This document shows positions 1 through 64,000 of a stretch of DNA of 64,000 bases, piece after piece. Source of the stretch: Caldifarciminota bacterium SM23_42 (GTDB lineage Bacteria; Hydrothermota; Tepidihabitantia; SM23-42); NCBI GenBank assembly GCA_001303785.1, contig LJUJ01000001.1, forward strand, positions 124,001 to 188,000. Reading direction: 5' to 3'. The notes under the pieces are model-generated. The model ran no database searches. It was not told where the DNA came from and saw nothing but the letters and a program-made list of their open reading frames with translations. Positions within the stretch are counted from its first letter, which is position 1. Each line of letters begins with the position of its first letter. The translations under genes were made by a program, and so were the position numbers.

Positions 1-519
1 GATGTCATCGTATCCCCATCTGACTGCAAAGTGTAACGGTGTTTCACCGATATTATCCTTGATATCAAGTTCTGCACCTTTCTCGATGAGTAATATTAGG
101 GCTTCGTAGTTATGCTGCCTGGCAGCGTAGTGTAGTGGCGCTCTGCCAAAAGCGTCTTGATCATTCAATGTAGCGCCCTTTGTGATCAGTTTTTCGGCTA
201 TTTCGGCATTCCCAGTATATGCAGCGTAAAGAAGAACACTCTGATTGACGGCGTTCAATGCGTTAACATTGGCATCTTGTGTGATTAGGAATTCTGCTAT
301 TTCTCCTTGACCAGACGCAGCTGCAAGGTGCAAGGGCGTTTGACCAAATTCATCCGGTGCGTTCACCAACTCGCGGTTCTCTTCCACGAGCATTTTGACC
401 GTTTCGATATCCCCTTCCTGAGCAGCATCGTGAATCTCATCTGACGCAGCTATGCTGACACCCAAGCAGATGAATGCTATTGTGAGTGATTTCATGTTCA
501 TCATACTCGATTTTTGCAT
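1..519 (-). CDS. Ankyrin-repeat protein, secreted (3' end outside the window)
   Basis: The reading frame runs leftwards from an ATG at 519 and leaves the window still open (173 codons seen). A strong Shine-Dalgarno (GGGAGGAAG) sits just before the ATG. The N-terminus has a hydrophobic stretch (about residues 10-24) that looks like a signal peptide, followed by at least four ankyrin repeats of about 33 residues with the usual TPLHLAA-type cores (TPLHLAAASG, APLHYAAR, TPLHFAV). Ankyrin repeats are protein-binding scaffolds, so no enzymatic role is implied. The export signal suggests it works in the periplasm or at the envelope. A possible promoter (TTGTTA-N16-TATGTA) lies upstream. No partner can be named from the neighbours. 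Confidence 0.85.
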   Translation of the reverse strand, partial: MQKSSMMNMKSLTIAFICLGVSIAASDEIHDAAQEGDIETVKMLVEENRELVNAPDEFGQTPLHLAAASGQGEIAEFLITQDANVNALNAVNQSVLLYAAYTGNAEIAEKLITKGATLNDQDAFGRAPLHYAARQHNYEALILLIEKGAELDIKDNIGETPLHFAVRWGYDDI

Positions 520-720
520 ATCTTCCTCCCTTTTCATATTCTGATATATTCTAGCAATGGACCTTACATAATGCTCACAGATATTCTAACAAGTGCGTAT
601 TTTCGATTGTCGACGGGTGGAAGGAGATGATCTGGAATCATCTATTTCGGAATTTAGTTAATTAGCTAAATACCGAAATGCTCACAAGAATCACTTCGAA
701 TGGTTATGGTGAACGATGGC
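520..720. other. Intergenic, nothing coding seen
   Basis: AT-rich spacer between the ankyrin gene (transcribed leftwards) and the tRNA-Sec promoter. It holds the promoter and ribosome-binding site of the ankyrin gene near its left end. I see no credible coding frame with a ribosome-binding site on either strand and no strong hairpin-plus-T-tract. Confidence 0.5.
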
Positions 721-748
721 TTGACTTTAGTCGGTTTTTCGTTAGAAT
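721..748 (+). promoter_or_regulatory. Promoter of tRNA-Sec
   Basis: TTGACT (721-726), a 16-bp spacer and TAGAAT (743-748). It matches the promoter pattern found throughout this window. The predicted transcript starts near 755 and would carry about 130 nt of leader before the tRNA. That leader contains a small hairpin (CCCGT/ACGGG), so a longer precursor would have to be trimmed. Confidence 0.6.
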
Positions 749-886
749 CTTAGCAGTTCTCTAATATTCGAATTTTTCCGGTAAATCAGAGATTTGGGAG
801 GATTTTTTATATAGCTAGCCCCGTATTTCTTTGGAACACGGGACGCTGAATTTTTCAACCAAATTATAAATTCGGGAAAAATTCGT

Positions 887-980
887 GGAGGCGGATGGGT
901 GCTGGTGTGCCTGACGGGCTTCAAACCCGGATATCCTTCGAAAGGGGGATGGTAGGTTCGATTCCTACACGCCTCCGCCA
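887..980 (+). tRNA. selC: tRNA-Sec (anticodon TCA)
   Basis: Selenocysteine tRNA that suppresses in-frame UGA. The anticodon loop reads CTTCAAA, giving TCA. Features typical of tRNA-Sec are present: an acceptor arm starting GGAGGCG that pairs with CGCCTCC, a D stem that can form six pairs (GGGTGC with GTGCCT) around a TGGT loop, a long variable arm, a T arm GTAGG-TTCGATT-CCTAC, and an encoded GCCA end. Total length is 94 nt with CCA, as expected for the largest bacterial tRNA. The eighth acceptor pair would be a G-A mismatch. The tRNA lies with selA, selB and selD, so the full Sec pathway is in this window. Confidence 0.95.
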
Positions 981-1057
981 TGCTTGAGACAGAAAATTCC
1001 CTGTGTATGCACACAACCACCTGAGATATGTTATGGATACATTGTGTTGAATGGGGT

Positions 1058-1180
1058 TATGCGGTTATAGATTGTGAGGCCCACCCCGTTGAATAACGGC
1101 TAATGAATATTGATCAAACCTGACCGCATACTCATGCATTGAACGGGGCGGGCCTCGTAGCCGAGAAGGGCAGGCGTCGT
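1058..1180. repeat. Structured GC-rich element with interleaved inverted repeats
   Basis: Two complementary pairs overlap in the order A-B-A'-B': TATGCGGT (1058-1065) pairs with ACCGCATA (1123-1130), and GAGGCCCACCCCGTT (1076-1090) pairs with AACGGGGCGGGCCTC (1142-1156, one mismatch). This is the topology of a pseudoknot. A further small stem (TAGCC/GGCTA) follows. The core GGGGCGGGCCTCGT recurs near 42.7 kb, again next to a small stem. It could be a REP-like element, the terminator region of the 1197-1589 gene, or a structured RNA. Confidence 0.5.
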
Positions 1181-1196
1181 GGCTAGGCGTTCAGGG

Positions 1197-1589
1197 CTAA
1201 CTTTTGTTTTTGTCTCTCAATTTCTTCATAAATGAATGCAACATTTTTTCAATCCCCACACACATATCAAGCCAAGGATTCACGATGTCTTCCTTTACAA
1301 TCTTGAGTTCGAGAAGTTCATATAGCCGGCTTTCTGTCTGGACTGCGCTGCAATACGCTACCTCCAATTTACGGACATAAGTCTCTGCATTTACACGATA
1401 GAAACCTGCGGCGATGTGCGCACTGATATTCCCGGCACAGATTAGGACTTGATCGGCAACGTAACTGGCCGTCGTTTCCCGAGGCATTGATTCTACCTCC
1501 CGATAAATGGAAACGAACAAATCACGCGCCTTCTGCCAGACTCTCAAATCGGTGAAATGTTTAATCGCGCCTGTTGGAGTGGACTCCAC
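1197..1589 (-). CDS. Four-helix-bundle protein (S23/IVS-encoded, Avd-like family)
   Basis: 130 aa with a GTG start at 1589, chosen because AAAGGAGG lies 4 nt before it. The N-terminal pattern (FTDLRVWQKARDL) and the later AGNISAHIAAGF and YVRKLEVAYCSA segments are typical of the four-helix-bundle family known from 23S rRNA intervening sequences and related to the Avd accessory protein of diversity-generating retroelements. Family members are small, basic, oligomeric proteins thought to bind nucleic acid, and their cellular role is unsettled. There is no rRNA and no reverse transcriptase nearby. The gene is bracketed by two structured elements of about 100 nt (1058-1180 and 1693-1794), which suggests that gene and elements may form one unit. 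Confidence 0.8.
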   Translation of the reverse strand: MESTPTGAIKHFTDLRVWQKARDLFVSIYREVESMPRETTASYVADQVLICAGNISAHIAAGFYRVNAETYVRKLEVAYCSAVQTESRLYELLELKIVKEDIVNPWLDMCVGIEKMLHSFMKKLRDKNKS

Positions 1590-1692
1590 AATTCCTCCTT
1601 TCTACTATATATACAAGATTTGCACGGGAAATTACAACCGTTTACATACAGGTAATTATCGCCGCTCATAAGTGCCTTCCTCAAAGAACGCC

Positions 1693-1794
1693 ACTAAGCA
1701 GCGTATTGCCCATAACCGGTGGTATGGACAATTAGGGTAGGTTAACGTGCTAGTTTGATAGTGTTCAAATTGCTTAGTCTACTTTGGGCAATAC
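1693..1794. repeat. Second element with interleaved inverted repeats, upstream of the four-helix-bundle gene
   Basis: Two perfect complementary pairs occur in the order A-B-A'-B': ACTAAGCA (1693-1700) with TGCTTAGT (1771-1778), and GTATTGCCCA (1703-1712) with TGGGCAATAC (1785-1794). The sequence differs from the 1058-1180 element but the topology and overall length (about 100 nt) are the same. It sits between the 3' end of the M48 gene and the 5' end of the 1197-1589 gene, so it could be in the leader of the latter. Confidence 0.45.
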
Positions 1795-1856
1795 TATGTG
1801 TGTCTCCGTGCAATGAATTTGTCGAGCACCAGAATCGAACAAGCGACAACGATACT

Positions 1857-2642
1857 CTAAAGCTGTGCCTTGATAGTTGCGTATTCGCTTTCGTTGTACG
1901 GTAAGTTTGTGCCGCCGACCTTTTGTATCTGCTTGTTGCCGTTGCCTATACGGTCACTCGCGGGTGGATGTGACATTAACAATTTCTCGAAGGTACTAGG
2001 AGGTTTTCCTTCCATCTGTTTGAATTTCTGAAAGATCTGTATCATCCCCTTAGGATTGTAACCCGCATTCTTAGCGTATAGGATACCATAGTTGTCGGCT
2101 TCGTATTCATTCTCGCGGCCGTATCCAAGCAAAATCAAGCCAGTAGCAGCATCCACCAATTGTCGCGCGGTGGCGCTCATCTTATCACCCAGCGCAACTT
2201 CCATGGCAATGCTGTAGCCGTAAACCGCCTGTATCCGTTTAGCCGAATGTCGAGCGACCACGTGACCGACTTCGTGAGCCAGTACTGCTGCCAACTGCGC
2301 TTCATTATCCATTTGTTTCATGAGTCCTTTGTAAATGTAGATGTAACCGCCTGGGCAGGCAAAAGCGTTTATTTCTTCACTGTCGAGTACCTTGAAAGAG
2401 TATTTCACGTCTCGGCGATCACATACGTTGGCGATCTTACGTCCAACATTTGTTACATAGCGTTGGACCTGAGCGTTATTCAGTACTCGTTCTTTGGACT
2501 CAACGTCTTTTACAACTTCCTTACCAATTTCCACTTCGGTTTCGGTTGGGATCAAGACCAAGCTCTTCTTGCCACCAGGGCCAGTTGTCACACAGCTCAA
2601 TATAAGCGCAAGCAATATGGGTACAACTAATAGTTTCTTCAT
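1857..2642 (-). CDS. M48-family zinc metalloprotease, lipoprotein
   Basis: 261 aa. The N-terminus is a lipoprotein signal with lipobox LILSC (Cys17). The zinc-binding HEVGH is at residues 123-127, and the third ligand probably lies in the later ENEYEAD motif, as in M48 peptidases. With no C-terminal TPR domain it resembles short periplasmic LoiP/YcaL-like members rather than full BepA. Such proteins degrade or check outer-membrane proteins. The start is the ATG at 2642. It lies only 5 nt after a TATAAT, so the mRNA is probably leaderless; I see no Shine-Dalgarno. Confidence 0.92.
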   Translation of the reverse strand: MKKLLVVPILLALILSCVTTGPGGKKSLVLIPTETEVEIGKEVVKDVESKERVLNNAQVQRYVTNVGRKIANVCDRRDVKYSFKVLDSEEINAFACPGGYIYIYKGLMKQMDNEAQLAAVLAHEVGHVVARHSAKRIQAVYGYSIAMEVALGDKMSATARQLVDAATGLILLGYGRENEYEADNYGILYAKNAGYNPKGMIQIFQKFKQMEGKPPSTFEKLLMSHPPASDRIGNGNKQIQKVGGTNLPYNESEYATIKAQL

Positions 2643-2647
2643 GTGCG

Positions 2648-2675
2648 ATTATAATCATCAATTAGAGAAAGGCAA
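2648..2675 (-). promoter_or_regulatory. Promoter of the M48 gene (leaderless)
   Basis: TTGCCT (2675-2670), 16-bp spacer, TATAAT (2653-2648), then 5 nt to the ATG at 2642. Confidence 0.6.
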
Positions 2676-2685
2676 GACAAAATAT

Positions 2686-2845
2686 CAAATCCGAAATTCT
2701 AATTTCTAAATTCTAGACAATATCAAAATGCAAAATTGCAAATTCAAAACGGCCATATGATAGCATGGAGTTAGTTTAGAAAATTAGAATTTTGGTCATT
2801 TGTATTTGTTTCGTATTTAGGATTTAGTATTTCGAATTTGGCTCT
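2686..2845. repeat. Dispersed AT-rich intergenic repeat, copy A
   Basis: An imperfect inverted repeat: the left arm contains AATCCGAAATTCTAA and ACAATATCAAAATGCAAA, the right arm ATTTTGGTCATTTG and TTTCGTATTTAGGATTT. Degenerate relatives lie at about 13333, 22240 and 32426, always between genes. There is no coding capacity. Confidence 0.6.
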
Positions 2846-2851
2846 CGTGTG

Positions 2852-4774
2852 TTATCTGTATTTCTGTCCTAAGAGCCTTACGTCTCCTCGTTTGATTGTG
2901 ACACCACGGGTGTCAAAATATATGAGAAGGGGTAGTACAAACTTTCGACTTGCATTAAGCAAATCACGGAATTGGGATACTCTTATTTCTTTGTTTTTTC
3001 TCAGATATTCTACCAGTTTTTGCTCTGCTTCTTTCACATATTTCTGGTGTAAGACAACACCCTCACCGGCATTCACCAGCAATCCTGTATCGAGCATATA
3101 CCGGTGAGCTTTCTTAACGATGTTTTCGGGTCCAAGATTTTTGGCCATAAGTGCGGTGTAGGCTGGTGGTTTGTAACCGGCATCGAGAAATATCTGTTCA
3201 ATCTTCTTGATAGTGGCATCCAAATCTTTGTCCACGACAACTCTATGTTCAAAAAGATTAACTTTGCCATCGGTTGTCAGGCGTACGGTTTTTTCCTGCA
3301 CCATCTTTGTTAGCGTACGGTCTAACAGGATCTTGTCGAGACCACGACTGATGCTCTTCAGTAGTCCAAGCGGCAGCATACCAACACCGGTTGGATGACT
3401 TATATGATATACTTTTAGATTTTCAACTATTTTGTCTTTCAATTTTCTATAATTACTTTTGTGGTAATACAGTTTGCGTTTATCGTCGAGGCATGTAATC
3501 TTACCGCTCTGGGTAAGGGATTGTACCAACGCCTCCACTTCATTCAAAGGTAAGTTGACATCGTGTGCGATTTCTTCAAGCTTCCTGGGTAGGTCGAAAT
3601 TAGACAGTAAATCCTCCTCGACCACGACAATCGGTTCTCCTACCTCCATACGCTGTAAGTGGCTTATCAGTTTTTCGTCAAACCCTCTTGCCTTGGTTGC
3701 TTTTGGCTCGATGATTAGACCACCCCCGATTGTCGTTTGCGGTGAGTATGTTCGTATAACATAGTTGTCGTTTATGTCGCACACTGCTGGAGATTCAAGC
3801 CTGAATTGTACCATGGCTTTCTGTCCTGGCTCGAGTGTTTTTTTGTCAAGCAGCACGACTCGGCCGAATATCTCGTTGGTACCGATATGAATGCGCAGCC
3901 GTGCAAAATTCTTTAGAGGTTTACCCACTGATTTTAACAGATACAGCGATGCATTCAGATATTCAGATGGTTCGAAATAGCCTTGTTGGGCAAGGACATC
4001 ACCTCTATCGATGTCGTCTTTTTCAGCGCCAACCAAGTTTATCGCCGCTCGGAAACCAGTCCCTACTTCGTCGACTTTTTGATTGTGGACTTCAATACCC
4101 CGGACTTTGACACTTTTCTTCTCGGGTAGCAATTCGAGAGTATCGCCGGTTTTTATTCTGCCGGAAAGCACGGTTCCGGCGACTACGGTACCGAAGCCTT
4201 TTATAACAAATCGCCGATCGATAGGCATTCTGAAGATACCACGATCTATTTTTGCTTCGGTTTGGGCGATCAGTTCGTCAAGTACCTTTCTGAGTTCTTC
4301 TATCCCGTCTTTGGTGACATTTGATACGGTAATTATCGGAGCGTCCTGGAGGAATGAACCGGTCAAGACATTTTTCACATCTTCTGTAACGATATCTAGC
4401 ATCTCAGGTTCGACCAAGTCCTTCTTAGTTATTGTTATAACCCCTTTCTTGATACCTAGGAGTTTGAGAATTTCTAAATGTTCATAGGTCTGGGGCATAA
4501 CACCGTCATCTGCGGCTATTACAAGAATGACAAAGTCGATTGTCGAAGCGCCAGCCACCATATGACGCACGAATTTCTCATGACCAGGCACGTCAATGAT
4601 CGTTACATCTTCACTATAGAAGACGAACCCGAGGTCAGTGGTCATGCCGCGTTCTTTTTCTTCCTTGAGACGATCTGGGTCGACGTCGGTGAGCGCCTTG
4701 ATCAAGGCGCTCTTGCCGTGGTCAATATGCCCTGCGGTGCCGATAACTATGTGTTTTTTCGAAACACTGGTCAT
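2852..4774 (-). CDS. selB: Selenocysteine-specific elongation factor SelB
   Basis: 640 aa. SelB delivers Sec-tRNA to the ribosome at UGA codons that carry a SECIS hairpin. The N-terminal EF-Tu-like GTPase shows G1 [11 protein letters not shown] (residues 12-22), G3 DVPGHEKF and G4 TKKD, followed by beta-barrel domains ([18 protein letters not shown] is the usual SelB/EF-Tu domain 2 start). The C-terminal part (about 380-640) matches the winged-helix repeats that bind SECIS RNA. Length is normal for the family. It lies 173 nt downstream of selA, so co-transcription is likely. A small hairpin (4792-4809) sits just before the start codon. Confidence 0.97.
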
Positions 4775-4791
4775 GGTTAGGGTTAAACGGT

Positions 4792-4809
4792 GACGATGCC
4801 TGTATCGTC
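4792..4809 (-). promoter_or_regulatory. Hairpin in the selB leader
   Basis: Perfect 6-bp stem GACGAT/ATCGTC with a 6-nt loop, ending 17 nt before the selB ATG. In E. coli a SECIS-like element upstream of selA has been reported to allow SelB-dependent feedback; whether this hairpin does the same here is inference. An outer 8-bp inverted repeat (CGGTTACG/CGTAACCG) lies at 4822-4879. Confidence 0.3.
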
Positions 4810-4947
4810 TGTCGTAGACCGGTTACGTATGACCATAAGAAAAACGTGACCTCCAGACGAAACAGGCTGCGTAACCGCTAAACGTAAGACGTTGCCTAAG
4901 TAGTTGGACCAGAGGAAGAGTTTCTTAACCATAAATATGTTACGTTG

Positions 4948-6339
4948 TTAAGCTGACTTTAGAATGGTCTTGAAGGCTTCGAGTATAGTTCTCTCCTCGC
5001 CTTTGAGTACGGTGCGGAAGTCAAGGAGGAGGGTATCATCGGCGACCCTGCCGAAGACGGGTTTCCTACAAAGACGGAGCGCTCTGGCAATTTTCTGAGC
5101 CTGGATGGTCTTTGCTTTAACGACAACCACATAGGTGGGAATTCGCTCGGTACTCAAGGAACCGCCGCCAATTTCACTGAAATCGGACCGGACGGTGATT
5201 TCTAGTTGTCCCTGGAATTCTGCTCTCAACGCTCGCGCGCATCGGTTTGCGTGATTCTTGATTTCATTTAATGGTTTAAGCAAAATGCCGAAAACGCCGT
5301 GATTTCTAATGAATGTTTCCTCGGTTACAAGAAACAGTTGAAGCGTGGCTTCGAGTACTGCATTGGTCAATTTGTCACAACGAAATGCCCGAGTTAACGG
5401 ATTTTTCTTGATTCTTTCGATATACACCTTCCTGCCAACAATGATGCCGCATTGAGGGCCGCCAATCAACTTATCGCCGCTGAAGCAAGCTAGATCAGCA
5501 CCAGTGACTATGCTGTCTTGTACCATGGGCTCTTTGGGCAGACCGTACTTGGATAGATCAATCAATGCACCGCTACCGAGGTCATCAATTACTGGGATGT
5601 CATGCTTTTTACCAAGTTGTACAAGCTCATCTAGCGGGACTTCTTTGGTGAACCCGACGATGCGGTAATTGGATTGATGCACACGCAGTAGTGCGCCGGT
5701 TTGCTCATTTATGGCATTCTCGTAATCCCTGAGGTGCGTGCGATTCGTGGTTCCCACCTCATGCATGATTGCCCCACTTTGAGCCATAATTTCCGGAATC
5801 CGGAAAGCACCACCAATTTCGACAAGCTGACCCCTTGAGACAACGACCTCTTTACCCTTGGCCATTGCGTTGAGTACGAGCATGGTTGCTGCGGCATTGT
5901 TATTGACTACAATTCCGGACTCTGCACCAGTTAGTATCTGCAACAATCGGCTAATCTTCTTGTAGCGGTCTGCTCGCTTACCCTCTTCATCGATTTGTAA
6001 GCGCGAGTAACCGATGGATACGTCGTGTGCAATTTTGGCGATATTCTTGCTGAACGGAGCACGGCCGAGACCGGTATGAAGCACTACGCCCAGGGCATTC
6101 ACTGCGTAACAGAAATAAGGGCTGATAAGGTCTTTTAGTTCATCGAGTATGTTTTGCTTTAGATGTGTCAAATCGAGTCTTTCGCCGGCTTTTACACTTT
6201 CTCGAAAAGCATCTATGTTGTCACGCACAACGGTTGTTACGTGTGTGTGTTGGAGTATGTCGAGACACTCCTTGAGTTCAGGCCAGTTGAGTATTTTATC
6301 AACTGACGGTATATTTCTGAGAATTTCCTCAGTTTTCAT
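4948..6339 (-). CDS. selA: L-seryl-tRNA(Sec) selenium transferase SelA
   Basis: 463 aa from the ATG at 6339, the same length as E. coli SelA. SelA is a PLP enzyme that converts seryl-tRNA(Sec) to selenocysteinyl-tRNA(Sec) with selenophosphate. The PLP lysine lies in SGDKLIGGPQ (Lys290), and the preceding DDLGSGALIDLSKYGLP block is typical. The start is debatable. A TTG at 6357 overlaps the -10 box and is ruled out. A GTG at 6351 is 5 nt after the -10 and could be a leaderless start (467 aa). The ATG has GAAGG almost touching it. selB follows on the same strand. Confidence 0.97.
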   Translation of the reverse strand: MKTEEILRNIPSVDKILNWPELKECLDILQHTHVTTVVRDNIDAFRESVKAGERLDLTHLKQNILDELKDLISPYFCYAVNALGVVLHTGLGRAPFSKNIAKIAHDVSIGYSRLQIDEEGKRADRYKKISRLLQILTGAESGIVVNNNAAATMLVLNAMAKGKEVVVSRGQLVEIGGAFRIPEIMAQSGAIMHEVGTTNRTHLRDYENAINEQTGALLRVHQSNYRIVGFTKEVPLDELVQLGKKHDIPVIDDLGSGALIDLSKYGLPKEPMVQDSIVTGADLACFSGDKLIGGPQCGIIVGRKVYIERIKKNPLTRAFRCDKLTNAVLEATLQLFLVTEETFIRNHGVFGILLKPLNEIKNHANRCARALRAEFQGQLEITVRSDFSEIGGGSLSTERIPTYVVVVKAKTIQAQKIARALRLCRKPVFGRVADDTLLLDFRTVLKGEERTILEAFKTILKSA

Positions 6340-6356
6340 GCCTTCTTTCACGCACA

Positions 6357-6384
6357 ATTATAGTCATGTGACTGTATATGTCAA
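6357..6384 (-). promoter_or_regulatory. Promoter of selA
   Basis: TTGACA (6384-6379), 16-bp spacer, TATAAT (6362-6357). The -35 box overlaps the end of the T-tract of the terminator at 6382-6417, so the upstream operon stops exactly where the selA promoter begins. Confidence 0.75.
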
Positions 6385-6417
6385 CAAAAGGTGCCTACTG
6401 ACCAACGAGCAGACACC
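6382..6417 (-). terminator. Rho-independent terminator after the DCCP/ABC operon
   Basis: On the minus strand a 10-bp stem (GGTGTCTGCT with AGTAGGCACC, two G-U pairs) with an 8-nt loop is followed by TTTTGTTG. It lies just after the outer-membrane protein gene and just before the selA promoter. Confidence 0.65.
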
Positions 6418-6428
6418 GCGATATATCA

Positions 6429-7277
6429 CTATTTTGGCACGTACCACAGATCCAAGCCGATTTTCCACGTGAAGTTGCTGCTGCCTTTGTTGATTGCTTC
6501 TATGGGGATTATGACTTTCGGTCTGATGCTGAGACAGGGTGTCGGTTTCGCAACGATGCCCGGCGAAACGGTTAGGCGGCGTTTTTGACTATTCTCGATA
6601 TCGTTCCCGTCTTCATCTTTGCTCTTGAAGGTTTCAACCCAAGTGAAATTAAGAAATGCTTTGATTGTCGGATTGAAGACGTATTCAGGTTTGAAAATGA
6701 CTTCGATATCGTCGCCAACATTGATATCTCCAGTTGCCACTTCTTTTGTGCCGTTCAGCCAGTAGCCAGCTTTCAAATGTAGAAGTACAGGTTTTAAGGT
6801 ATGCATGTAAAGAGCGCCTAGTGCAAAGTCTATGGTTCTGTCATCGAGTACAATGTCTGCGTCTTCACTCGCAGTTGGTATTCGAACTGCTGCCACACCC
6901 GTAAGATAGGGGGTACTCTTCCCACCCAAGACGTTGTACCGCGTTTTCAACCATACATCCTGCGAACCAAAGGAACTCAGAGTATCCCTGCTTTTATACA
7001 TGACAGGGATATGAACCATGACCTCCCATTTGTTCATGGGTGCGTAGCCGAGCATGAAATGCGAGTTGATGACCGTGGTTTGGTTGTCGTTCGCTATTTC
7101 TATCCATTCTTCATCGGCCCAGTTGTAACTCTTGTCAGTTTTCGAGTAGCCTAGGCCGACCATGAATATGGGTTTGCCTTTTTGAGCTGTTTTGGGGCCA
7201 CGCCAGAGCAATGGACCAGCTTGGGCTGTGTTTGCTATCAACAAGATAGCCACTGCAACGTAGAGCAGCTTTTTCAT
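6429..7277 (-). CDS. Outer-membrane beta-barrel protein (putative channel)
   Basis: 282 aa. It has a cleavable signal peptide (MKKLLYVAVAILLIANTAQA, cut near residue 20) followed by alternating hydrophobic and polar strands (MVGLGYSKTDKSY, HFMLGYAPMNKWEVMVHIPV, VSPGIVAKP) and an aromatic-rich C-terminus ending WKIGLDLWYVPK, all as in outer-membrane barrels. It resembles the uncharacterised transporter-like family related to MetA of phenol pathways, but I cannot fix the family. AAAGGAG precedes the ATG. It lies 69 nt after the ABC ATPase gene and before a terminator, so it is probably the last gene of that operon and could be the outer-membrane entry route for its substrate. Confidence 0.75.
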   Translation of the reverse strand: MKKLLYVAVAILLIANTAQAGPLLWRGPKTAQKGKPIFMVGLGYSKTDKSYNWADEEWIEIANDNQTTVINSHFMLGYAPMNKWEVMVHIPVMYKSRDTLSSFGSQDVWLKTRYNVLGGKSTPYLTGVAAVRIPTASEDADIVLDDRTIDFALGALYMHTLKPVLLHLKAGYWLNGTKEVATGDINVGDDIEVIFKPEYVFNPTIKAFLNFTWVETFKSKDEDGNDIENSQKRRLTVSPGIVAKPTPCLSIRPKVIIPIEAINKGSSNFTWKIGLDLWYVPK

Positions 7278-7346
7278 AGGGGTTCTCCTTTCAATACCTG
7301 CCTAAATACTCGAAACAGCTAGCTGGCAGATATCTCCTTTTCAGCA

Positions 7347-8114
7347 TCATTTTCTGTTTGTGGTCAATATCCTTTCGAGAATCTCTCTTATACCGATATG
7401 AAGATCCAGGAATTTTTTCGAACGTCGATCTCGTGGTCTCGGTATATTAACTGTAATTGCTTCTATAATATTGCCAGGTCGATCCCGCATCACGAGAATA
7501 CGTGAGGCAAGGAACAGTGCCTCGTCAATATTATGAGTTACAAAGACAACCGTTTTCTTTTGATCCTGCCATAATGCGAGTAATTCCTCTTGTAATCGGT
7601 GACGAGTACGTTCATCGAGCGCGCCAAACGGTTCATCAAGCAGTAAGAGCTTAGGGTTATACGCAAGTGCCCGAGCAATGGCTACTCTTTGCTGCATACC
7701 ACCCGATAGCTCATACGGATAAGCTTTTTCAAAACCCTTGAGGCCAACCAGATTGATGTAGTATTGCGCTTCTTTGTAGCGGTTCTTTCTTGATATATGT
7801 TTCATTTCCAAACTGAAGCCGATGTTATTGATGACGTTTCGCCATGGGAAAAGCGAGTACTGTTGAAAGACAAGGGTAGCATCGTTGTTGAGACCTTCAA
7901 TGATTCGATTATCGATGCTGATAGTACCGGCGCTCGGTTTATCCAACCCCGCGATGAGCCTGAGGAGTGTGGTTTTGCCACAGCCAGTGGGTCCTACGAT
8001 GCATAAGAATTCACCTTCTTCGCAATGGAAAGATAGGTCTGATATGGCCGTGATTTCTTCTTTGTGTTCGCCGACAAAGGTTTTCCGGATGCCGTCCACT
8101 TTTAAAAAAACCAT
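7347..8114 (-). CDS. ABC transporter ATP-binding protein (nitrate/sulfonate/taurine type)
   Basis: 255 aa. Walker [10 protein letters not shown], signature LSGGMQQR and Walker [13 protein letters not shown] are intact, and length and sequence fit the SsuB/TauB/NrtD group that powers import of small anions or organosulfur compounds. The ATG at 8114 is preferred over the TTG at 8117: GGAG lies 5 nt before it, and it shares one base with the stop of the permease gene (TGATG). Part of the operon 12390-6429. The substrate cannot be told from sequence. Confidence 0.93.
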
Positions 8115-8965
8115 CAACGCTCCTTGGCTTGCCAGAACGATGTCTGGTCGGCGATCAGCTTTACGACGTAACTGAGCATGGCGCCGACTGCACCGATGAG
8201 CATCATGCCAGCGATCAGAATATCCATCTCAGCCAATTCGTAGGAGAACATTATTAGATAACCGATACCGGCATCGCTACCGGGAAGCATTTCTGCGGCA
8301 ATGATAACCATCCAGGATACTCCGAGTCCGATTCTTAATCCCGTGAGAATGGCGGGCAAAGCTGAAGGCACGATGACTTTCCTGAATAGTTGGTTCTTAT
8401 CAGCGCCCAGAAGCAGAGCGGATTCAATGAGGATATTTTTAACTGATTTCACCCCGTGCACAGTGTTCAAGAACACTGGAAAGAAACCACCGTAGAATAT
8501 AACAAAGAGCATACCAAGTTGAATATGCCCGAAGATGCTCGTGGTGTAGCGGACGCCAAATATTTCCGCAACAGTGTAGGTTTTAAATATCACCAGCGCA
8601 AATGGAATCCAAGCAATTGGGCAGAGGGGTCTGAGAATTTCGATTATCGGACTGAAGAGCCTGTGAACGAGCACATAGCGGCCAACTAATAGTCCCAAGG
8701 GAATTCCAATCAGCATCGCGAGTATGAAACCAAGGATCACCCTGGATGCACTGATCACAATGTGACGTAGGTAACTTCCCGTGTTCAATAGATCCGTGAA
8801 GGGATGGGCGAGTCTATCGATTACGGCTTCGACTTTCGGGAGAAGCGCGGGATTGTCAAGGCGCACGGCAAAGAATTCCCATATGACGACGATGATAATT
8901 GGTATGATCAGTGCAAGGACTATTGTGTTGGTCAGTTTAATACCACTTCTCCAGTTTAAGTTCAT
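8114..8965 (-). CDS. ABC transporter permease (SsuC/TauC-like)
   Basis: 283 aa with about six membrane segments; the region around [24 protein letters not shown] is the EAA loop that contacts the ATPase. The ATG at 8965 was chosen because AGAAAGG lies 7 nt before it. The gene therefore overlaps the end of the binding-protein gene by 29 nt in another frame, which points to translational coupling. It forms an importer with the ATPase downstream and the lipoprotein upstream. Confidence 0.93.
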
Positions 8966-10055
8966 CTGCTGCCTTTCTAAGCGCGCTGAAATCATATAGT
9001 ATTTCCTCAGCCGCTTTGCCGGTTTTTTCCTTCAACTTGCCTTCGAGTTTGCCCAAACGGTTCATTTCGTCGATCCAAACCTGCATTGCCTTTATCCAGT
9101 CTTCATCCGGATTCGTTGTGAAACCAGATGTCGGTAGCGAAATAGATTCAACTTCGATTGATGTACCGATCCACTCGGATGCGTCTTGGACATGCATTTC
9201 AGGATCTTCGTTCGCGTATTGCGTGGCAAGGATTATTAGCTTAAGGAATTCCTTTATGACGTCATTCTTCTTTACCATGGCTGAATCGGTTGCGGCAATA
9301 CAACAGCATGGGTGATCTTTCCAGATACCCGGCGGCAATTCGTTTAGATCAGCAACACACTTGCCCACGCCCTTGGTTTCGGCCATGGCACACCATGGAT
9401 TATTTGAAACATATCCGTCGATTATGTGGTTCTGAAGGCCGGGCACGAGATTCTGTTCACCCTTCATATGCACCATGAGAACGTCTTTGTTCCTGTCCGA
9501 CTTGTCACTCGTGTAGGTCAACCCCTCTTCCTCAAGCGCGCGTTCGAAAATCAACTTGGCTACAGCAACTGGATTCTTGAAGCCTATTCGGATCGGTTCG
9601 TCGCTTTCCTTTACCCACGCTACAAAATCCTCCCAAGAATTGGTCGGGTTGTCTGGAGTGAGCACGAGCATATCACCTTTTGTGTGCAGTGGTGCTATGA
9701 TCTTCATGGGTGAGCCCTTATCCGTGAAGAAAGCCACCGCGGCAACTCCACCGAAACCAACTTCGAAATGACCTTGGGACATTAGCGTGGGCATTTTTGA
9801 ACCGCCACCAGAGAGGTAGAGTTCAATATCAGCAATCTTCTTGCCGTTTTTGATTAATTCGTAGTGTTTCTTAGGTTCCATTTCCTGCAACCAGACGCCT
9901 GCGTCGGCCTTCGTTTTCTCATGTTCCAAAGCAGCAACATAAAGAGCAGACTGATGATCATGCCCAACATAACCCATTTTCAGCACTGGTATCTCTCTTT
10001 TGGCACAAGAGATAATGAGTGCCACGAGAATTGCCAGACCGAATATACTTCTCAT
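8937..10055 (-). CDS. ABC transporter substrate-binding lipoprotein (NMT1/SsuA-like)
   Basis: 372 aa with lipobox LIISC (Cys17), so it is anchored in the membrane and faces the periplasm. The fold is that of NMT1/SsuA-type proteins, with MKMGYVGHDHQSALYVAA-like first strand and LMSQGHFEVGFGGVAA. A cysteine run (HPCCC) near residue 250 resembles the conserved HPCC position in nitrate/sulfonate-type binding proteins. The ATG overlaps the activase stop (ATGA) and has a GGAGG site. Insertion of this gene directly after the activase ties the importer to the reductase. Candidate ligands include sulfur, selenium or nitrogen compounds; none is shown. Confidence 0.88.
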   Translation of the reverse strand: MRSIFGLAILVALIISCAKREIPVLKMGYVGHDHQSALYVAALEHEKTKADAGVWLQEMEPKKHYELIKNGKKIADIELYLSGGGSKMPTLMSQGHFEVGFGGVAAVAFFTDKGSPMKIIAPLHTKGDMLVLTPDNPTNSWEDFVAWVKESDEPIRIGFKNPVAVAKLIFERALEEEGLTYTSDKSDRNKDVLMVHMKGEQNLVPGLQNHIIDGYVSNNPWCAMAETKGVGKCVADLNELPPGIWKDHPCCCIAATDSAMVKKNDVIKEFLKLIILATQYANEDPEMHVQDASEWIGTSIEVESISLPTSGFTTNPDEDWIKAMQVWIDEMNRLGKLEGKLKEKTGKAAEEILYDFSALRKAADELKLEKWY

Positions 10056-10813
10056 GTCCTTACCTCCTTTTTACTTTTAGTGGCGGCTAATGCTGCTCCC
10101 ACGGCACCAACGATTTGGGGTTCTTTTGACACATGCGTTTGAGCGCCTAATCGTTTTTGTAGGAGGAAAACCATACACTTGTTCTTCGCCACACCGCCAC
10201 CAAATACTATCGGTTCTTCGAATCCCACCCTGCCCATAAGGGATATGATGCGATTGACTATGGATTGGTGCACACCGCGCGCTATACTTTGTGGATTTTC
10301 GCCTCGGGCAATTAGCGACACGACCTCTGATTCTGAAAATACCGTGCACATAGAGTTTATTGATGCAGCACTGGATGTTTTCAGCGCTTCGGTTCCGAAT
10401 TCGTCGATGGTATAGCCCAAGGTGGTTGCCATTACTTCGAGAAATTTACCGGTGCCGGCGGCGCACCGGTCGTTCATCTCGAAATCTTCAACTTTGCCGA
10501 GGTTTACCTTGATCACTTTGCTATCCTGACCCCCGATATCTAGTACTGTGCGGCAGCCGGGAAATATGAAATCTGCACCTGCGGCATATGCTTTGATTTC
10601 AGTGATCACCGGACAGTCAAGATGTGCTTGTGCAAGGTATCGGCCATAGCCGGTAGCGACGAGAGTATCGTAAGTCTGTTCGTCGAGTATTTTTCTACAA
10701 TTCATGAGGGGATCGATGCCGGTGTCGATAATGGCATAATCAGAGAGCGTTGAATCGTCAAGTATAGCAACCTTGATAGTTCGAGAGCCAACATCGAGTC
10801 CGGCGTTTCTGAT
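10052..10813 (-). CDS. ATP-dependent activase of a double-cubane/2-hydroxyacyl-CoA dehydratase-type enzyme, with ATC start
   Basis: 253 aa if translation starts at ATC (10813-10811). The protein belongs to the BadF/BadG/HgdC ASKHA ATPases, which couple ATP hydrolysis to electron injection into a partner Fe-S enzyme. Seen: phosphate-1 motif GLDVGSRTIK at the very N-terminus, LDIGGQDSKVI, the cluster-binding NDRCAAGTGKFLE, a second Cys in SINSMCTVFSESEV, and FGGGVAKN. The first conventional start (ATG 10705) would delete the phosphate-1 motif. The ATC lies 5 nt after AAGGAG, and the only codons between the upstream TAA and it are GGA-GAA-AGT. An ATG-to-ATC sequencing error remains possible. It follows the reductase gene by 9 nt. 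Confidence 0.9.
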   Translation of the reverse strand: MRNAGLDVGSRTIKVAILDDSTLSDYAIIDTGIDPLMNCRKILDEQTYDTLVATGYGRYLAQAHLDCPVITEIKAYAAGADFIFPGCRTVLDIGGQDSKVIKVNLGKVEDFEMNDRCAAGTGKFLEVMATTLGYTIDEFGTEALKTSSAASINSMCTVFSESEVVSLIARGENPQSIARGVHQSIVNRIISLMGRVGFEEPIVFGGGVAKNKCMVFLLQKRLGAQTHVSKEPQIVGAVGAALAATKSKKEVRT

Positions 10814-10822
10814 ACTTTCTCC

Positions 10823-12082
10823 TTATTCTATTTGCTCAAGGAACGCATCAATCCTAGTTTGTAGCTGACCAGTATCTTCTTCTGAGTAGTCGGTTACGAT
10901 CTTCAAGTTGGGTAGGTTTGCTTGTTTCAGTATTTGGGAAACGCGCATAGCTTCGACGTTGTAACCGTGGCAATACTGTAATATGTATTGCACAACGCCA
11001 TCTACTCGGTAGGTATTGATAATTTTCTCGATAGATTCCAGACGTTCGTTGTTGGGTGTGAAGCATGAACAATTGATTTTCATATAACGTTCGGCAAGCG
11101 CGTTTAACTGTTGTTCGATCGTTCTCGTTTGGTCATCGACTAGGTTTTCGAAGTATCGTGTGCCTGTGCATGTTTCGTCTATTACCACAGAGGCGTTCGA
11201 TTTTTCAATGAGTGAGTGTACTTTCCAGTTACCCATGACTGAGGGACAACCAGAAATCATGATTCTTTTCGTGCCTTTTGGGAAAGGAGAGAAGCCCTCG
11301 TCGGCACGTTTTTCGAGTTCGTGGTTCAATTTGTTGAGGTATTCTGTAAACCGTACTGGCTCGTCATTGAGTGCTGCTTGCATAACGACGAGTGCGTCTA
11401 ATCCGCTTATTGGTGGAGGATCGATTTTGCGCATTTCATTGAGCTTCTGCAAAGCGCGCCGTTTTTGGTTCATAATGGCAATCGTTTCGCTGAGACGTCT
11501 TGCTTCCACTTTCTTGCCGGTCAGCTCTTCAACTTTGTCCTTGAATTCCTCTATCGCTTTGAACCACAGGTCGAAATCCAACTTGCTTTTTTTCTGTGGA
11601 ACTTCCATAACGTGAAAGTTGACGACATCCCAAGTTTTCTTCTTTGCATCACATGTCGTTTCGCCGACGCCGAGGTCTTTGATTGGACCATAAGGGCAGA
11701 TTTTGCCAAGCGCAAGTCCCATCGTAGATTTGATCAGTGGGCAAATATCGCGTGGAAACATCTTCTCGCCATAGGGGATCGAGAATTGACTTCCTCCGCA
11801 TAATGCTACCGGGATGGCATCAGCCGCCATAGCTATCTCATCAGGTACGTATATACAGAACGTACCAATGAATTTCTTACCGTTCTTTCTTGCCTCGATG
11901 AGTTCGGCGACCCGACCGCCGTGTGATTCATGAAGGACGTGATCGAAGTAATCAATGCCAGCGGGTCGGTTTTTCTGGGCGCCAACAGTTTGGTTGAAAG
12001 TCTTGTCTATTGAACGCAACAATTCCTTATGCAACTCCACATCCATTCCTAGTTCGTTCCACATTTGCTCGTGGTTGGTCAT
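10823..12082 (-). CDS. Double-cubane-cluster anaerobic reductase (HgdB/YjiM-like)
   Basis: 419 aa. It is a single-subunit member of the 2-hydroxyacyl-CoA dehydratase superfamily; the classical enzymes have two subunits (HgdA/HgdB), whereas here one gene sits beside the activase. This matches double-cubane-cluster proteins, of which the Carboxydothermus enzyme reduces small unsaturated molecules. Conserved-looking cysteines occur in ALCGGSQF, RDICPLIKS, GKICPYG, GETTCDAKKK, SGCPSVMG, DETCTG and QYCHG. The enzyme is expected to be cytoplasmic and oxygen-sensitive. ATG overlaps the stop of the upstream FTR-like gene (ATGA) and has AAAGGGAGAG before it. The physiological substrate is unknown. Confidence 0.88.
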   Translation of the reverse strand: MTNHEQMWNELGMDVELHKELLRSIDKTFNQTVGAQKNRPAGIDYFDHVLHESHGGRVAELIEARKNGKKFIGTFCIYVPDEIAMAADAIPVALCGGSQFSIPYGEKMFPRDICPLIKSTMGLALGKICPYGPIKDLGVGETTCDAKKKTWDVVNFHVMEVPQKKSKLDFDLWFKAIEEFKDKVEELTGKKVEARRLSETIAIMNQKRRALQKLNEMRKIDPPPISGLDALVVMQAALNDEPVRFTEYLNKLNHELEKRADEGFSPFPKGTKRIMISGCPSVMGNWKVHSLIEKSNASVVIDETCTGTRYFENLVDDQTRTIEQQLNALAERYMKINCSCFTPNNERLESIEKIINTYRVDGVVQYILQYCHGYNVEAMRVSQILKQANLPNLKIVTDYSEEDTGQLQTRIDAFLEQIE

Positions 12083-12390
12083 TTTCTCTCCCTTTCGCTC
12101 TCACGAAAAAATAGCTTACAGAAACATTGCCCATCATTTTGGACTTCATCGGCAAGGGGAGGGCAAGGACAGAGTATATCCTTTTTCGGATTAAGCGGAT
12201 GGCTCTGCTTACATGGGCAGTAGTACTTTCCGAATTCATTGTGGTTCATTGTCATTAGACCGACTACTTTTTGAACCCTTTCTTGGTCAGGGTTTAGCAT
12301 ATAGCCATTCTTTTCCGCGATCTTCGTAATTCTAGCATGATTCTCGTTGTACTCTTGGGTACCTACTACCGAATCCCATTTATTAGCCAT
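12079..12390 (-). CDS. Ferredoxin-thioredoxin reductase catalytic-subunit-like protein
   Basis: 103 aa. Three cysteine pairs, CPC-N13-CPC-N12-CFC, match the order found in the catalytic chain of ferredoxin-thioredoxin reductase, which binds a 4Fe-4S cluster next to a redox-active disulfide; the plant/cyanobacterial spacing is CPC-N16-CPC-N8-CHC, so this is a variant. The ATG at 12390 follows GGAGG by 7 nt and is preferred over a TTG at 12414. As the first gene of the operon it could pass electrons from ferredoxin to a dithiol carrier or to the neighbouring reductase. Confidence 0.85.
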   Translation of the reverse strand: MANKWDSVVGTQEYNENHARITKIAEKNGYMLNPDQERVQKVVGLMTMNHNEFGKYYCPCKQSHPLNPKKDILCPCPPLADEVQNDGQCFCKLFFRESERERK

Positions 12391-12471
12391 TACATAACCT
12401 CCTCTCTTAGACAACGTGCTTTCTTTTGAATACCATCGTGGCGTAATTAGACGTTGGATTGAATGGAGTTG

Positions 12472-12690
12472 TTAGATACTTATGAACGAGGTTGTGTGAT
12501 CGGACTCGACCGAGCCCTGCTTGCGGGTGCTTCACTTCCATGCTCCTTCACAAAATCCTGCAAGCTTCCTATCCGTGAGTAATACAATGCTGTTGTTGTT
12601 TGTTTCTTGGACCTTTAATAGGGTAAGTTGGATACAACGGAGGTATGTTTCAGTTCGCACCCGACCGGGTAACGAGAGGGTGAACTTCAT
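12472..12690 (-). CDS. Candidate small selenoprotein or leader ORF with in-frame UGA (uncertain)
   Basis: From an ATG at 12690 with a strong site (GGAGG, 6 nt away) 52 codons are open, then TGA (12534-12532), then 19 more codons to TAA. Fourteen nt after the TGA a stem GGGCTC/GAGTCC with a GGTC loop forms (12502-12517). That is the same offset as the hairpins after the UGA of the two firmer selenoprotein genes here, and E. coli fdhF also has GGUC in its SECIS loop. The protein, if read through, is 72 aa with Sec53 and two Cys; I recognise no family. If not read through, a 52-aa peptide results. It lies 82 nt upstream of the FTR-like gene and may be the first gene of that operon. Confidence 0.35.
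12502..12517 (-). promoter_or_regulatory. SECIS-like hairpin of the candidate ORF
   Basis: 6-bp stem GGGCTC/GAGTCC (one G-U) closing a GGTC loop; the loop begins 21 nt after the UGA at 12532. Confidence 0.4.
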
Positions 12691-12735
12691 ATCTTCCCTC
12701 CGTTATGGTACAAAATATGTAATCTCATGTATATA

Positions 12736-12763
12736 AAGGTATTCAACTTTTGCCAAATGTCAA
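12736..12763 (-). promoter_or_regulatory. Possible promoter of the FTR/DCCP operon
   Basis: TTGACA (12763-12758), 16-bp spacer, TACCTT (12741-12736). The -10 keeps only the three most conserved positions, so it is weak and may need an activator. It would give a leader of about 40 nt before the ATG at 12690. Confidence 0.35.
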
Positions 12764-12853
12764 GTGAATATTTGACTGAGAACTGTGAAGGCACGACTCC
12801 TCTTACTTCAAGAAGAGTGCTAGGGTCTTCTTATTGCGAAGCAAACAAATGGA

Positions 12854-12889
12854 ATTCTGGTATTCTGGTAATTACCAGAATACCAGAAT
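12854..12889. repeat. Perfect 36-bp palindrome
   Basis: Two direct copies of ATTCTGGT followed by their mirror, with TAATTA at the centre; all 18 base pairs are perfect. It lies about 90 bp upstream of the weak promoter at 12736-12763 and about 50 bp after the terminator of the small selenoprotein gene. Either a tandem operator for a dimeric regulator or a hairpin-forming element would fit. Confidence 0.7.
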
Positions 12890-12941
12890 GGGAATGCATA
12901 ATGCTACCAAGCGGTATGGCTATGGTTGCTATGGATAACGA

Positions 12942-12967
12942 AAAGGGCCAGTTGAGACCGGCCCTTT
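12942..12967 (-). terminator. Terminator of the small selenoprotein gene
   Basis: 8-bp stem AAAGGGCC/GGCCCTTT with a 10-nt loop, followed on the minus strand by TTTTCGTT-type sequence, about 20 nt after the stop codon at 12989. Confidence 0.6.
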
Positions 12968-12988
12968 AAGGTTGACAGAAAAGCTGTG

Positions 12989-13228
12989 TCACTTGTATTC
13001 AAGGACACTTCTGATAGATTCTACTTGCACATGTGCTTTGGCGAATAGTTCCTCGATGCTCTTACGATCTGGCGCGTCCCAGCAACAGATCGCCTGACTG
13101 TTTTCTTCGTCGATATATGCTTTTTCCATGCAGAGATTGCTTCCTCCGGAAGCACTGATTACAGCCTTTCATGCAGCGGCTGTCTCATCTTTGGCCATTT
13201 TGGGTAAGGTGATAAGGTATTTAGGCAT
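12989..13228 (-). CDS. Small selenoprotein (Sec20), possibly DUF4242/SCO4226-like
   Basis: 79 aa when the TGA at 13171-13169 is read as selenocysteine. The frame is open on both sides of the UGA, starts at an ATG 4 nt after GGAGG, has its own promoter and terminator, and shows a 7-bp hairpin 14 nt after the UGA. The N-terminus (MPKYLITLPK), the Sec in ETAAA-U-KAV and the second half (AYIDEENSQAICCWDAPDRK) look like a small ferredoxin-like-fold protein; resemblance to DUF4242 is weak and from memory. Additional cysteines (NLCME, AICCW) could form a selenenylsulfide. Lies directly downstream of selD on the same strand. A redox or metal/selenium-handling role is inference. Confidence 0.8.
13138..13154 (-). 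promoter_or_regulatory. Bacterial SECIS-like hairpin
   Basis: Perfect 7-bp stem TGCTTCC/GGAAGCA with GGA loop; the stem begins 15 nt and the loop 22 nt after the UGA (13169). Confidence 0.65.
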
Positions 13229-13244
13229 GATCACCTCCTATGTA

Positions 13245-13272
13245 AGTATACTGTCTATTCCTAGTATGTCAA
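13245..13272 (-). promoter_or_regulatory. Promoter of the small selenoprotein gene
   Basis: TTGACA (13272-13267), 16-bp spacer, TATACT (13250-13245), about 10 nt of leader carrying GGAGG. Confidence 0.7.
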
Positions 13273-13332
13273 GGACTAATCTGAAAGGGTTCTTATCGCG
13301 GATCAAAAGTTATAATGATATCCTTTCCTAGA

Positions 13333-13510
13333 TTCGAAATTCTAAATACGAAATCCGAGACAATATCAAAGCACAAATTTCAAAATACAAAACAGTAGCC
13401 ATTGGTGATATTGCGCCGTGATTCGCAAGTTTGCCAGGCAAATGCCGTTTTGGTCATTCGTACTTTCAGTTTTGACGTTGTTTAGCTTGTATGGTTTGGG
13501 ATTTCGATAC
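13333..13510. repeat. Dispersed AT-rich intergenic repeat, copy B
   Basis: Left arm with CGAAATTCTAAATACGAAAT, GACAATATCAAAGCACAAAT; right arm with GTTTTGGTCATTCGTA and GGGATTTCG. Related to copy A at 2686-2845. It fills the gap between selD and the small selenoprotein gene. Confidence 0.55.
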
Positions 13511-13520
13511 GGGGGTATCG

Positions 13521-14555
13521 TTATGGAATTAGTGTGACACGGCCGGCGTTTTCAGAAGTTATGCGGCCGATTATTGCGAAGTCTTTGTTATATTTCTGTT
13601 TAAATACGTTGATCTTGTCTTCGGGTAGGACGATGATCATTCCACCCGACGTTTCTGAACCAAATATAAGGTTGACAAGGTTAGAATCACTGTCACCCTT
13701 ATCCACTCGGTTGCTGAATGAATTCAGATTCATGGTAATCCCCGGTTCAAAGATGCCTTCATCAAGAATCTCCACCGCGCCTTTGTGTACCGGAATTTTT
13801 GAGAGCGCTATTTCGATTCCTACCTTGCTTGCCTCGGCCATTTCTACTAAGTGTCCGAGCAACCCGTAACCCGTGACGTCGGTGGCAGCATGAGCTTCGG
13901 CGGCACGCATCGCGAGCGAGGCATCACGGTTCAAGGTGATCATCTCGCTGACCACGGGTTTCATATCAATGTTCTCATCTTTTCCCATGAGCATTGCCTG
14001 AATAATCGTGCCGATACCCACTCGTTTGGTCAGAATAAGGACATCGGCAGGACGAGCACCGGCATTGGTGATTATCTTATCAGGGTGTATATATCCCAGG
14101 ACCGATAAGCCGTACATGATTTCCGGGGATGCAAATGTATGACCACCGATCGTTATGACCCCAGCTTCTCGGGACTTTTCCTGGCCACCCTTTAACATCT
14201 TCCCGAGCGTCTTGGGGTCACCCATGCCTGGGTAGCCGACAATGTTCAAGGCCAACTTGGGATCGCCGCCCATTGCATAGATGTCCGAGATGCAATTTGC
14301 CGCCGCAATCTTACCAAACGTGTACGCATCCTCGATCACCGGAGTGAGAATATCGATCGTCTTGACCAAGGCGAGCTCGTCGTTTAGCCGATATACTCCG
14401 GCATCATCGGCGGTGTTCGTGCCAACGAGGAGATTCGGGTCGTCACTCGGCGTCAAGTAAGCAAGAGCCTGCGCCAACTGCGCAGCTGAGAGCTTCGATG
14501 CTCAGCCCGCGCACTTAACCGTAGCCAGTATGCCTTTCTTCTTGTTTTCACTCAT
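13521..14555 (-). CDS. selD: Selenophosphate synthetase SelD, itself a selenoprotein (Sec18)
   Basis: 344 aa with TGA at 14504-14502 read as Sec. SelD makes selenophosphate from selenide and ATP, the donor used by SelA. The N-terminus reads KCAG-U-ASKLSAAQLAQAL, where the active-site Cys17 of E. coli SelD is replaced by Sec. The ATP/Mg motif TADDAGVY and FGKIAAANCISDIYAMGG follow. A conventional start only downstream of the UGA would lose the active site. The ATG at 14555 lies 6 nt after a TATAAT, so the mRNA is probably leaderless. A hairpin at 14469-14485 is the SECIS candidate. Confidence 0.95.
14469..14485 (-). promoter_or_regulatory. SECIS-like hairpin in selD
   Basis: 6-bp stem CTGCGC/GCGCAG with AGTTG loop; loop 23-27 nt after the UGA. 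Confidence 0.6.
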
Positions 14556-14561
14556 CCTGCA

Positions 14562-14589
14562 ATTATACGCAAATGTTGCTACGTGTCAA
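14562..14589 (-). promoter_or_regulatory. Promoter of selD (leaderless)
   Basis: TTGACA (14589-14584), 16-bp spacer, TATAAT (14567-14562), then 6 nt to the ATG. Confidence 0.75.
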
Positions 14590-14606
14590 TCAAGGGGAGG
14601 TGTAAG

Positions 14607-15806
14607 CTATATTGTGGCTTGTTTCTTCTGCAATGATTGCGCTGAGATTATTAGGGCGAATCCAGAAATCAATGAAAGCGAAGCTCCAAGGAGCAGCGCA
14701 ATTTGGAAGCCAAACCTCTGCCACAAGAATCCCATCAATAGATTTGCAGGCAGGAGTGTGATACCGACGACCGTATGAAACAAACCGAACACAGTGGCGC
14801 GGATTTCCGGATCGGTTAGGTCGGCAACGTATGCTCGTAGATTTCCCTCAGTGAATCCGTAGTACAGTCCGTATATAATAAATATGAACCAGATAATGAA
14901 CGGACTCTGGTTGAGAGCGAAACCTGTATAGCATGCGGAAAAAATCAGGAAGCCTAGAAAGATGGTTTTCCTTCGGCCAACGCGATCAGATAACACCCCA
15001 GCAGGATATGCCCACAAGAAATACGAAAAGTTGAAGGTTAACCAGAGCAAGGGAATTACCGACGCTGATACGCCGATGTTCCTCGCTCTAAGGATCAAGA
15101 AAGCATCCGACGAGTTCCCGAGGGTGAAGACTATCATGATGATGAGGAAGATCTTCAAACGTTGGTCGACAGTTTTAAGAGAAAATCTAAAGACTCTCTT
15201 AGCCTCAGGCACGATTTCCCGTACCCCAAAGATTATCAATATAATCGCAACCAATCCAGGGATAAAGGCAAGGCCAAAGAGCAACCTGTAGTTCTGTTGG
15301 GAAAGACCTAGAATTATGAATGCTACCAATGGGCCGATTATTGCACCTAAGGTATCCATCGCACGGTGAAACCCGTATGTTCGCCCGAAGTAAACATCCA
15401 TAGCCGATTCCGCAATTAACGCGTCACGCGGTGCAGTTCTTATTCCTTTGCCTACGCGGTCGGAAAATCTCACTAAGAGAATGTGCCAGCCCTGTGTGGC
15501 AAGAGCAAGGAGCGGTTTCACGGCCGTGCTTAGAGCGTAGCCAATGAAGATAAAAAACTTTCTCTTCCTGAAACGATCTGATATGTATCCTGAGAAGGTT
15601 TTAAGAATACTTGCCGTGGATTCGGCTATTGCCTCAATGAGACCGATGAAGAGTGGCTGAACTTTTAAGACATCTTTTAAGAAAATGGGTATTATTGGGT
15701 ATGTCATCTCGGTAGAGAGGTCAGTGAACATACTGACCAGACCGAGACAGAGAATGTTCCTACCGAACCATTTCAGTCCGCGCCCAACGCTTTTTTGCCT
15801 TTTCAC
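14607..15806 (-). CDS. MFS transporter
   Basis: 399 aa, 12 predicted membrane segments. The N-terminal half has the loop 2-3 motif (GYISDRFRKRK) and the repeat in the C-half (GVLSDRVGRRK), as in the major facilitator superfamily. The subgroup with SDRVGKGIRTAPRDALIAES is widespread in anaerobes and annotated only as efflux-like MFS. It starts at GTG 15806, which shares one base with the stop of the upstream lipoprotein gene (TAGTG), so the two are co-transcribed. The substrate is unknown. Confidence 0.9.
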   Translation of the reverse strand: MKRQKSVGRGLKWFGRNILCLGLVSMFTDLSTEMTYPIIPIFLKDVLKVQPLFIGLIEAIAESTASILKTFSGYISDRFRKRKFFIFIGYALSTAVKPLLALATQGWHILLVRFSDRVGKGIRTAPRDALIAESAMDVYFGRTYGFHRAMDTLGAIIGPLVAFIILGLSQQNYRLLFGLAFIPGLVAIILIIFGVREIVPEAKRVFRFSLKTVDQRLKIFLIIMIVFTLGNSSDAFLILRARNIGVSASVIPLLWLTFNFSYFLWAYPAGVLSDRVGRRKTIFLGFLIFSACYTGFALNQSPFIIWFIFIIYGLYYGFTEGNLRAYVADLTDPEIRATVFGLFHTVVGITLLPANLLMGFLWQRFGFQIALLLGASLSLISGFALIISAQSLQKKQATI

Positions 15807-16201
15807 TAATCCACGATATACACAATTGCAGTGTCGACCTCGCCTTCAATGAAAGGCCAGTGTACCTGGCTCGTCCAGCCAGGATTCTGTAGGCTGTCGA
15901 TGACAATTCTCACGAAACTGCCCTGATTCTTGTCGGTTCCGTACACGACACTGTCCATTTCAAAGAATCCGGGGAGAGAATCTTCGGTTCTCGTGACGGT
16001 TTCTCTCGGTGTACGTCTGTAGTCAGTTGGGTCTTCTGGATCAAGGTCCCAAATTCGTAGGGTTATTCCATTGACGCCGGTGACGCTGTCTGATGCCAGT
16101 ATGATGTAGCCGTACAGATGGCAAAAAAGCGGTTCTTCTTCTTGAGTGCAGACCGATAGGACAACGATCAAACCAATTATGATGACCAATAGTTTTTTCA
16201 T
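15806..16201 (-). CDS. Small secreted protein of unknown function
   Basis: 131 aa from the ATG at 16201, which has GAGG 5 nt before it; a GTG at 16207 is less likely. The N-terminus is a signal sequence (MKKLLVIIIGLIVVLSVC) with a possible lipobox at Cys18. The rest (about residues 25-131) is acidic and beta-rich (GVNGITLRIWDLDPEDP), reminiscent of carboxypeptidase-regulatory-like domains, but I do not recognise a family. It is the first gene of a two-gene operon with the MFS transporter and has a TTGACA-N16-TATAGT promoter. Confidence 0.75.
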   Translation of the reverse strand: MKKLLVIIIGLIVVLSVCTQEEEPLFCHLYGYIILASDSVTGVNGITLRIWDLDPEDPTDYRRTPRETVTRTEDSLPGFFEMDSVVYGTDKNQGSFVRIVIDSLQNPGWTSQVHWPFIEGEVDTAIVYIVD

Positions 16202-16216
16202 ACACACCTCATTATT

Positions 16217-16260
16217 ACTATAGATATTGTACTTGCAATGTCAAGACGTATAAGTATAAT
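16217..16260. promoter_or_regulatory. Divergent promoters with abutting -35 boxes
   Basis: Minus strand: TTGACA (16244-16239), 16 bp, TATAGT (16222-16217). Plus strand: TTGCAA (16233-16238), 16 bp, TATAAT (16255-16260), then 9 nt to the ATG at 16270. The two -35 hexamers touch at 16238/16239, so the two polymerases probably exclude each other. Confidence 0.65.
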
Positions 16261-16269
16261 CTATGCGAT

Positions 16270-17370
16270 ATGAAGTACGACAAGAAAATCCTAGTGCTAG
16301 CCGTTCCGGTAGGTACCGGGCACATGAAGGCGGCTAAGGCGATTATGCAGGCGCTGCAAAAGATCGCCCCGACTTCGAGCGTGAGATTTGAGAATTGTTT
16401 TGATTGGGTTTATCCACTCTACGGTGAAGTGTACACAAGAGTGTATGATTTTGCCCAGAAGAAGGCGCTTGGGCTCATAAAATTCTTCTACGGCGGTTTT
16501 GGGGTCGAATCCGGTTCGTCTGAGCTAATGTACAAGTATCATAGAGCACTTGCCCACAGGTTTCAGGAGTTATTGAGGGAGTACCACCCTGACTACGTTC
16601 TTTGCACTCATTTCTCACCTGGATATTTTTCGGCATTGTATAAGAAGTACTTTGATTATAAGATTGGCATCGTCGTGACAGATTACTTTGTGCATCCACA
16701 TTGGGTGAATAAGGAAATCGACCATTATTACATACCCCACGAGAGTTTAACCGCTCAGGTTGTGTCATATGGTGCGAAGAAGGAACAGGTGTTTCCATTC
16801 GGTATTCCTATTGGGCTTGAACTCGAAGCCGGCGTGGACAAAGCGGCAGCTCGGAGGCGATTCGGTTTGTCAAGAAACAGAATTTCGGTGACTATCATGG
16901 GCAGCAGGGTTTTTGGTGGAGAGTGGTTTGAAGTAACCCGAGAGTTGGTCGATTTTGATTATGACTTCTTGGTATTGTGTGGGGAGAACAAAGAGGCTGC
17001 CGGCAACATACGCAGGCTCCGAGGCAAATCCAAGTTGCAGGTGTTGGGTATGGTGGAACGTATACACGAACTAATAGGAACTACCGACATCTTAATCACG
17101 AAAGCAGGAGGAATTACGAGTACCGAGGCTGCACAAGCAGCGCCGGTATTGCTTTTCGCAAATTCGATTGTTGGTTTGGAAGATAAGAACGAAGACTTCT
17201 TCATCGGCCACGGAGCTGCGCTTAGAATTACCAAGGACGACGCACGTCAAGTGATGGCTGAGCTTCTGGCGAGCCCGAAGAGAATGGTTGAGATGCGTAA
17301 GAACCTGGGACACATTAGTAAGACGAAAACCGCCATCAACATCGCAAGAACAATAATGGGGACAGGCTAG
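16270..17370 (+). CDS. Glycosyltransferase of the MGDG-synthase/MurG (GT28) family
   Basis: 366 aa. The N-terminal domain (VPVGTGHMKAAKAIMQALQK) is the MGDG-synthase N-domain, with the G-H-x-K-A-A acceptor-side motif, and the C-terminal domain carries the nucleotide-sugar-binding TDILITKAGGITSTEAAQAAPVL block of GT28. Such enzymes add sugar to diacylglycerol to make glycolipids (as UgtP does) at the inner face of the membrane. Length is typical. The start lies 9 nt from the -10, leaving an almost leaderless mRNA without Shine-Dalgarno. Confidence 0.9.
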   Translation: MKYDKKILVLAVPVGTGHMKAAKAIMQALQKIAPTSSVRFENCFDWVYPLYGEVYTRVYDFAQKKALGLIKFFYGGFGVESGSSELMYKYHRALAHRFQELLREYHPDYVLCTHFSPGYFSALYKKYFDYKIGIVVTDYFVHPHWVNKEIDHYYIPHESLTAQVVSYGAKKEQVFPFGIPIGLELEAGVDKAAARRRFGLSRNRISVTIMGSRVFGGEWFEVTRELVDFDYDFLVLCGENKEAAGNIRRLRGKSKLQVLGMVERIHELIGTTDILITKAGGITSTEAAQAAPVLLFANSIVGLEDKNEDFFIGHGAALRITKDDARQVMAELLASPKRMVEMRKNLGHISKTKTAINIARTIMGTG

Positions 17371-17402
17371 TTTTTCAAATGTTAAAAGGTTAGAACGAGC
17401 TC

Positions 17403-18062
17403 ATGCCCCGAGTTGCAAGAGGATTAGTAGATGGTTTCACATATCATATACTCAATCGTGGTAATGGACGACAGGTAGTGTTTCACAAGGACAAAGACTA
17501 TGCTATCTTCGTTTCTTTGATGGAGGAAGCCACGGATCGAATACCCCTGTCCGTGTATGCATATTGTCTAATGCCAAATCATTTTCACTTAGTCGTTATG
17601 CCACTAAGAGCGGATAACTTGAGTAGATGGATGCAGTGGTTTATGACAAGTCATGTCCGACGTTATCATCGACATTATGGTACAAGCGGCCACGTGTGGC
17701 AAGGGCGATTCAAGAGTTTTATCGTTAAACAAGATAATCACCTGCTGACTCTGCTCAAGTACGTTGAGGGTAACCCTGTAAGGGCGGGACTCGCAACTTC
17801 AGCTAGAGATTGGCAATGGTCGTCTCACAGGACGAGAATTGGTGAAACACGGTCAATGTTGGTGAGCGACTTGCCATTAGAATTGCCGGAAGACTGGGGA
17901 AGGCTTGTCGATGAACCAATACCTGGTGAGGAGTTGGATCAGTTGAGGAACTGCGTGCGTCGTCAGGCTCCCTATGGTGATTCAGATTGGCAGGCTGAAA
18001 TTTGCGTGGAGTATGATTTGGAATCCACGATTAGGCCGATAGGCAGGCCATTGAAAAAGTAG
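17403..18062 (+). CDS. REP-associated tyrosine transposase (RAYT, Y1 family)
   Basis: 219 aa. HUH/Y1 single-strand transposase domain: LMPNHFHLVV is the metal-binding HUH motif, and the catalytic tyrosine is in KYVEGNPVRAGL. The C-terminus (STIRPIGRPLKK) is the usual RAYT tail. RAYTs are single-copy domesticated transposases linked to REP repeats. I find no terminal inverted repeats or second ORF around it, so it is not an intact IS. The GGGGCGGGCCTCGT elements at about 1.1 and 42.7 kb are possible, unproven clients. It starts at ATG 17403, 32 nt after the glycosyltransferase gene. Confidence 0.92.
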   Translation: MPRVARGLVDGFTYHILNRGNGRQVVFHKDKDYAIFVSLMEEATDRIPLSVYAYCLMPNHFHLVVMPLRADNLSRWMQWFMTSHVRRYHRHYGTSGHVWQGRFKSFIVKQDNHLLTLLKYVEGNPVRAGLATSARDWQWSSHRTRIGETRSMLVSDLPLELPEDWGRLVDEPIPGEELDQLRNCVRRQAPYGDSDWQAEICVEYDLESTIRPIGRPLKK

Positions 18063-18075
18063 CCTGTCCCTTTTT

Positions 18076-18414
18076 ATGGAACGTGATAAGTTTACCGAAT
18101 TAGTAAGAGAAGCGCTCGACAGTCTGCCATCTATTTTTCGCAAAAAACTCAAGAATATTCAGGTTGTGGTTGAGGATGAGCCCGTTGCTCAAAATTCGCT
18201 TTTGGGTTTGTACCAAGGCGTGCCTTTCAAACATCGTGGCATCTGGTACGGGAATGTGCTACCCGACAGAATTACCCTCTTTAAGAAGAACATCGAGCGT
18301 GTAAGCCGTACTGAAGATGAGATAAAGGATTGGATTGACAAAGTGCTCATTCATGAAATAGGCCACTATTTCGGCTTTAGCGAAGCGGATTTACACAGGT
18401 TGGATAAGCACTAA
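18076..18414 (+). CDS. Minimal zincin-type metallopeptidase
   Basis: 112 aa. It matches the small metallopeptidase family (DUF1025/Zincin_1) with HEIGHYFGFSEADLHRL near the C-terminus, where HExxH and the downstream Asp provide zinc ligands. The N-half contains the family-typical VVVEDEP and LLGLYQGVPF segments. Cytoplasmic, no signal peptide; substrates are not known. It sits 14 nt after the RAYT gene, on the same strand. Confidence 0.88.
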   Translation: MERDKFTELVREALDSLPSIFRKKLKNIQVVVEDEPVAQNSLLGLYQGVPFKHRGIWYGNVLPDRITLFKKNIERVSRTEDEIKDWIDKVLIHEIGHYFGFSEADLHRLDKH

Positions 18415-18470
18415 ATACACGTTTTTCGAACTTTTTCGCCTCCCGATACGTTATTATCATAGGAGGTAAC

Positions 18471-20597
18471 ATGCAAAGAAACGTCTGTTTTTTCATCATC
18501 ATCCTTAATATTATTGCGGGCGGTTGCGCGCCTGGCTACGTAGAACATCTTGTGACCAATCAAGGTGCGGTTATTGAATTAGACGGCGCGCGCTTTGAGA
18601 TACCTGCGAACAGCGTCGCCGAATCCACCCTGATACGGATCGAAAAGCTCGGCAAGGCGAAGCGAACCTATGCTCAAGGTTTTTCCTTGTTGGGGAATTC
18701 TTACGTAATTGAACCGGAGACGCTTGTGTTTCTGTATCCGATGCAAATTGTACTTCCTGCAAAGAGTAAGAGTGCCAATCTTGGCGCGAAGATCGGGCGG
18801 GGATTTGTGCCCTTGGTTGATGCTGATATCAAAGGTGAGACGCTGACTGTAAGAGTATGGCATGGTGGTGAGTATTATCTAATCGAGAATCCCAAAGAGT
18901 ATGGGATCATAGAACACACGAAAACAAAAGAAGGTTTGCTACTAGTAAGCGACATCTATATCAGTGACTACGTTAGGGATTTCAAGGACGTACTAAGACG
19001 GAGCGGATATGATTTGCCGGTCTGGCTTTTCGTTAATCAGCCGGATTTATCGATTGAGGATAATGTGCGTCTATTGCATGAGGGTCTCCGTAACCTGCAC
19101 AGTGAATATGGCGATTTTCGTTTAGATGTGGTCAGTTTTGGCGTTGGTGGTCTGGTCACGCATCGTTACCTGACCGATTCTGCATATTATCAGAGAGACA
19201 TTTCATCTGCCGTACTTGCGATCGGTACGCCGTTTCTTGGGACAGGTCTTGCGTATTGGAATATTGCTATGATTGGCAAGAGTCCCCTTCGCTTTTTCTT
19301 TATTGATGGCATGGGTAGTAATGCTGATGACGTGGCTTGCGGGTCAGAATTCATTTCTCTAATTCAAGAGAAACGACGCATACCAGGACACCACTACTAT
19401 GATGATCCTACGGAAAACAAGAATTTTGCGTCTTTGTACGGCTTGAAAGTCGTTGATGGAAGCACAGTCTTGGAGGAAAAATCGGGTGATGGTTTGGTAT
19501 TCACGGGATCAGCCAGGCTGACGGCTATTGAACCATCAGTGTTTGAATTGGATCATTTCGAGCTTTTTGAAAGTCCAAGTGTCCATAAGGTTATTGCTGA
19601 ATTCGTTAAACTGTATCGTAGTTTCAACTGGCCCATGCTTTTTTCGGCAGTCTGGGAAGGCCGCGAATCCATCACAGTGGTTAACAGCACATGGGAGAGA
19701 GAAACAAAGCTACATTTGCGCAATGATAGAGATTTTGATGTCTTGATGGAATATAATAGGAATATGCTGAATTCAGCTCCGCAGAGCGCTATTCTCATAA
19801 CCAACGGTGACTATGATACTTATCCGGCCTGGTATTTGCAGGAAAAGGGTGTTCGCCAGGATGTTATCATTGTAAACCGGAGCCTTCTGAACATAAAGGA
19901 CTATGCCCGTTACTTGAAACGAATGGGATTGCCTCTTACCACGTCTGACAAAGAGTTAGAGAGAATGCAGCACAAGAAGGGTGATGGTAGAAAGATCACC
20001 ATCTCCGACCAGTTGATGCAGGTCATTTTAAAACAAAAGACCAGGCCTGTCGTTTTTTCGACGACGGTGTACCAACCAGAGCAATACGGATATCCGCTGA
20101 AACTTTCGGGCTTGGTCTATGAAATTAGCGAATCAGATATCGATATCGCACGCACCAGGCAACTGTTGTTCGAAGAATTCGAGTTTGAGCGACTACTGTC
20201 CAGCCCAGTCGATTCTATTAATGCCAATCTACAGAATATGATATTGAATTATGCCGCCATAGCATTTCAGCTCGCTGCTACCTTGGAAGATTCGGGTGAG
20301 TACTCAGAAGCGATTGAAGTGTTGGAATTCGCACGTCGGTTTGGGATAAAGCCAATGTTCTACTATAACGAAGCAAGAATCTACTTCAAAATGGGTATGA
20401 ATGACAAGGCTAACGAGATACTCCAAAGGTTACTGCAAATTGAAGCGACAGATGTAACGTTAGTAAAAGAAGTTGCTAAGATGTATTATGATAATGGCAT
20501 GAGAGAGAAGGCGGTTATGCTATTAGCTGTTCTGTCGAGAGATAATCCAAAAGATAAGGAGCTGATAGATCTGATAAGGAAATACAGAGGGGAATGA
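18471..20597 (+). CDS. Lipoprotein: ZU5-like, lipase-like and TPR domains
   Basis: 708 aa with lipobox IIAGGC (Cys19). Residues about 30-145 resemble a ZU5 domain (GAVIELDGARFEIPANSVAE). Residues 150-370 look like a PGAP1/lipase-type alpha/beta hydrolase, but the nucleophile elbow reads VVSFGVGGL where GHSxGG is expected, so the catalytic Ser is replaced by Gly and activity is doubtful. Residues about 430-530 (ILITNGDYDTYPAWYLQ, QDVIIVNRSLL) resemble the C-terminal part of DUF2723-type membrane proteins, and the last 130 residues form TPR-like repeats. AGGAGG precedes the ATG. Its stop overlaps the ECF sigma start, so it may be an envelope sensor for that pair. Confidence 0.8.
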   Translation: MQRNVCFFIIILNIIAGGCAPGYVEHLVTNQGAVIELDGARFEIPANSVAESTLIRIEKLGKAKRTYAQGFSLLGNSYVIEPETLVFLYPMQIVLPAKSKSANLGAKIGRGFVPLVDADIKGETLTVRVWHGGEYYLIENPKEYGIIEHTKTKEGLLLVSDIYISDYVRDFKDVLRRSGYDLPVWLFVNQPDLSIEDNVRLLHEGLRNLHSEYGDFRLDVVSFGVGGLVTHRYLTDSAYYQRDISSAVLAIGTPFLGTGLAYWNIAMIGKSPLRFFFIDGMGSNADDVACGSEFISLIQEKRRIPGHHYYDDPTENKNFASLYGLKVVDGSTVLEEKSGDGLVFTGSARLTAIEPSVFELDHFELFESPSVHKVIAEFVKLYRSFNWPMLFSAVWEGRESITVVNSTWERETKLHLRNDRDFDVLMEYNRNMLNSAPQSAILITNGDYDTYPAWYLQEKGVRQDVIIVNRSLLNIKDYARYLKRMGLPLTTSDKELERMQHKKGDGRKITISDQLMQVILKQKTRPVVFSTTVYQPEQYGYPLKLSGLVYEISESDIDIARTRQLLFEEFEFERLLSSPVDSINANLQNMILNYAAIAFQLAATLEDSGEYSEAIEVLEFARRFGIKPMFYYNEARIYFKMGMNDKANEILQRLLQIEATDVTLVKEVAKMYYDNGMREKAVMLLAVLSRDNPKDKELIDLIRKYRGE

Positions 20598-21124
20598 TCG
20601 ATTACTCCAGCACAGACCTTTTTACGTTATATAAGTGGTTCAAAGAAGGTGATGAAAGGGCCTTCGAAACTCTGTACAACCGATTGAGCAGTGGTTTGTT
20701 TAACTACTGTATTCGGCTACTGGGTGACTGGTATCATGCCGAGGACGTCTTGGTAGAAACGTTCACAAAACTGGCCAATTCAAACCTTGACGAGCGTGGG
20801 AATCTCAAGGCATGGCTGTACCGCGTCGCTACAAATGCTTGTTACACCCTTTTCAGAAAGAGTAAGGTGGAACTGAAATCTTTTGAGCAACAATTACAGA
20901 CGATTAAGCAGAATCCTGGTTTTGATTTCACAGAGGAATTAAGGGTTCAGAGATTACTCGGTGAGTTGCCTGAGTATCAGAGAATTGTCATCGTACTCAA
21001 GTTCTATGAGCGGATGGCGTACCAGGACATTGCTGATGTTCTGTGCTGTCCACTGGGAACAGTAAAATCGAGAATGCATCAAGGATTGAAAAAATTGAGG
21101 GAAATAATAAAGGACGAACAATGA
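20594..21124 (+). CDS. ECF-type RNA polymerase sigma factor
   Basis: 176 aa with region 2 (FETLYNRLSSGLFNYCIRLLGDWYHAEDVLVETF) and region 4 (YQDIADVLCCPLGTVKSRMHQGLKKL) of sigma-E/RpoE-like ECF factors. The start overlaps the lipoprotein stop (ATGA) and its own stop overlaps the anti-sigma start (ATGA). It would direct an envelope- or surface-linked regulon; no target promoters can be assigned here. Confidence 0.93.
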   Translation: MIDYSSTDLFTLYKWFKEGDERAFETLYNRLSSGLFNYCIRLLGDWYHAEDVLVETFTKLANSNLDERGNLKAWLYRVATNACYTLFRKSKVELKSFEQQLQTIKQNPGFDFTEELRVQRLLGELPEYQRIVIVLKFYERMAYQDIADVLCCPLGTVKSRMHQGLKKLREIIKDEQ

Positions 21125-21561
21125 AGTGTAATGAAATAGAAAACTTACAACTTGATTATGTTCTTGAAGAGCTTACTCCTGAACTTAAAATACAGGTAAA
21201 CGAACATCTTGCGATATGTGAAAAATGTAGTAACGAGGTAAAGCAAACAGAAGCGCTGATCAAAGGTTTCAAGGATTCGGAGAGATTCAATCCTGCATCC
21301 AATGTCTACGGACGGATTTCCAGACAGATTAGTGTGCCGGAACCCAAGCGCGTTAGGTTCTTAGGAATGCCGAGGAGTGTTGTGTTTGCTTTTGCTGCTT
21401 TCGTACTCGGTATTGTTATTACACGATCAACAGATACGATAATAATGAACATCAGAGCACCGTCGCGGACAGAAGTCAGGCAGGAGACGCCGCGTAAGAC
21501 ACCCTTTTCGGATACGGTCGAGTTCTACTCGGTGCCTGCGAAGAATCTTGCTAGACTATAG
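21121..21561 (+). CDS. Anti-sigma factor with zinc-binding domain
   Basis: 146 aa from ATG 21121. Zinc-binding anti-sigma motif H29-x3-C33-x2-C36 (EHLAICEKC), a single membrane segment (about 84-101, VVFAFAAFVLGIVI) and a short periplasmic tail. It is expected to hold the ECF sigma factor at the membrane until a signal arrives. Overlaps the sigma gene by 4 nt, so stoichiometry is coupled. Confidence 0.88.
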   Translation: MKCNEIENLQLDYVLEELTPELKIQVNEHLAICEKCSNEVKQTEALIKGFKDSERFNPASNVYGRISRQISVPEPKRVRFLGMPRSVVFAFAAFVLGIVITRSTDTIIMNIRAPSRTEVRQETPRKTPFSDTVEFYSVPAKNLARL

Positions 21562-21580
21562 GGCAGCCGCGTTGCGTGTC

Positions 21581-22150
21581 CTAAATACCGAGCTCTTTTT
21601 TGGCTGAATTACTCAGGGCTCTGGCGATATCTGGTTTTCTGATTATTGCCAACAATCGGCGCCCAATGTCCGAATTGTGGTTTTTTATGCGTTCAGTCAG
21701 TTTTTTCACTTCGGCATAGCTTGGTTCGCTCAACTTCAGTTGTTTCTGAATCTCAGCTATTTCTTCAACAATGAGCTCCTTTGTGTCCGGATTTATCTCA
21801 TTCGATTTGCTTGTTTCGTGGATCAAATGCTGGAGTTCGTCAAATATCTCGGTAGAGATTGATGTCTCTGTGGATTGAGCTGGGAATACTATGTCCAGCT
21901 GGATTTCGTCTTCAACCAGATCAATTCCTTTTGGAGTGATGCGTGCTCCGACAAATAGGCTACCCTCTAAAGGCTTTTGAAGTTCTAGTAATCCCTTTTC
22001 TTCGAGGTAAATAACATTGAATTGCAATTCTTTTTGACCAATGTTCAATGTTTCCTTGAGTTCATTTGATGTCATGCGGTTGTACGGGTGTTCTTTGAAG
22101 CATTCATACAGCATGCGAAGAATCTCCCGGCGAATCTCTGTGTTCGTCAT
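21581..22150 (-). CDS. Winged-helix DNA-binding protein, unknown role
   Basis: 189 aa from ATG 22150. Residues about 1-75 form a winged helix (EIRREILRMLYECFKE, NELKETLNIGQKELQFNVIYLEEKGLLEL, GARITPKGIDLVE), the MarR/PadR-like pattern. The rest is helical with charged coiled-coil-like stretches and ends ALSNSAKKELGI. No enzymatic motif. The start was moved from an in-frame TTG at 22183 because that codon lies in the -35 box; the ATG is 5 nt after the -10, so the mRNA is leaderless. It converges on the anti-sigma gene. Confidence 0.75.
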   Translation of the reverse strand: MTNTEIRREILRMLYECFKEHPYNRMTSNELKETLNIGQKELQFNVIYLEEKGLLELQKPLEGSLFVGARITPKGIDLVEDEIQLDIVFPAQSTETSISTEIFDELQHLIHETSKSNEINPDTKELIVEEIAEIQKQLKLSEPSYAEVKKLTERIKNHNSDIGRRLLAIIRKPDIARALSNSAKKELGI

Positions 22151-22155
22151 GGAAA

Positions 22156-22183
22156 ATTGTACGCATAACTTATCCTCAGTCAA
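22156..22183 (-). promoter_or_regulatory. Promoter of the winged-helix gene (leaderless)
   Basis: TTGACT (22183-22178), 16-bp spacer, TACAAT (22161-22156), 5 nt to ATG. Confidence 0.65.
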
Positions 22184-22239
22184 TATTCTAGAGAATACTC
22201 AACAACGTCATACGCTAAGCAGTAACCGAACCCGCTTGC

Positions 22240-22320
22240 CAAAGACCAAACACTAAATTCGAAGCACGAGATACCAAACAATATCTAAATTCAAATCACA
22301 AATGGCTAAAATGGCATCTA
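22240..22320. repeat. Dispersed AT-rich intergenic repeat, half copy C
   Basis: Only a left-arm-like stretch is present: ACACTAAATTCGAAGCACGA, CCAAACAATATCTAAATTCA, AATGGCTAAAATGGCA. Related to copies A, B and D. Confidence 0.45.
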
Positions 22321-22384
22321 GAAATTCGGCCCAACGTGTTTTTCGCTACGCGTACAAATGCGAGCAACGTTAGGGTACAAATGC

Positions 22385-22412
22385 TTGACTTTCAGGCTTT
22401 TTGATGTATCAT
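22385..22412 (+). promoter_or_regulatory. Promoter of lysS (leaderless)
   Basis: TTGACT (22385-22390), 16-bp spacer, TATCAT (22407-22412), 6 nt to the ATG at 22419. Confidence 0.7.
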
Positions 22413-22418
22413 TCTAAC

Positions 22419-23846
22419 ATGGAAGAACGCTTGAAAAAACTCGAAAAATTGAAGGAAATCGGTGTTGATCCCTATCCACATAGTTTTCATCGCACGCACA
22501 CCTTCCGGCAAGTAAAAGAAAATTTTGAAACTCTGAGTAAAAGCGAGGAGACGGTTAGCACTTGCGGCCGACTGATGACGGTACGTGGCCACGGCAAGAC
22601 GGTCTTCGCGACCCTCAGCGATGAGTCTGGCAAAATGCAAGTGTATCTCAGGAAAGACAGGCTCGGTGAAAAATTTGAGCAGTTCCAGTACTATGATGTC
22701 GGTGATTTCGTTGGCGTGAAGGGTGCGATTTTCAGAACGAAGACAGAGGAAATTACTGTACTCGTTGATGATTATGTGCTGCTATCCAAATCCCTGCGTC
22801 CCTTGCCAGAGAAGTGGCATGGTTTGCGCGACGTCGAAATCAGATACCGGAAGCGTTATCTTGATTTGATTGCGAATGCCGAAGTGCGTACGATATTCAG
22901 GAGGAGAACACGGTTGATAAGCCTTATGCGCAGATTCTTGGACGAGGGGGGTTTCATAGAAGTGGAGACCCCTGTACTCCAGCCTATATATGGTGGCGCT
23001 GCGGCGAATCCTTTTAAAACATACTATAACGCACTCGAACAGGATATGTTTCTAAGAATCGCTGATGAATTGTATTTGAAAAGATTGATTGTTGGAGGTT
23101 ATGAGAGAGTTTATGAGGTGTGCAGGGATTTTCGTAATGAAGGTATCGATCGGATGCACAATCCAGAATTCACAATGCTTGAGTTATATCAAGCTTATGC
23201 TGATTACACCGACATAATGGAATTGGTTGAGCTGATGATTGAATATCTGCTTGCGGAAACAGGCAATAGGAAGAATATTAGGTTTTTGGACAGCGTCATC
23301 GATTTCAGCCTGCCATTCAGGCGAATAAAATACGTTGAAAGTCTGACCGAAGAGCTCGGGCTTGACGTTCTTGCGGCCAAGGAAGATGAACTCGACGAAC
23401 AGTGCGAGCGTCGTGGCATTGATTACAAGAAGCTATCAGTGGGTTCAAAGATTGACAGGCTTTTTGGTGAGACTGTGCAGAAGAAGCTTGTTGAACCTAC
23501 ATTCGTCGTTGATTATCCGAAGATTATTTCACCACTTGCCAAAACGCATCGTGATGACGACTTATTGGTCGAGCGGTTTGAATTGTTTATATTTGGCGTT
23601 GAAATCGCCAACGCCTTTTCGGAATTAAATGACCCAGTTGAACAACGCGAGCGTTTCGAAGCTCAGTTAGCGCATCGAGAACAAGGAATTGGCCAAATCG
23701 ATGAAGATTTCATACAAGCTTTAGAGCACGGAATGCCCCCAACCGGGGGAATAGGCGTTGGAATCGACCGGCTGTGTATGGTGCTTCTTAACCAACCCTC
23801 GATCCGTGACGTCATCCTATTCCCGCAATTGCGGAGAGAATCCTAG
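22419..23846 (+). CDS. lysS: Lysyl-tRNA synthetase, class II
   Basis: 475 aa. Charges tRNA-Lys. An N-terminal OB-fold anticodon domain (about 1-140) is followed by the class II core with motif 2 FRNEGIDRMHNPEFTMLE and motif 3 GGIGVGIDRLCMVL. Length is slightly under the usual 490-500 because the N-terminus is short. The in-frame TTG and ATG at 22401-22406 fall in the promoter spacer, so the ATG at 22419 is the start. Confidence 0.97.
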   Translation: MEERLKKLEKLKEIGVDPYPHSFHRTHTFRQVKENFETLSKSEETVSTCGRLMTVRGHGKTVFATLSDESGKMQVYLRKDRLGEKFEQFQYYDVGDFVGVKGAIFRTKTEEITVLVDDYVLLSKSLRPLPEKWHGLRDVEIRYRKRYLDLIANAEVRTIFRRRTRLISLMRRFLDEGGFIEVETPVLQPIYGGAAANPFKTYYNALEQDMFLRIADELYLKRLIVGGYERVYEVCRDFRNEGIDRMHNPEFTMLELYQAYADYTDIMELVELMIEYLLAETGNRKNIRFLDSVIDFSLPFRRIKYVESLTEELGLDVLAAKEDELDEQCERRGIDYKKLSVGSKIDRLFGETVQKKLVEPTFVVDYPKIISPLAKTHRDDDLLVERFELFIFGVEIANAFSELNDPVEQRERFEAQLAHREQGIGQIDEDFIQALEHGMPPTGGIGVGIDRLCMVLLNQPSIRDVILFPQLRRES

Positions 23847-23916
23847 GAACAGATCCTTTGATCGCCCTTAATCGCCTTCTTCTGCCTTCTTCCGCCCTTC
23901 TGAGCCTTTTAAGTAA

Positions 23917-25113
23917 ATGAATACGGAATTTTTCATTGCCCGCCGCTACATGCTTTCTCGCCACAGAAAGTTTCTCTCCATGTCCACCGCAATTGCAATC
24001 GGAGGTGTCTTTGTGGGTGTCGCGGCGTTATTGATCACCCTCTCTATGATGAACGGCTTCCAAAATGAACTACGCAGAAGGATTCTTGGCGGTACTCCAC
24101 ACATCATTGTGCGGAAATACTTTAACGAACCGATTCATGATTACCAGAATGTTAAAGTAAAGCTCGAACCTTACAAATTTGTGCGAGCTTCTGCACCATT
24201 TGTGATTCAAAAGTCAGTCATCAAATACAAGAGGCAACTTGACGGTGTTGTCATAAAGGGGGTTGATGACGAATTGGAAAAGAACATAACCGAGATAGGC
24301 CAGAAGATGATCAGCGGGGTTTTTGAATTGGCTGGCGGTTGTGTGATCGGCGTTGAGCTCGCTCATAACTTAGGCGTTGCGGTTGGCGATTCCGTAGTGA
24401 TCGCTCTTCCATTTGGCGAGCAGTTGGGACTAGTTCCCCGTGCGAAAAAAGTCGTGCTGCGCGGGATCTTCGATTTTGGATATTACGACTATAATGCTAC
24501 GATTGTCTATATGGATTTAAAGGATGTCCAAGCGCTGTTTGAAATGGGGGAGAGCATAAGTGGTGTTGAGGTAAGAATCGAAGACATATACAAAGCCCCC
24601 CAACACGCGCGCAAGATAGAAGATGATTTAGGTTATCCGTACCGTGCTCAAGATTGGATTGAATCGAATCGTTCTGTATTCGCTGCTTTGAAGATGGAAA
24701 AGATCATAACCTTCATTGTACTTGTTTTGATCATTATCGTTGCCGGTTTCAATATTATTGGAACACTGATTAACATGGTTAAGAAGAAGACGAAAGAAAT
24801 AGGCATCATGCGTTCCTACGGGTTTACCGCGCCAAAGATTATGAAGATTTTCATCTATCACGGCAGTATCATCGGGGTGATTGGTACGGTACTGGGACTT
24901 GCGTTCGCCTTCCTGGCTTGTCTGCTTCTCGACAGGTACCAAGTGACGCTTCCGGGTGATATTTATTTCATTGAAACGTTACCAGTAGAAATGGAGATTA
25001 ATGATTTTGTAATAACTGCAATTGCTGCAATTTTGATTAGCTTTTTATCCACAATCTATCCAGCAAAAAGAGCGACCGGGCTCACTACCGTGGAGGCATT
25101 GCGTAATGAATAA
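23917..25113 (+). CDS. lolC: Lipoprotein-releasing ABC permease (LolC/E family)
   Basis: 398 aa. One N-terminal membrane segment (about 25-48), a large periplasmic domain (about 50-260) and three C-terminal segments, the MacB/FtsX-type layout of LolC/LolE. ARRYMLSRHRKFLSMSTAIAIGG and IIGTLINMVKKKTKEIGIMRSYG are characteristic. With a single permease gene the complex is probably a homodimer with the LolD ATPase encoded next. It moves lipoproteins from inner to outer membrane, which fits the many lipoproteins in the window. Confidence 0.92.
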   Translation: MNTEFFIARRYMLSRHRKFLSMSTAIAIGGVFVGVAALLITLSMMNGFQNELRRRILGGTPHIIVRKYFNEPIHDYQNVKVKLEPYKFVRASAPFVIQKSVIKYKRQLDGVVIKGVDDELEKNITEIGQKMISGVFELAGGCVIGVELAHNLGVAVGDSVVIALPFGEQLGLVPRAKKVVLRGIFDFGYYDYNATIVYMDLKDVQALFEMGESISGVEVRIEDIYKAPQHARKIEDDLGYPYRAQDWIESNRSVFAALKMEKIITFIVLVLIIIVAGFNIIGTLINMVKKKTKEIGIMRSYGFTAPKIMKIFIYHGSIIGVIGTVLGLAFAFLACLLLDRYQVTLPGDIYFIETLPVEMEINDFVITAIAAILISFLSTIYPAKRATGLTTVEALRNE

Positions 25114-25783
25114 TGTAATTCTGCAAGCTTCGACCGTGAGTAAGACGTATTTCCTGGAGAACGAAACGATCGAAGTATTGCAGGGTGTTAATCTGCTTGT
25201 AAGCAAGGGTAGTTTTGTGGTCATTTTGGGACCTTCTGGGAGCGGTAAATCTACTCTGCTGAATATACTCAGCAGCCTAGACCGGCCGACCGATGGCAAA
25301 GTCGTTTTTGATTCCGTAGATGTATTTTCTCACGATGATACTAGATTATCAGAGATCAGAAACAAGAAAATGGGCTTTGTATTTCAGTTTCATCACCTGT
25401 TGGCCGAGTTCACGTGTTTAGAGAACGTTGCCTTGCCGGCGTTGGTTAACGGGAGCGCGCAGAACAAAGCATACCGTAGGGCGCAAGATTTGCTGGATAA
25501 GTTTGATATCGGAGACAAGAAAAATCGACTACCTCTTGAGATATCCGGGGGTGAGCGTCAGCGAGTGGCGATAGCCCGTGCAATGATCAATGATCCGTTG
25601 ATAATCTTTGCCGATGAGCCGACCGGCAATCTCGACGAGGAAAACACAAATAAACTGCTAGATGTGTTTGGTAGTCTAAAGAGTGAAGGCAGGACGATAA
25701 TTTTGGTCACTCATTCGGTGGATATTTCGAAATTTGGCAGTCATGTTTACAAGCTGAAGGAAAGAGAATTACATGCTTTGTGA
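25106..25783 (+). CDS. lolD: Lipoprotein-releasing ABC ATPase LolD
   Basis: 225 aa with Walker A GPSGSGKST, signature SGGERQR and Walker B IIFADEPTGNLD, typical of the LolD/MacB group. The start overlaps the end of the permease gene by 8 nt. It powers extraction of lipoproteins from the inner membrane. The end overlaps mcsA by 11 nt, so Lol and Mcs genes share a transcript. Confidence 0.95.
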   Translation: MNNVILQASTVSKTYFLENETIEVLQGVNLLVSKGSFVVILGPSGSGKSTLLNILSSLDRPTDGKVVFDSVDVFSHDDTRLSEIRNKKMGFVFQFHHLLAEFTCLENVALPALVNGSAQNKAYRRAQDLLDKFDIGDKKNRLPLEISGGERQRVAIARAMINDPLIIFADEPTGNLDEENTNKLLDVFGSLKSEGRTIILVTHSVDISKFGSHVYKLKERELHAL

Positions 25784-26246
25784 TGATTGCAAGAACAAGC
25801 CAGCGGCGATCTTCTTTAAGGAGGTTTTGCCGGACAAAACTATCGAGCTACATTTGTGCGAGGATTGTGCGTCTAAACGGGGCCTTCTTGTTACTAAAAA
25901 ACTGACACCACTAGAAATATTGCAGAAATTGCTCAAGCAAACGAGCGCACAGGATGAAAAAGTAATATGCCCGCGATGCTACATGTCGCTCGCCGAGTTC
26001 AAAAGAGTAGGAAGATTTGGATGCAGTGAGTGCGTGACAACGTTTGACGAAAATATTAGACATTTAATCAAGCAGATCCACCAGAATGACCGACACATAG
26101 GTAGAAAATCAACCAAGGGAACCAAAAAAGGATTTGAGGTATATAAGTTGCGCGAAGAACTAAAGAAAGCACTGGAGAGAGAAGCGTATGAAGATGCGGC
26201 TAAAATCAGAGACAAACTGAGAGATTATGGCGTCGAAGATGCTTGA
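25773..26246 (+). CDS. mcsA: McsA, activator of the protein-arginine kinase
   Basis: 157 aa. Two N-terminal CxxC pairs (CDDCKNK, CEDCASK) and a third/fourth set (CPRC, CSEC) give the zinc-finger pattern of McsA; the C-terminus (LREELKKALEREAYEDAAKIRDKLRDY) is a UvrB/UvrC motif. McsA binds and activates McsB. It overlaps mcsB by 20 nt. In Firmicutes the pair sits with ctsR and clpC; neither is seen here. Confidence 0.93.
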   Translation: MLCDDCKNKPAAIFFKEVLPDKTIELHLCEDCASKRGLLVTKKLTPLEILQKLLKQTSAQDEKVICPRCYMSLAEFKRVGRFGCSECVTTFDENIRHLIKQIHQNDRHIGRKSTKGTKKGFEVYKLREELKKALEREAYEDAAKIRDKLRDYGVEDA

Positions 26247-27285
26247 TAACATTCGATGGCTCATACCTAACACCGGGGATACCTTGCCCTGCGGTGAGGA
26301 GATGGAGATTATCGTGTCATCACGGATTAGAGTTGCCCGCAACGTCGATTCAATACCGTTTGAAATAAAAATGAAACAAGCCGATGCAGAATCGCTTATT
26401 GCTCTCGTGAAAGCAATCATTGGCGGCAAAGTCGATGGCACATTCTTGGACTTGACGAAAATGAAGCCACTCGAGAAAGAGTCACTCTTAGAATGCCATC
26501 TCGTTTCTCCCGGCTTCATAAAGAAGGAAAAGCCCTCTGGCGTATTCATTAATAGGGGTGGCAACGTTTCCATCATGGTTAACGAAGAGGACCATCTGCG
26601 CTTCCAGGGTATTGGATGTGGTCTGAATCTCGTTAATCTTTCCAGCGAAGTATTTGGAATCGAAGAATATGTCGGTGACAATGTTGGCTACGCCTTTGAC
26701 GAGGACTATGGTTATTTGACTTCCTGTCCTACGAATATGGGCACCGGCATGAGGGCTTCGGTGTTCATGCATCTGCCAGGATTAGTCTTCACAAACGAGG
26801 TCGAAAAAGTCCTGAAGGGCGCACTACAGATCGGTATGACCGTAAGAGGTATTTACGGAGAAGGAAGTGAAATAAGAGGCAGTCTTTTTCAAATAAGCAA
26901 TCAACACACCCTCGGTTTTAAGGAAGAAGATCTCCTGGAACGGATTTGCAAGTTGGCTAAGATGATCATCGATATCGAGAGGAAGGCACGCGATGTTATC
27001 CTGACGAAAGCACGTAACGAGTTTGAAGACAAGATTTTCCGTAGTCTTGCGATACTGAAAGCAGCGCGAACGATCAGCAGCGGTGAGGTATTGAATTTAC
27101 TTTCTGCCTTGAGGTTCGGCGTGGGGGTTGATATTGTTAAGGATATTACACTTGAGACTCTGAACGAAATAATGATTGTTTCAAGGCCAGCAAATATTCA
27201 GCTGTTTTTTGGTGAATTCTTAGAGGAACAAGAACGGGACATCAAACGGGCCGAGTATATAAGAAAAAGAATCGGTGCAGAGTAG
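26227..27285 (+). CDS. mcsB: McsB, protein-arginine kinase
   Basis: 352 aa, the guanido-kinase-fold enzyme that phosphorylates arginine residues and thereby tags proteins for ClpCP in Firmicutes. Seen: IIVSSRIRVARN near the N-terminus, EEDHLRFQGIGCG, and TSCPTNMGTGMRASV, all of the phosphagen-kinase catalytic domain. Start could be M1 (26227) or M5 (26239). No ClpC lies in the window, although ClpP and ClpX are encoded at 46-48 kb, so the degradation partner is open. Confidence 0.95.
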   Translation: MASKMLDNIRWLIPNTGDTLPCGEEMEIIVSSRIRVARNVDSIPFEIKMKQADAESLIALVKAIIGGKVDGTFLDLTKMKPLEKESLLECHLVSPGFIKKEKPSGVFINRGGNVSIMVNEEDHLRFQGIGCGLNLVNLSSEVFGIEEYVGDNVGYAFDEDYGYLTSCPTNMGTGMRASVFMHLPGLVFTNEVEKVLKGALQIGMTVRGIYGEGSEIRGSLFQISNQHTLGFKEEDLLERICKLAKMIIDIERKARDVILTKARNEFEDKIFRSLAILKAARTISSGEVLNLLSALRFGVGVDIVKDITLETLNEIMIVSRPANIQLFFGEFLEEQERDIKRAEYIRKRIGAE

Positions 27286-27343
27286 TAACAACACACCCAT
27301 AGGTTTTCAAACGACGATCAACGTGTAACAAAAGGATTGTGCA

Positions 27344-28189
27344 ATGCCCAATATAAAACGGCCAAAGAAACCGGCTACTGCGCGCAAGATAAATGCCGCG
27401 GCATCAAATGAGAACGATGAAATAGTCTTTCTCGGCACTGGTGGAGCGCGTTATGTCTTTGCCAAGCAGCTGAGAGCGACCGGCGGAATGTTGTTTCGAA
27501 TCGGAGGTAGGAATGTGCTCGTTGACCCAGGACCGGAATCGCTTTACCGTCTCTTAACCTATTTGCCAAAATTCAATCCGGAGAAAATCGATGCCATCGT
27601 ACTGACGCACAAGCACATTGACCACAGTGCGGATATCAATGTATATCTCGACGTAATCACGCGGGGCGGCTTCAACAAACACGGGATGATACTCGCACCG
27701 CAGGATGCCTATGGTGAGGACGGGGTCATCTACAACTACCTCTTGGAGTTTTTGAAAAAGCGAGTGGTCATCAAGGAGAAATCTACGTTCGAGATCGATG
27801 GCCTGCGGTTTACATTTCCAATTAGACATGAACACCGGGTGGAGACTTACGGTTTTAAGTTGGCGTATGCTGGTCACACGATTTCTTACATCACAGACAC
27901 AAAATTCTTCGATGGTCTCATCCAAGCATACAAGGCGGATATTGTCATCATGAATCTTATAAAGTTGGGACCATCAGAGATCGACCATCTTTCAATTGAT
28001 GATTGTGAAGCGATCATCATGGGCACAAACCCTAGGGTGGCCATAATCACGCATTTTGGCATGACAATGATCAGAAAGGGTCCGTGGAATGTTGCCCGTC
28101 AGCTTAAGGAAAAGACCGGCGTGACAGTCCTGGCTGCGGAGGATGGCAAACACTACACCATTGAGAAGTTGTTGTCCTATGGTCGTTGA
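27344..28189 (+). CDS. Metallo-beta-lactamase-fold hydrolase
   Basis: 281 aa. Metal-binding THKHIDHSADI (the HxHxDH motif) and later His residues (RHEHR, ITHFGM) define the metallo-beta-lactamase fold; the core starts after a basic, low-complexity stretch of about 25 residues. Family members include RNase Z-like nucleases and phosphodiesterases; the substrate here is unclear. AAAGGA precedes the ATG. It follows mcsB by 58 nt. Confidence 0.88.
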   Translation: MPNIKRPKKPATARKINAAASNENDEIVFLGTGGARYVFAKQLRATGGMLFRIGGRNVLVDPGPESLYRLLTYLPKFNPEKIDAIVLTHKHIDHSADINVYLDVITRGGFNKHGMILAPQDAYGEDGVIYNYLLEFLKKRVVIKEKSTFEIDGLRFTFPIRHEHRVETYGFKLAYAGHTISYITDTKFFDGLIQAYKADIVIMNLIKLGPSEIDHLSIDDCEAIIMGTNPRVAIITHFGMTMIRKGPWNVARQLKEKTGVTVLAAEDGKHYTIEKLLSYGR

Positions 28190-28224
28190 ATAGGATGGTG
28201 CATGATATCGCACGGGATTTGGCT

Positions 28225-30339
28225 TCAAAACTTTATTCTAATGCCGACGAGAGGCATTCGGGGCAACTGGTATATTGCTTTGCGTAGCGTGTAGTCTCCG
28301 TTGTAGAGATAACCCTGGATATTCTTATGGTTCGTGATGTTTAGTAGGGTCACATATAATTCACCCTGCATCCCCCACAGTGAAAACTCCTTTTCAACGT
28401 GGACGTCGATCCGCTGGTAGTAAGGGAGGCGTTCTTTCGTTGGTGAATATATAGGCATCCATTGATCATGGCCTTCGCGGCCGATAACCGGACGGTAGGC
28501 CAAGCCACTGGATACCTGCAGTTTGATGCCCACCTCGAATCCAGCTGGTAGGCGGTTTCCCAAGAATGCGTTCAGTATATGTGGCCTATGTACGTCGCTT
28601 GTTACCACGGTTGAATCATATGGTGATGTCCTTTTTGAAAGTGAGTAAGCATAGGATATCATTCCGTATAATCTGCCAACGCGGTATTTTCTTAACGAAA
28701 ACTCAATGCCTGAGGCGGTGCCCGTGCCGTCATTGAAAAAGAGGTCGGTTGGATATCCTCTGATGAGATTTTCGTATTCCTTTTTGTAGTATTCTATCTT
28801 CCCCAACAATCCAGGTATTATCAGATGCTCAACACCGATGTTCAGTGATTTTGCCTTTAGTGGTTCATACTCTTGCACTTGGTATTCAAGCGGTGGTGTC
28901 TGATAGTGATGTCCGTACGCAAAAAACAGGTTCGGTCTTTTTTTGTGAACGAGTTTGATGCGTGGTGAGAACACTGGGTCTTTGATAGCTGGAAGCCAAT
29001 CAATTCGTTCGCCGACTTCACAGTTGAGTAGATCGAGTATTGAGAAACGTTGAGTAGCATAGAGAAAACTGTAGTAGTCACTGGTGTCGCCTTCTAGTGA
29101 ATAATTGATTGAGCCTATCTTATAAAAAATATCTTCGATGCGTGGACCTGTGTGCATCAATTCATATCGACCAATGCCGCCACCAATTGTCAGGGTAACG
29201 AAGCCGGGTGAATATTCCATGTGGAGGTAAGTGCCGTACTTCTGCACGTCGTACTCTTCGGTTGCCGTTTCAGAACTACCTGTTCCGGTAGGTACTTCTC
29301 CGTGCAAATATCGGTCCATGTTACTGTAAAAGACGTATGTTTGCAGGCTTAACTGTTCTGAAGCATTTATGTCATAGTCCAACCAGAATGTATTGCTCAC
29401 GCCGTTCATTTGCAGCTCTACGGTCTCTTCCGCAAAAGATGCTTGGATATCAGTGCCTTCTTTGCTGTGCAGCCCGTTGAGGGAGAAGTTACCATATTTC
29501 GTTCCAATGCTGACCTTCGCCTGTAAATCGAAGAAATACGGTAGCAGAACACCTTCCACGATTCCCAGTTCCCGTAAGAGAACATCCAGGTAGTTTCTCT
29601 TTGCAGAGAGCGCCACGGATAGATTTTTTGTTAAGGGTTTGCTGCAGAAAAAGTTTGCTTCGATAGGGTCAATGCTGACAACGCCGTTTTGTCTGGTGTC
29701 TGCTTGTCTTGAATTCACGAGCAGCACAGATGAAACCGCATCTCCATAACGGACAGGTACTGTGCCGATGTGGAACTCGAAGTCCTCTATGAGATCAACG
29801 TTGAATGCTGACCCTATACCGAAATAGTGGTATGGTGATAGGATTTCGACATGGTCGAATAGTACTTTGTTTTCATAAAGCTCACCGCCCCGCACGTAAA
29901 AGAGGCCTAAGTAGTCGCTTGCCGCACTGACCCCGGGGATCATCTGGATTGCGCGAAAGACATCTTTCTCCGCACCGGGGATCACCTCCATCTCTTCTTT
30001 CGTGAATGTTCTTTTGCCTGGTGCTACGATTCTTTCGGCTTTGGTTTCAACCTGTTCGACATCGATCGGTGTCGAACTTAAGCCCACCTGAATTTTGATT
30101 GTGTCGGGCTGTTGGATTACCACGGTTAGTGTTTCATCCTTGTATCCAATGTGGCTGATAATCAGACCATATGTGTGCAGAGGTAGGTCAGGAATAGCAA
30201 ATGTACCCTGGGGGTTGCAGAGGTGTATTTGGTCCGTCTCTACGATAAGCACATGCGCCTGAAGCGGGTCTTTTGTATCGATGTCGTAGACATCACCCGA
30301 TAATATAGTGGAAACAACACAGAGCAGTAGAAGACTCAT
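28225..30339 (-). CDS. TonB-dependent receptor-like outer-membrane protein
   Basis: 704 aa with a signal peptide, an N-terminal carboxypeptidase-regulatory-like domain (about 15-90), a plug (about 95-215, MIPGVSAASDYLGLFYVRGGELYENKVLFDHVEI is plug-like) and a beta-barrel to the C-terminus ending GIRIKF. This is the CarboxypepD_reg-TonB receptor layout common in the FCB group, short but complete. Its start overlaps the stop of the LVIVD lipoprotein gene (ATGA), so the two are a unit, perhaps a surface receptor with its binding lipoprotein. Ligand unknown. Confidence 0.85.
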   Translation of the reverse strand: MSLLLLCVVSTILSGDVYDIDTKDPLQAHVLIVETDQIHLCNPQGTFAIPDLPLHTYGLIISHIGYKDETLTVVIQQPDTIKIQVGLSSTPIDVEQVETKAERIVAPGKRTFTKEEMEVIPGAEKDVFRAIQMIPGVSAASDYLGLFYVRGGELYENKVLFDHVEILSPYHYFGIGSAFNVDLIEDFEFHIGTVPVRYGDAVSSVLLVNSRQADTRQNGVVSIDPIEANFFCSKPLTKNLSVALSAKRNYLDVLLRELGIVEGVLLPYFFDLQAKVSIGTKYGNFSLNGLHSKEGTDIQASFAEETVELQMNGVSNTFWLDYDINASEQLSLQTYVFYSNMDRYLHGEVPTGTGSSETATEEYDVQKYGTYLHMEYSPGFVTLTIGGGIGRYELMHTGPRIEDIFYKIGSINYSLEGDTSDYYSFLYATQRFSILDLLNCEVGERIDWLPAIKDPVFSPRIKLVHKKRPNLFFAYGHHYQTPPLEYQVQEYEPLKAKSLNIGVEHLIIPGLLGKIEYYKKEYENLIRGYPTDLFFNDGTGTASGIEFSLRKYRVGRLYGMISYAYSLSKRTSPYDSTVVTSDVHRPHILNAFLGNRLPAGFEVGIKLQVSSGLAYRPVIGREGHDQWMPIYSPTKERLPYYQRIDVHVEKEFSLWGMQGELYVTLLNITNHKNIQGYLYNGDYTLRKAIYQLPRMPLVGIRIKF

Positions 30340-31364
30340 TGGTCAACCTGTTTGATTTCGATTATTTTCAGAGAAGGCGTGAAAGTCGGCGCCAAGACGT
30401 AGATGTAATTATCTTTAATAATACCATACTCCGGTTGAGCGTCGATGGAAATGGTCTCACTAATGCTTGGTGCTGCCGGGTATTCGAGACTGAGCAAGAA
30501 GATATAAGATGAGCCAGTCAGAGCAAGTCCGTAGCTGGTAGTAGCATACATATCTCTAAAGACTCCTGGGCAGCAGATTTCCGATGTGATAGCTAGTTCG
30601 TTATTATCCTGCATGCGATAGGTTATCAATCCAGGGATGTCTGCAACGATTGAAAGATATATGTAGTCATCTCTCACAGTGAACGATCTATATATTAAGG
30701 AATCATTGTATGGTAATACGTAGACAGCACTTGGGGAGATTGGATCTGTGACATCTATAATGTGAAATTCATTGGTATTAAGTAATATATAGAGGAGGTT
30801 GGAATGAACCTCCATGTGTATGATAACCCCATTGAAGGAAATGTTGCTCACCAAGATTGGGTTGGATTTATCTGCAATGTTGACTATGTCAACGACATTA
30901 ATATATGCTCCGGTTACAACGTACGCATGTTCGCCGGATACTCTAATTTTGCGTGCATGATCCAAATTTAGCGAGGCGACTATATGTGGTTGTTCATAGT
31001 TCCGATCGACGATCTCCAATCCTAAGATTCCACAAGCAAGGAAAGCATATGCACCGGCTATGTCAAAGTCACTGATGTAATACGAAGCCTGGTACACGTT
31101 TAAGAGGAATATCGAATCAACGTGTGTGAAGTCGTGAATCTGCATCGAATCGTTACTGACAAGGTAACCAATATTACCGCTAAAAAGCAACTTCGTGCCG
31201 CCGTATTCGTATGACTGCACGTGTTCGAGATATATTCCATTGATGTCTTCGTAGGGTGATTCGAATTCGAAATCAAAACAGGACGTGAGTGTTAGGCTTA
31301 TGATTGCTAAAGCCATGATTATGTGTAATGCCGGCAATTTAAGTTGGGTTGTTCGATGAGGCAC
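30336..31364 (-). CDS. LVIVD-repeat lipoprotein (beta-propeller)
   Basis: 342 aa from GTG 31364. Repeats of the LVIVD type (GLEIVDRNYEQPHIVASLNL, YINVVDIVNIADKSNPILVS, FHIIDVTDPISPSAVYVL) form a beta-propeller; a lipobox (LTLTSC, Cys32) precedes it. The GTG lies 5 nt after a TAGAAT box, so it is probably a leaderless start; a later ATG at 31316 would give a more usual signal length but has no Shine-Dalgarno. Co-transcribed with the receptor-like gene. Confidence 0.8.
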   Translation of the reverse strand: MPHRTTQLKLPALHIIMALAIISLTLTSCFDFEFESPYEDINGIYLEHVQSYEYGGTKLLFSGNIGYLVSNDSMQIHDFTHVDSIFLLNVYQASYYISDFDIAGAYAFLACGILGLEIVDRNYEQPHIVASLNLDHARKIRVSGEHAYVVTGAYINVVDIVNIADKSNPILVSNISFNGVIIHMEVHSNLLYILLNTNEFHIIDVTDPISPSAVYVLPYNDSLIYRSFTVRDDYIYLSIVADIPGLITYRMQDNNELAITSEICCPGVFRDMYATTSYGLALTGSSYIFLLSLEYPAAPSISETISIDAQPEYGIIKDNYIYVLAPTFTPSLKIIEIKQVDQ

Positions 31365-31369
31365 CTATG

Positions 31370-31398
31370 ATTCTATCCCCCGACACTGCAGAAGTCAA
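31370..31398 (-). promoter_or_regulatory. Promoter of the LVIVD/receptor operon
   Basis: TTGACT (31398-31393), 17-bp spacer, TAGAAT (31375-31370), 5 nt to GTG. Confidence 0.55.
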
Positions 31399-31508
31399 GG
31401 TCTGCAGGATAACCGCGTCTGTGTCAACTAATTTCCCTCGGCTTTGCTCGGGACGAGCCGAATTCCTCGCAATGAAGTACACGAGGTTGAAAATTGCAGA
31501 GGGTCAGA

Positions 31509-32324
31509 TCAAAACGCGAATTTGTACTCGATGTTGTGTTTATCGCCGATTCTTGCTATTTTTTCTCTGAGGTGTACTCTGTATATCTTTTGGTTGTTGT
31601 AATAATAGTCGTAGTGCTTTATTGCTTCCGGAAAGTGGATTTTGATTAGACGCCGCACATTATGCCAGACCCTTGGGTACGGATTTAAGGTGTCGAACAT
31701 CACATATTGTGCGCCAGCGCGTCTCGATGCCCTGAAGATGCCATCAAGAACTTCGCTGGAGTCAGACAAATGGGGGAGAACCGGTGCCACAAATACGCTT
31801 GTGGCAATGCCTCGCTGTGACAGTGTGCGTAGTGCCAGGAATCTTCTGTCAGCAGAGGGCGTTTTTGGCTCAAATACCCTTTTCACGCTTTGATTGAGGG
31901 TTGTTATGGTAAAACTCACCTTGACTTTGTGAAGCTTTTCTAATACATCGATATCCCGCACAACGATAGGTGATTTAGTCAGAATTGACAACTTGTGGCG
32001 GTAATTCAACAATATTTCAAGACATTTCCTTGTTATTTGATACTTTAGTTCAAGTGGCTGATACGGATCGCACACTGTACTGAGGGAGATACGGCTCTGT
32101 CTTTTCAGCCGTTGTAGCTGTCTTGCGAGTACGGCAGGTGCGTTCGTTTTTACATCAACGAATTCCCCCCAGGGTTCAGTATGACCAGTGAATCTCTTCA
32201 TAAAGACCGCGTAACAATACTGACATTTGTGTGCACAGCCGCAATAGGGGTTTATTGAGTAATCGATGACTGAAACACCCGATTTGTTCAGTATTGATTT
32301 ACATTTCACTTCGTTGATAAGCAT
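31509..32324 (-). CDS. Radical SAM protein, spore-photoproduct-lyase-like (SPL) family
   Basis: 271 aa from ATG 32324. The radical SAM cluster motif is C-x3-C-x2-C in GCAHKCQYCY; the sequence IDYSINPYCGCAHKCQYCYA and STVCDPYQPLE are those of the SPL-type radical SAM group (Rv2578c-like), not of true spore photoproduct lyase with certainty. Function may be in DNA or RNA repair/modification. The ATG at 32345 overlaps the -10 hexamer and is excluded. GAAGG is close to the chosen ATG. Confidence 0.85.
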   Translation of the reverse strand: MLINEVKCKSILNKSGVSVIDYSINPYCGCAHKCQYCYAVFMKRFTGHTEPWGEFVDVKTNAPAVLARQLQRLKRQSRISLSTVCDPYQPLELKYQITRKCLEILLNYRHKLSILTKSPIVVRDIDVLEKLHKVKVSFTITTLNQSVKRVFEPKTPSADRRFLALRTLSQRGIATSVFVAPVLPHLSDSSEVLDGIFRASRRAGAQYVMFDTLNPYPRVWHNVRRLIKIHFPEAIKHYDYYYNNQKIYRVHLREKIARIGDKHNIEYKFAF

Positions 32325-32343
32325 ACGCCTTCGCCACGCGTCC

Positions 32344-32371
32344 ATTATAGGGAAACGTTGAGCGAAGTCAA
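32344..32371 (-). promoter_or_regulatory. Promoter of the radical SAM gene
   Basis: TTGACT (32371-32366), 16-bp spacer, TATAAT (32349-32344). Confidence 0.7.
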
Positions 32372-32425
32372 CATTTGCATCGTTGCCATAGGACGAACTT
32401 CGAATGACCGGCGGCGAAAAAAATT

Positions 32426-32630
32426 CGAAAATCTAGGCACGAAACCCGAAATTCCAAAAATATGCACATCTCTGATTTGCCTACATTTACGAGTATCCTC
32501 GCAATGCGGGACGATGTCGAAGCTCCAAATTTCAAAGTCCAGAACACATGTTTTTGAAATTGGCATCTTGTGATTTGAATTTGTTTAGAATTTCGTGCTT
32601 AGAGATTAGTATTTGACGATTGACAAATCT
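32426..32630. repeat. Dispersed AT-rich intergenic repeat, copy D
   Basis: Left part with AAATTCGAAAATCTAGGCAC and GAAACCCGAAATTCCAAAAA, right part with AAATTGGCATCTTGTGATTT, TTTAGAATTTCGTGCTTAGA. The same word family as copies A-C. It fills most of the gap between the radical SAM gene and the tRNA. Confidence 0.55.
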
Positions 32631-32647
32631 TCTCAAGTGGGTATAAT
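32620..32647 (+). promoter_or_regulatory. Promoter of the CAT-anticodon tRNA
   Basis: TTGACA (32620-32625), 16-bp spacer, TATAAT (32642-32647); the tRNA begins 20 nt later. Confidence 0.8.
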
Positions 32648-32667
32648 CTTAGAAATGAGTCATCAGG

Positions 32668-32741
32668 GGGCCTGTAGCTCAGTTGGTTAGAGCAGCTGAC
32701 TCATAATCAGCGGGTCGCGGGTTCAAATCCTGCCGGGCCCA
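32668..32741 (+). tRNA. tRNA with CAT anticodon (tRNA-Ile2 or elongator tRNA-Met)
   Basis: Complete 74-nt cloverleaf: acceptor GGGCCTG with CGGGCCC, D arm TAGCTCAGTTGGTTAGAGC, anticodon arm GCTGA-CTCATAA-TCAGC, T arm GCGGG-TTCAAAT-CCTGC, discriminator A, CCA not encoded. Acceptor pairs C4-G69 and C5-G68 are present; these are reported recognition elements of the lysidine synthetase TilS, so I lean to tRNA-Ile2 (lysidine-modified). Not an initiator: the first acceptor pair is intact. Confidence 0.9.
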
Positions 32742-32870
32742 TAAGCAATTGATTGGTTTATATGAGGTGCACTTAGACTGGTAAGATGTTCATGACTTTT
32801 GAATTACAGGGTGTTTAGATATTAGCGTGTATTTAACTAGAATCCCCAAAATAAAAACATACAAGACATC

Positions 32871-33332
32871 ATGAAATGGACTGTTCATCCTGCCAAGCGT
32901 AATTTGACCAAAACAATCCTTAGTGCCATCTTCATCGTTGCGTTTCTCGTTTTCGTGGGAATTTTCTATGGTGTATTTTGGAGCCTATTTGGGCTCGTTG
33001 TATTGTTGGTGTCTTTGCATTCGTATTTTTTTCCCACATCCTATGAAGCCGGTAAAGACGAAATAGTCATAAAGAGCATACTCATGACTCAGAAGAGAGG
33101 GCTCCGGGAGTTCAGACAGGTCTATGTGGGCAAGAACGGAGTTCTGCTCAGTCCTTTTCGACGCAAGACTTTCTTGAACCGATTCCGTGGAGTCTTTTTG
33201 TTGCTTCCCGAAGAGCGAGAAGAAGTGTTGGCATTTCTACGTGCGCGAGTTGAAGGAAGTGATGACGATGGGGATGATGGACAGTCTCTAAACCAAGTTA
33301 AAGATATAGGTGAGATTGGTGGAGCTGACTGA
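32871..33332 (+). CDS. Small membrane protein, PH-like domain, unknown role
   Basis: 153 aa. Two membrane segments (about 15-35 and 38-56) are followed by a soluble domain (DEIVIKSILMTQKRGLREFRQVYVGKNGVLLSPF) that looks like a bacterial PH-type (YdbS-like) domain, and a Ser/Asp/Gly-rich tail. No catalytic motif. Its end abuts the DHH phosphoesterase start (2 nt between stop and ATG), so it is co-transcribed with it. Not recognised as a named family. Confidence 0.75.
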   Translation: MKWTVHPAKRNLTKTILSAIFIVAFLVFVGIFYGVFWSLFGLVVLLVSLHSYFFPTSYEAGKDEIVIKSILMTQKRGLREFRQVYVGKNGVLLSPFRRKTFLNRFRGVFLLLPEEREEVLAFLRARVEGSDDDGDDGQSLNQVKDIGEIGGAD

Positions 33333-33333
33333 G

Positions 33334-34821
33334 ATGTCAGTACTCGGGGCGGATAAGATGCTCGTTGAGAAATATGCCAGTGCTTTTTCAATCCCTCGCG
33401 AGCTCGCGCAGATTATTGCCCGACGGTATCCCGAGTATAGCGGCGCGCAAAGATTTCTGTTTCCAGATGTGAATCAATTATGTGACCCAAGTTTGATGCC
33501 TGACATCGATACCGCAGCCAACGAGATTATCGGTGCCGTGAATAAGGGCGAAGGGATACTGATTTACACACACGACGATGTAGACGGTTATACCTCTGCG
33601 GCGGTGGTATACAAAGCTTTGGATGACGTAACGCGTGGCAGTGATCATGTACATGTCTACCCGATTATCCGTGAACAGGACGGCTACATCTTGAATCCGC
33701 AGGTGCTAAAATCCTACCGGGATAGGGGAGTGCGACTGCTGTTGACCGTTGATTTCGGGATCAGCAATGAAGAGAACTTCCGCATTGCCCAACAGGCAGG
33801 ACTCAAGGCCGTTATCTGTGATCATCATGAAACTGCACTCACGAGTTTCCCGGCTGCGGCAGTGAACCCGAAAAGGCCAGATTCACGCTATCCCTTTCGC
33901 GAGCTGGCCGGTGTCGGAGTTGCCTTCAAGTTAGCACAGTTCCTATATGAAAGGTTTTTCGGCATTAATGCCAACGAATTCTACAGTCTGAGGAAGGCGT
34001 TTTTCCCGATCGTCTGCATCGGTACTTTCTCAGATCGTGTTGTGTTGCGCGAGGAAAACAGAGTGTTCTGCACGCACGGCATGCGGTTGATGAACGAGAT
34101 AGAGGAACCGTGGATGACGTGCCTTAAACGAAATGGTCAGGTTGATGTCAATCGATTACTGAAAGAAGTCATACCCACAATCGGTTCCGCCGCCTATATT
34201 GATCCTAAACTGGGGGTGGAATTCTTTATTGAGAACAACCTGGATAAGGTCGCGGAATGCTATGACAAGCTTCGGGAAACCGACGAAAAGCGCCGGCAGG
34301 AAATCGACAGCCTGTTCGGCGAGGTCGTCACGAGTGCTAAGGTTACTTCAAAATTGGTGCTTTCACTGATTCCCCTATCAAAACAGCACTATCTTGGTTC
34401 TGTTGCGGCTCGGTTGCGTGACTATTATAGGCGCAACTCGATCATCATTGGGGTGAAAGATGAAAAATGCGTCGGGGAGTTGAGGAGCTGCGATATTGAT
34501 CTCTATAGATTGCTCCACGAGATGCGCAGGTTCTTCTTGGATTTCGGCGGGCACAAGAAAGCTGCGGGGTTTTCGATCGAGAGGAGAAATCTCGATGCGT
34601 TTTTAGGTGAATTCGTGAATAAGATCGAAAAACACAGTCCGGATATCCTAGAAGGCTGTAATTCGTCGGAGGTGGTACCCGAGGCCTTGCTTCGTAAGTC
34701 CGAGGCGAATATGCTCGAGATCCTGATGCCTTTTGGCGAGGGCAATCCAGCTCCTGTATTGACCGATGGAGTGAGCACATATACCGTTGATAACGCATTG
34801 AATATAGTTGAAAAGGTGTGA
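33334..34821 (+). CDS. DHH-family phosphoesterase (RecJ-like)
   Basis: 495 aa from ATG 33334. Motifs I-III of the DHH superfamily: YTHDDVDGYTSAAV, LLTVDFGIS and CDHHET; a DHHA1-like region near the C-terminus includes GGHKKAAGFSIE. RecJ cleaves single-stranded DNA 5' to 3' in repair; shorter relatives (NrnA type) degrade nanoRNA or cyclic dinucleotides. The length and GGHKKAAGF tail point to RecJ-like, but the first aspartate motif DDVDG is not the standard DADG form, so substrate is uncertain. An in-frame start at 33310 overlaps the upstream gene. Confidence 0.85.
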   Translation: MSVLGADKMLVEKYASAFSIPRELAQIIARRYPEYSGAQRFLFPDVNQLCDPSLMPDIDTAANEIIGAVNKGEGILIYTHDDVDGYTSAAVVYKALDDVTRGSDHVHVYPIIREQDGYILNPQVLKSYRDRGVRLLLTVDFGISNEENFRIAQQAGLKAVICDHHETALTSFPAAAVNPKRPDSRYPFRELAGVGVAFKLAQFLYERFFGINANEFYSLRKAFFPIVCIGTFSDRVVLREENRVFCTHGMRLMNEIEEPWMTCLKRNGQVDVNRLLKEVIPTIGSAAYIDPKLGVEFFIENNLDKVAECYDKLRETDEKRRQEIDSLFGEVVTSAKVTSKLVLSLIPLSKQHYLGSVAARLRDYYRRNSIIIGVKDEKCVGELRSCDIDLYRLLHEMRRFFLDFGGHKKAAGFSIERRNLDAFLGEFVNKIEKHSPDILEGCNSSEVVPEALLRKSEANMLEILMPFGEGNPAPVLTDGVSTYTVDNALNIVEKV

Positions 34822-34824
34822 GCA

Positions 34825-35421
34825 ATGGCAAATTTCAACTATGCCAAAAAAGAACTGAATCTGAAAATCGTCTATTATGGTACAAGCTTGGGGGGCAAGA
34901 CCACAAATTTGCGCTCGATATATGGACGATTGACGACTGACCGAAGAGGGCAGATGATGAGTCTCGCCACGGATTTGGACCAGACCATTTTCTTCGACTT
35001 CTTACCTGTTGAGGTCGGCGAGGTTAAGGGATGGAAGCTTCGTTTTCACCTATATACGGTGCCCGGTCAAGTATATTACAATGCCTCGCGGAGGTTGGTT
35101 CTTAAGAGTGTGGATGGGTTGGTTTTCGTAGTCGATTCTCAGCATGAAAGGCTTGAAGAAAACATCGAAAGCATGTACAACTTAAGGGACAATTTGATGG
35201 TTTACCGCCTGGCTCTTGAAGACGTACCAATGGTTATCCAGTACAACAAACGAGACCTACCCAATATAATGCCCATCAAAGATCTTGAATCCCAACTCAA
35301 TGATGCCGGACATCAGTATTTTGAAAGTGTCGCGATTAGAGGCATCGGGATCTTCGAGACACTCAAGGCAGTGTGCCAGCTGACTATCATTAAGCAAGCT
35401 GGTACGTTGCCGACCGTATAA
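34825..35421 (+). CDS. mglA: MglA-type small GTPase
   Basis: 198 aa. Ras-like GTPase with P-loop YYGTSLGGKTTNL, TVPGQVYYNASR (G3 with the MglA-type VPGQ) and QYNKRDLP (G4). In Myxococcus MglA sets cell polarity and gliding; in many non-gliding phyla it occurs without known role. The partner MglB (Roadblock) is not adjacent. It starts 3 nt after the phosphoesterase stop and is the last gene of that run. Confidence 0.93.
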   Translation: MANFNYAKKELNLKIVYYGTSLGGKTTNLRSIYGRLTTDRRGQMMSLATDLDQTIFFDFLPVEVGEVKGWKLRFHLYTVPGQVYYNASRRLVLKSVDGLVFVVDSQHERLEENIESMYNLRDNLMVYRLALEDVPMVIQYNKRDLPNIMPIKDLESQLNDAGHQYFESVAIRGIGIFETLKAVCQLTIIKQAGTLPTV

Positions 35422-35453
35422 TCCACCAAGCAATACCCTATTTGGGTCTACTC

Positions 35454-35481
35454 TTGACTAAGCAAAGAGATTCTGTATAAT
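35454..35481 (+). promoter_or_regulatory. Promoter of the GT2 operon (leaderless)
   Basis: TTGACT (35454-35459), 16-bp spacer, TATAAT (35476-35481), 6 nt to the ATG at 35488. The clearest consensus example in the window. Confidence 0.85.
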
Positions 35482-35487
35482 CATGAG

Positions 35488-36372
35488 ATGAAAGCCTCTA
35501 TAGTCGTGCCAGCTTACAATGAAGCAGCAAATATACCCTTTTTGGTTGAGGAATTTGACAAATTCATAAAGAAAAGCAGGAAATACGAGGTGATCGTGGT
35601 AGATGATGGCTCGGAAGACGCTACATTAGGTATACTGAAGAAAAATAGAAGGTTTTATCTCCGCACCATTCGACACAAGAGAAATATGGGCAAGACACAG
35701 GCAATACTGTCGGGTGCCAAGGTTGCCAAGGGTGATATTATTGTGATATTTGATGCCGATCTGCAGTATGACGCCCGCGATATAGCAAAGCTGGTTGCTC
35801 TGGTAGATAGTGGCTTTGATGTTGCCACCGGTTGGAAACAGGGGGCCTATGATAAGAAATTCGTGTCGAATGTCTATAACTACTGGGCAAGAAAGTTGTT
35901 CGGATTAGAAGTGCACGATATGAATGCGATCAAGGCGATCAGAAAGGAAGTCTTGCAGGTCATACCTATGCGTAAGGATTGGCACCGCTATGTCGTCCCT
36001 CTGGCAAAAGAAGCCGGATACAAGATCGGTGAGGCAAGAGTCAACCTGAGGCCACGCAAGTATGGTAGTCCAAAATACCAGCAAAAGTCACGCATTCTGA
36101 TTGGGTTTTTTGATCTTCTGGCCGTGAAGTTTCAGCTTTCGTTCATGAAAAAACCCATGCTCTATTTTGGGACAATTGGTTTGTTTTCAGTCGCTGCCGG
36201 TATTTTAGTAGGCATTCTTTCGATTATCTTAAGGCTCTTTGGATACGGTTTTCGACCGTTGCTCTATTTGGTAATATTACTCGTCATATCAGGCATACTC
36301 TTCTTTTCGCTGGCTTTGATAGGCGAATCGATACGCGCCATATTAGATCGTCTTGAGAAACGAGAGATTTAA
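35488..36372 (+). CDS. Family 2 glycosyltransferase (polyprenyl-phosphate mannosyl/glucosyltransferase type)
   Basis: 294 aa. GT-A fold with SIVVPAYNEAANIPFLVEEF, VVDDGSEDAT and DADLQYDARDI (the DxD metal site), followed by two C-terminal membrane segments (about 222-245 and 255-280). Such enzymes load a sugar on a polyprenyl phosphate for use across the membrane. The next gene, a flippase-like protein, overlaps it by 20 nt. Confidence 0.9.
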   Translation: MKASIVVPAYNEAANIPFLVEEFDKFIKKSRKYEVIVVDDGSEDATLGILKKNRRFYLRTIRHKRNMGKTQAILSGAKVAKGDIIVIFDADLQYDARDIAKLVALVDSGFDVATGWKQGAYDKKFVSNVYNYWARKLFGLEVHDMNAIKAIRKEVLQVIPMRKDWHRYVVPLAKEAGYKIGEARVNLRPRKYGSPKYQQKSRILIGFFDLLAVKFQLSFMKKPMLYFGTIGLFSVAAGILVGILSIILRLFGYGFRPLLYLVILLVISGILFFSLALIGESIRAILDRLEKREI

Positions 36373-37300
36373 GAGAATACTCACGGTCGTCCGTGTTGTT
36401 GTTGGACTTGGCCTTATCATATTTCTCCTATGGGCACTCGACATTAGAGAAATCATCGACAATATTCGTGGCATCGAGATTAGATATCTTTTTTATGCCG
36501 CCATTCCTTACTTTTTGTTCATATTTTTTTCAGCATGGCGCTGGAAAGTTTTGCTTGATTTTAAGAAATTTAACATATCTTTCGGCCGGACGCTGATAAT
36601 ATACTTCATCTCTTTATTCTTCAATAACTTCTTGCCCACGACCGTCGGTGGAGATATGATGCGAGTGGTATACACAATGAAAGAACGGAGGACCGATTCA
36701 CTGGCAACGGTGTTCGTTGACCGGATATTAGGTTTCGTTGGATTGTTTATCTTTGCGTTAATTGCAGTATTGTTTCTGCTGGTTGATAAGAACGAGACTG
36801 AGTTTCTTCCTTTTATGATTATCGGTTTGGTCATCGTAATACTGATAACTTATATTTTCTTTTCAGAAAAAGCGTATGCCTTCTTGTCACCGCTGATAAG
36901 TAGACTGAAGATTTTAAAAATTGGAGAGAGAATCAATCGCTTGCACGAGGCGGGCACTGATTTCGGAGGTGCGTGGGGGCCGATCACATTGTGTATTGCG
37001 CATTCGGTAATAATCCAAGCGACGCTGGCGGTTGCGCCTTTTCTCGTTCTCTTGGGTATGGGAAATTTTGAGGTAGGGCTCTTGCCTTTCTTTATCTATG
37101 TACCCATAATAAATGTGATTGCAATGATTCCTGTGTCTTTGAACGGTTTAGGAATCCGGGAGAATTCTTACGTAATTCTCTTCTCGCGTGTAGGTCTGGA
37201 TGGTGAGTTATCTCTGGCTATGTCGCTAGTTTCCTTTTTTATTATTTTTCTATTTTCGCTAATAGGTGGATTTTTCTTTATTTTTTACAGAAGGCGCTGA
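36353..37300 (+). CDS. Flippase-like/lysylphosphatidylglycerol-synthase transmembrane protein
   Basis: 315 aa with about eight membrane segments and the family blocks FFNNFLPTTVGGDMMRVVY and IPVSLNGLGIRENSYVILF, of the UPF0104/LPG_synthase_TM family (AglD-like). Members are linked to lipid-sugar transfer or flipping. The only usable start I see is TTG 36353, inside the GT2 gene, without a clear Shine-Dalgarno; translational coupling is likely. Confidence 0.85.
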   Translation: MRNERFKRILTVVRVVVGLGLIIFLLWALDIREIIDNIRGIEIRYLFYAAIPYFLFIFFSAWRWKVLLDFKKFNISFGRTLIIYFISLFFNNFLPTTVGGDMMRVVYTMKERRTDSLATVFVDRILGFVGLFIFALIAVLFLLVDKNETEFLPFMIIGLVIVILITYIFFSEKAYAFLSPLISRLKILKIGERINRLHEAGTDFGGAWGPITLCIAHSVIIQATLAVAPFLVLLGMGNFEVGLLPFFIYVPIINVIAMIPVSLNGLGIRENSYVILFSRVGLDGELSLAMSLVSFFIIFLFSLIGGFFFIFYRRR

Positions 37301-37337
37301 TCCTCATAGTAGCGTCCAATTAGTTTAAGGAGGTTTC

Positions 37338-38627
37338 ATGAAGGTCTGTATGATTGGTACGGGTTATGTGGGTCTGGTATCGGGAACTTGTTTTGCTGAA
37401 ATCGGTCATGAAGTGATATGCGTCGATAATGATAAGCACAAGATTGACGTGTTGGTGAAGGGTGGCATACCGATATACGAACCGGGTCTGGATGAATTGG
37501 TTGCCAGGAACATGAAAGCCGGCAGACTCTCGTTCACAACCAAAACGCGTGAGGGAGTTGACCAATCGCTTTTCGTATTCATCGCGGTTGGCACACCACC
37601 CAAGGATGACGGAGAGCCTGACCTGTCGAGTATTGAACAGGTTGCTGCGGAAATTGGCGCGGCGATGCGAGGTTACAAAATCATCGTGGAGAAGAGTACG
37701 GTGCCCGTGCAAACAGGCCGATGGGTTCGCACCGTGGTTGAGAGATTTAACAAGCACTCGGCCGATTTTGATGTTGCTTCGAATCCTGAATTCTTGCGGG
37801 AAGGCTCGGCAATCGATGATTTTCTTCATCCCGATCGGGTTGTCCTGGGTGTTGAAAGTGATAGGGCAGAAGAAAACTTGCTTGAGTTGTATAAACCAAT
37901 CGAAGCACCTAAGATCGTTACCGACATCGCAAGTGCCGAGTTGATTAAGCATGCATCTAATTCATTTCTTTCCACGAAAATTTCTTTTATCAACGCCTTG
38001 TCCGTTATCTGTGAGAAGTCCGGGGCGGATGTGCTGAGAGTTGCTGAAGGAATGGGATTGGATAAAAGAATTGGCCGAGCCTTTCTTAACGCGGGTGCTG
38101 GTTTTGGCGGTTTTTGTTTTCCGAAGGATTTGAAGGCCTTCATCGGGATATCGGCTAAGTTAGGTTATGATTTTCGTCTGCTCAAAGAGGTCGAGAACAT
38201 CAACGAGGAGCAGATGCTCCGCATCGTGAAAAAGACTGAAGATCTAGTTTGGAATCTCAGAGACAAGAAAATAGGGATATTAGGTCTTGCCTTCAAACCG
38301 AATACCGATGACATGAGATTTGCACCATCAATCAAAATCATCAGGGCTTTGGAGAAAGAGGGCGCGTCGGTAAAGGCATACGATCCAGTAGCCACAGAAC
38401 GTGCCAAGATGGTTATGCCGGATATTGAATACTGCAGCAATCCTTACGATGTTGCAGAAGGTGCGGATGCGGTCGTTTTGGTCACTGAGTGGGATGAATT
38501 CAAGGAATTAGACATGAGAAAGATCAAGACCGCCATGCGTCAACCGGTCTTTGTTGACGGGCGGAACGTCTTCGAACCAGAGAATATGAAAAAATTGGGA
38601 TTCATCTATACTGGAATCGGACGATGA
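37338..38627 (+). CDS. ugd: UDP-glucose 6-dehydrogenase
   Basis: 429 aa. Oxidises UDP-glucose to UDP-glucuronate with NAD. N-terminal Rossmann GTGYVGLVSG, central VEKSTVPVQTG, catalytic cysteine in GFGGFCFPKD, and C-terminal ILGLAFKPNTDDMRFAPS are all present. AAGGAGG precedes the ATG. Its stop overlaps the next gene (ATGA), which uses its product. Confidence 0.96.
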   Translation: MKVCMIGTGYVGLVSGTCFAEIGHEVICVDNDKHKIDVLVKGGIPIYEPGLDELVARNMKAGRLSFTTKTREGVDQSLFVFIAVGTPPKDDGEPDLSSIEQVAAEIGAAMRGYKIIVEKSTVPVQTGRWVRTVVERFNKHSADFDVASNPEFLREGSAIDDFLHPDRVVLGVESDRAEENLLELYKPIEAPKIVTDIASAELIKHASNSFLSTKISFINALSVICEKSGADVLRVAEGMGLDKRIGRAFLNAGAGFGGFCFPKDLKAFIGISAKLGYDFRLLKEVENINEEQMLRIVKKTEDLVWNLRDKKIGILGLAFKPNTDDMRFAPSIKIIRALEKEGASVKAYDPVATERAKMVMPDIEYCSNPYDVAEGADAVVLVTEWDEFKELDMRKIKTAMRQPVFVDGRNVFEPENMKKLGFIYTGIGR

Positions 38628-39553
38628 GAGTACTTATTACGGGCGGCGCCGGATTCATCGGTTCACATCTCGTTGATTATTACATACAGCAAGGGTGCGA
38701 GGTAGTCGTCGTGGACAATTTCATTACTGGCCGCGAAGAGAACGTTGCTCAGCATCTTACTTCAAAGCAGTTCACGCTCATTAAGTCAGATGTCTGCGAT
38801 ACATTTGAAATCGAAGGAGAACTCCATTTGATACTGCATCTTGCGTCACCCGCCAGTCCATTCGACTACTTAAGATATCCGATTGAGACAATGCGTACCG
38901 CTTCACTGGGTACCCATAACATGCTTGAGATAACAAAAGCAAAACAGGCCAAGATGCTGCTCGCATCTACCAGTGAGGTATACGGCGACCCCGAAGAACA
39001 TCCCCAAACGGAAGACTACTGGGGTAACGTCAACCCGGTTGGACCCAGGGCAGTGTACGATGAGGGTAAGAGATTTGCTGAGGCGTTGACTGCCGCTTAC
39101 AACCGTAAGTACGGCGTCAACACGTGCATAGTGAGAATATTCAACACCTACGGTGAGCGGATGCGCGAGGGTGATGGACGGGTTATCCCGGCGTTCATCA
39201 ATCAGGCGTTGCGAAATGAGCCTTTCACCATCTTTGGTGATGGGACACAGACAAGGAGTTTCTGTTATGTGAGTGACATGATTGATGGCATCACGCGCGC
39301 CGCGAAGACCGACTATAATCTGCCAATAAATGTCGGTAATCCCATGGAATACACAATGTTGGAAGTGGCTGAAATGATTAAGGAGAAGTGTGAAAGTGAT
39401 GCAGGAAACAAATTTTTACCTTTGCCCGAGGACGATCCGAAGCGAAGGAAACCTGATATTTCGAGAGCAAGAGACGTTCTCGGATGGGAACCAAAGGTTA
39501 CCCTGGATACAGGGCTAAAAAGCGTCATTGATTGGTTTAGGAGGAAGATGTGA
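38624..39553 (+). CDS. UDP-glucuronate decarboxylase (UDP-xylose synthase)
   Basis: 309 aa SDR enzyme: GGAGFIGSHL nucleotide-binding loop, STSEVYGDP with the catalytic Thr/Ser, YDEGK as the YxxxK pair. The blocks HLASPASPFDYLRYPIETM and EDYWGNVNPVGPRAVYDEGKRF (split here by position) are characteristic of UXS. With Ugd upstream this makes UDP-xylose for surface glycans. Overlaps ugd by 4 nt. Confidence 0.93.
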   Translation: MRVLITGGAGFIGSHLVDYYIQQGCEVVVVDNFITGREENVAQHLTSKQFTLIKSDVCDTFEIEGELHLILHLASPASPFDYLRYPIETMRTASLGTHNMLEITKAKQAKMLLASTSEVYGDPEEHPQTEDYWGNVNPVGPRAVYDEGKRFAEALTAAYNRKYGVNTCIVRIFNTYGERMREGDGRVIPAFINQALRNEPFTIFGDGTQTRSFCYVSDMIDGITRAAKTDYNLPINVGNPMEYTMLEVAEMIKEKCESDAGNKFLPLPEDDPKRRKPDISRARDVLGWEPKVTLDTGLKSVIDWFRRKM

Positions 39554-40389
39554 TTGAATGGCTGCAAGTTAACGGAATCAGAGTTGGCATCATAATCGTT
39601 TTGGGTTTGGTCGGTTATCTCGTTGTGAAGAGAATGGTGCCACGATTAGTGAGGAGGACGATAGTCCTGAGAATGAAGGACAAACCTGCATCTGCTATTA
39701 CGAAGAGAAGCAAGACGATTTCCTATGTAATCACCAACACCATTGGCGTTGTCATCGGCATTATCGTGCTTTTCACAATACTTGGCCAAGTCGGAGTGAA
39801 TATCGCTCCTGCCTTAGCCAGTTTAGGTGTTGTTGGTTTGGCGATAAGTTTCGGGGCACAGAGTATTATCAAGGATGTAATCAACGGCCTTTTTATTCTG
39901 ATCGAAGATCAATATAGCATTGGCGATGTGGTTAAAGTTGGCGGTATTGCCGGATTGGTTGAAGAGATGAATTTGAGAAGAACGGTTTTGCGCGACTTGG
40001 ATGGTATCGTGCACTACATACCAAACAGCGAGATCTCGATTGCGAGTAATCTTACAAAAGAGTATTCCCGTGTAAACTTGAATGTCTCGGTTGGCTACGG
40101 TGAGGATTTAGAACGCGTGATTGATGTCGTAAACCGGGTGTGCAGTCAAATGTCTGAGGAACCAGAATGGAAAGAGAAGATCATCAAAACACCCCAGGTG
40201 CTGAGGGTGGATGCATTAGGTGATTCAGGTATCGAAATCAAGATTTTGGGCGACACTCGCCCGAGCATGCAGTGGGAGGTGATGGGTGAGGTACGTAGAC
40301 GTATAAAGACAGCATTCGACAGGGAGGGAATAGAAATTCCTTGGCCGCATATGAAGGTCTACTTTGGTAATCCCAGACCTGAGAATTAA
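39550..40389 (+). CDS. Small mechanosensitive ion channel (MscS family)
   Basis: 279 aa from GTG 39550 (GTGA overlap with the upstream stop). Three membrane helices with the pore helix TM3 APALASLGVVGLAISFGAQSIIKD, then the beta domain (IEDQYSIGDVVKVGGIAGLVEEMNLRRTVLRD) and the alpha/beta vestibule domain. Opens under hypo-osmotic shock. Its place at the end of the nucleotide-sugar operon is probably incidental. Confidence 0.93.
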   Translation: MIEWLQVNGIRVGIIIVLGLVGYLVVKRMVPRLVRRTIVLRMKDKPASAITKRSKTISYVITNTIGVVIGIIVLFTILGQVGVNIAPALASLGVVGLAISFGAQSIIKDVINGLFILIEDQYSIGDVVKVGGIAGLVEEMNLRRTVLRDLDGIVHYIPNSEISIASNLTKEYSRVNLNVSVGYGEDLERVIDVVNRVCSQMSEEPEWKEKIIKTPQVLRVDALGDSGIEIKILGDTRPSMQWEVMGEVRRRIKTAFDREGIEIPWPHMKVYFGNPRPEN

Positions 40390-40394
40390 GTCTC

Positions 40395-40422
40395 TTGACA
40401 GATTTTCAAGACGCAATATAAT
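40395..40422 (+). promoter_or_regulatory. Promoter of the peptide-binding/TonB fusion gene
   Basis: TTGACA (40395-40400), 16-bp spacer, TATAAT (40417-40422), leader with AGGAGG before the ATG at 40446. Confidence 0.85.
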
Positions 40423-40445
40423 ACATTTAGTCTCAGGAGGTTGAT

Positions 40446-42494
40446 ATGCGGCGTTTTCTATCTGTTTTTATATTGGTAATTATTGTCCTATTTTCGTGTG
40501 CGAGAGAGGAGGAAAGCTTCGTTGGCGAAAGGGGCGGTACGCTAATCATTGGCACGACGGACTTGCCGGCAAGGATTAGCCCGCTCGAGCCCTCGGTTTT
40601 TTCCTCGAGCGAAATTCTGGATCTGCTCTTTCTGCATCTGCATCGGGTGGACCGCAAGACCGGTAAGATGAAGCCGGTGCTGGCCGAATCGTGGGAGTTC
40701 TCTGAAGATTTGAAGTCGGTCACCTACTACCTTAGAAGAGGTGTCAAGTGGTGGGATGGCCACCCCGTTACGGCAGAAGATGTACTATATACTTATCAAA
40801 GAATGAAGGAGCCATCAACAAATTACCCGTATTTGAATTCCTTACGATTTATTCGGAAAGTCGAAGTAGTAGATCCCTATGCAGTGCGGTTTACCTTTGA
40901 GAAGGTGTATGCGGATATCCTAACCGATTCTGACATCATGGCATTGCCAAAACACATCCACGAGAGTGAAGATACAATTTTGGGTGAAAATCCCGTAGGA
41001 AATGGTCCATATAGAATAGAAGAGTGGGTTAGTGGGTCTGAGATAATCCTGACTGCCAACGACGATTATTATCGCGGGCGACCATCAATCGATAAGATAC
41101 ATATTAGGAATTACAAGAATATGGATGACATGCTCGCTGATTTTGCCACCGGTGACTTGGATGCTGTTTTGAATATCACGCCACAGAGCGCCCAAGAACT
41201 TGTGCAGAACGAAAATGTTAGTATTTACTCGCAGCCGGGTAATTCATACCTTTATGTCGGTTGGAATCTGGAACATCCGTTTCTTCAAGACAAGCTTGTG
41301 CGTCGGGCATTGAGTATGGCGATCAACAACCAACGCATATTGACGGACATTTATGCAGGCATGGGCGAAATGTCTCTTGGACCCCTGCCTTCATCGGCGT
41401 GGGGCTATAGCGAAGCGATCGAGCCGATCGGATATGATGCAGACCTGGCGCTGAGCGTGCTTAAGGAACAGGGTTTTGCAGACTTCAATGGCAACGGAAT
41501 AATAGACAAAGACCGCAAGGATTTCGCAATAAGAGTTGTCACGAACTCGGAGAATGCCGATAGAGTTACGATACTACGGTACGTAACCGAAGATTTACGG
41601 CGTATAGGTATCAGGGTAATCCCACAGACCCTGGATGCTGCTGATTTTATAAACGCGTTGATTAATAAGCAATTCGACGGCTACATTATGGGTTGGCGTG
41701 TAGGCGAGAAGATCGACCCTGCAGTCTGTTGGAAATCTAGAGGCACATACAATTTTGTTTCGTATTCTAACACAGTGGTTGATTCACTTATTGATGCTGG
41801 CGTGTCCAAACTCGACCGCAGGAAGGCGAGAGAAACATGGCATGAGTTTCAGAAAATCATCTATGAAGAGCAACCATATACTTTTCTTGTTGTACCTAAT
41901 GATATTGCTGCTACCTACAAACGAGTGAAAGGCGTTGAGCATGGAGTACGACTCGCGAGTGCCAATGCCTATTGGATTCCCGAAGCCGAGCGTCGTGTGA
42001 GTGTGGCGTCAGTGATACCCGAAACCGGACCAAAGACGGAAGGTAGCACGCAAATGCCGACGACATTGGATATTTCCGAACCCACTGGTAGTTTTGTAGA
42101 GGAATCTCTGGCTGTGATCAGACCCGAGAGGATTCTTGAAGCAGCTGCCCAAAGCGATACGACGGTCCCTGATACTACGACAATTGTTGCTGCAGTCCCC
42201 CCGGCGCCGCCCAAGCCTTCGGTTATAACCCGAGCCGAGCCGAACAGGCGCATTGAACCTGAGTATCCGGCATCGGCAGCTGAATTCGGGGCATCGGGGA
42301 CGATTGTCGTCCGTGTGCTTGTGGGCACTGACGGTGCGGTCAAGGACGCGGAGGTCGTACAGAGCTTTGGTAATCCCGCTTGTGAAAAGGCCGCATTGGA
42401 TGCCGCACGTCAATGGCAATTCGATCCGGCGACCAAAGATGGAGCACCGTTTGAACAGCGGGTATCGATTCCTTTCACATTTGCAAGACAGTAA
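40446..42494 (+). CDS. Family 5 solute-binding lipoprotein fused to a TonB C-terminal domain
   Basis: 682 aa. Lipobox LFSCAREE (Cys18) anchors it. Residues about 30-515 are an SBP_bac_5 (OppA/DppA-type) domain with LAESWEFSEDLKSVTYYLRRGVKWWDG (family signature) and VRRALSMAINNQRIL. A linker rich in Thr, Pro and Ala (VPPAPPKPS) follows, then a complete TonB C-terminal domain from about 600 (EPEYPASAAEFGASGTIVVR, AALDAARQWQFDPATKDGAP). TonB_C domains normally contact TonB-dependent receptors from the inner membrane; attachment to a binding protein is unusual. No oppBCDF genes lie beside it. Confidence 0.9.
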   Translation: MRRFLSVFILVIIVLFSCAREEESFVGERGGTLIIGTTDLPARISPLEPSVFSSSEILDLLFLHLHRVDRKTGKMKPVLAESWEFSEDLKSVTYYLRRGVKWWDGHPVTAEDVLYTYQRMKEPSTNYPYLNSLRFIRKVEVVDPYAVRFTFEKVYADILTDSDIMALPKHIHESEDTILGENPVGNGPYRIEEWVSGSEIILTANDDYYRGRPSIDKIHIRNYKNMDDMLADFATGDLDAVLNITPQSAQELVQNENVSIYSQPGNSYLYVGWNLEHPFLQDKLVRRALSMAINNQRILTDIYAGMGEMSLGPLPSSAWGYSEAIEPIGYDADLALSVLKEQGFADFNGNGIIDKDRKDFAIRVVTNSENADRVTILRYVTEDLRRIGIRVIPQTLDAADFINALINKQFDGYIMGWRVGEKIDPAVCWKSRGTYNFVSYSNTVVDSLIDAGVSKLDRRKARETWHEFQKIIYEEQPYTFLVVPNDIAATYKRVKGVEHGVRLASANAYWIPEAERRVSVASVIPETGPKTEGSTQMPTTLDISEPTGSFVEESLAVIRPERILEAAAQSDTTVPDTTTIVAAVPPAPPKPSVITRAEPNRRIEPEYPASAAEFGASGTIVVRVLVGTDGAVKDAEVVQSFGNPACEKAALDAARQWQFDPATKDGAPFEQRVSIPFTFARQ

Positions 42495-42596
42495 GAATCG
42501 GTTAAGGCTGGACGTTTTCGAAAAGTGTATTTACTAAAGGTGGCTTAAGTTGATAGCCGTTCACGATACTTCCCCCGCGTTGTTAGACGTCACCTT

Positions 42597-42760
42597 GTTG
42601 AACGATACGGGCCCGTGAAACAAATGTAATCATTAGTCACAATAAAACCAAATTGGCTGCTTTATTTGATCATGCTATTATCTAGTAAGGAGTTGACTAC
42701 TATTTCACGGGGCGGGCCTCGTGACTTTTTACCGCGGGGCGATCCTTGTCATCGTGGTTT
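42597..42760. repeat. Structured GC-rich element related to the one at 1058-1180
   Basis: A left arm with ACGGGCCCGTGAAA (about 42617) and a right arm with TTTCACGGGGCGGGCCTCGT (about 42703-42722) form an imperfect inverted repeat, followed by a small stem (TGAC/GTCA). CACGGGGCGGGCCTCGT shares its GGGGCGGGCCTCGT core with 1145-1158, where a small stem also follows. The element fills the gap between two converging genes and reaches the 3' end of porX; it could act as a terminator or be a REP-like sequence. Confidence 0.5.
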
Positions 42761-44257
42761 CATTATTCCCAATGGAAGAATTACTTCCTGCGTCGATATA
42801 CCACCGTGTTGGAAAGTATACTTGAATTCCATTTCATATTCGGTCGGTTTTGTCGGATAAATAAAATAGTAGTCTTCTTTTGCGATTGCAAAACGTACCG
42901 ATGGGTCGTCGCTTGGCAGGCTGATTTCGCCCGGGTTGTTCAATAGCAGAGCGCTTTTCTTATCGACCCTCAATGCAGGACCGTATTTATAGCGCAGGTT
43001 GGGTGAGATTTCACGGCCTCCATAAATGATGGTGGGTCGGCGGACCCTGATGAAACCATGGTCGCTGGTCAGGATCAGGCGTCTGTCCCTTTTCGCAAGG
43101 TTCTTGAAGAGTTCGAAGATGGGTGATATAGGAAACCAGTAGGTAAGTATGTTCAACAGCACACGTTCGTCATCAAGAATGCCCTTAAGGTCACCTCGAC
43201 CAGGAATGGAGTGAATCAGCATGTCAAAGAAGTTGATGACGATGATTACGATATCTGCAGATTCACCCTTTATTTTTTCTATGCTCTTCTCGATTTCTAC
43301 TATCGACGATAATTTGTGAAAAGAGAAATTCATGCGCATATTGTTTCTTTTGAGTTGTTCTGCAACCAGATTTCTCTCGAATCTGTTTTGACCTTTTTCT
43401 TCGTATGTCCAATATTGCGGATATAATTGCACAATCTCCAAGGGCAAGAGCCCGGCGAATATTGCGTTTCTGGAATACGGTGTAGCCGTGGGCAATATTG
43501 AGTAGTAATATTGTGTTGCGATCTCATATACGTCCTTCAAAAACGGGACGAGTTTCATATACTGGTCGAGCCGCATCGAATCGAAGATAATGAAGTAAAC
43601 TGGACCATTCTTCAAAGTTGGAAAGACGACGTTTGGAAAAATCTGATGCGACATGACTGGCCCGCGACCTTTTAAGAAGTTAGAATATTCACTTTCGATG
43701 TACTTTGCGAAACCGGCATTTCCATCTCGCTTCTTCTCCTCATGTATCGCTTTGAGGTCCTTACTCCCGAATTCCATGAGTTTAGTGTCCCAGGACACGG
43801 TATTTCGATAATATTCAATCCACTCTTTGTGATCCGTGGGTTCAGCGATTGCTCTCAATTGGGTTGAATATTCTTCGGCCATCTTTTCTTCAATTATGGA
43901 TCGGCGTTTTAACGTTCGGTTAAGGACCGAGAGTAATTGATTGAAGCTGAATGGTTTCGTTATATAGTCATCGACCCAACCGCCATATGCCTGAGTCATC
44001 AGATTTTCCTCTTCGCTTTTTGTGACCATGACGACGATCTGTTGCGAGTTCTCGCTCTTGATTTTTCTCAGTACTTCCAAACCATCTACCCCCGGCATAA
44101 TCTCATCGAGGAAGATCAGGTCGAATGATTCCTTGTTTGCAGATTTCACCCCGTCCTCGCCGCTCGTCGCGGTCTTCACTTCGTAGCCTTCTTTTTGAAG
44201 CAGATAAATGAAAGGCTTTAAGAGATCAATTTCATCGTCAATCCATAGGATTTTCAT
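42749..44257 (-). CDS. porX: PorX-like response regulator (receiver plus PglZ domain)
   Basis: 502 aa. Receiver domain 1-120 with acidic pocket D7/D8 and phospho-acceptor Asp51 (FLDEIMPG), a helical linker, then a PglZ/alkaline-phosphatase-like domain from about 200 (PVYFIIFDSMRLDQY, ILTSDHGFIR). This exact layout is PorX, the regulator of the type IX secretion system in Bacteroidetes, where PorX has been reported to act on nucleotides. A secreted protein with a T9SS sorting domain lies at 62.9-64 kb. It overlaps the kinase gene (ATGA). Confidence 0.93.
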   Translation of the reverse strand: MKILWIDDEIDLLKPFIYLLQKEGYEVKTATSGEDGVKSANKESFDLIFLDEIMPGVDGLEVLRKIKSENSQQIVVMVTKSEEENLMTQAYGGWVDDYITKPFSFNQLLSVLNRTLKRRSIIEEKMAEEYSTQLRAIAEPTDHKEWIEYYRNTVSWDTKLMEFGSKDLKAIHEEKKRDGNAGFAKYIESEYSNFLKGRGPVMSHQIFPNVVFPTLKNGPVYFIIFDSMRLDQYMKLVPFLKDVYEIATQYYYSILPTATPYSRNAIFAGLLPLEIVQLYPQYWTYEEKGQNRFERNLVAEQLKRNNMRMNFSFHKLSSIVEIEKSIEKIKGESADIVIIVINFFDMLIHSIPGRGDLKGILDDERVLLNILTYWFPISPIFELFKNLAKRDRRLILTSDHGFIRVRRPTIIYGGREISPNLRYKYGPALRVDKKSALLLNNPGEISLPSDDPSVRFAIAKEDYYFIYPTKPTEYEMEFKYTFQHGGISTQEVILPLGIMKPR

Positions 44258-45390
44258 GTCACGACTCCTGGTATGTAGATCTCAAAACAAGTGCCCTTGA
44301 CGCCGGTTGCTCTGAGCGTCAGTTTGCCTTTATGGTACTCTTCGATTATCCTTTTGGTAAGGACGAGTCCTAGACCCCAGCCGTACTTCTTCGTCGTGTA
44401 GCCTGGTTTGAAAATGCTGCTGCTGGTTTTGATACCCTTACCGGTATCAGCGATTTCAATCACCACACCATCTGAGCTATATGTCTTGATAGATATTCCG
44501 CCTGGGTTCGAGCCGATTGCATCAAGACCGTTCTTTAGTATATTTTCCACCGCCCACTCAAGGAGTACATCGTCGAATCTTATGGTGGGTAGTGGTTGGT
44601 AATCTTCGTGGAACTTGATTTGTGCATGCGCGCGCCGCTTCATGTAATTCACCGATTTCTTGATGGTATCAATTGGGTCTTTCTCAACTAGTCTGGGCGG
44701 AAGACCGATGCGTGAGAACTTCTCCAATACTTCACGCATGCGAATCGCGTCTTCCTGGATGCCATCAAAAGTTTCGACATCGATGTTCCCCTTGATTGTC
44801 TCGAGCCACCCGACGAGTGATGATAGGGGTGTTGCAAGCTGATGCGCAGTTTCCTTAGCGAGAGAATTCCATATTTTCTCTTCGATGCTTTTGCGATATA
44901 ACAAATATCCCCAGAAACCGAGGAAAAGGAAGGCAATGAGAAAAACAGTCTCAACGAACGGAAGAATCTGCAACGACCTGGTAAACGGCGAAAGGCCCCA
45001 GTGTACATGTCCTAGTAGGGTCGAATCGGCACCATGCTTGATGACCATAGGGATGGGTTTTTGGACGCGGTCGAGTTTTTCTGCTGCCTTGTATAAGTCT
45101 TGCTCCTTGATATTTTTTGATGAATACGGTGTGCCATCGGCGTCAGTGAGAATCACTGGAAAGTCTATTCTCTTGATTACCATGTCGTAGAATAATTCGA
45201 GCAAGCGTTCTTCGTCGATACTCGGCCCGCGCGCAAATTCTGCAAAGAGCCGCGAGGTCGTTTCTGTTTCTTTCTTTATCCGTTGAATTAAGTAGTTAGA
45301 GTAAATGAAGGTCACGATGCCTATCAAACCGATGCCAATCAGGAAGTATATAACCAGCGCTCTCGAGCTTAACCTGTGTCTCAATATCAT
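44254..45390 (-). CDS. porY: PorY-like sensor histidine kinase
   Basis: 378 aa. Two membrane segments (about 12-30 and 146-165) flank a short periplasmic domain; the dimerisation helix has ETAHQLATPLSSL with the phospho-acceptor His, and the ATPase domain has N box ENILKNGLDAIG, G1 DTGKGI and G2 YGWGLGLVL. Its partner is PorX, encoded next with a 4-nt overlap. The pair with this kinase is known as PorXY in gliding Bacteroidetes. Confidence 0.88.
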   Translation of the reverse strand: MILRHRLSSRALVIYFLIGIGLIGIVTFIYSNYLIQRIKKETETTSRLFAEFARGPSIDEERLLELFYDMVIKRIDFPVILTDADGTPYSSKNIKEQDLYKAAEKLDRVQKPIPMVIKHGADSTLLGHVHWGLSPFTRSLQILPFVETVFLIAFLFLGFWGYLLYRKSIEEKIWNSLAKETAHQLATPLSSLVGWLETIKGNIDVETFDGIQEDAIRMREVLEKFSRIGLPPRLVEKDPIDTIKKSVNYMKRRAHAQIKFHEDYQPLPTIRFDDVLLEWAVENILKNGLDAIGSNPGGISIKTYSSDGVVIEIADTGKGIKTSSSIFKPGYTTKKYGWGLGLVLTKRIIEEYHKGKLTLRATGVKGTCFEIYIPGVVT

Positions 45391-46145
45391 TTTTCTTCTT
45401 TCGGTTGTTTCAATATTGATTTGTTATTGACACGTGCGAATGCGTAATACGCGTCTTGCTTGCCGTAATAAGTATCAATAATGTGCAAGACTTTCCATAT
45501 ATTCGGGTCATCGGGCATTATGTCTTGTCCCAATACTATTTTACTGCCTTTCCATTCGATATCATCAGGTCCGTTAACGAAAAGTAAGGGATGAAATTTG
45601 CGGTATTTTCTTTCGACGGCCTTCAGCTCCTTGCCGTAAAAGTGGAACATATCATGGGCACTTTCATCCTCGATGTTGAAGAATTCATTCAGTGATGCGT
45701 AGCCGTTTTTCATTAGTATGTTGTAATACGGAAAAATCTTGTTGTCGAAGAATGATATACGTCTTTGGAAATTACAGAGATAGGCTAAGGAAATATTTGC
45801 TGGTTTATCTAATTCAATGAGAAAATGAAAATACCTTTCACCTAGCTGCAAACGCACCCTTTTGTAGTCTTCCGAAAAGAGGACGGGGCGGCGTTCATAC
45901 AGGATTATTTCGAATTGCTTGGGTTTTATCAAAGAACGAAGCCATTCCAGGCCTTTCGGCATCAGCAATACTACATTACCGGATTTGCTCAGCCCGAGGA
46001 GAAAAGGAGCTGCTTCGAAAAAGCCTTTCGCATCTCTTGGTAACGAGACAAGGTGCCACGATTTCTTCTTGCTGCCTAATGGTTTGAACGGTTTTCGAAA
46101 TCGCTGCTTCGTTATTTTCAAGTACAAAGACAGTAGAATACTCAC
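45387..46145 (-). CDS. Conserved-looking protein of unknown function
   Basis: 252 aa, no signal peptide. Basic N-terminus, then alternating strands and helices ([43 protein letters not shown]). The latter is faintly like the N-domain of GT-B heptosyltransferases, but there is no nucleotide-sugar site and the length is half that of such enzymes. It overlaps clpX upstream and porY downstream by 4 nt each, so it is translated with them and might belong to the PorXY pathway. I do not recognise the family. Confidence 0.75.
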
Positions 46146-47356
46146 TGGGCTTTTCTTCTCTCTCTTTCAACGTAGATTGGCGAAGTTTTCTTTTGCAGGA
46201 CTTCACGGGTTACAATACACTTGACAACGCCTTTGAGATTAGGTAGATGGAACATGATATCAAGCATGTTGTTCTCCATGATCGAGCGCAGCGCTCTGGC
46301 TCCGGTGTTATACTTAAGGGCTTGCTCAGCGATTTCTTGCAGGGCGTCATCGGTGAATTCGAGTTTTACACCTTCAAGCTGGAAATATTTCGCGTATTGC
46401 TTTATGATCGAATTCTTTGGTTTGATGAGAATTTCGATTAACGCCTCCTTCGTCAATTTGTGGAGCGGGGCAACCACCGGAACACGTCCAATGAATTCGG
46501 GGAGTAACCCGTACTTAACCAGGTCGTCGGGTTCTAAAGATTCAATCACACTGTCATAATTGTCTTTTCTGTCTTGTCTCTCACCCAGGAATCCCATGGG
46601 GAAGCTGTTCAGTCTCTTTGATATTAACTGCTCGATACCGGTGAAGGTACCGCCCAGTATGAAAAGGATGTTTGATGTATTGATTCGAATATACTCCTGC
46701 TCGGGATGTTTTCTGCCACCCTGGGGTGGAACGTTTGCCTCGGTTCCCTCGAGTATCTTCAGTAGTGCCTGTTGAACGCCCTCGCCAGAAACGTCACGGG
46801 TTATCGAAGGTGAATCGGCCTTGCGTGTGATTTTGTCGATTTCATCAAGATAGATAATACCGATCTCTGCAGTTTGGACGTTATAATTTGATGCTTGCAG
46901 CAACCGCAGCAGAACATTCTCAACGTCCTCACCAACGTACCCGGCTTCGGTGAGGGGGGTGGCATCCGAGATGGAAAATGGTACATGTAGCAATCTGGCA
47001 AGAGTCTGCGCGATAAGTGTTTTGCCCGTACCCGTAGGCCCGACCAGGAGTATGTTGCTCTTCTGTATTTCCACGTCATTGCTCTTAGTAGTTATTCTCT
47101 TGTAATGATTGTAGACCGCAACCGAGATTGCGATCTTGGCGCGTTCTTGTCCGACGACGTATTGGTCAAGAAAGGACTTTATCTCCACGGGCTTCGGAAG
47201 TACAAAATCGTTCAATTGCGAAAATCCCTCTTCGTCGTTTACTATACTCCCACACAATTTTATACACTCGTCACAGATGTATGCTTTATTGCCGCGGAAA
47301 ACTCTCTTGACCGCAGATTTAGGACGCTGACAAAAGGAACAGACGATTCTGGGCAT
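46142..47356 (-). CDS. clpX: ATP-dependent protease unfoldase ClpX
   Basis: 404 aa. N-terminal C4 zinc finger ([15 protein letters not shown]), Walker A GPTGTGKT, Walker [11 protein letters not shown] and the ClpX-specific [23 protein letters not shown] region. It feeds substrates to ClpP encoded immediately upstream; the two share one base (TAATG). Complete length. Confidence 0.97.
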
Positions 47357-47943
47357 TATTCTTTGCCTTTTTCGAGAATCTCGTCAACCAATCCGTATTT
47401 CTTGGCTTCCATTGCAGACATGAAGTAATTACGATCGGTATCTTTGCCGATCTTGTCTTGCGACTGCCCCGTGTGTTTTGCGAACAACTTGTTTAATACT
47501 TCTCTGATTGTCAAAACCTCTTTGGCGTGAATGGCGATGTCTGAAGCTTGACCCTGAAAGGCTCCTTCTGGTTGGTGTATCATTACCCGGGCATGCGGCA
47601 ATGCGTAGCGCTTACCGGTGGCTCCTGCGGCAAGGAGTAATGCCGCCATACTTGCTGCCATGCCGATACAGATTGTTGAAACAGGAGGTTTCACAAACTG
47701 CATTGTATCGTAGACTGCTAACCCTGATGATACAATACCACCCGGTGAATTGATGTAGAGATTGATGTCCTTGGACGCGTCTTCAGCTGCTAAGAAAAGC
47801 AGCTGGGCCATCACCAAGTTTGCGACATTATCGTCAATTGGAGTCCCGATGAAAATGATCCTTTCTTTAAGGAGTCGGGAATATATGTCATAGGCACGCT
47901 CACCACGGCCGGTCTGTTCAATGACGAACGGGACGGGTATCAT
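47356..47943 (-). CDS. clpP: ATP-dependent Clp protease proteolytic subunit ClpP
   Basis: 195 aa. Catalytic triad Ser98 (GMAASMAA), His123 (VMIHQPEG) and Asp168 (GKDTDRN). AAAGGAGG precedes the ATG, and the gene overlaps the end of tig by 26 nt. In the order tig-clpP-clpX, as in many bacteria. Confidence 0.97.
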
Positions 47944-49129
47944 TGGCTACCTCCTTTGGTGAAATTATGCGACTTTTTTCGTTGATTTTGGCATGCTTGT
48001 AGAGAAAGTCGATGGTCTTTTCTCTATTTAGAATATTGCCAAGATAGTCAATAACCTCACTGCGATTCTGGTTATTCAGCTTGATTCCCATTTTTGAAAC
48101 AAAATCCATTACCTCTGATTCTACCACTCGGAGATTTTCTTTCTTGGCGATTTTACTCAGTATAAGATTGAACCGAACACGCTTCTCGGCAATATGCCAG
48201 AATCTCTCTTTATTAGACTCAGAATCGGGTAATTCATACTCCTTGAGCATTTTCTCATACTCTTTTTGGATGAGTGCTCCGGGCGTCTTAAACCGTATTC
48301 TCTCGAGCAAGACTTCTGATAATGATTCTTTCAGCTCCTCTTCGATTCTATTCTCTTCCTGTTTTTTGATATTTTCCAACAGTTTCTCCTGCAGTTCCTT
48401 CACACTACTCATCTTGAGATTCTTAGCGAAATCATCGTCTACTTGAGGCAGGTTCTTTTCCTCAATCTTCCGTATCGATAGTTTGTACTGGACATCATTT
48501 AGTTTGACTTGCTTTTTATCTGATTTCTTAATGCCGACTAGAGCCCGATTCAACTCATCCGGCAATGTGCGATCGCCGATCTTGACCTTGCGGTTCTTCT
48601 CTTTTTCTGTTTTCCCATTTTTCTGTATTTCAATATCTAGCGTCACAAAATCATCGATTACTGCCGGTCGGTCAACCTCCTTGATCTCGGCGTGCTGCTC
48701 GCGTAACACATTCATACCCTGTTCAAGTAGGAAATCGTCAGGCACTGGCGGTTCTTTAAATATCTCAATATTGACATAGTTATCTACTTCAAATTCAGGG
48801 ATTACTTCAAAGCGAAGGCGGAATCGGATAGCGTCACCCTCCTCTATTTTCAGTAGCTCGGCCTGAGAAGCTGGTTGCCACTGCTTCTCTTCAAGTAATG
48901 CCAAGTAGGATTTCTTCACGAGGCTGTCCATTGCTCGTACCTTCAGACTATCTTGGTACTTCCTCCTGACCAAAGCTCGAGGTACGCGCCCCTTTCTGAA
49001 GCCGTCTAGTTTTATTTCCCCACGTAGCTTGTCGGTTTCTTCGTCGATCAGCTTCTCGAGTTCAGAACGTGCAACCGTTATTTCGATCTCTTTCTCAGTA
49101 TCGTTATCTTTTGAGACATTGTACTCCAA
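47918..49129 (-). CDS. tig: Trigger factor
   Basis: 403 aa from TTG 49129. Ribosome-bound chaperone with N-terminal ribosome-binding domain including [16 protein letters not shown] (the GFRxGxxP signature), a reduced FKBP-like middle domain (about 145-220, shorter than usual) and the helical C-terminal domain. The TTG lies 7 nt after GAGGAG. An open frame extends further upstream but only by running through tRNA-Leu, so that N-terminus is false. Confidence 0.93.
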
Positions 49130-49144
49130 GATTTTTCTCCTCAA

Positions 49145-49230
49145 TGGTGCGAGGAGGGGGATTTGAACCCCCATCCCTGAGCGGGGCTGGATCCTAAATC
49201 CAGTGCGTCTGCCAATTCCGCCATCCTCGC
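49145..49230 (-). tRNA. tRNA-Leu (anticodon TAG)
   Basis: 86 nt including an encoded CCA. Acceptor GCGAGGA with TCCTCGC, anticodon arm CTGGA-TTTAGGA-TCCAG, long class II variable arm (CCCCGCTCAGGGATGGGG), T arm with GTTCAAATC. It is followed 15 nt later by the tig start, and no promoter or terminator lies between, so tRNA and mRNA share a transcript that is cut apart. Confidence 0.95.
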
Positions 49231-49260
49231 AAACGTAAATTTTGCAATGACTCTACAGTC

Positions 49261-49288
49261 ATTATAGTCTAAAACCTATAGTTGTCAA
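49261..49288 (-). promoter_or_regulatory. Promoter of tRNA-Leu-tig-clpPX-porYX
   Basis: TTGACA (49288-49283), 16-bp spacer, TATAAT (49266-49261), about 25 nt before the tRNA. Confidence 0.85.
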
Positions 49289-49358
49289 GTTATCCAGGGT
49301 CAAAGCGGATAACTGCGCAATTTTACCCGTTACTTTCTTGCGTTTTTGCTACTCGCGC

Positions 49359-50270
49359 TTATTGGATGGTGATACTGAATCTTTTAGGAACGGAGTGAGT
49401 CGGTTTGATGTATTCGGGCAGAATTATCTCTGCCGGAAGGTTGTAGTATCCGGCGGACAGTTCGGTCAATTTTATGCGGACTTCAATGTCACGCGTGGAT
49501 AAGTCCTTGATTCGATTGGATGAACCCTCCACAATCAAGGTATCGAGCTTGTTCTTGTCGACTCGGACCCTCTGGTCGGGCAAATATATTAGTATCAACG
49601 GGACATTAGTCAATACTCTCCGTGTGGTCGTATCGATATCGACTCGGACCCTCACCTTTTGTTTCGTCAGACTGAAAAGCGACGAAGATATCTCTAATCT
49701 CAATTCACGCTCAAAAGATGAACTTTTGTTTCTTACACTCAATGATTCAGTGGTGAGTTCATTAATATTGTCGAGCATTTTCTTCGGTCCAACGACGCGA
49801 ATAGTATCTAATGACAAGACTGCGCTAATCGCATAGCCTGGCTTGAGTGAGTCCTTGATGGGCACTCTTATACGCATCTGTTTTTCATCTTTTTTATCTA
49901 TGGATACGGTGAACGTCGGTACACTAAAATCAATCTTTAAAGGTCCATAGGCTATCGGTATCCTGAGATCCTTTGCCGGAACATTATTCTTGCCGATTTC
50001 AAGCTGCTTGAGGTCGCATTGTGCTCGGGGTGGTGCTGCCCAGATACCAAAAAGCGCACCGCCGCGACCTGAGAATGTAGCGTCAATGTTGGCGACCGAA
50101 TCAACAATAATTAAAGAATCTGCCAGATTTGTGTAGACTATTCTAATATTCTTCTCGTACGTATAGTTGTTGCCAATAGCTACGTAGACCCAGAGACAAA
50201 AGGCAAAGACGATCGCGAAGACTTTTCTGATTGGATCATGAGTGACGAAGGTTAAAATTTCTTTCAACAT
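49359..50270 (-). CDS. YbbR-domain protein (CdaR-like)
   Basis: 303 aa. One N-terminal membrane helix (about 15-33, RKVFAIVFAFCLWVYVA) followed by three to four YbbR repeats of about 80 residues (for example VRVVGPKKMLDNINELTTESL, a typical YbbR end). In Firmicutes CdaR regulates the cyclic-di-AMP cyclase CdaA, which is normally adjacent; no cyclase is seen here. The ATG lies 7 nt after a TATAAT, suggesting a leaderless mRNA. Confidence 0.88.
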   Translation of the reverse strand: MLKEILTFVTHDPIRKVFAIVFAFCLWVYVAIGNNYTYEKNIRIVYTNLADSLIIVDSVANIDATFSGRGGALFGIWAAPPRAQCDLKQLEIGKNNVPAKDLRIPIAYGPLKIDFSVPTFTVSIDKKDEKQMRIRVPIKDSLKPGYAISAVLSLDTIRVVGPKKMLDNINELTTESLSVRNKSSSFERELRLEISSSLFSLTKQKVRVRVDIDTTTRRVLTNVPLILIYLPDQRVRVDKNKLDTLIVEGSSNRIKDLSTRDIEVRIKLTELSAGYYNLPAEIILPEYIKPTHSVPKRFSITIQ

Positions 50271-50277
50271 CTGTTCA

Positions 50278-50305
50278 ATTATACATACACATCAGGAATA
50301 ATCAA
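50278..50305 (-). promoter_or_regulatory. Promoter of the YbbR gene (leaderless)
   Basis: TTGATT (50305-50300), 16-bp spacer, TATAAT (50283-50278), 7 nt to ATG. Confidence 0.7.
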
Positions 50306-50340
50306 GTTTCAGATTGCAAATGTCGGGTAGATATTCTGGG

Positions 50341-51612
50341 TTAAGTCCAGAACACCCAGATGAATAGTGCACCCGCCGCGACGGCGAATAAGGTAAAGGG
50401 CAGGCCGGTTTTTATGAAATCAGAGAACCCGACGTCGTAACCCTGTTTCTTCAGCAATCCGACGCCGACGATATTCGCGGATGCCCCGATTGGTGTGATA
50501 TTGCCGCCCACAGTTGTTCCGATTATTGTTCCAAACATGAGCAGATATACTGGATATCCATACGATGAGGCGAGCATCGGTATAATACCGGCCATTGCCG
50601 TGAAATACGGTACGTTATCCACAAAGGCGGAGATGAATACTGAAAATGTTACCAATATGAGGTAGGTTACAACCAGATTCCCCGAGGTTAATCGACCCAC
50701 GGCGTGGGCGAGGACCGTCGTCGTCTCAGTTTCGGTCAACGAGCCAACGATTACGAAAATGGCCGCCAAAAAGAGCAGCGTTTCCCAATCCATATCCTTG
50801 ACGGCATGGAAGGTCTTGACCTTGCTTGTAAAATAACTCCAGATGATGCCGATGATGCCAAAAATCAAACAGACAAGGCCTCCAAGGTAATCCATGAAGC
50901 CACCGAAGAACGAGGCAGTGGCAAGGGCAAGGATCAATCCAAGGAGCAATAATCCTGGAAACAAACTGACGATCTTCTCGGGCATTATGCGTTGGATTGG
51001 CTCTGTGTGTTTCCGATTAATGTAATATAAAACAACGAGTGAAATAATTGCCGCGAACTCGACGGCGAAAAAAAGACTTGGTTTTCCCTGGTATACGAAG
51101 AAATCATTGAATGTCATACGCGTGTAACTTGCCAAAATCATGCTGGGCGGGTCTCCGACTAACGTTGCGGTGCCTTGGAGATTCGAAGAGAGGCATATGC
51201 CTAAAATGAAGGGCACCGGCGAGACTTTTAACTTACGTGAAACCTCAAACGCTATGGGGGCAACTATTAATACTGTAGCTACGTTCTCGACAAATGCCGA
51301 AATTATGCCGCTGAATGCCGAGAGCCAAATTATCGCCCAAACGAGATTTTTCGAGCGGTCGATGATTATCTCGGCGATGTAGGCCGGTATTCTTGAGTAT
51401 ATGAAAAGTTCCGCAACAACGAGGCTACCCCAGAATATACCCAAAATATTCCAATTTATGTACTGCAATGATTTAAATGGGGCAAGAATACCGAAGAGTA
51501 GCATGCATCCAACGCCGCCCCAGGCAATGATGAATTTGTATCGATGAAACGCGATTATCGAAACATATGTGATGATGAATATGACTAGACAGATTATCTG
51601 CTCAGTAGCCAT
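50341..51612 (-). CDS. ArsB/NhaD/SLC13-type ion transporter
   Basis: 423 aa, about 11 membrane segments. The IT-superfamily pattern is clear: GTATLVGDPPSMILASYTRM in the first half and TVGGNITPIGASANIVGVG in the second, with FVENVATVLIVAP and FVDNVPYFTAMAGI as the paired hairpin motifs. Members export arsenite or exchange Na+/H+ or carry anions; which is unknown. Lies 7 nt after argF on the same strand. Confidence 0.88.
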   Translation of the reverse strand: MATEQIICLVIFIITYVSIIAFHRYKFIIAWGGVGCMLLFGILAPFKSLQYINWNILGIFWGSLVVAELFIYSRIPAYIAEIIIDRSKNLVWAIIWLSAFSGIISAFVENVATVLIVAPIAFEVSRKLKVSPVPFILGICLSSNLQGTATLVGDPPSMILASYTRMTFNDFFVYQGKPSLFFAVEFAAIISLVVLYYINRKHTEPIQRIMPEKIVSLFPGLLLLGLILALATASFFGGFMDYLGGLVCLIFGIIGIIWSYFTSKVKTFHAVKDMDWETLLFLAAIFVIVGSLTETETTTVLAHAVGRLTSGNLVVTYLILVTFSVFISAFVDNVPYFTAMAGIIPMLASSYGYPVYLLMFGTIIGTTVGGNITPIGASANIVGVGLLKKQGYDVGFSDFIKTGLPFTLFAVAAGALFIWVFWT

Positions 51613-51619
51613 CTAGTGA

Positions 51620-52522
51620 TTAGCCGTGTTGACTGAGCCAGACTAATATGCCCTTTTGTACATGCAATCGGTTTTCCGCTTCATCGAGGACTATCGATCG
51701 GGGTCCGTCAATTACGTTATCGGTGATTTCTTCACCACGGTGGGCTGGCAAGCAATGCATGATTAAATAGTCCTTCTTTGCGTGTTCAAGCAACTCTGAA
51801 TTGATTTGAAAGGGTGCAAAGGCTTGCTTCCTCTTGTCGGCTTCTTGCTCTTGCCCCATGGATGCCCAAACATCGGTATATATGATGTCGGCATCAGCAA
51901 CGGCTTCGTGCGGATCGTACATTAGGTTCACGTTCTTTGCCCGTTCAACGTAATCCTTGTTAGGCTCGTAGCCGGCTGGTGTCGCAATATTGAATCTGTA
52001 ATCCAGTATATCAGAGGCCGCGACAAAGGAATTGCATACATTATTGCCATCCCCGACATAGGTTATTATTAGGTTTTCCAAGGTGTTCTTTTTTTCCACT
52101 ATCGTGTACAGATCAGCCAAGATCTGACATGGGTGTTCCAAATCGGATAGGCCATTAATGACTGGTATTGTGGCGTTTTCCGCTAAATCTTCAACTGTTT
52201 TGTGATCAAAGACTCGAGCCATGATTAAATCAACCCATCTTGATAGGTTGCGCGCAGCATCGGGTACTGTTTCACGCTTGCCTAGTTGGATATCTGCCGG
52301 TGCGAGGTATATCGCATGCCCACCCAGCTGTGTCATGCCTGTTTCAAAGGTGACCCGTGTTCTGAGTGATGGTTTTTCGAAGACCATGGCTAAGGTTTTG
52401 TCCTTCAATATCTTGTGGTCGATGCCCTTTTTCTGTGACTCCTTGATTTTTCCGGTCAGCTCGAATATTTCGGTTATTTCGTTCTTGGTCAAGTCAGATA
52501 TTGTTACAAAATCTCTTTTCAT
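51620..52522 (-). CDS. argF: Ornithine carbamoyltransferase
   Basis: 300 aa. Makes citrulline from ornithine and carbamoyl phosphate. Carbamoyl-phosphate motif PSLRTRVTFE, DLEHPCQILADL, and the ornithine-side MHCLPAHRG are intact. GGAGG precedes the ATG. No other arginine genes nearby; the gene is first in a unit with the transporter. Confidence 0.95.
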   Translation of the reverse strand: MKRDFVTISDLTKNEITEIFELTGKIKESQKKGIDHKILKDKTLAMVFEKPSLRTRVTFETGMTQLGGHAIYLAPADIQLGKRETVPDAARNLSRWVDLIMARVFDHKTVEDLAENATIPVINGLSDLEHPCQILADLYTIVEKKNTLENLIITYVGDGNNVCNSFVAASDILDYRFNIATPAGYEPNKDYVERAKNVNLMYDPHEAVADADIIYTDVWASMGQEQEADKRKQAFAPFQINSELLEHAKKDYLIMHCLPAHRGEEITDNVIDGPRSIVLDEAENRLHVQKGILVWLSQHG

Positions 52523-52538
52523 TTTGCCTCCGCGGTTA

Positions 52539-52566
52539 ATATTAGTGATTTTACCGATGAAGTCAA
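52539..52566 (-). promoter_or_regulatory. Promoter of argF
   Basis: TTGACT (52566-52561), 16-bp spacer, TAATAT (52544-52539). Confidence 0.6.
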
Positions 52567-52583
52567 TGTGTTAGGATTTTTCC

Positions 52584-53153
52584 CTATCCGCCGGGCGTGA
52601 GTCGTTTGCCGACATACATGGCGCGGCCAATGCTTTTGCCTAATTTCCAGTAACAGTTGTCGTACATCGAGTATAGGATTGGTTTGATTTTCGTAACATC
52701 TGGATGCTCGTGGGTAAGGATCTCTCTGTCACCGTATGTCGTAACGATCTCACCAAAAAAGACCTCATGTGTGGCAAATTCGACAGTCCTGAGCAGTTTG
52801 CATTCAAGGGTGAGTGGGCATTCCTTAATCATGGGTGCGCTTTCCAGTTCACCGTAAAAAAGCCTGAAGACCTTGGATTTGTCTTGATCATGTCCAGAGA
52901 CCATACTACAATAGTCGGTTGCTTCAAGTAAATCTGTTGACGGGACATTAACGCTGAATGTTTTGTTTTCATGAATGCCTTTGTTTGTGTAATGTCCCTT
53001 GTTCAGCACGACGGCGATTGTCGGCGGCTCGAAATTGACCATACTGAACCAAACGATAGTCAGGAAATTAGGTTTGTCTTGAACATGCGCACCCAATATT
53101 ATGACAGGCATAGGGTACAGTGGGATTCTAGAGGTGATTTTTGTTTTTGGCAT
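52584..53153 (-). CDS. Flavin reductase-like FMN-binding protein
   Basis: 189 aa. Split-barrel flavoprotein of the DIM6/NTAB (flavin reductase-like) family: PMPVIILGAHVQDKPNFLTIVW, PPTIAVVLNKGHYTNKGI, and KTFSVNVPSTDLLEATDY are family-typical. In anaerobes such proteins often serve as FMN electron carriers. ATG 53153 follows AAGGAGG by 7 nt; an ATG at 53171 overlaps the Shine-Dalgarno and is rejected. Confidence 0.88.
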   Translation of the reverse strand: MPKTKITSRIPLYPMPVIILGAHVQDKPNFLTIVWFSMVNFEPPTIAVVLNKGHYTNKGIHENKTFSVNVPSTDLLEATDYCSMVSGHDQDKSKVFRLFYGELESAPMIKECPLTLECKLLRTVEFATHEVFFGEIVTTYGDREILTHEHPDVTKIKPILYSMYDNCYWKLGKSIGRAMYVGKRLTPGG

Positions 53154-53192
53154 ATCGTAACCTCCTTGCATTGATTAGTATTGATTATCATC

Positions 53193-53220
53193 ATTATATT
53201 CCAAACAAGGGTGAATTCAA
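53193..53220 (-). promoter_or_regulatory. Promoter of the flavin reductase gene
   Basis: TTGAAT (53220-53215), 16-bp spacer, TATAAT (53198-53193). Confidence 0.7.
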
Positions 53221-53245
53221 GCACCATAAGGCTGTCTTAATGTTG

Positions 53246-53274
53246 TTGACTTAATCGAGAGATTTATGTATTAT
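53246..53274 (+). promoter_or_regulatory. Promoter of the histidine kinase gene
   Basis: TTGACT (53246-53251), 17-bp spacer, TATTAT (53269-53274). An ATG at 53273 overlaps the -10 and cannot be the start. Confidence 0.6.
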
Positions 53275-53290
53275 GACGTGTCAACTCATA

Positions 53291-55198
53291 ATGAAGCTTA
53301 AGAGGTACTTTCCAGTTATTATAATACTGCTCCTGATACTTGGAATATTTCTGACTATCGGTTTGATTAGCAGTCGTAGAATAATGCTTGATTTGATAAA
53401 GGAACAGGCGCGTTCTTTCCTCTCGGTGGTCGCATCGACTCAAGAAAATCTTATTTTTGCGGAAGCAAGATTGGAGGATGAATTCATAGACAAACTGATC
53501 GGTGCCTGCAATAGCCTTGAGGTCGACTTGAATAGGAACAGAATGGAAGACATACGGCAAAGTTTTGGTTTCGGTTCAATCCTTGTGTTCGATAGGACGA
53601 CAGAGAAAAGGATTTTAACGTCGGGTTCACCAATTAAGGTACGGGAGGGTATTTTCCAGCAGGACGAACCCATCTCATTTGAGTATTTTGATTTCGGCAA
53701 CAAAAACTTGATGCGCTTTGTTTATGTCCTTGCACAACGCATCTACCAGATCGAAGTCCCGGCTGATGAGATACAGGAATTCCGAACCGAATTCGGCATT
53801 AACAAGATAATAAATCAAATTGCAGTCAACCCTATGGTACGCTATCTTGTGCTACAGGATGAGAAAGGTATCATTTTTGCCACACCAAATGTGCAGATGA
53901 TCAGCCGAATTGACGACGACCCGATACTGGTGAGGGTGATGGATGAACGCATCGAAACAAGCCGTATCGAGGCATTCAACACTCAAAACGTTCTCGAATT
54001 GGTTCGGCCGTTCGTAGTTGAGGATGAGCTGTTAGGTATTTTTAGAATCGGAATAAGTCTTGAGAACTACTACCGACACGTTCGGAAGACCGAAGGCCAG
54101 CTAATCGTGCTGTTTGTGATTCTCTTTGGTACCGGTTTTGTTTTGTTCCTATTGTTCATGAATTATCAGTCTTATGCGAATATCAAAGAGCTGTTTGACA
54201 AGACACTCGGTGCGATCGAGGATGGCGTATTGCTTGTGAGCGACAAGAAGATCATCAGCGGAGCAAATAATATGTTCTGCAGTCTGTCATCATTCGATGA
54301 GAAGTTGCTCATTGGCAAAGAATACAATGAAGTATTCCCAGCCGATCCGTTTGATGTGAATAAGGTAATGAACGATGGTAAGAAAATAGCGGACGAAAAA
54401 ACCGCCTTCGGGAAGGAGATACAGTATGCCACCTATCCTTTATATAATGAGCGGCAGCAGATTTCCGGGGTCATTTCGATTCTGCATGATATTTCCAAAA
54501 TAAGAGAGTTTGAAAAGGAGAGGGAAGAGGCGGCGCGACTTGTATTTCTTGGTAACCTCGTTGCCAACTTTGCGCATGAGATCAAAAATCCACTGAATGG
54601 CCTATCGATCGCGACTCAGAGATTAATAAGGGAATATCCAAGTCCGGATAAGGAGTACACCAGTATAACCCGAGGCCTGAAGAGGGAGATAGATGCACTT
54701 AACAAGATCGTTAATGATTTCTTGGTGCTGGCAAGACCAAAAATGAGACAGAGGATGCCGTTCAGTATTGGCGCGACTCTCAAGGATGCGGTAACATCGG
54801 TCGAACATCAGCTGCGGGAGTTTGATATTAAGATGGAACAGCAGATCGAATCCGACGCGAGCATTTTAGGTAGCGCCAGCGATTTTCGAAGGGCAATTCT
54901 CAATATCCTTCTGAACGCGATGGAAGCAGTTGCAACCGTGGAGGATAGGGATCGCAAAATAAGCATCGGTTTGACCGAATCGAAGGATGGAGTAGAAGTT
55001 ATTATCTCGGATAATGGACCGGGCATGGATAGGGAGGAGCAGGATCGAGTCTTCAGCCCCTACTTCACCACGAAGAAGAGCGGTACTGGACTTGGATTAT
55101 ACATCGCGCAGAAAATCATAAGGGACCATCAAGGGAAAATCAAGATTACAAGCCAAAAAAACCGGGGTACTACTTTTACGATTGCCTTCCAATTATGA
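53291..55198 (+). CDS. Sensor histidine kinase with PAS domain (orphan)
   Basis: 635 aa from ATG 53291. Membrane helix 1 (about 8-27), a periplasmic sensor of about 230 residues, helix 2 (about 262-285), a PAS domain, then HisKA with NFAHEIKNPLNGLSI and an ATPase domain with N box NILLNAMEAV, G1 DNGPGMD, G2 SGTGLGLYIA. NtrB/AtoS-like layout. No response regulator follows, so its partner lies elsewhere, perhaps an NtrC-type activator. The leader is about 10 nt without a Shine-Dalgarno. Confidence 0.92.
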   Translation: MKLKRYFPVIIILLLILGIFLTIGLISSRRIMLDLIKEQARSFLSVVASTQENLIFAEARLEDEFIDKLIGACNSLEVDLNRNRMEDIRQSFGFGSILVFDRTTEKRILTSGSPIKVREGIFQQDEPISFEYFDFGNKNLMRFVYVLAQRIYQIEVPADEIQEFRTEFGINKIINQIAVNPMVRYLVLQDEKGIIFATPNVQMISRIDDDPILVRVMDERIETSRIEAFNTQNVLELVRPFVVEDELLGIFRIGISLENYYRHVRKTEGQLIVLFVILFGTGFVLFLLFMNYQSYANIKELFDKTLGAIEDGVLLVSDKKIISGANNMFCSLSSFDEKLLIGKEYNEVFPADPFDVNKVMNDGKKIADEKTAFGKEIQYATYPLYNERQQISGVISILHDISKIREFEKEREEAARLVFLGNLVANFAHEIKNPLNGLSIATQRLIREYPSPDKEYTSITRGLKREIDALNKIVNDFLVLARPKMRQRMPFSIGATLKDAVTSVEHQLREFDIKMEQQIESDASILGSASDFRRAILNILLNAMEAVATVEDRDRKISIGLTESKDGVEVIISDNGPGMDREEQDRVFSPYFTTKKSGTGLGLYIAQKIIRDHQGKIKITSQKNRGTTFTIAFQL

Positions 55199-55238
55199 CC
55201 GTATACACTAAGCACTTTCACGAACTCGAGGAATAGAC

Positions 55239-57674
55239 ATGCGCTACGCAAAAGCCTTCTTGCTGGTTATCATTTCTTTGGCCATATTCTATTTATTGAA
55301 TTTCCGGCACGGTATGATACCACCCCTCGGTAAGTTTCTGAATCCCTTTGCAGGTTTTTGGCTCAACAACACGGCAACCGATATCATACCACGTATTATC
55401 ACGTCCAGAAATCTTAAGGATAGCGTGGTCGTCGTCTGGGATGATCGCCGTGTTCCTCACATTTTTGCTCAGAACGAATATGACCTGTATTTCACTCAGG
55501 GATTTGTCACGGCACGTGATAGACTCTGGCAGATGGAATTCCAGGTTGATGCAATTGCCGGTCGACTGGCCGAAATCGTGGGCGAAGATGCTTTGGAGTA
55601 CGACCGTTTCTTCCGCCGGTGCGGCCTTATCTATGCAGCGGAGAATGCTCTAAAAGAGATGTTGGCAGCGCCTGAGATACGGCTGGCCCTCGAGGCATAT
55701 ACTGATGGCGTGAACGCATATATACGAAACACGAATGCCAGGAATATGCCCTTAGAATACAAGATACTGGACTATCGGCCCAAACCGTGGACGCTCTTGA
55801 GGGTTGCCTTGCTTTCGAAATTCATGGCGTGGAATTTAACGGCGTTTGAGATTTCTGAATTGAGCCTGACGCGCGCGCGCGAGGCACTTGGGGAATCAGA
55901 AACGGAAAAGCTCTACCCGAGTGTTCCTCCTTACACCGAGCCGATTATCCCTCGTGGAACCCGGTGGCTATTCCAAGCGATTCGCATACCCGCGAAGCCG
56001 ATCTCTCCTTTCGTACCAAAGTCAGATACGTTCTTGCTCTCATCTGAAGATGTCGGCCGACCAGGTAGTAATAATTGGGCCGTTGCGGCTACGAAGACGG
56101 CCGCCGGGCATCCGATACTATGCAATGACATGCACCTGCCATTGTACTTACCGCACATATGGTATGAAATTCAATTGGCCACACCTAGTATGAACGTGTA
56201 TGGTGTATCATTCCCAGGTGCACCATCGGTGATTATCGGGTTTAATGAACATATTGCTTGGGGTGCAACCAATACAATGAGCGATGTGATTGACTGGTAT
56301 GAGATTGAATTCAAAGATGATACAAGAACGGCATACCTGCATGACAGTGTGTGGCTGCCGACGCGCAAGCGTATCGAAGAGATAAAGGTTAGAGGAAAGG
56401 GTACGGTCACCGATACTGTAGTGTACACTCATCATGGTCCTGTCGTCTACCATCACGACGAGATACCGTTTGACGCGCGTATTCCCAGAGGCAGTGCCAT
56501 GCGTTGGATCGGGCATGATCCATCGAATGAATTGTTGGCTTTCCTGAAGATGGACGATGCACAGAGTTATGATGAATACGTTGATGCGCTCTCACATTTT
56601 GATTGCCCAGCCCAAAACTTCGTGTTTGCTAGTGTGGAAGGTGATATCGCAATATGGCACACAGGTAAATTACCCGTACGCTGGTCAGGTCAGGGAAGGT
56701 ACATCAATGACGGTCGTAATTCAGAGTATGAATGGATGAATTACATACCAAGGGAACAGCTTCCCCATGTGTTGAATCCACGAGAAGGCTTTGTTTGCTC
56801 AGCTAATCAGTATCCGGTAGACGACCATTATCCCTATTATCTTGGGGGCAACTACTGGACTTTCGATCGCGGCGCACGTATCAGCGAGGTCTTGAGTAAC
56901 ATGAATAACATCAGAATCGAAGACATGGTGACGCTACAAAACGATGTGCTAGATGTGTCGGCGAGGAAGGTGCTACCCTCTCTCCTCGCTAACCTCGATA
57001 AGGAAAGACTAATGCTACAAGAGCGTAGGAGCTACGAGGAACTTGAGGCTTGGAATTATGAATCGGGCGCGAATCTAATTGCTCCTACGATTTTTGCGTA
57101 TTGGTGGGACGAACTACTACACATGATTTGGGCGGACGAGATTGAGAAAACTTACGGCGATTTGACGCCGCCCCGAACTGACCTGACAATCGAGTTGATT
57201 CTCGATGAGCCAGACAGTGAGCATTTCGACGTGAAGGGTACGCCAGGCCGTGAGCATCTTAAGGATCTTGTCATCAAATCTTTTCACAGCGCTAGTAGCA
57301 GGTTGTATGAAGATCTGGGAAGCTACGGAGACGACTGGCAGTGGGGTAGAGCGAGGCCAATCGACATCGGACATCTGGGTCAGATACCCGGACTCGGCCG
57401 AATGGGCCTATCTAAGGCAGGCAGCGAGCACACAGTGAATTATAAGGATACTAGCTTTGGCCCCTCATGGCGGATGGTAATTGCTTTGGGCAAGACAACG
57501 ACGGGTTGGGGAATCTATCCCGGAGGTCAATCTGGTAACCCTGGGTCAAAGTACTATGACAACTTCATTGATGACTGGCTTATTGGTGAGATATACGAAT
57601 TGCTTTATCTAGAATCGCCAGAAGTGAAGCATGAACGCCTGATCGGGCAGACCGTGTTAAGGAGTATTCCGTGA
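55239..57674 (+). CDS. Penicillin acylase-family N-terminal-nucleophile hydrolase
   Basis: 811 aa. A membrane-type signal (residues 5-22) leads into the alpha chain; the nucleophile is Ser277 in RPGSNNWAVA, where autocleavage gives the beta chain. GFVTARDRLWQMEFQ and GFNEHIAWGATNT are typical. Substrates in the family range from penicillins to N-acyl-homoserine lactones and acyl amino acids; a scavenging or signal-degrading role is possible, not shown. GAGGAA precedes the ATG. Two downstream genes overlap or abut. Confidence 0.93.
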   Translation: MRYAKAFLLVIISLAIFYLLNFRHGMIPPLGKFLNPFAGFWLNNTATDIIPRIITSRNLKDSVVVVWDDRRVPHIFAQNEYDLYFTQGFVTARDRLWQMEFQVDAIAGRLAEIVGEDALEYDRFFRRCGLIYAAENALKEMLAAPEIRLALEAYTDGVNAYIRNTNARNMPLEYKILDYRPKPWTLLRVALLSKFMAWNLTAFEISELSLTRAREALGESETEKLYPSVPPYTEPIIPRGTRWLFQAIRIPAKPISPFVPKSDTFLLSSEDVGRPGSNNWAVAATKTAAGHPILCNDMHLPLYLPHIWYEIQLATPSMNVYGVSFPGAPSVIIGFNEHIAWGATNTMSDVIDWYEIEFKDDTRTAYLHDSVWLPTRKRIEEIKVRGKGTVTDTVVYTHHGPVVYHHDEIPFDARIPRGSAMRWIGHDPSNELLAFLKMDDAQSYDEYVDALSHFDCPAQNFVFASVEGDIAIWHTGKLPVRWSGQGRYINDGRNSEYEWMNYIPREQLPHVLNPREGFVCSANQYPVDDHYPYYLGGNYWTFDRGARISEVLSNMNNIRIEDMVTLQNDVLDVSARKVLPSLLANLDKERLMLQERRSYEELEAWNYESGANLIAPTIFAYWWDELLHMIWADEIEKTYGDLTPPRTDLTIELILDEPDSEHFDVKGTPGREHLKDLVIKSFHSASSRLYEDLGSYGDDWQWGRARPIDIGHLGQIPGLGRMGLSKAGSEHTVNYKDTSFGPSWRMVIALGKTTTGWGIYPGGQSGNPGSKYYDNFIDDWLIGEIYELLYLESPEVKHERLIGQTVLRSIP

Positions 57675-58024
57675 TTATCGATTTCGTCGTGTGTACGACG
57701 ACTATGTTGTTGCTGAAGATTATGACACCGTGGTGGTGGTGGATAATGGTTGTGCCCTTTGTGCTTGGTTTGGTGAGAATTAAATCGGGTTGGTTTTCGT
57801 TTCTTATCGGGACGAGCAGTGCTAGCCTGTTGTGGCTCGCTAGTAGTACGTACTATTATTTTGCCGGGAGTCAGATTGTTACTGGCCGCGTTGCGACATT
57901 GGTAGGTTTGAGTTCTCCCTTATTATTGATTCTCATCACCGCAGGTGTCGCAGCAGTTGCCGGAGGCATTGCCTGCAGCGCTGGTTGTGCGGTACGAAGT
58001 ATTTTCGTGCCGCTCCGGCAATAA
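57671..58024 (+). CDS. Small membrane protein of unknown function
   Basis: 117 aa from GTG 57671, overlapping the acylase stop (GTGA). Three to four membrane segments (MTPWWWWIMVVPFVLGLV, SASLLWLASSTYYYFAG, LLLILITAGVAAVAGGIACSAG) and no soluble domain. Three or four consecutive Trp in helix 1 are conspicuous. Not recognised; its tight coupling suggests a role linked to the acylase. Confidence 0.7.
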   Translation: MIIDFVVCTTTMLLLKIMTPWWWWIMVVPFVLGLVRIKSGWFSFLIGTSSASLLWLASSTYYYFAGSQIVTGRVATLVGLSSPLLLILITAGVAAVAGGIACSAGCAVRSIFVPLRQ

Positions 58025-58044
58025 TAGATGCGAAGCACAAACTT

Positions 58045-58728
58045 ATGGGCGGTTATTATGAGGACAAGCTGCAGGGTAACCGACTAAAGCGTTGTTATGA
58101 GATTGCTCCACCCCGTATCCAGCAATACCTGAAAGCCGAGATACAATACATTGTCAAGAACGTAAGGCCCGATTGTCAACTCCTTGAACTCGGGTGTGGG
58201 TATGGCCGTGTGCTGCGACCCCTGGCGCAAAAAGTGGCCTGGGTGTTCGGCATTGACACTTCTCATGCGAACCTTAAGCTGGCTCGAACGGTTCTAGAGG
58301 ACAGGCACGCTTGTCATTTAGTAAGAATGGATGCGGTCAAGATGGGATTTTCCGATGGCCGTTTCGATTACGTTATATGCATTCAAAACGGAATCTCTGC
58401 ATTTCATGTTGATCAAAGGACACTGGTGCGCGAGAGCATCCGTGTAACGAAAGAACATGGATTGATTTTTTTCTCAAGCTATTCGACCAAAGTATGGCCA
58501 GCACGACTGCAATGGTTCGAGGCACAGGCCAAGGCAGGGTTGGTCGGCGAGATAGATTGGCAAAGGACTGGCGAAGGGAATATTGTTTGCAAAGATGGAT
58601 TCACCGCAACGACGGTTAGTCAGGAGGGTTTTACACGGCTGGTTCGCGGGTTTCCGGTTGACGTTCGGATCGAAGAGGTTGATGAGTCGAGCATCTTTTG
58701 TGTGCTTACTGCTCACAAAGCTACCTGA
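58045..58728 (+). CDS. Class I SAM-dependent methyltransferase
   Basis: 227 aa from ATG 58045. SAM-binding motif I LLELGCGYGRVLRPLA, acidic end of strand 2 FGIDTSH, motif II RMDAVKMGF-x-DGRFDYVICI. The substrate cannot be inferred. An in-frame TTG at 57985 lies within the upstream gene; the ATG 20 nt after that gene's stop is preferred although no strong Shine-Dalgarno is seen. Confidence 0.88.
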   Translation: MGGYYEDKLQGNRLKRCYEIAPPRIQQYLKAEIQYIVKNVRPDCQLLELGCGYGRVLRPLAQKVAWVFGIDTSHANLKLARTVLEDRHACHLVRMDAVKMGFSDGRFDYVICIQNGISAFHVDQRTLVRESIRVTKEHGLIFFSSYSTKVWPARLQWFEAQAKAGLVGEIDWQRTGEGNIVCKDGFTATTVSQEGFTRLVRGFPVDVRIEEVDESSIFCVLTAHKAT

Positions 58729-58734
58729 GCACGT

Positions 58735-59292
58735 ATGAATCTTCTGATGACGCTGTTCGTTGCATTAAGTCTGGCTCTCGATGCATTCGCGGTAGCAGTC
58801 ACGAGTGGTATTCAAGTCAAGGAAACCAGGTTGATTCATGCTCTCAAGATCGGAGCGTTCTTTGGTTCTTTCCAAGGTATCATGCCGATGCTGGGTTGGT
58901 TGGGAGGCTCTTTTTTTAAGAACTTCATCGCCGGGATCGATCACTGGATAGCCTTTTCTTTACTCTGCTTCATAGGCATTCACATGATATATGAATCTAT
59001 AAGAGTGGAACATAAGAAACGTGACAGATATCCCCTTGGGCTTGGTGTTTTGCTGCTGTTGTCGATTGCAACAAGCATTGATGCCCTTGCGGTTGGCATT
59101 GGTTTTGCATTTCTAGAGGTTGCGATACTACGTACCGGGTTAGTAATCGGTATCGTGACATTTTTTTTGACATTCATTGGATATTATGTCGGTAGCCGAC
59201 TGGGACATTTTTTTGAAAACAGAGTGAGAGTCTTAGGCGGCATCATTCTGATTGGCATCGGCGTGAAGATACTCGTTGAACACCTGCGATGA
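58735..59292 (+). CDS. mntP: Manganese efflux pump MntP
   Basis: 185 aa, six membrane helices, two repeats with LALDAFAVAVTSG and TSIDALAVGIGFA, the DxxxVxxxxG motifs that line the Mn pathway. In many bacteria mntP is preceded by a yybP-ykoY Mn riboswitch; I see only 6 nt after the methyltransferase stop, so no room for one. Exports excess Mn2+. Confidence 0.93.
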   Translation: MNLLMTLFVALSLALDAFAVAVTSGIQVKETRLIHALKIGAFFGSFQGIMPMLGWLGGSFFKNFIAGIDHWIAFSLLCFIGIHMIYESIRVEHKKRDRYPLGLGVLLLLSIATSIDALAVGIGFAFLEVAILRTGLVIGIVTFFLTFIGYYVGSRLGHFFENRVRVLGGIILIGIGVKILVEHLR

Positions 59293-59323
59293 ACCTGCTG
59301 ACGTCAAAATTAACATCTGGACT

Positions 59324-60499
59324 ATGCTAAACCGTATATTGTTTAAGAAACCGCTTTGGATGCTTTACAGTATCGCAGGAATCGGGATGCTCGGACATAT
59401 ACTGGTCCAGCCAATACTGCCGATCTTTGCCCGTCGGCTAGGTGCCACAGGTCTGGAGGTTGGTTTGCTGACTTCGGGATTCATGCTTGCGCGGGCATTC
59501 GCTTCGTTCTTTGTTGGAAGGAGCATCGACCGAAGTGGTAAAAGAAAATCGGTTATCTTATTAGGATTCATCTTTCTATTCTCACTGACCTCCCTCTATT
59601 TTTGGGCCAACAGTCTATCAATGCTGCTAATACTGAGATTTGGACAAGGCATTTGTTCCGGCCTCATATGGCCCGTGGCGCAGACAATGGTCGCCGAGAA
59701 TGCAACGATGAGGTATAAAACGAGGGCGCTTTCCGTATACCAGATTGCCGGCAGAGCTGGGGCACTCTTGAGCCGATTGTTGTTGGGTCTCGGGCTACTC
59801 ATCACCAGCAGGATAGGTTTTGGTGAGATTGCTTCCTTTCGAATAATGTTCTTGCTCGCGGCTTTGGTCATTCTCGTCGGTTTGGTTGAAGTTCTCCTAC
59901 TGCCGCGGCACGAAAGGATAAGGAGTGAGAGGTCCACGCGCCGAAAGTCGCGTTCGATCTTTGTACTCGGCTTTGTCTTTGGCGCGCTGCTCGCTCTCAC
60001 ACCAATATCATTGATTTATTTGAACGAACAATACGGTATCTCACCACTCGAGATCGCTGCGTTATGGCTCATCCTGGACGTGATCACAATGTTTGTCATG
60101 TATGTTCTATCTCATCTGACTGACCACGTTGGGTTTGAGAAAGCCATCGTGATTATCACAATACCTTGTCTGCTCATAGCTTTGCTTCTGCCTTTTGCAT
60201 CAGCATTTCCTGTTTTCATTGTGCTATATTTCATAATGAGACCCACTATCAGTTCTTTTCTGCCAATTTCACGTTCATATGCAACGAGTATGGATAGGGA
60301 GATAGGTTCAAATATTGGCACGTTGAATATGATGACCAATTTGGGTGCAGTAGTGGGCCCAATCGCGGGTGGGTTGGTGTATGACACAATGTCGGGTAGT
60401 CTGAAGATTGCCGGATATTCCGTAGTTGCCTTGTTCCTTATTCCTGCCCTCATTATGCAGGTTCGCAAGAAAAGAGAAGCGGTGAGTAAGACCAACTAG
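59324..60499 (+). CDS. MFS transporter
   Basis: 391 aa from ATG 59324, about 12 membrane segments, with FFVGRSIDRSGKRK as the loop 2-3 motif. The sequence GQGICSGLIWPVAQTMVAE and NIGTLNMMTNLGAVVGPIAGG fit drug-efflux-like MFS proteins. An in-frame TTG at 59276 lies in mntP and is unlikely. The substrate is unknown. Last gene of the plus-strand run that starts at 55239. Confidence 0.85.
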   Translation: MLNRILFKKPLWMLYSIAGIGMLGHILVQPILPIFARRLGATGLEVGLLTSGFMLARAFASFFVGRSIDRSGKRKSVILLGFIFLFSLTSLYFWANSLSMLLILRFGQGICSGLIWPVAQTMVAENATMRYKTRALSVYQIAGRAGALLSRLLLGLGLLITSRIGFGEIASFRIMFLLAALVILVGLVEVLLLPRHERIRSERSTRRKSRSIFVLGFVFGALLALTPISLIYLNEQYGISPLEIAALWLILDVITMFVMYVLSHLTDHVGFEKAIVIITIPCLLIALLLPFASAFPVFIVLYFIMRPTISSFLPISRSYATSMDREIGSNIGTLNMMTNLGAVVGPIAGGLVYDTMSGSLKIAGYSVVALFLIPALIMQVRKKREAVSKTN

Positions 60500-60525
60500 T
60501 CTTGGTGATGCGCAGGTTTTTCCCA

Positions 60526-60553
60526 TTGACTTAGTAGGCTTTTTAATTAGAAT
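60526..60553 (+). promoter_or_regulatory. Promoter of the PmbA gene
   Basis: TTGACT (60526-60531), 16-bp spacer, TAGAAT (60548-60553), leader with GAAGGGAG. Confidence 0.7.
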
Positions 60554-60573
60554 ATACCGATGAAGGGAGTAGT

Positions 60574-61938
60574 ATGATAGGTCAGAAAGAGGCTAGGCAA
60601 GTAGCAAATTTCGCGATGGGGCAATCAAAAGCGGACCAAATCGAAGTGTCGGTATTCAACCACAGCCAGGCGCTTACGCGTTTTGCGAACAACTATATTC
60701 ATCAAAATGTGAGCGAGTCGGATAGCAGCATTTCCATCAGGGTCGTCTTTGGAAAGAAGATCGGCACGGCATCGACCAATTCGCTTGACCCAGGTAAGAT
60801 AGAAGATACGGTGGCTTGGGCAGAAAGGATTGCTCAGTTCCAAAAAGAGAATGATGATTTTGTATCACTACCCAAGGTACGGCAAGGTGACTACCGTATG
60901 GTTAATACTTATCACAAACAGCTTGAGCAATTCTCAGCCCAAGATAGGGCCAATGCGGTACGTGAGATTATAGACGTTGCTAAAAAGGATTCATTAAATT
61001 CATTCGGCTCAGTATCGAAAGGCATTGCCGAGATATGCGTTGCTAATTCGTTAGGCGTTTTTGCCTACTCGTTGTGTGGCGATGTTTTCTGTAACATCGT
61101 CATGGCTGGAAAGAATTCTACAGGCTATGCACAGTCGGGAACCCGCGACGTCCGTACGATCGATTTCAATGGACTCGCCGAGACGGCTGCGCGTAAGGCA
61201 CTCATGTCAGAAGATCCGACTGGAATCGGTCCGGGGAAATACACAACGATATTCGAGCCGCTAGCCGCACGCGAATTTCTTGAATTCATGGCTTACTACG
61301 CTTTTAACGGCAAACTCTTCCATGAAGGTCGTTCCTATCTGGCGGACAAACTCGGTTCTCGAGTTCTAGATCAACGAATCAACGTAGTCGATGACCCATT
61401 TGTCAAGAACGGATTTTCTTTTCCTTTCGATTTCGAGGGTGTTCCTAAGAGAAGGCTCGAGCTCATTGACAAAGGCATTGCCAAGAGCGTGGTCTATGAT
61501 TCGTTAACTGCATTCAAGCAAAACAAGAAATCAACCGGGCATGCTCTGAGTGCGCCAAACCCCTTTGGACCGGTGCCCCTTAATTTGGTAATGAAGGGGG
61601 GTGCCAAAAGCATTGACGAGATGATCCGTGAGACCGAAAATGGTATTCTTGTCACAAGATTTCATTACACGAATGTGATTGATCCTCATAGACTTACATT
61701 CACCGGGATGACCAGAGACGGAACATATCTGATCGAACATGGTGAGATCGTCAGGGGCTTGAAGAATCTAAGGTTCACTGACAACATCATTGATGCCCTG
61801 AATAGGGTAGAGGAATTTTCCAAGGACCCAGTATTGGTTGCCAGCGACCCTGGCTACGGTGCGCGATTCGCAACCGGTACCGTGGTACCAGCCATCAAAG
61901 TGAATGATTTCGCTTTCACGAGTGCTACGGAGTTCTAG
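60574..61938 (+). CDS. TldD/PmbA-family protein (PmbA-like)
   Basis: 454 aa. Matches the PmbA branch: IEVSVFNHSQALTRFANN, IRVVFGKKIGTASTN, and C-terminal GARFATGTVVPAIKVNDF. The HExxxH metal site of TldD is not seen, as expected for the PmbA/TldE half of the heterodimeric peptidase. TldD is not adjacent, so the partner gene must lie elsewhere. In E. coli the pair cleaves small modified peptides such as microcin B17 precursor and CcdA. Confidence 0.9.
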   Translation: MIGQKEARQVANFAMGQSKADQIEVSVFNHSQALTRFANNYIHQNVSESDSSISIRVVFGKKIGTASTNSLDPGKIEDTVAWAERIAQFQKENDDFVSLPKVRQGDYRMVNTYHKQLEQFSAQDRANAVREIIDVAKKDSLNSFGSVSKGIAEICVANSLGVFAYSLCGDVFCNIVMAGKNSTGYAQSGTRDVRTIDFNGLAETAARKALMSEDPTGIGPGKYTTIFEPLAAREFLEFMAYYAFNGKLFHEGRSYLADKLGSRVLDQRINVVDDPFVKNGFSFPFDFEGVPKRRLELIDKGIAKSVVYDSLTAFKQNKKSTGHALSAPNPFGPVPLNLVMKGGAKSIDEMIRETENGILVTRFHYTNVIDPHRLTFTGMTRDGTYLIEHGEIVRGLKNLRFTDNIIDALNRVEEFSKDPVLVASDPGYGARFATGTVVPAIKVNDFAFTSATEF

Positions 61939-61972
61939 TCGGTTTTTTGCCGTATTGTGAAGAGGCGGTTCT

Positions 61973-62842
61973 TTGGTTGAATATCTGAGATTGTTACGAC
62001 CACGACAGTGGCTAAAGAATGTCTTTGTTTTCGCCGGGCTCATCTTCAGCCGGCAGTTTTTCTATCCTGACAGCATCGAGAAGAGCATCTATGCCTTTGT
62101 TGTTTTTTGTCTTTTGAGTAGTTGCGGATACATCATTAACGACATACTCGATTACAAAGAAGACCGAGCACATCCAGTCAAATCCAAGCGTCCCATCGCG
62201 GCGGGGAAAATCAGTAGGGGGCAGGCGGCAGTGGTTGGAGCGCTACTATTGGTATTATCATTGTGCTCTGCGTACTTGCTCGGTGCGAAGTTCTCCTATG
62301 TATGTTTGATTTACTTGACTGTGATAGTTCTTTATTCCACAGCAATAAAGAACATAGTGATACTCGATGTCTTAGTTGTGGCCCTGGGTTATGTTTTGAG
62401 AGCAATTGCTGGCGCGACAGTCATAGCAGTAGAGATATCATCGTGGCTTCTGCTCTGCACCTTGTTGATTGCGCTTTTTCTTGCTATTTCGAAGAGGAGG
62501 ACGGAAATCGTCTTGCTGGGTGAGGGTGCGACAAAACATCGGAGGATTCTTTCCCAATACTCTTTGGGGCTGCTTAATCAGATGATCGCCGTGGTTACCG
62601 CCGCGTGTATAGTTGCCTATTGTCTATACACGCTTGCTCCTGAGACAGTAGTAAAATTTGGTACCAGAAACCTGATTTTCACCGTACCATTTGTGATTTA
62701 TGGAATATTCAGGTATTTATACATCACATACCAGAAGGTTGAAGCAGATATCCCTGAAAAAGTCTTGATTAGTGATCTACCCTTGCAAGTCTGTCTAGTG
62801 CTATGGATAGTAACTTGCCTGGTGATTTTAGTAAATGTTTGA
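61973..62842 (+). CDS. UbiA-family prenyltransferase (decaprenyl-phosphate phosphoribosyltransferase-like)
   Basis: 289 aa with about eight helices. The UbiA aspartate motif NDILDYKEDRAHPVKSKRPIAAG is present, and the N-terminus RLLRPRQWLKNVFVFAGLIF is characteristic of the decaprenyl-phosphate phosphoribosyltransferase branch, which starts synthesis of decaprenyl-phospho-arabinose. Whether arabinose or another ribosyl lipid is made here is unknown. TTG start 61973 has AGAGG 7 nt before it. Confidence 0.88.
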   Translation: MVEYLRLLRPRQWLKNVFVFAGLIFSRQFFYPDSIEKSIYAFVVFCLLSSCGYIINDILDYKEDRAHPVKSKRPIAAGKISRGQAAVVGALLLVLSLCSAYLLGAKFSYVCLIYLTVIVLYSTAIKNIVILDVLVVALGYVLRAIAGATVIAVEISSWLLLCTLLIALFLAISKRRTEIVLLGEGATKHRRILSQYSLGLLNQMIAVVTAACIVAYCLYTLAPETVVKFGTRNLIFTVPFVIYGIFRYLYITYQKVEADIPEKVLISDLPLQVCLVLWIVTCLVILVNV

Positions 62843-62868
62843 GGAGCTGAAGAACCCCTTAGGCTGAT

Positions 62869-64000
62869 TTAACGCTTTATCAAAACTATCTTTTGCACTG
62901 CAATTTGGTCGCTTCTTGCCACTAACCAATAAATACCTTCAGATACCTCGCGGTTGTCTGCATCTCGGCAACGCCAGGTGATCTGACCCGACGGGTTTTC
63001 GATGTCGGTCACCATTCTGCCCAGAACATCATAGATGGTAAGGGATGAAAAATCTGATTCTTGGTCGAGTTGAATAATCACGGCGTTGGTGCTTGGATTA
63101 GGGCTTATCTTGATTTTTTTTTGAGGACTGGGTGCGGGTTGCTCGCCACCAGTTCTGACCAGGGATACATTCAGTTCAGTCATCTGTCCATCCGCGACTA
63201 CTGTGTTCTCACGATAAGTCGGAACATAGCCGCGCTTGCGTATCTCAATATCATAAATTCCCGGTTTCAGAATTCGGCAAAAGCGACCATACGTTGTATC
63301 ACTTCGGCGCGGTGGTAGATCGGCGTCATAATAACCGTGCACTATGACTTCGGCACTCAGTGCCTCGCCGGTCGTGGAATCATTGATGCAACCAGTAATA
63401 CCACTCCCGGATACGCGCTCTAAAAGGTAATAGGCACCCGGTAGGTTTCTTTCGCAGATATCGTCGACCATCCCGCCGGGTGGGATGGTGGTTGTGCTTA
63501 CCTCGATGCAGTAGGTGAATACTCCGCACACGCCATATAACCAATTCCGGGCTGTGCCGTCGAGGCCCTGACCCACTAGTGCCGTGTAGTGGCCGATACC
63601 ATTATCTCTTATCAACCGTTTTGACATGGTGTCTGCGATTACCCGTATATGGGGATAATCGGGTGAGTAGCCACCGGCGTGGCGCCACGGATAGTAAACG
63701 ACCTCAGTGAGTCCATAGCGTGCCGAATGATAGGTATTGCAGAAGACAAAATTCTGTATGAGTGCCAAATCGCGGATTGCCCTTGTTTCGGGTTCGGAAA
63801 ATGCATACGGACCCCGGTAGAATTCTGAAGAGGGATCTGAGCTTCCACCTTCGCTCCAGTAGAAGTCATAGTTGCGATTCAGGTCGACGCCGTCGTATTC
63901 CAATTCAAAGGACCCGCTGTTGTTGTTATCGGCTTTGTTGTCGCGCCAGGTTGTATCCAAATGGGACATAACGACGCTGTGACCATCAGGATTCATCAAG
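62869..64000 (-). CDS. Secreted zinc carboxypeptidase (M14) with T9SS sorting domain (5' end outside the window)
   Basis: The frame is open to the right edge; 376 codons are seen. The M14 part shows LMNPDGH, GVDLNRNYDFYW (substrate-binding Asn-Arg), NTYHSARYG (zinc His) and YCIEVS (catalytic Glu). It is followed by a carboxypeptidase-regulatory-like domain (about residues 205-285) and a C-terminal T9SS type A sorting domain (SPNPSTNAVIIQLDQ, LTIYDVLGRMV, GIYWLVARS, ending KIVLIKR). The protein would be exported by Sec, then moved to the surface by the type IX system regulated by PorXY. It converges on the UbiA gene. Confidence 0.93.
   Translation of the reverse strand, partial: LMNPDGHSVVMSHLDTTWRDNKADNNNSGSFELEYDGVDLNRNYDFYWSEGGSSDPSSEFYRGPYAFSEPETRAIRDLALIQNFVFCNTYHSARYGLTEVVYYPWRHAGGYSPDYPHIRVIADTMSKRLIRDNGIGHYTALVGQGLDGTARNWLYGVCGVFTYCIEVSTTTIPPGGMVDDICERNLPGAYYLLERVSGSGITGCINDSTTGEALSAEVIVHGYYDADLPPRRSDTTYGRFCRILKPGIYDIEIRKRGYVPTYRENTVVADGQMTELNVSLVRTGGEQPAPSPQKKIKISPNPSTNAVIIQLDQESDFSSLTIYDVLGRMVTDIENPSGQITWRCRDADNREVSEGIYWLVARSDQIAVQKIVLIKR

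Follow-up and report, generated by a model that had tools for sequence, protein, structure and literature searches.

A tandem UGA-hairpin leader, a candidate translational selenocysteine sensor, ahead of a selenium gene cluster in WOR-3 bacteria

Results

A selenium gene cluster with a leader of three overlapping reading frames

We analyzed a stretch of 64,000 nucleotides from Caldifarciminota bacterium SM23_42 (contig LJUJ01000001.1, positions 124,001 to 188,000 of the forward strand), hereafter called the window, and all coordinates refer to this whole stretch. It contains genes of selenocysteine (Sec) synthesis together with an operon that starts with an FTR beta-like gene:

887-980: tRNA-Sec
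2852-6357, minus strand: selA and selB, following the importer and a porin-like gene (PF03841, PF09107)
7347-10055, minus strand: ABC importer, consisting of a binding protein (NMT1/SsuA/SaoX-like), a permease, and an ATPase
10052-10822, minus strand: ASKHA activase of DCCP (TIGR00241 above cut-off, PF01869)
10823-12082, minus strand: double-cubane-cluster reductase, DCCP (NF040772 above cut-off, PF06050)
12079-12390, minus strand: FTR beta-like protein, first gene of the operon (PF02943)
14555-13521: SelD with CAGU

The nearest NCBIfam model for the FTR beta-like protein was the FtrB double-selenoprotein family NF041072, at 47 bits against a cut-off of 160. This family also has selenoprotein members, and the FTR behind the putative Sec-sensing leader described below is one of its cysteine forms.

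Two further features were found upstream of the operon. A gene similar to SCO4226/DUF4242 (13228-12989, PF14026) has an in-frame UGA (AAAU-KAV) with a GGA-triloop hairpin 21 nt on, and its small product is a probable selenoprotein. This gene ends about 260 nt ahead of the leader transcript start, and the leader lies between it and the FTR/DCCP operon. A perfect 36-nt palindrome, ATTCTGGTATTCTGGTAATTACCAGAATACCAGAAT, was located at 12853-12890, some 90 nt ahead of the leader promoter. It occupies the same place in three sister genomes (loci L010, L015, and, in degenerate form, L020) and recurs at a few other sites in genomes of the genus. It could be either a regulator site or a small dispersed repeat.

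A preliminary description of this region had noted a 52-codon ORF with a strong ribosome-binding site that ends at UGA, followed 14 nt later by a stem with a GGTC loop. We found both: the ORF runs from an ATG at 12690 to a UGA at 12534-12532 behind the SD GGAGG (12701-12697), and a 6-bp stem stands at the place described, with its loop starting 20 nt past the UGA. Beyond this description, we identified a second identical element at the start of the ORF, a 13-codon ORF upstream of it, and a third ORF that links the second UGA to the operon. The leader features, all on the minus strand, are as follows:

12758-12763, minus strand: -35 box TTGACA of the leader promoter (from TTGACx and its spacing to the uORF0 start in relatives)
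12736-12741, minus strand: -10 position TACCTT (from the sequence; weak here, TATAAT or TATATT in relatives)
12687-12728, minus strand: uORF0, predicted leaderless, 13 codons, ATG at 12728, MRLHILYHNGGKI, stop codon UGA#1 (from the start position in relatives)
12697-12701, minus strand: SD GGAGG of ORF1, within uORF0 (from the sequence)
12687-12690, minus strand: junction 1, ATGA, formed by UGA#1 (12689-12687) at the end of uORF0 and the overlapping ATG of ORF1 (every element has RUGA here)
12659-12670, minus strand: hairpin 1, SECIS-like, ACCC-GGTC-GGGT, loop GGTC at 12666-12663, 20 nt past UGA#1
12532-12690, minus strand: ORF1, 52 codons, ending at UGA#2 (stop at UGA#2 also in relatives)
12543-12547, minus strand: SD AGGAG of ORF2, within ORF1 (from the sequence; SD at the same place in relatives)
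12532-12535, minus strand: junction 2, GTGA, formed by UGA#2 at the end of ORF1 and the overlapping GTG of ORF2
12502-12517, minus strand: hairpin 2, SECIS-like, GGGCTC-GGTC-GAGTCC, loop 20 nt past UGA#2 (from covariation and UGA spacing)
12472-12531, minus strand: putative Sec read-through tail of ORF1, 19 codons and TAA (12474-12472), ending 81 nt ahead of the FTR ATG at 12390
12407-12535, minus strand: ORF2, 42 codons, GTG at 12535, TAA at 12409-12407, 16 nt ahead of the FTR ATG

The leader thus consists of three ORFs (12728-12687, 12690-12532, and 12535-12407) linked by two UGA/start overlaps, with ORF1 in the middle. Both copies of the element have the same order, namely an SD, RUGA, exactly 20 nt, and a stem with a GGUC loop. 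At the RUGA junctions we found the hallmarks of termination-reinitiation, which are overlapping stop and start codons and an SD inside the preceding ORF. The reading frames account for the layout with two elements, because ORF1 stops at UGA#2 and ORF2 runs to the FTR start.

The start codon of uORF0 was found 27-32 nt past the TTGAC box in 29 of 30 leaders. This position suggests that the transcripts are leaderless. The -10 position was absent from the output of a generic promoter scan; it lies 7 nt ahead of the uORF0 ATG, which places the predicted 5' end of the mRNA at or adjoining the AUG. In 15 of 18 FTR leaders there is an in-frame ATG or GTG exactly 13 codons ahead of UGA#1, and in the remaining leaders the distance is 12-20 codons.

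Other readings of the leader RNA were examined and set aside. Pairing between ACGGAGG and CCTCCGT at 12630-12710 could indicate a tRNA-like or other known RNA, but neither ARAGORN nor Rfam gave a match there; Rfam at gathering scores found only tRNAs in the window, with weak chance hits in the leader region. Sequestration of the SD, in which GGAGG pairs with CCUCC or CCUCU at a fixed +46, was seen in seven first elements from the same genus but did not reach significance beyond it. The fold of the whole leader has no unusual stability (z -0.3).

The element is conserved and its stem covaries

We compared the FTR leaders of relatives, and our census covered 147 genomes of the phylum and 42 Fermentibacteria genomes. 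The stem, the UGA, the spacing, and the reading frames are conserved in six sister genomes, across the order, and in one further family. The conservation proposed as a check in the preliminary description was borne out: wherever the operon is present in the genus, which is the case in six genomes, the open frame, the UGA, the stem, and the 20-nt spacing are kept. FTR leaders of these six sister genomes and of other genera contain two copies of the SD-RUGA-N20-GGUC-stem element, and in a more distant family (f2) a single junction with the same logic stands ahead of FTR. The pattern extends over genera and three families.

All 20 tandem leaders have UGA#2 in the frame of ORF1, and in 19 of them it is the first stop of this ORF; these counts, like the others given for relatives, are inflated by the shared ancestry of the genomes and do not represent independent events. 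Given the frame, 9-35% of shuffled sequences also stay open over ORF1. In 22 of 28 leaders, the final ORF overlaps the start of the next gene or stops no more than 30 nt away from it. We scanned for hairpins without bias, accepting GGUC or AGUUG loops on stems of at least 5 bp. A UGA is located 20-23 nt (counted from its U) ahead of the loop in all 32 leader hairpins, at exactly 23 nt in 30 of them, and UAA or UAG occurs at this place in none. Outside the leaders, 9 of 69 hairpins with such loops have a UGA at that spacing.

Compensatory changes in the stem had also been suggested as a check, and we observed them. Across the alignment 88.7% of cells are paired, the covariation score is 0.367 against 0.172 for shuffled alignments (0/500), and the true register beats all slid registers. 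The stem pairs occur as CCC/GGG, CTC/GAG, CAC/GTG, and GCC/GGC. A covariance model recovered both copies of the window, which were part of its training set, with E values of about 1e-13 in the window and, when the whole genome was searched, of 5e-12 and 3e-11. Copies outside the training set were detected in other contexts at E values from 4e-11 to 2e-6. Six of seven tandem loci found through the model obey the rule that ORF1 ends at UGA#2, and none of the seven had been used to frame the hypothesis.

Loci L005 and L074 depart from the pattern. Locus L005 is a natural double loss, with UAAUG at junction 2 and a disrupted hairpin after it, and it counts in favour of the sensor proposed below. 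Locus L074 breaks the relay with a TAG inside ORF1. In this case (2444-3468, genome G020) a degenerate leader lies directly ahead of a C-terminal SelB fragment, which reflects either decay or an assembly artefact.

No element was found ahead of the FTR genes of Fermentibacteria, which are 50-65% identical, or elsewhere in the 42 genomes, although divergent forms could escape our model, whose training set came from WOR-3.

The element is linked to selenium genes and SelB

We found the leader ahead of several kinds of genes in relatives. In genome G010 the order is selD, leader, DCCP, activase, selA, and selB, in one direction from the leader on, and in genome G025 it is selD, leader, FTR-like gene, DCCP, and activase. 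In the window, selA and selB also lie downstream on the strand of the leader. A genome from another family (G117) has the leader ahead of DCCP and ahead of a gene cut by the contig end. In four genomes (G022, G023, G024, and G026) the leader precedes a gene for a secreted Omp28/thioredoxin-like protein with ATWC (PF11551). Genome G015 has copies with weak model scores (E values of 0.01-0.03) and the right architecture ahead of both a Cys-form Omp28 and an FTR-selD-importer cluster.

The Omp28 genes allow the two forms of a protein to be compared. In six same-genus genomes the orthologue is a selenoprotein (ATxU) and has no leader, whereas the Cys form (ATWC) has the leader in the five genomes named above (G022, G023, G024, G026, and G015), of which G022 has both forms. 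The leader is not attached to every Cys-form Omp28, because a divergent FIRVTC subfamily in G018 and G009 lacks it.

Two side observations concern the gene content of the relatives. The selenium operons of loci L185 (3561-11542) and L077 (8507-15172) contain, ahead of selA-selB, genes for a SAM methyltransferase, a corrinoid protein, and a UroD/MtaA-like methyltransferase, as well as for a RACo-like activator, a second HGD-D protein, and a second activase. This set of genes perhaps serves the demethylation of organoselenium compounds. A single query also uncovered many secreted Omp28/thioredoxin-like selenoproteins with UxxC and UPxC motifs (L082-L111), often several per genome, and these look like an expanded family.

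The hairpins of the leader resemble the SECIS of selenoprotein genes in the same genomes. Those SECIS have an A-GGUC loop (Omp28) or an AGUUG loop (SelD) 22-23 nt past the UGA. Leader loops are GGUC at 20 nt, with AGUU-type loops in the second elements of L006, L007, L012, L074 (AGUUU), and L075. The leader hairpins show what is found in bacterial SECIS, namely a nearly fixed distance from the UGA to a stem-loop with a GU-containing loop, and the loop type is that of the organism's own SECIS. It had been proposed that the three UGA codons of this region share hairpin loops downstream. The distances found, 22 nt in SelD and 21 nt in the SCO4226/DUF4242-like gene, come close to those proposed, but the loop sequences there are different (AGUUG and GGA, respectively).

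Of the 21 genomes that bear the element, 20 have SelB, and the one without it is 67% complete; in the phylum as a whole, SelB was detected in 62 of 147 genomes. The leader-bearing genomes without a detected SelB, G001 and G014, are both only 66-67% complete.

Discussion

A proposed translational selenocysteine sensor

The anatomy of the leader, its conservation and covariation, the SECIS loop types that it shares with the selenoprotein genes of the same genomes, and its link to SelB and selenium genes lead us to propose that it is probably a translational sensor of Sec that controls a gene cluster for selenium acquisition and Sec synthesis. Translation would begin on the leaderless 13-codon uORF0. 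At UGA#1, and then at UGA#2, the ribosome would either terminate through RF2 or insert Sec, guided by the hairpin 20 nt downstream and by SelB-Sec-tRNA. When Sec is scarce, termination would prevail; since each stop overlaps the next start (RUGA, with an SD just upstream), ribosomes would restart ORF by ORF until they reach FTR, and expression would be on. When Sec is plentiful, a ribosome that inserts Sec would pass the overlapping start in another frame and stop about 20 codons on, the restart would be lost, and expression would be off. A shortage of Sec would thus lead to more importer, DCCP, SelA, and SelB and, in relatives, to more of the Cys protein that substitutes for a selenoprotein. 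With two junctions one after the other, the response could be sharper.

We infer SelB binding, Sec insertion, the direction of control, the leaderless start, and co-transcription as far as selA and selB. The direction is read from gene content: expression at low Sec and silence at high Sec fit targets with roles in selenium uptake, Sec synthesis, or the replacement of a selenoprotein. The absence of a terminator-like site within the leader suggests that control is translational. The preliminary description had offered Sec insertion at the second UGA as a way to sense selenium and to affect the operon, and comparative evidence now strongly supports this as the likely role of the UGA.

Several points weigh against the proposal. 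The leader loop at 20 nt is nearer to the UGA than the loops in the SelD and Omp28 SECIS (22-23 nt), although the distance in the E. coli fdhF SECIS is 18 nt, which is shorter still. In addition, the nascent chain at UGA#1 of uORF0 is only 13 codons long. The broken relay of L074, the Cys-form Omp28 subfamily that lacks the leader, the two incomplete genomes in which SelB was not detected, and the ordinary stability of the leader fold count against it as well.

Alternative explanations

A possible, if clearly less probable, explanation is that SelB acts as a roadblock without recoding, a mechanism proposed for selAB of E. coli. SelB-GTP-Sec-tRNA bound to the hairpins would block restart or initiation at the start codons that overlap the UGAs, and the UGA would be merely a stop codon or a docking site for the Sec-tRNA anticodon. 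Such a roadblock would have the same sign of control, the same factors, and the same kind of target genes (selA-selB), and every hairpin does sit just past a start codon. However, a roadblock alone does not account for the strict presence of UGA at a fixed distance, for the in-frame relay ORFs, or for a UGA that ends the preceding ORF at both junctions. In the leader of E. coli K-12 selA, which we read for comparison, a lone hairpin stands about 30 nt ahead of selA, and its surroundings contain neither a UGA/start overlap nor relay ORFs.

It is improbable that the leader is a structured RNA whose small ORFs are coupled in translation and whose signal is something besides selenium. Coupling through RUGA overlaps is common in bacteria (PMC6728339), and GGUC loops arise by chance as well, as in the control of our scan. 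Against this, the stop at the fixed distance is always UGA and never UAA or UAG, the loop types match the SECIS of the same genomes, and the element is tied to SelB and stands ahead of sel genes and Cys replacements of selenoproteins.

The preliminary description had also raised a new selenoprotein of 72 aa. We consider a functional small selenoprotein, whether this one or a peptide of uORF0 with its Sec tail, very unlikely. There is an in-frame UGA with a SECIS-like hairpin, and the frame is kept in sister genomes, but the read-through tails are only 11-30 codons long (mean 20.4 over 50 junctions), as expected by chance; 49 of 50 end in UAA or UAG, and they have no common sequence outside the hairpin. 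Such short and unconserved tails argue against a 72-aa selenoprotein, for which conserved sequence is expected on both sides of Sec. ORF1 itself varies from 37 to 52 codons among leaders, its sequences are unrelated, no redox motif is present, and a second start codon overlaps the UGA.

The term attenuation in the preliminary description is apt only in a loose sense. Transcription attenuation proper, in which translation of the leader ORFs would decide whether RNA polymerase terminates (intrinsically or through Rho) or reads on, is hardly credible, because our search of the leader turned up no terminator-like site, even if one may suppose that a leader left untranslated after early stops would permit Rho-dependent polarity.

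Implications

If the proposed Sec sensor is real, UGA/SECIS recoding would serve as a sensor beyond the mere synthesis of selenoproteins, and programs that search for selenoproteins would need to allow for UGA-SECIS pairs that are regulatory. The leader could also be used as a genomic marker, with the genes behind it expected to function in selenium acquisition or substitution. By this mark, the cluster of DCCP, FTR, corrinoid, and ABC importer genes is a candidate selenium-scavenging pathway. According to recent reviews (PMC13188914, PMC9312934), no high-affinity transport system dedicated to selenium has been reported in prokaryotes. The core of the leader is small enough for a reporter assay.

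Our literature search, which had most subscription papers outside its reach, found no description of a leader that uses Sec decoding as a regulatory decision. It may well be that no leader ORF has previously been known to sense the 21st amino acid; in this one, Sec insertion at a stop that overlaps the following start codon would break a restart relay, with two gates in series and a regulon of importer, DCCP, sel genes, and Cys isoforms in one order of WOR-3 bacteria.

Comparison with known systems

In attenuators of the trp and his type, codons in a leader ORF for the regulated amino acid sense its charged tRNA, and in the trp type an intrinsic terminator competes with an antiterminator. The present leader would likewise sense the charged tRNA of the amino acid concerned through a leader ORF, but no terminator was found in it; it has a stop/start overlap instead, and the sensing codon would be a stop codon decoded as Sec, the 21st amino acid. 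In the autoregulatory frameshift of RF2 (prfB), termination at an early in-frame UGA competes with alternative decoding and the outcome sets expression. The competition is similar, whereas the proposed sensor would respond to Sec-tRNA rather than RF2, the alternative would be Sec insertion, and the productive outcome would be termination followed by restart.

The bSECIS of selenoprotein genes share with the leader a hairpin at a fixed distance after the UGA, a G-U apical loop, and the same loop types in the same genomes. They differ in that the recoded product of the leader seems to have no function, so that the decision itself would matter. Overlapping ATGA stop/start codons with an intragenic SD have been shown by experiment to couple translation in E. 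coli and Haloferax (PMC6728339). The stop/start overlap and the SD in the upstream ORF are alike, but coupling is constitutive there, while each junction here has a UGA-SECIS that could switch it.

The selAB leader of E. coli reportedly carries a SECIS-like element, with SelB-Sec-tRNA as the presumed sensor and repression when Sec is plentiful. Ours also has SECIS-like hairpins in the 5' leader and would likewise control genes of the Sec machinery if co-transcription extends as far as selA and selB. Here, in contrast, tandem UGA-N20-hairpin junctions are set in a chain of leader ORFs, and the targets also include the importer, DCCP, and Cys isoforms. For the E. coli system of SelB autoregulation, PMC8124441 cites Thanbichler and Bock 2002 (EMBO J 21:6925). 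We file the leader as SECIS-based leader control that would work like a leader-peptide sensor, with SelB autoregulation in E. coli as its nearest known relative.
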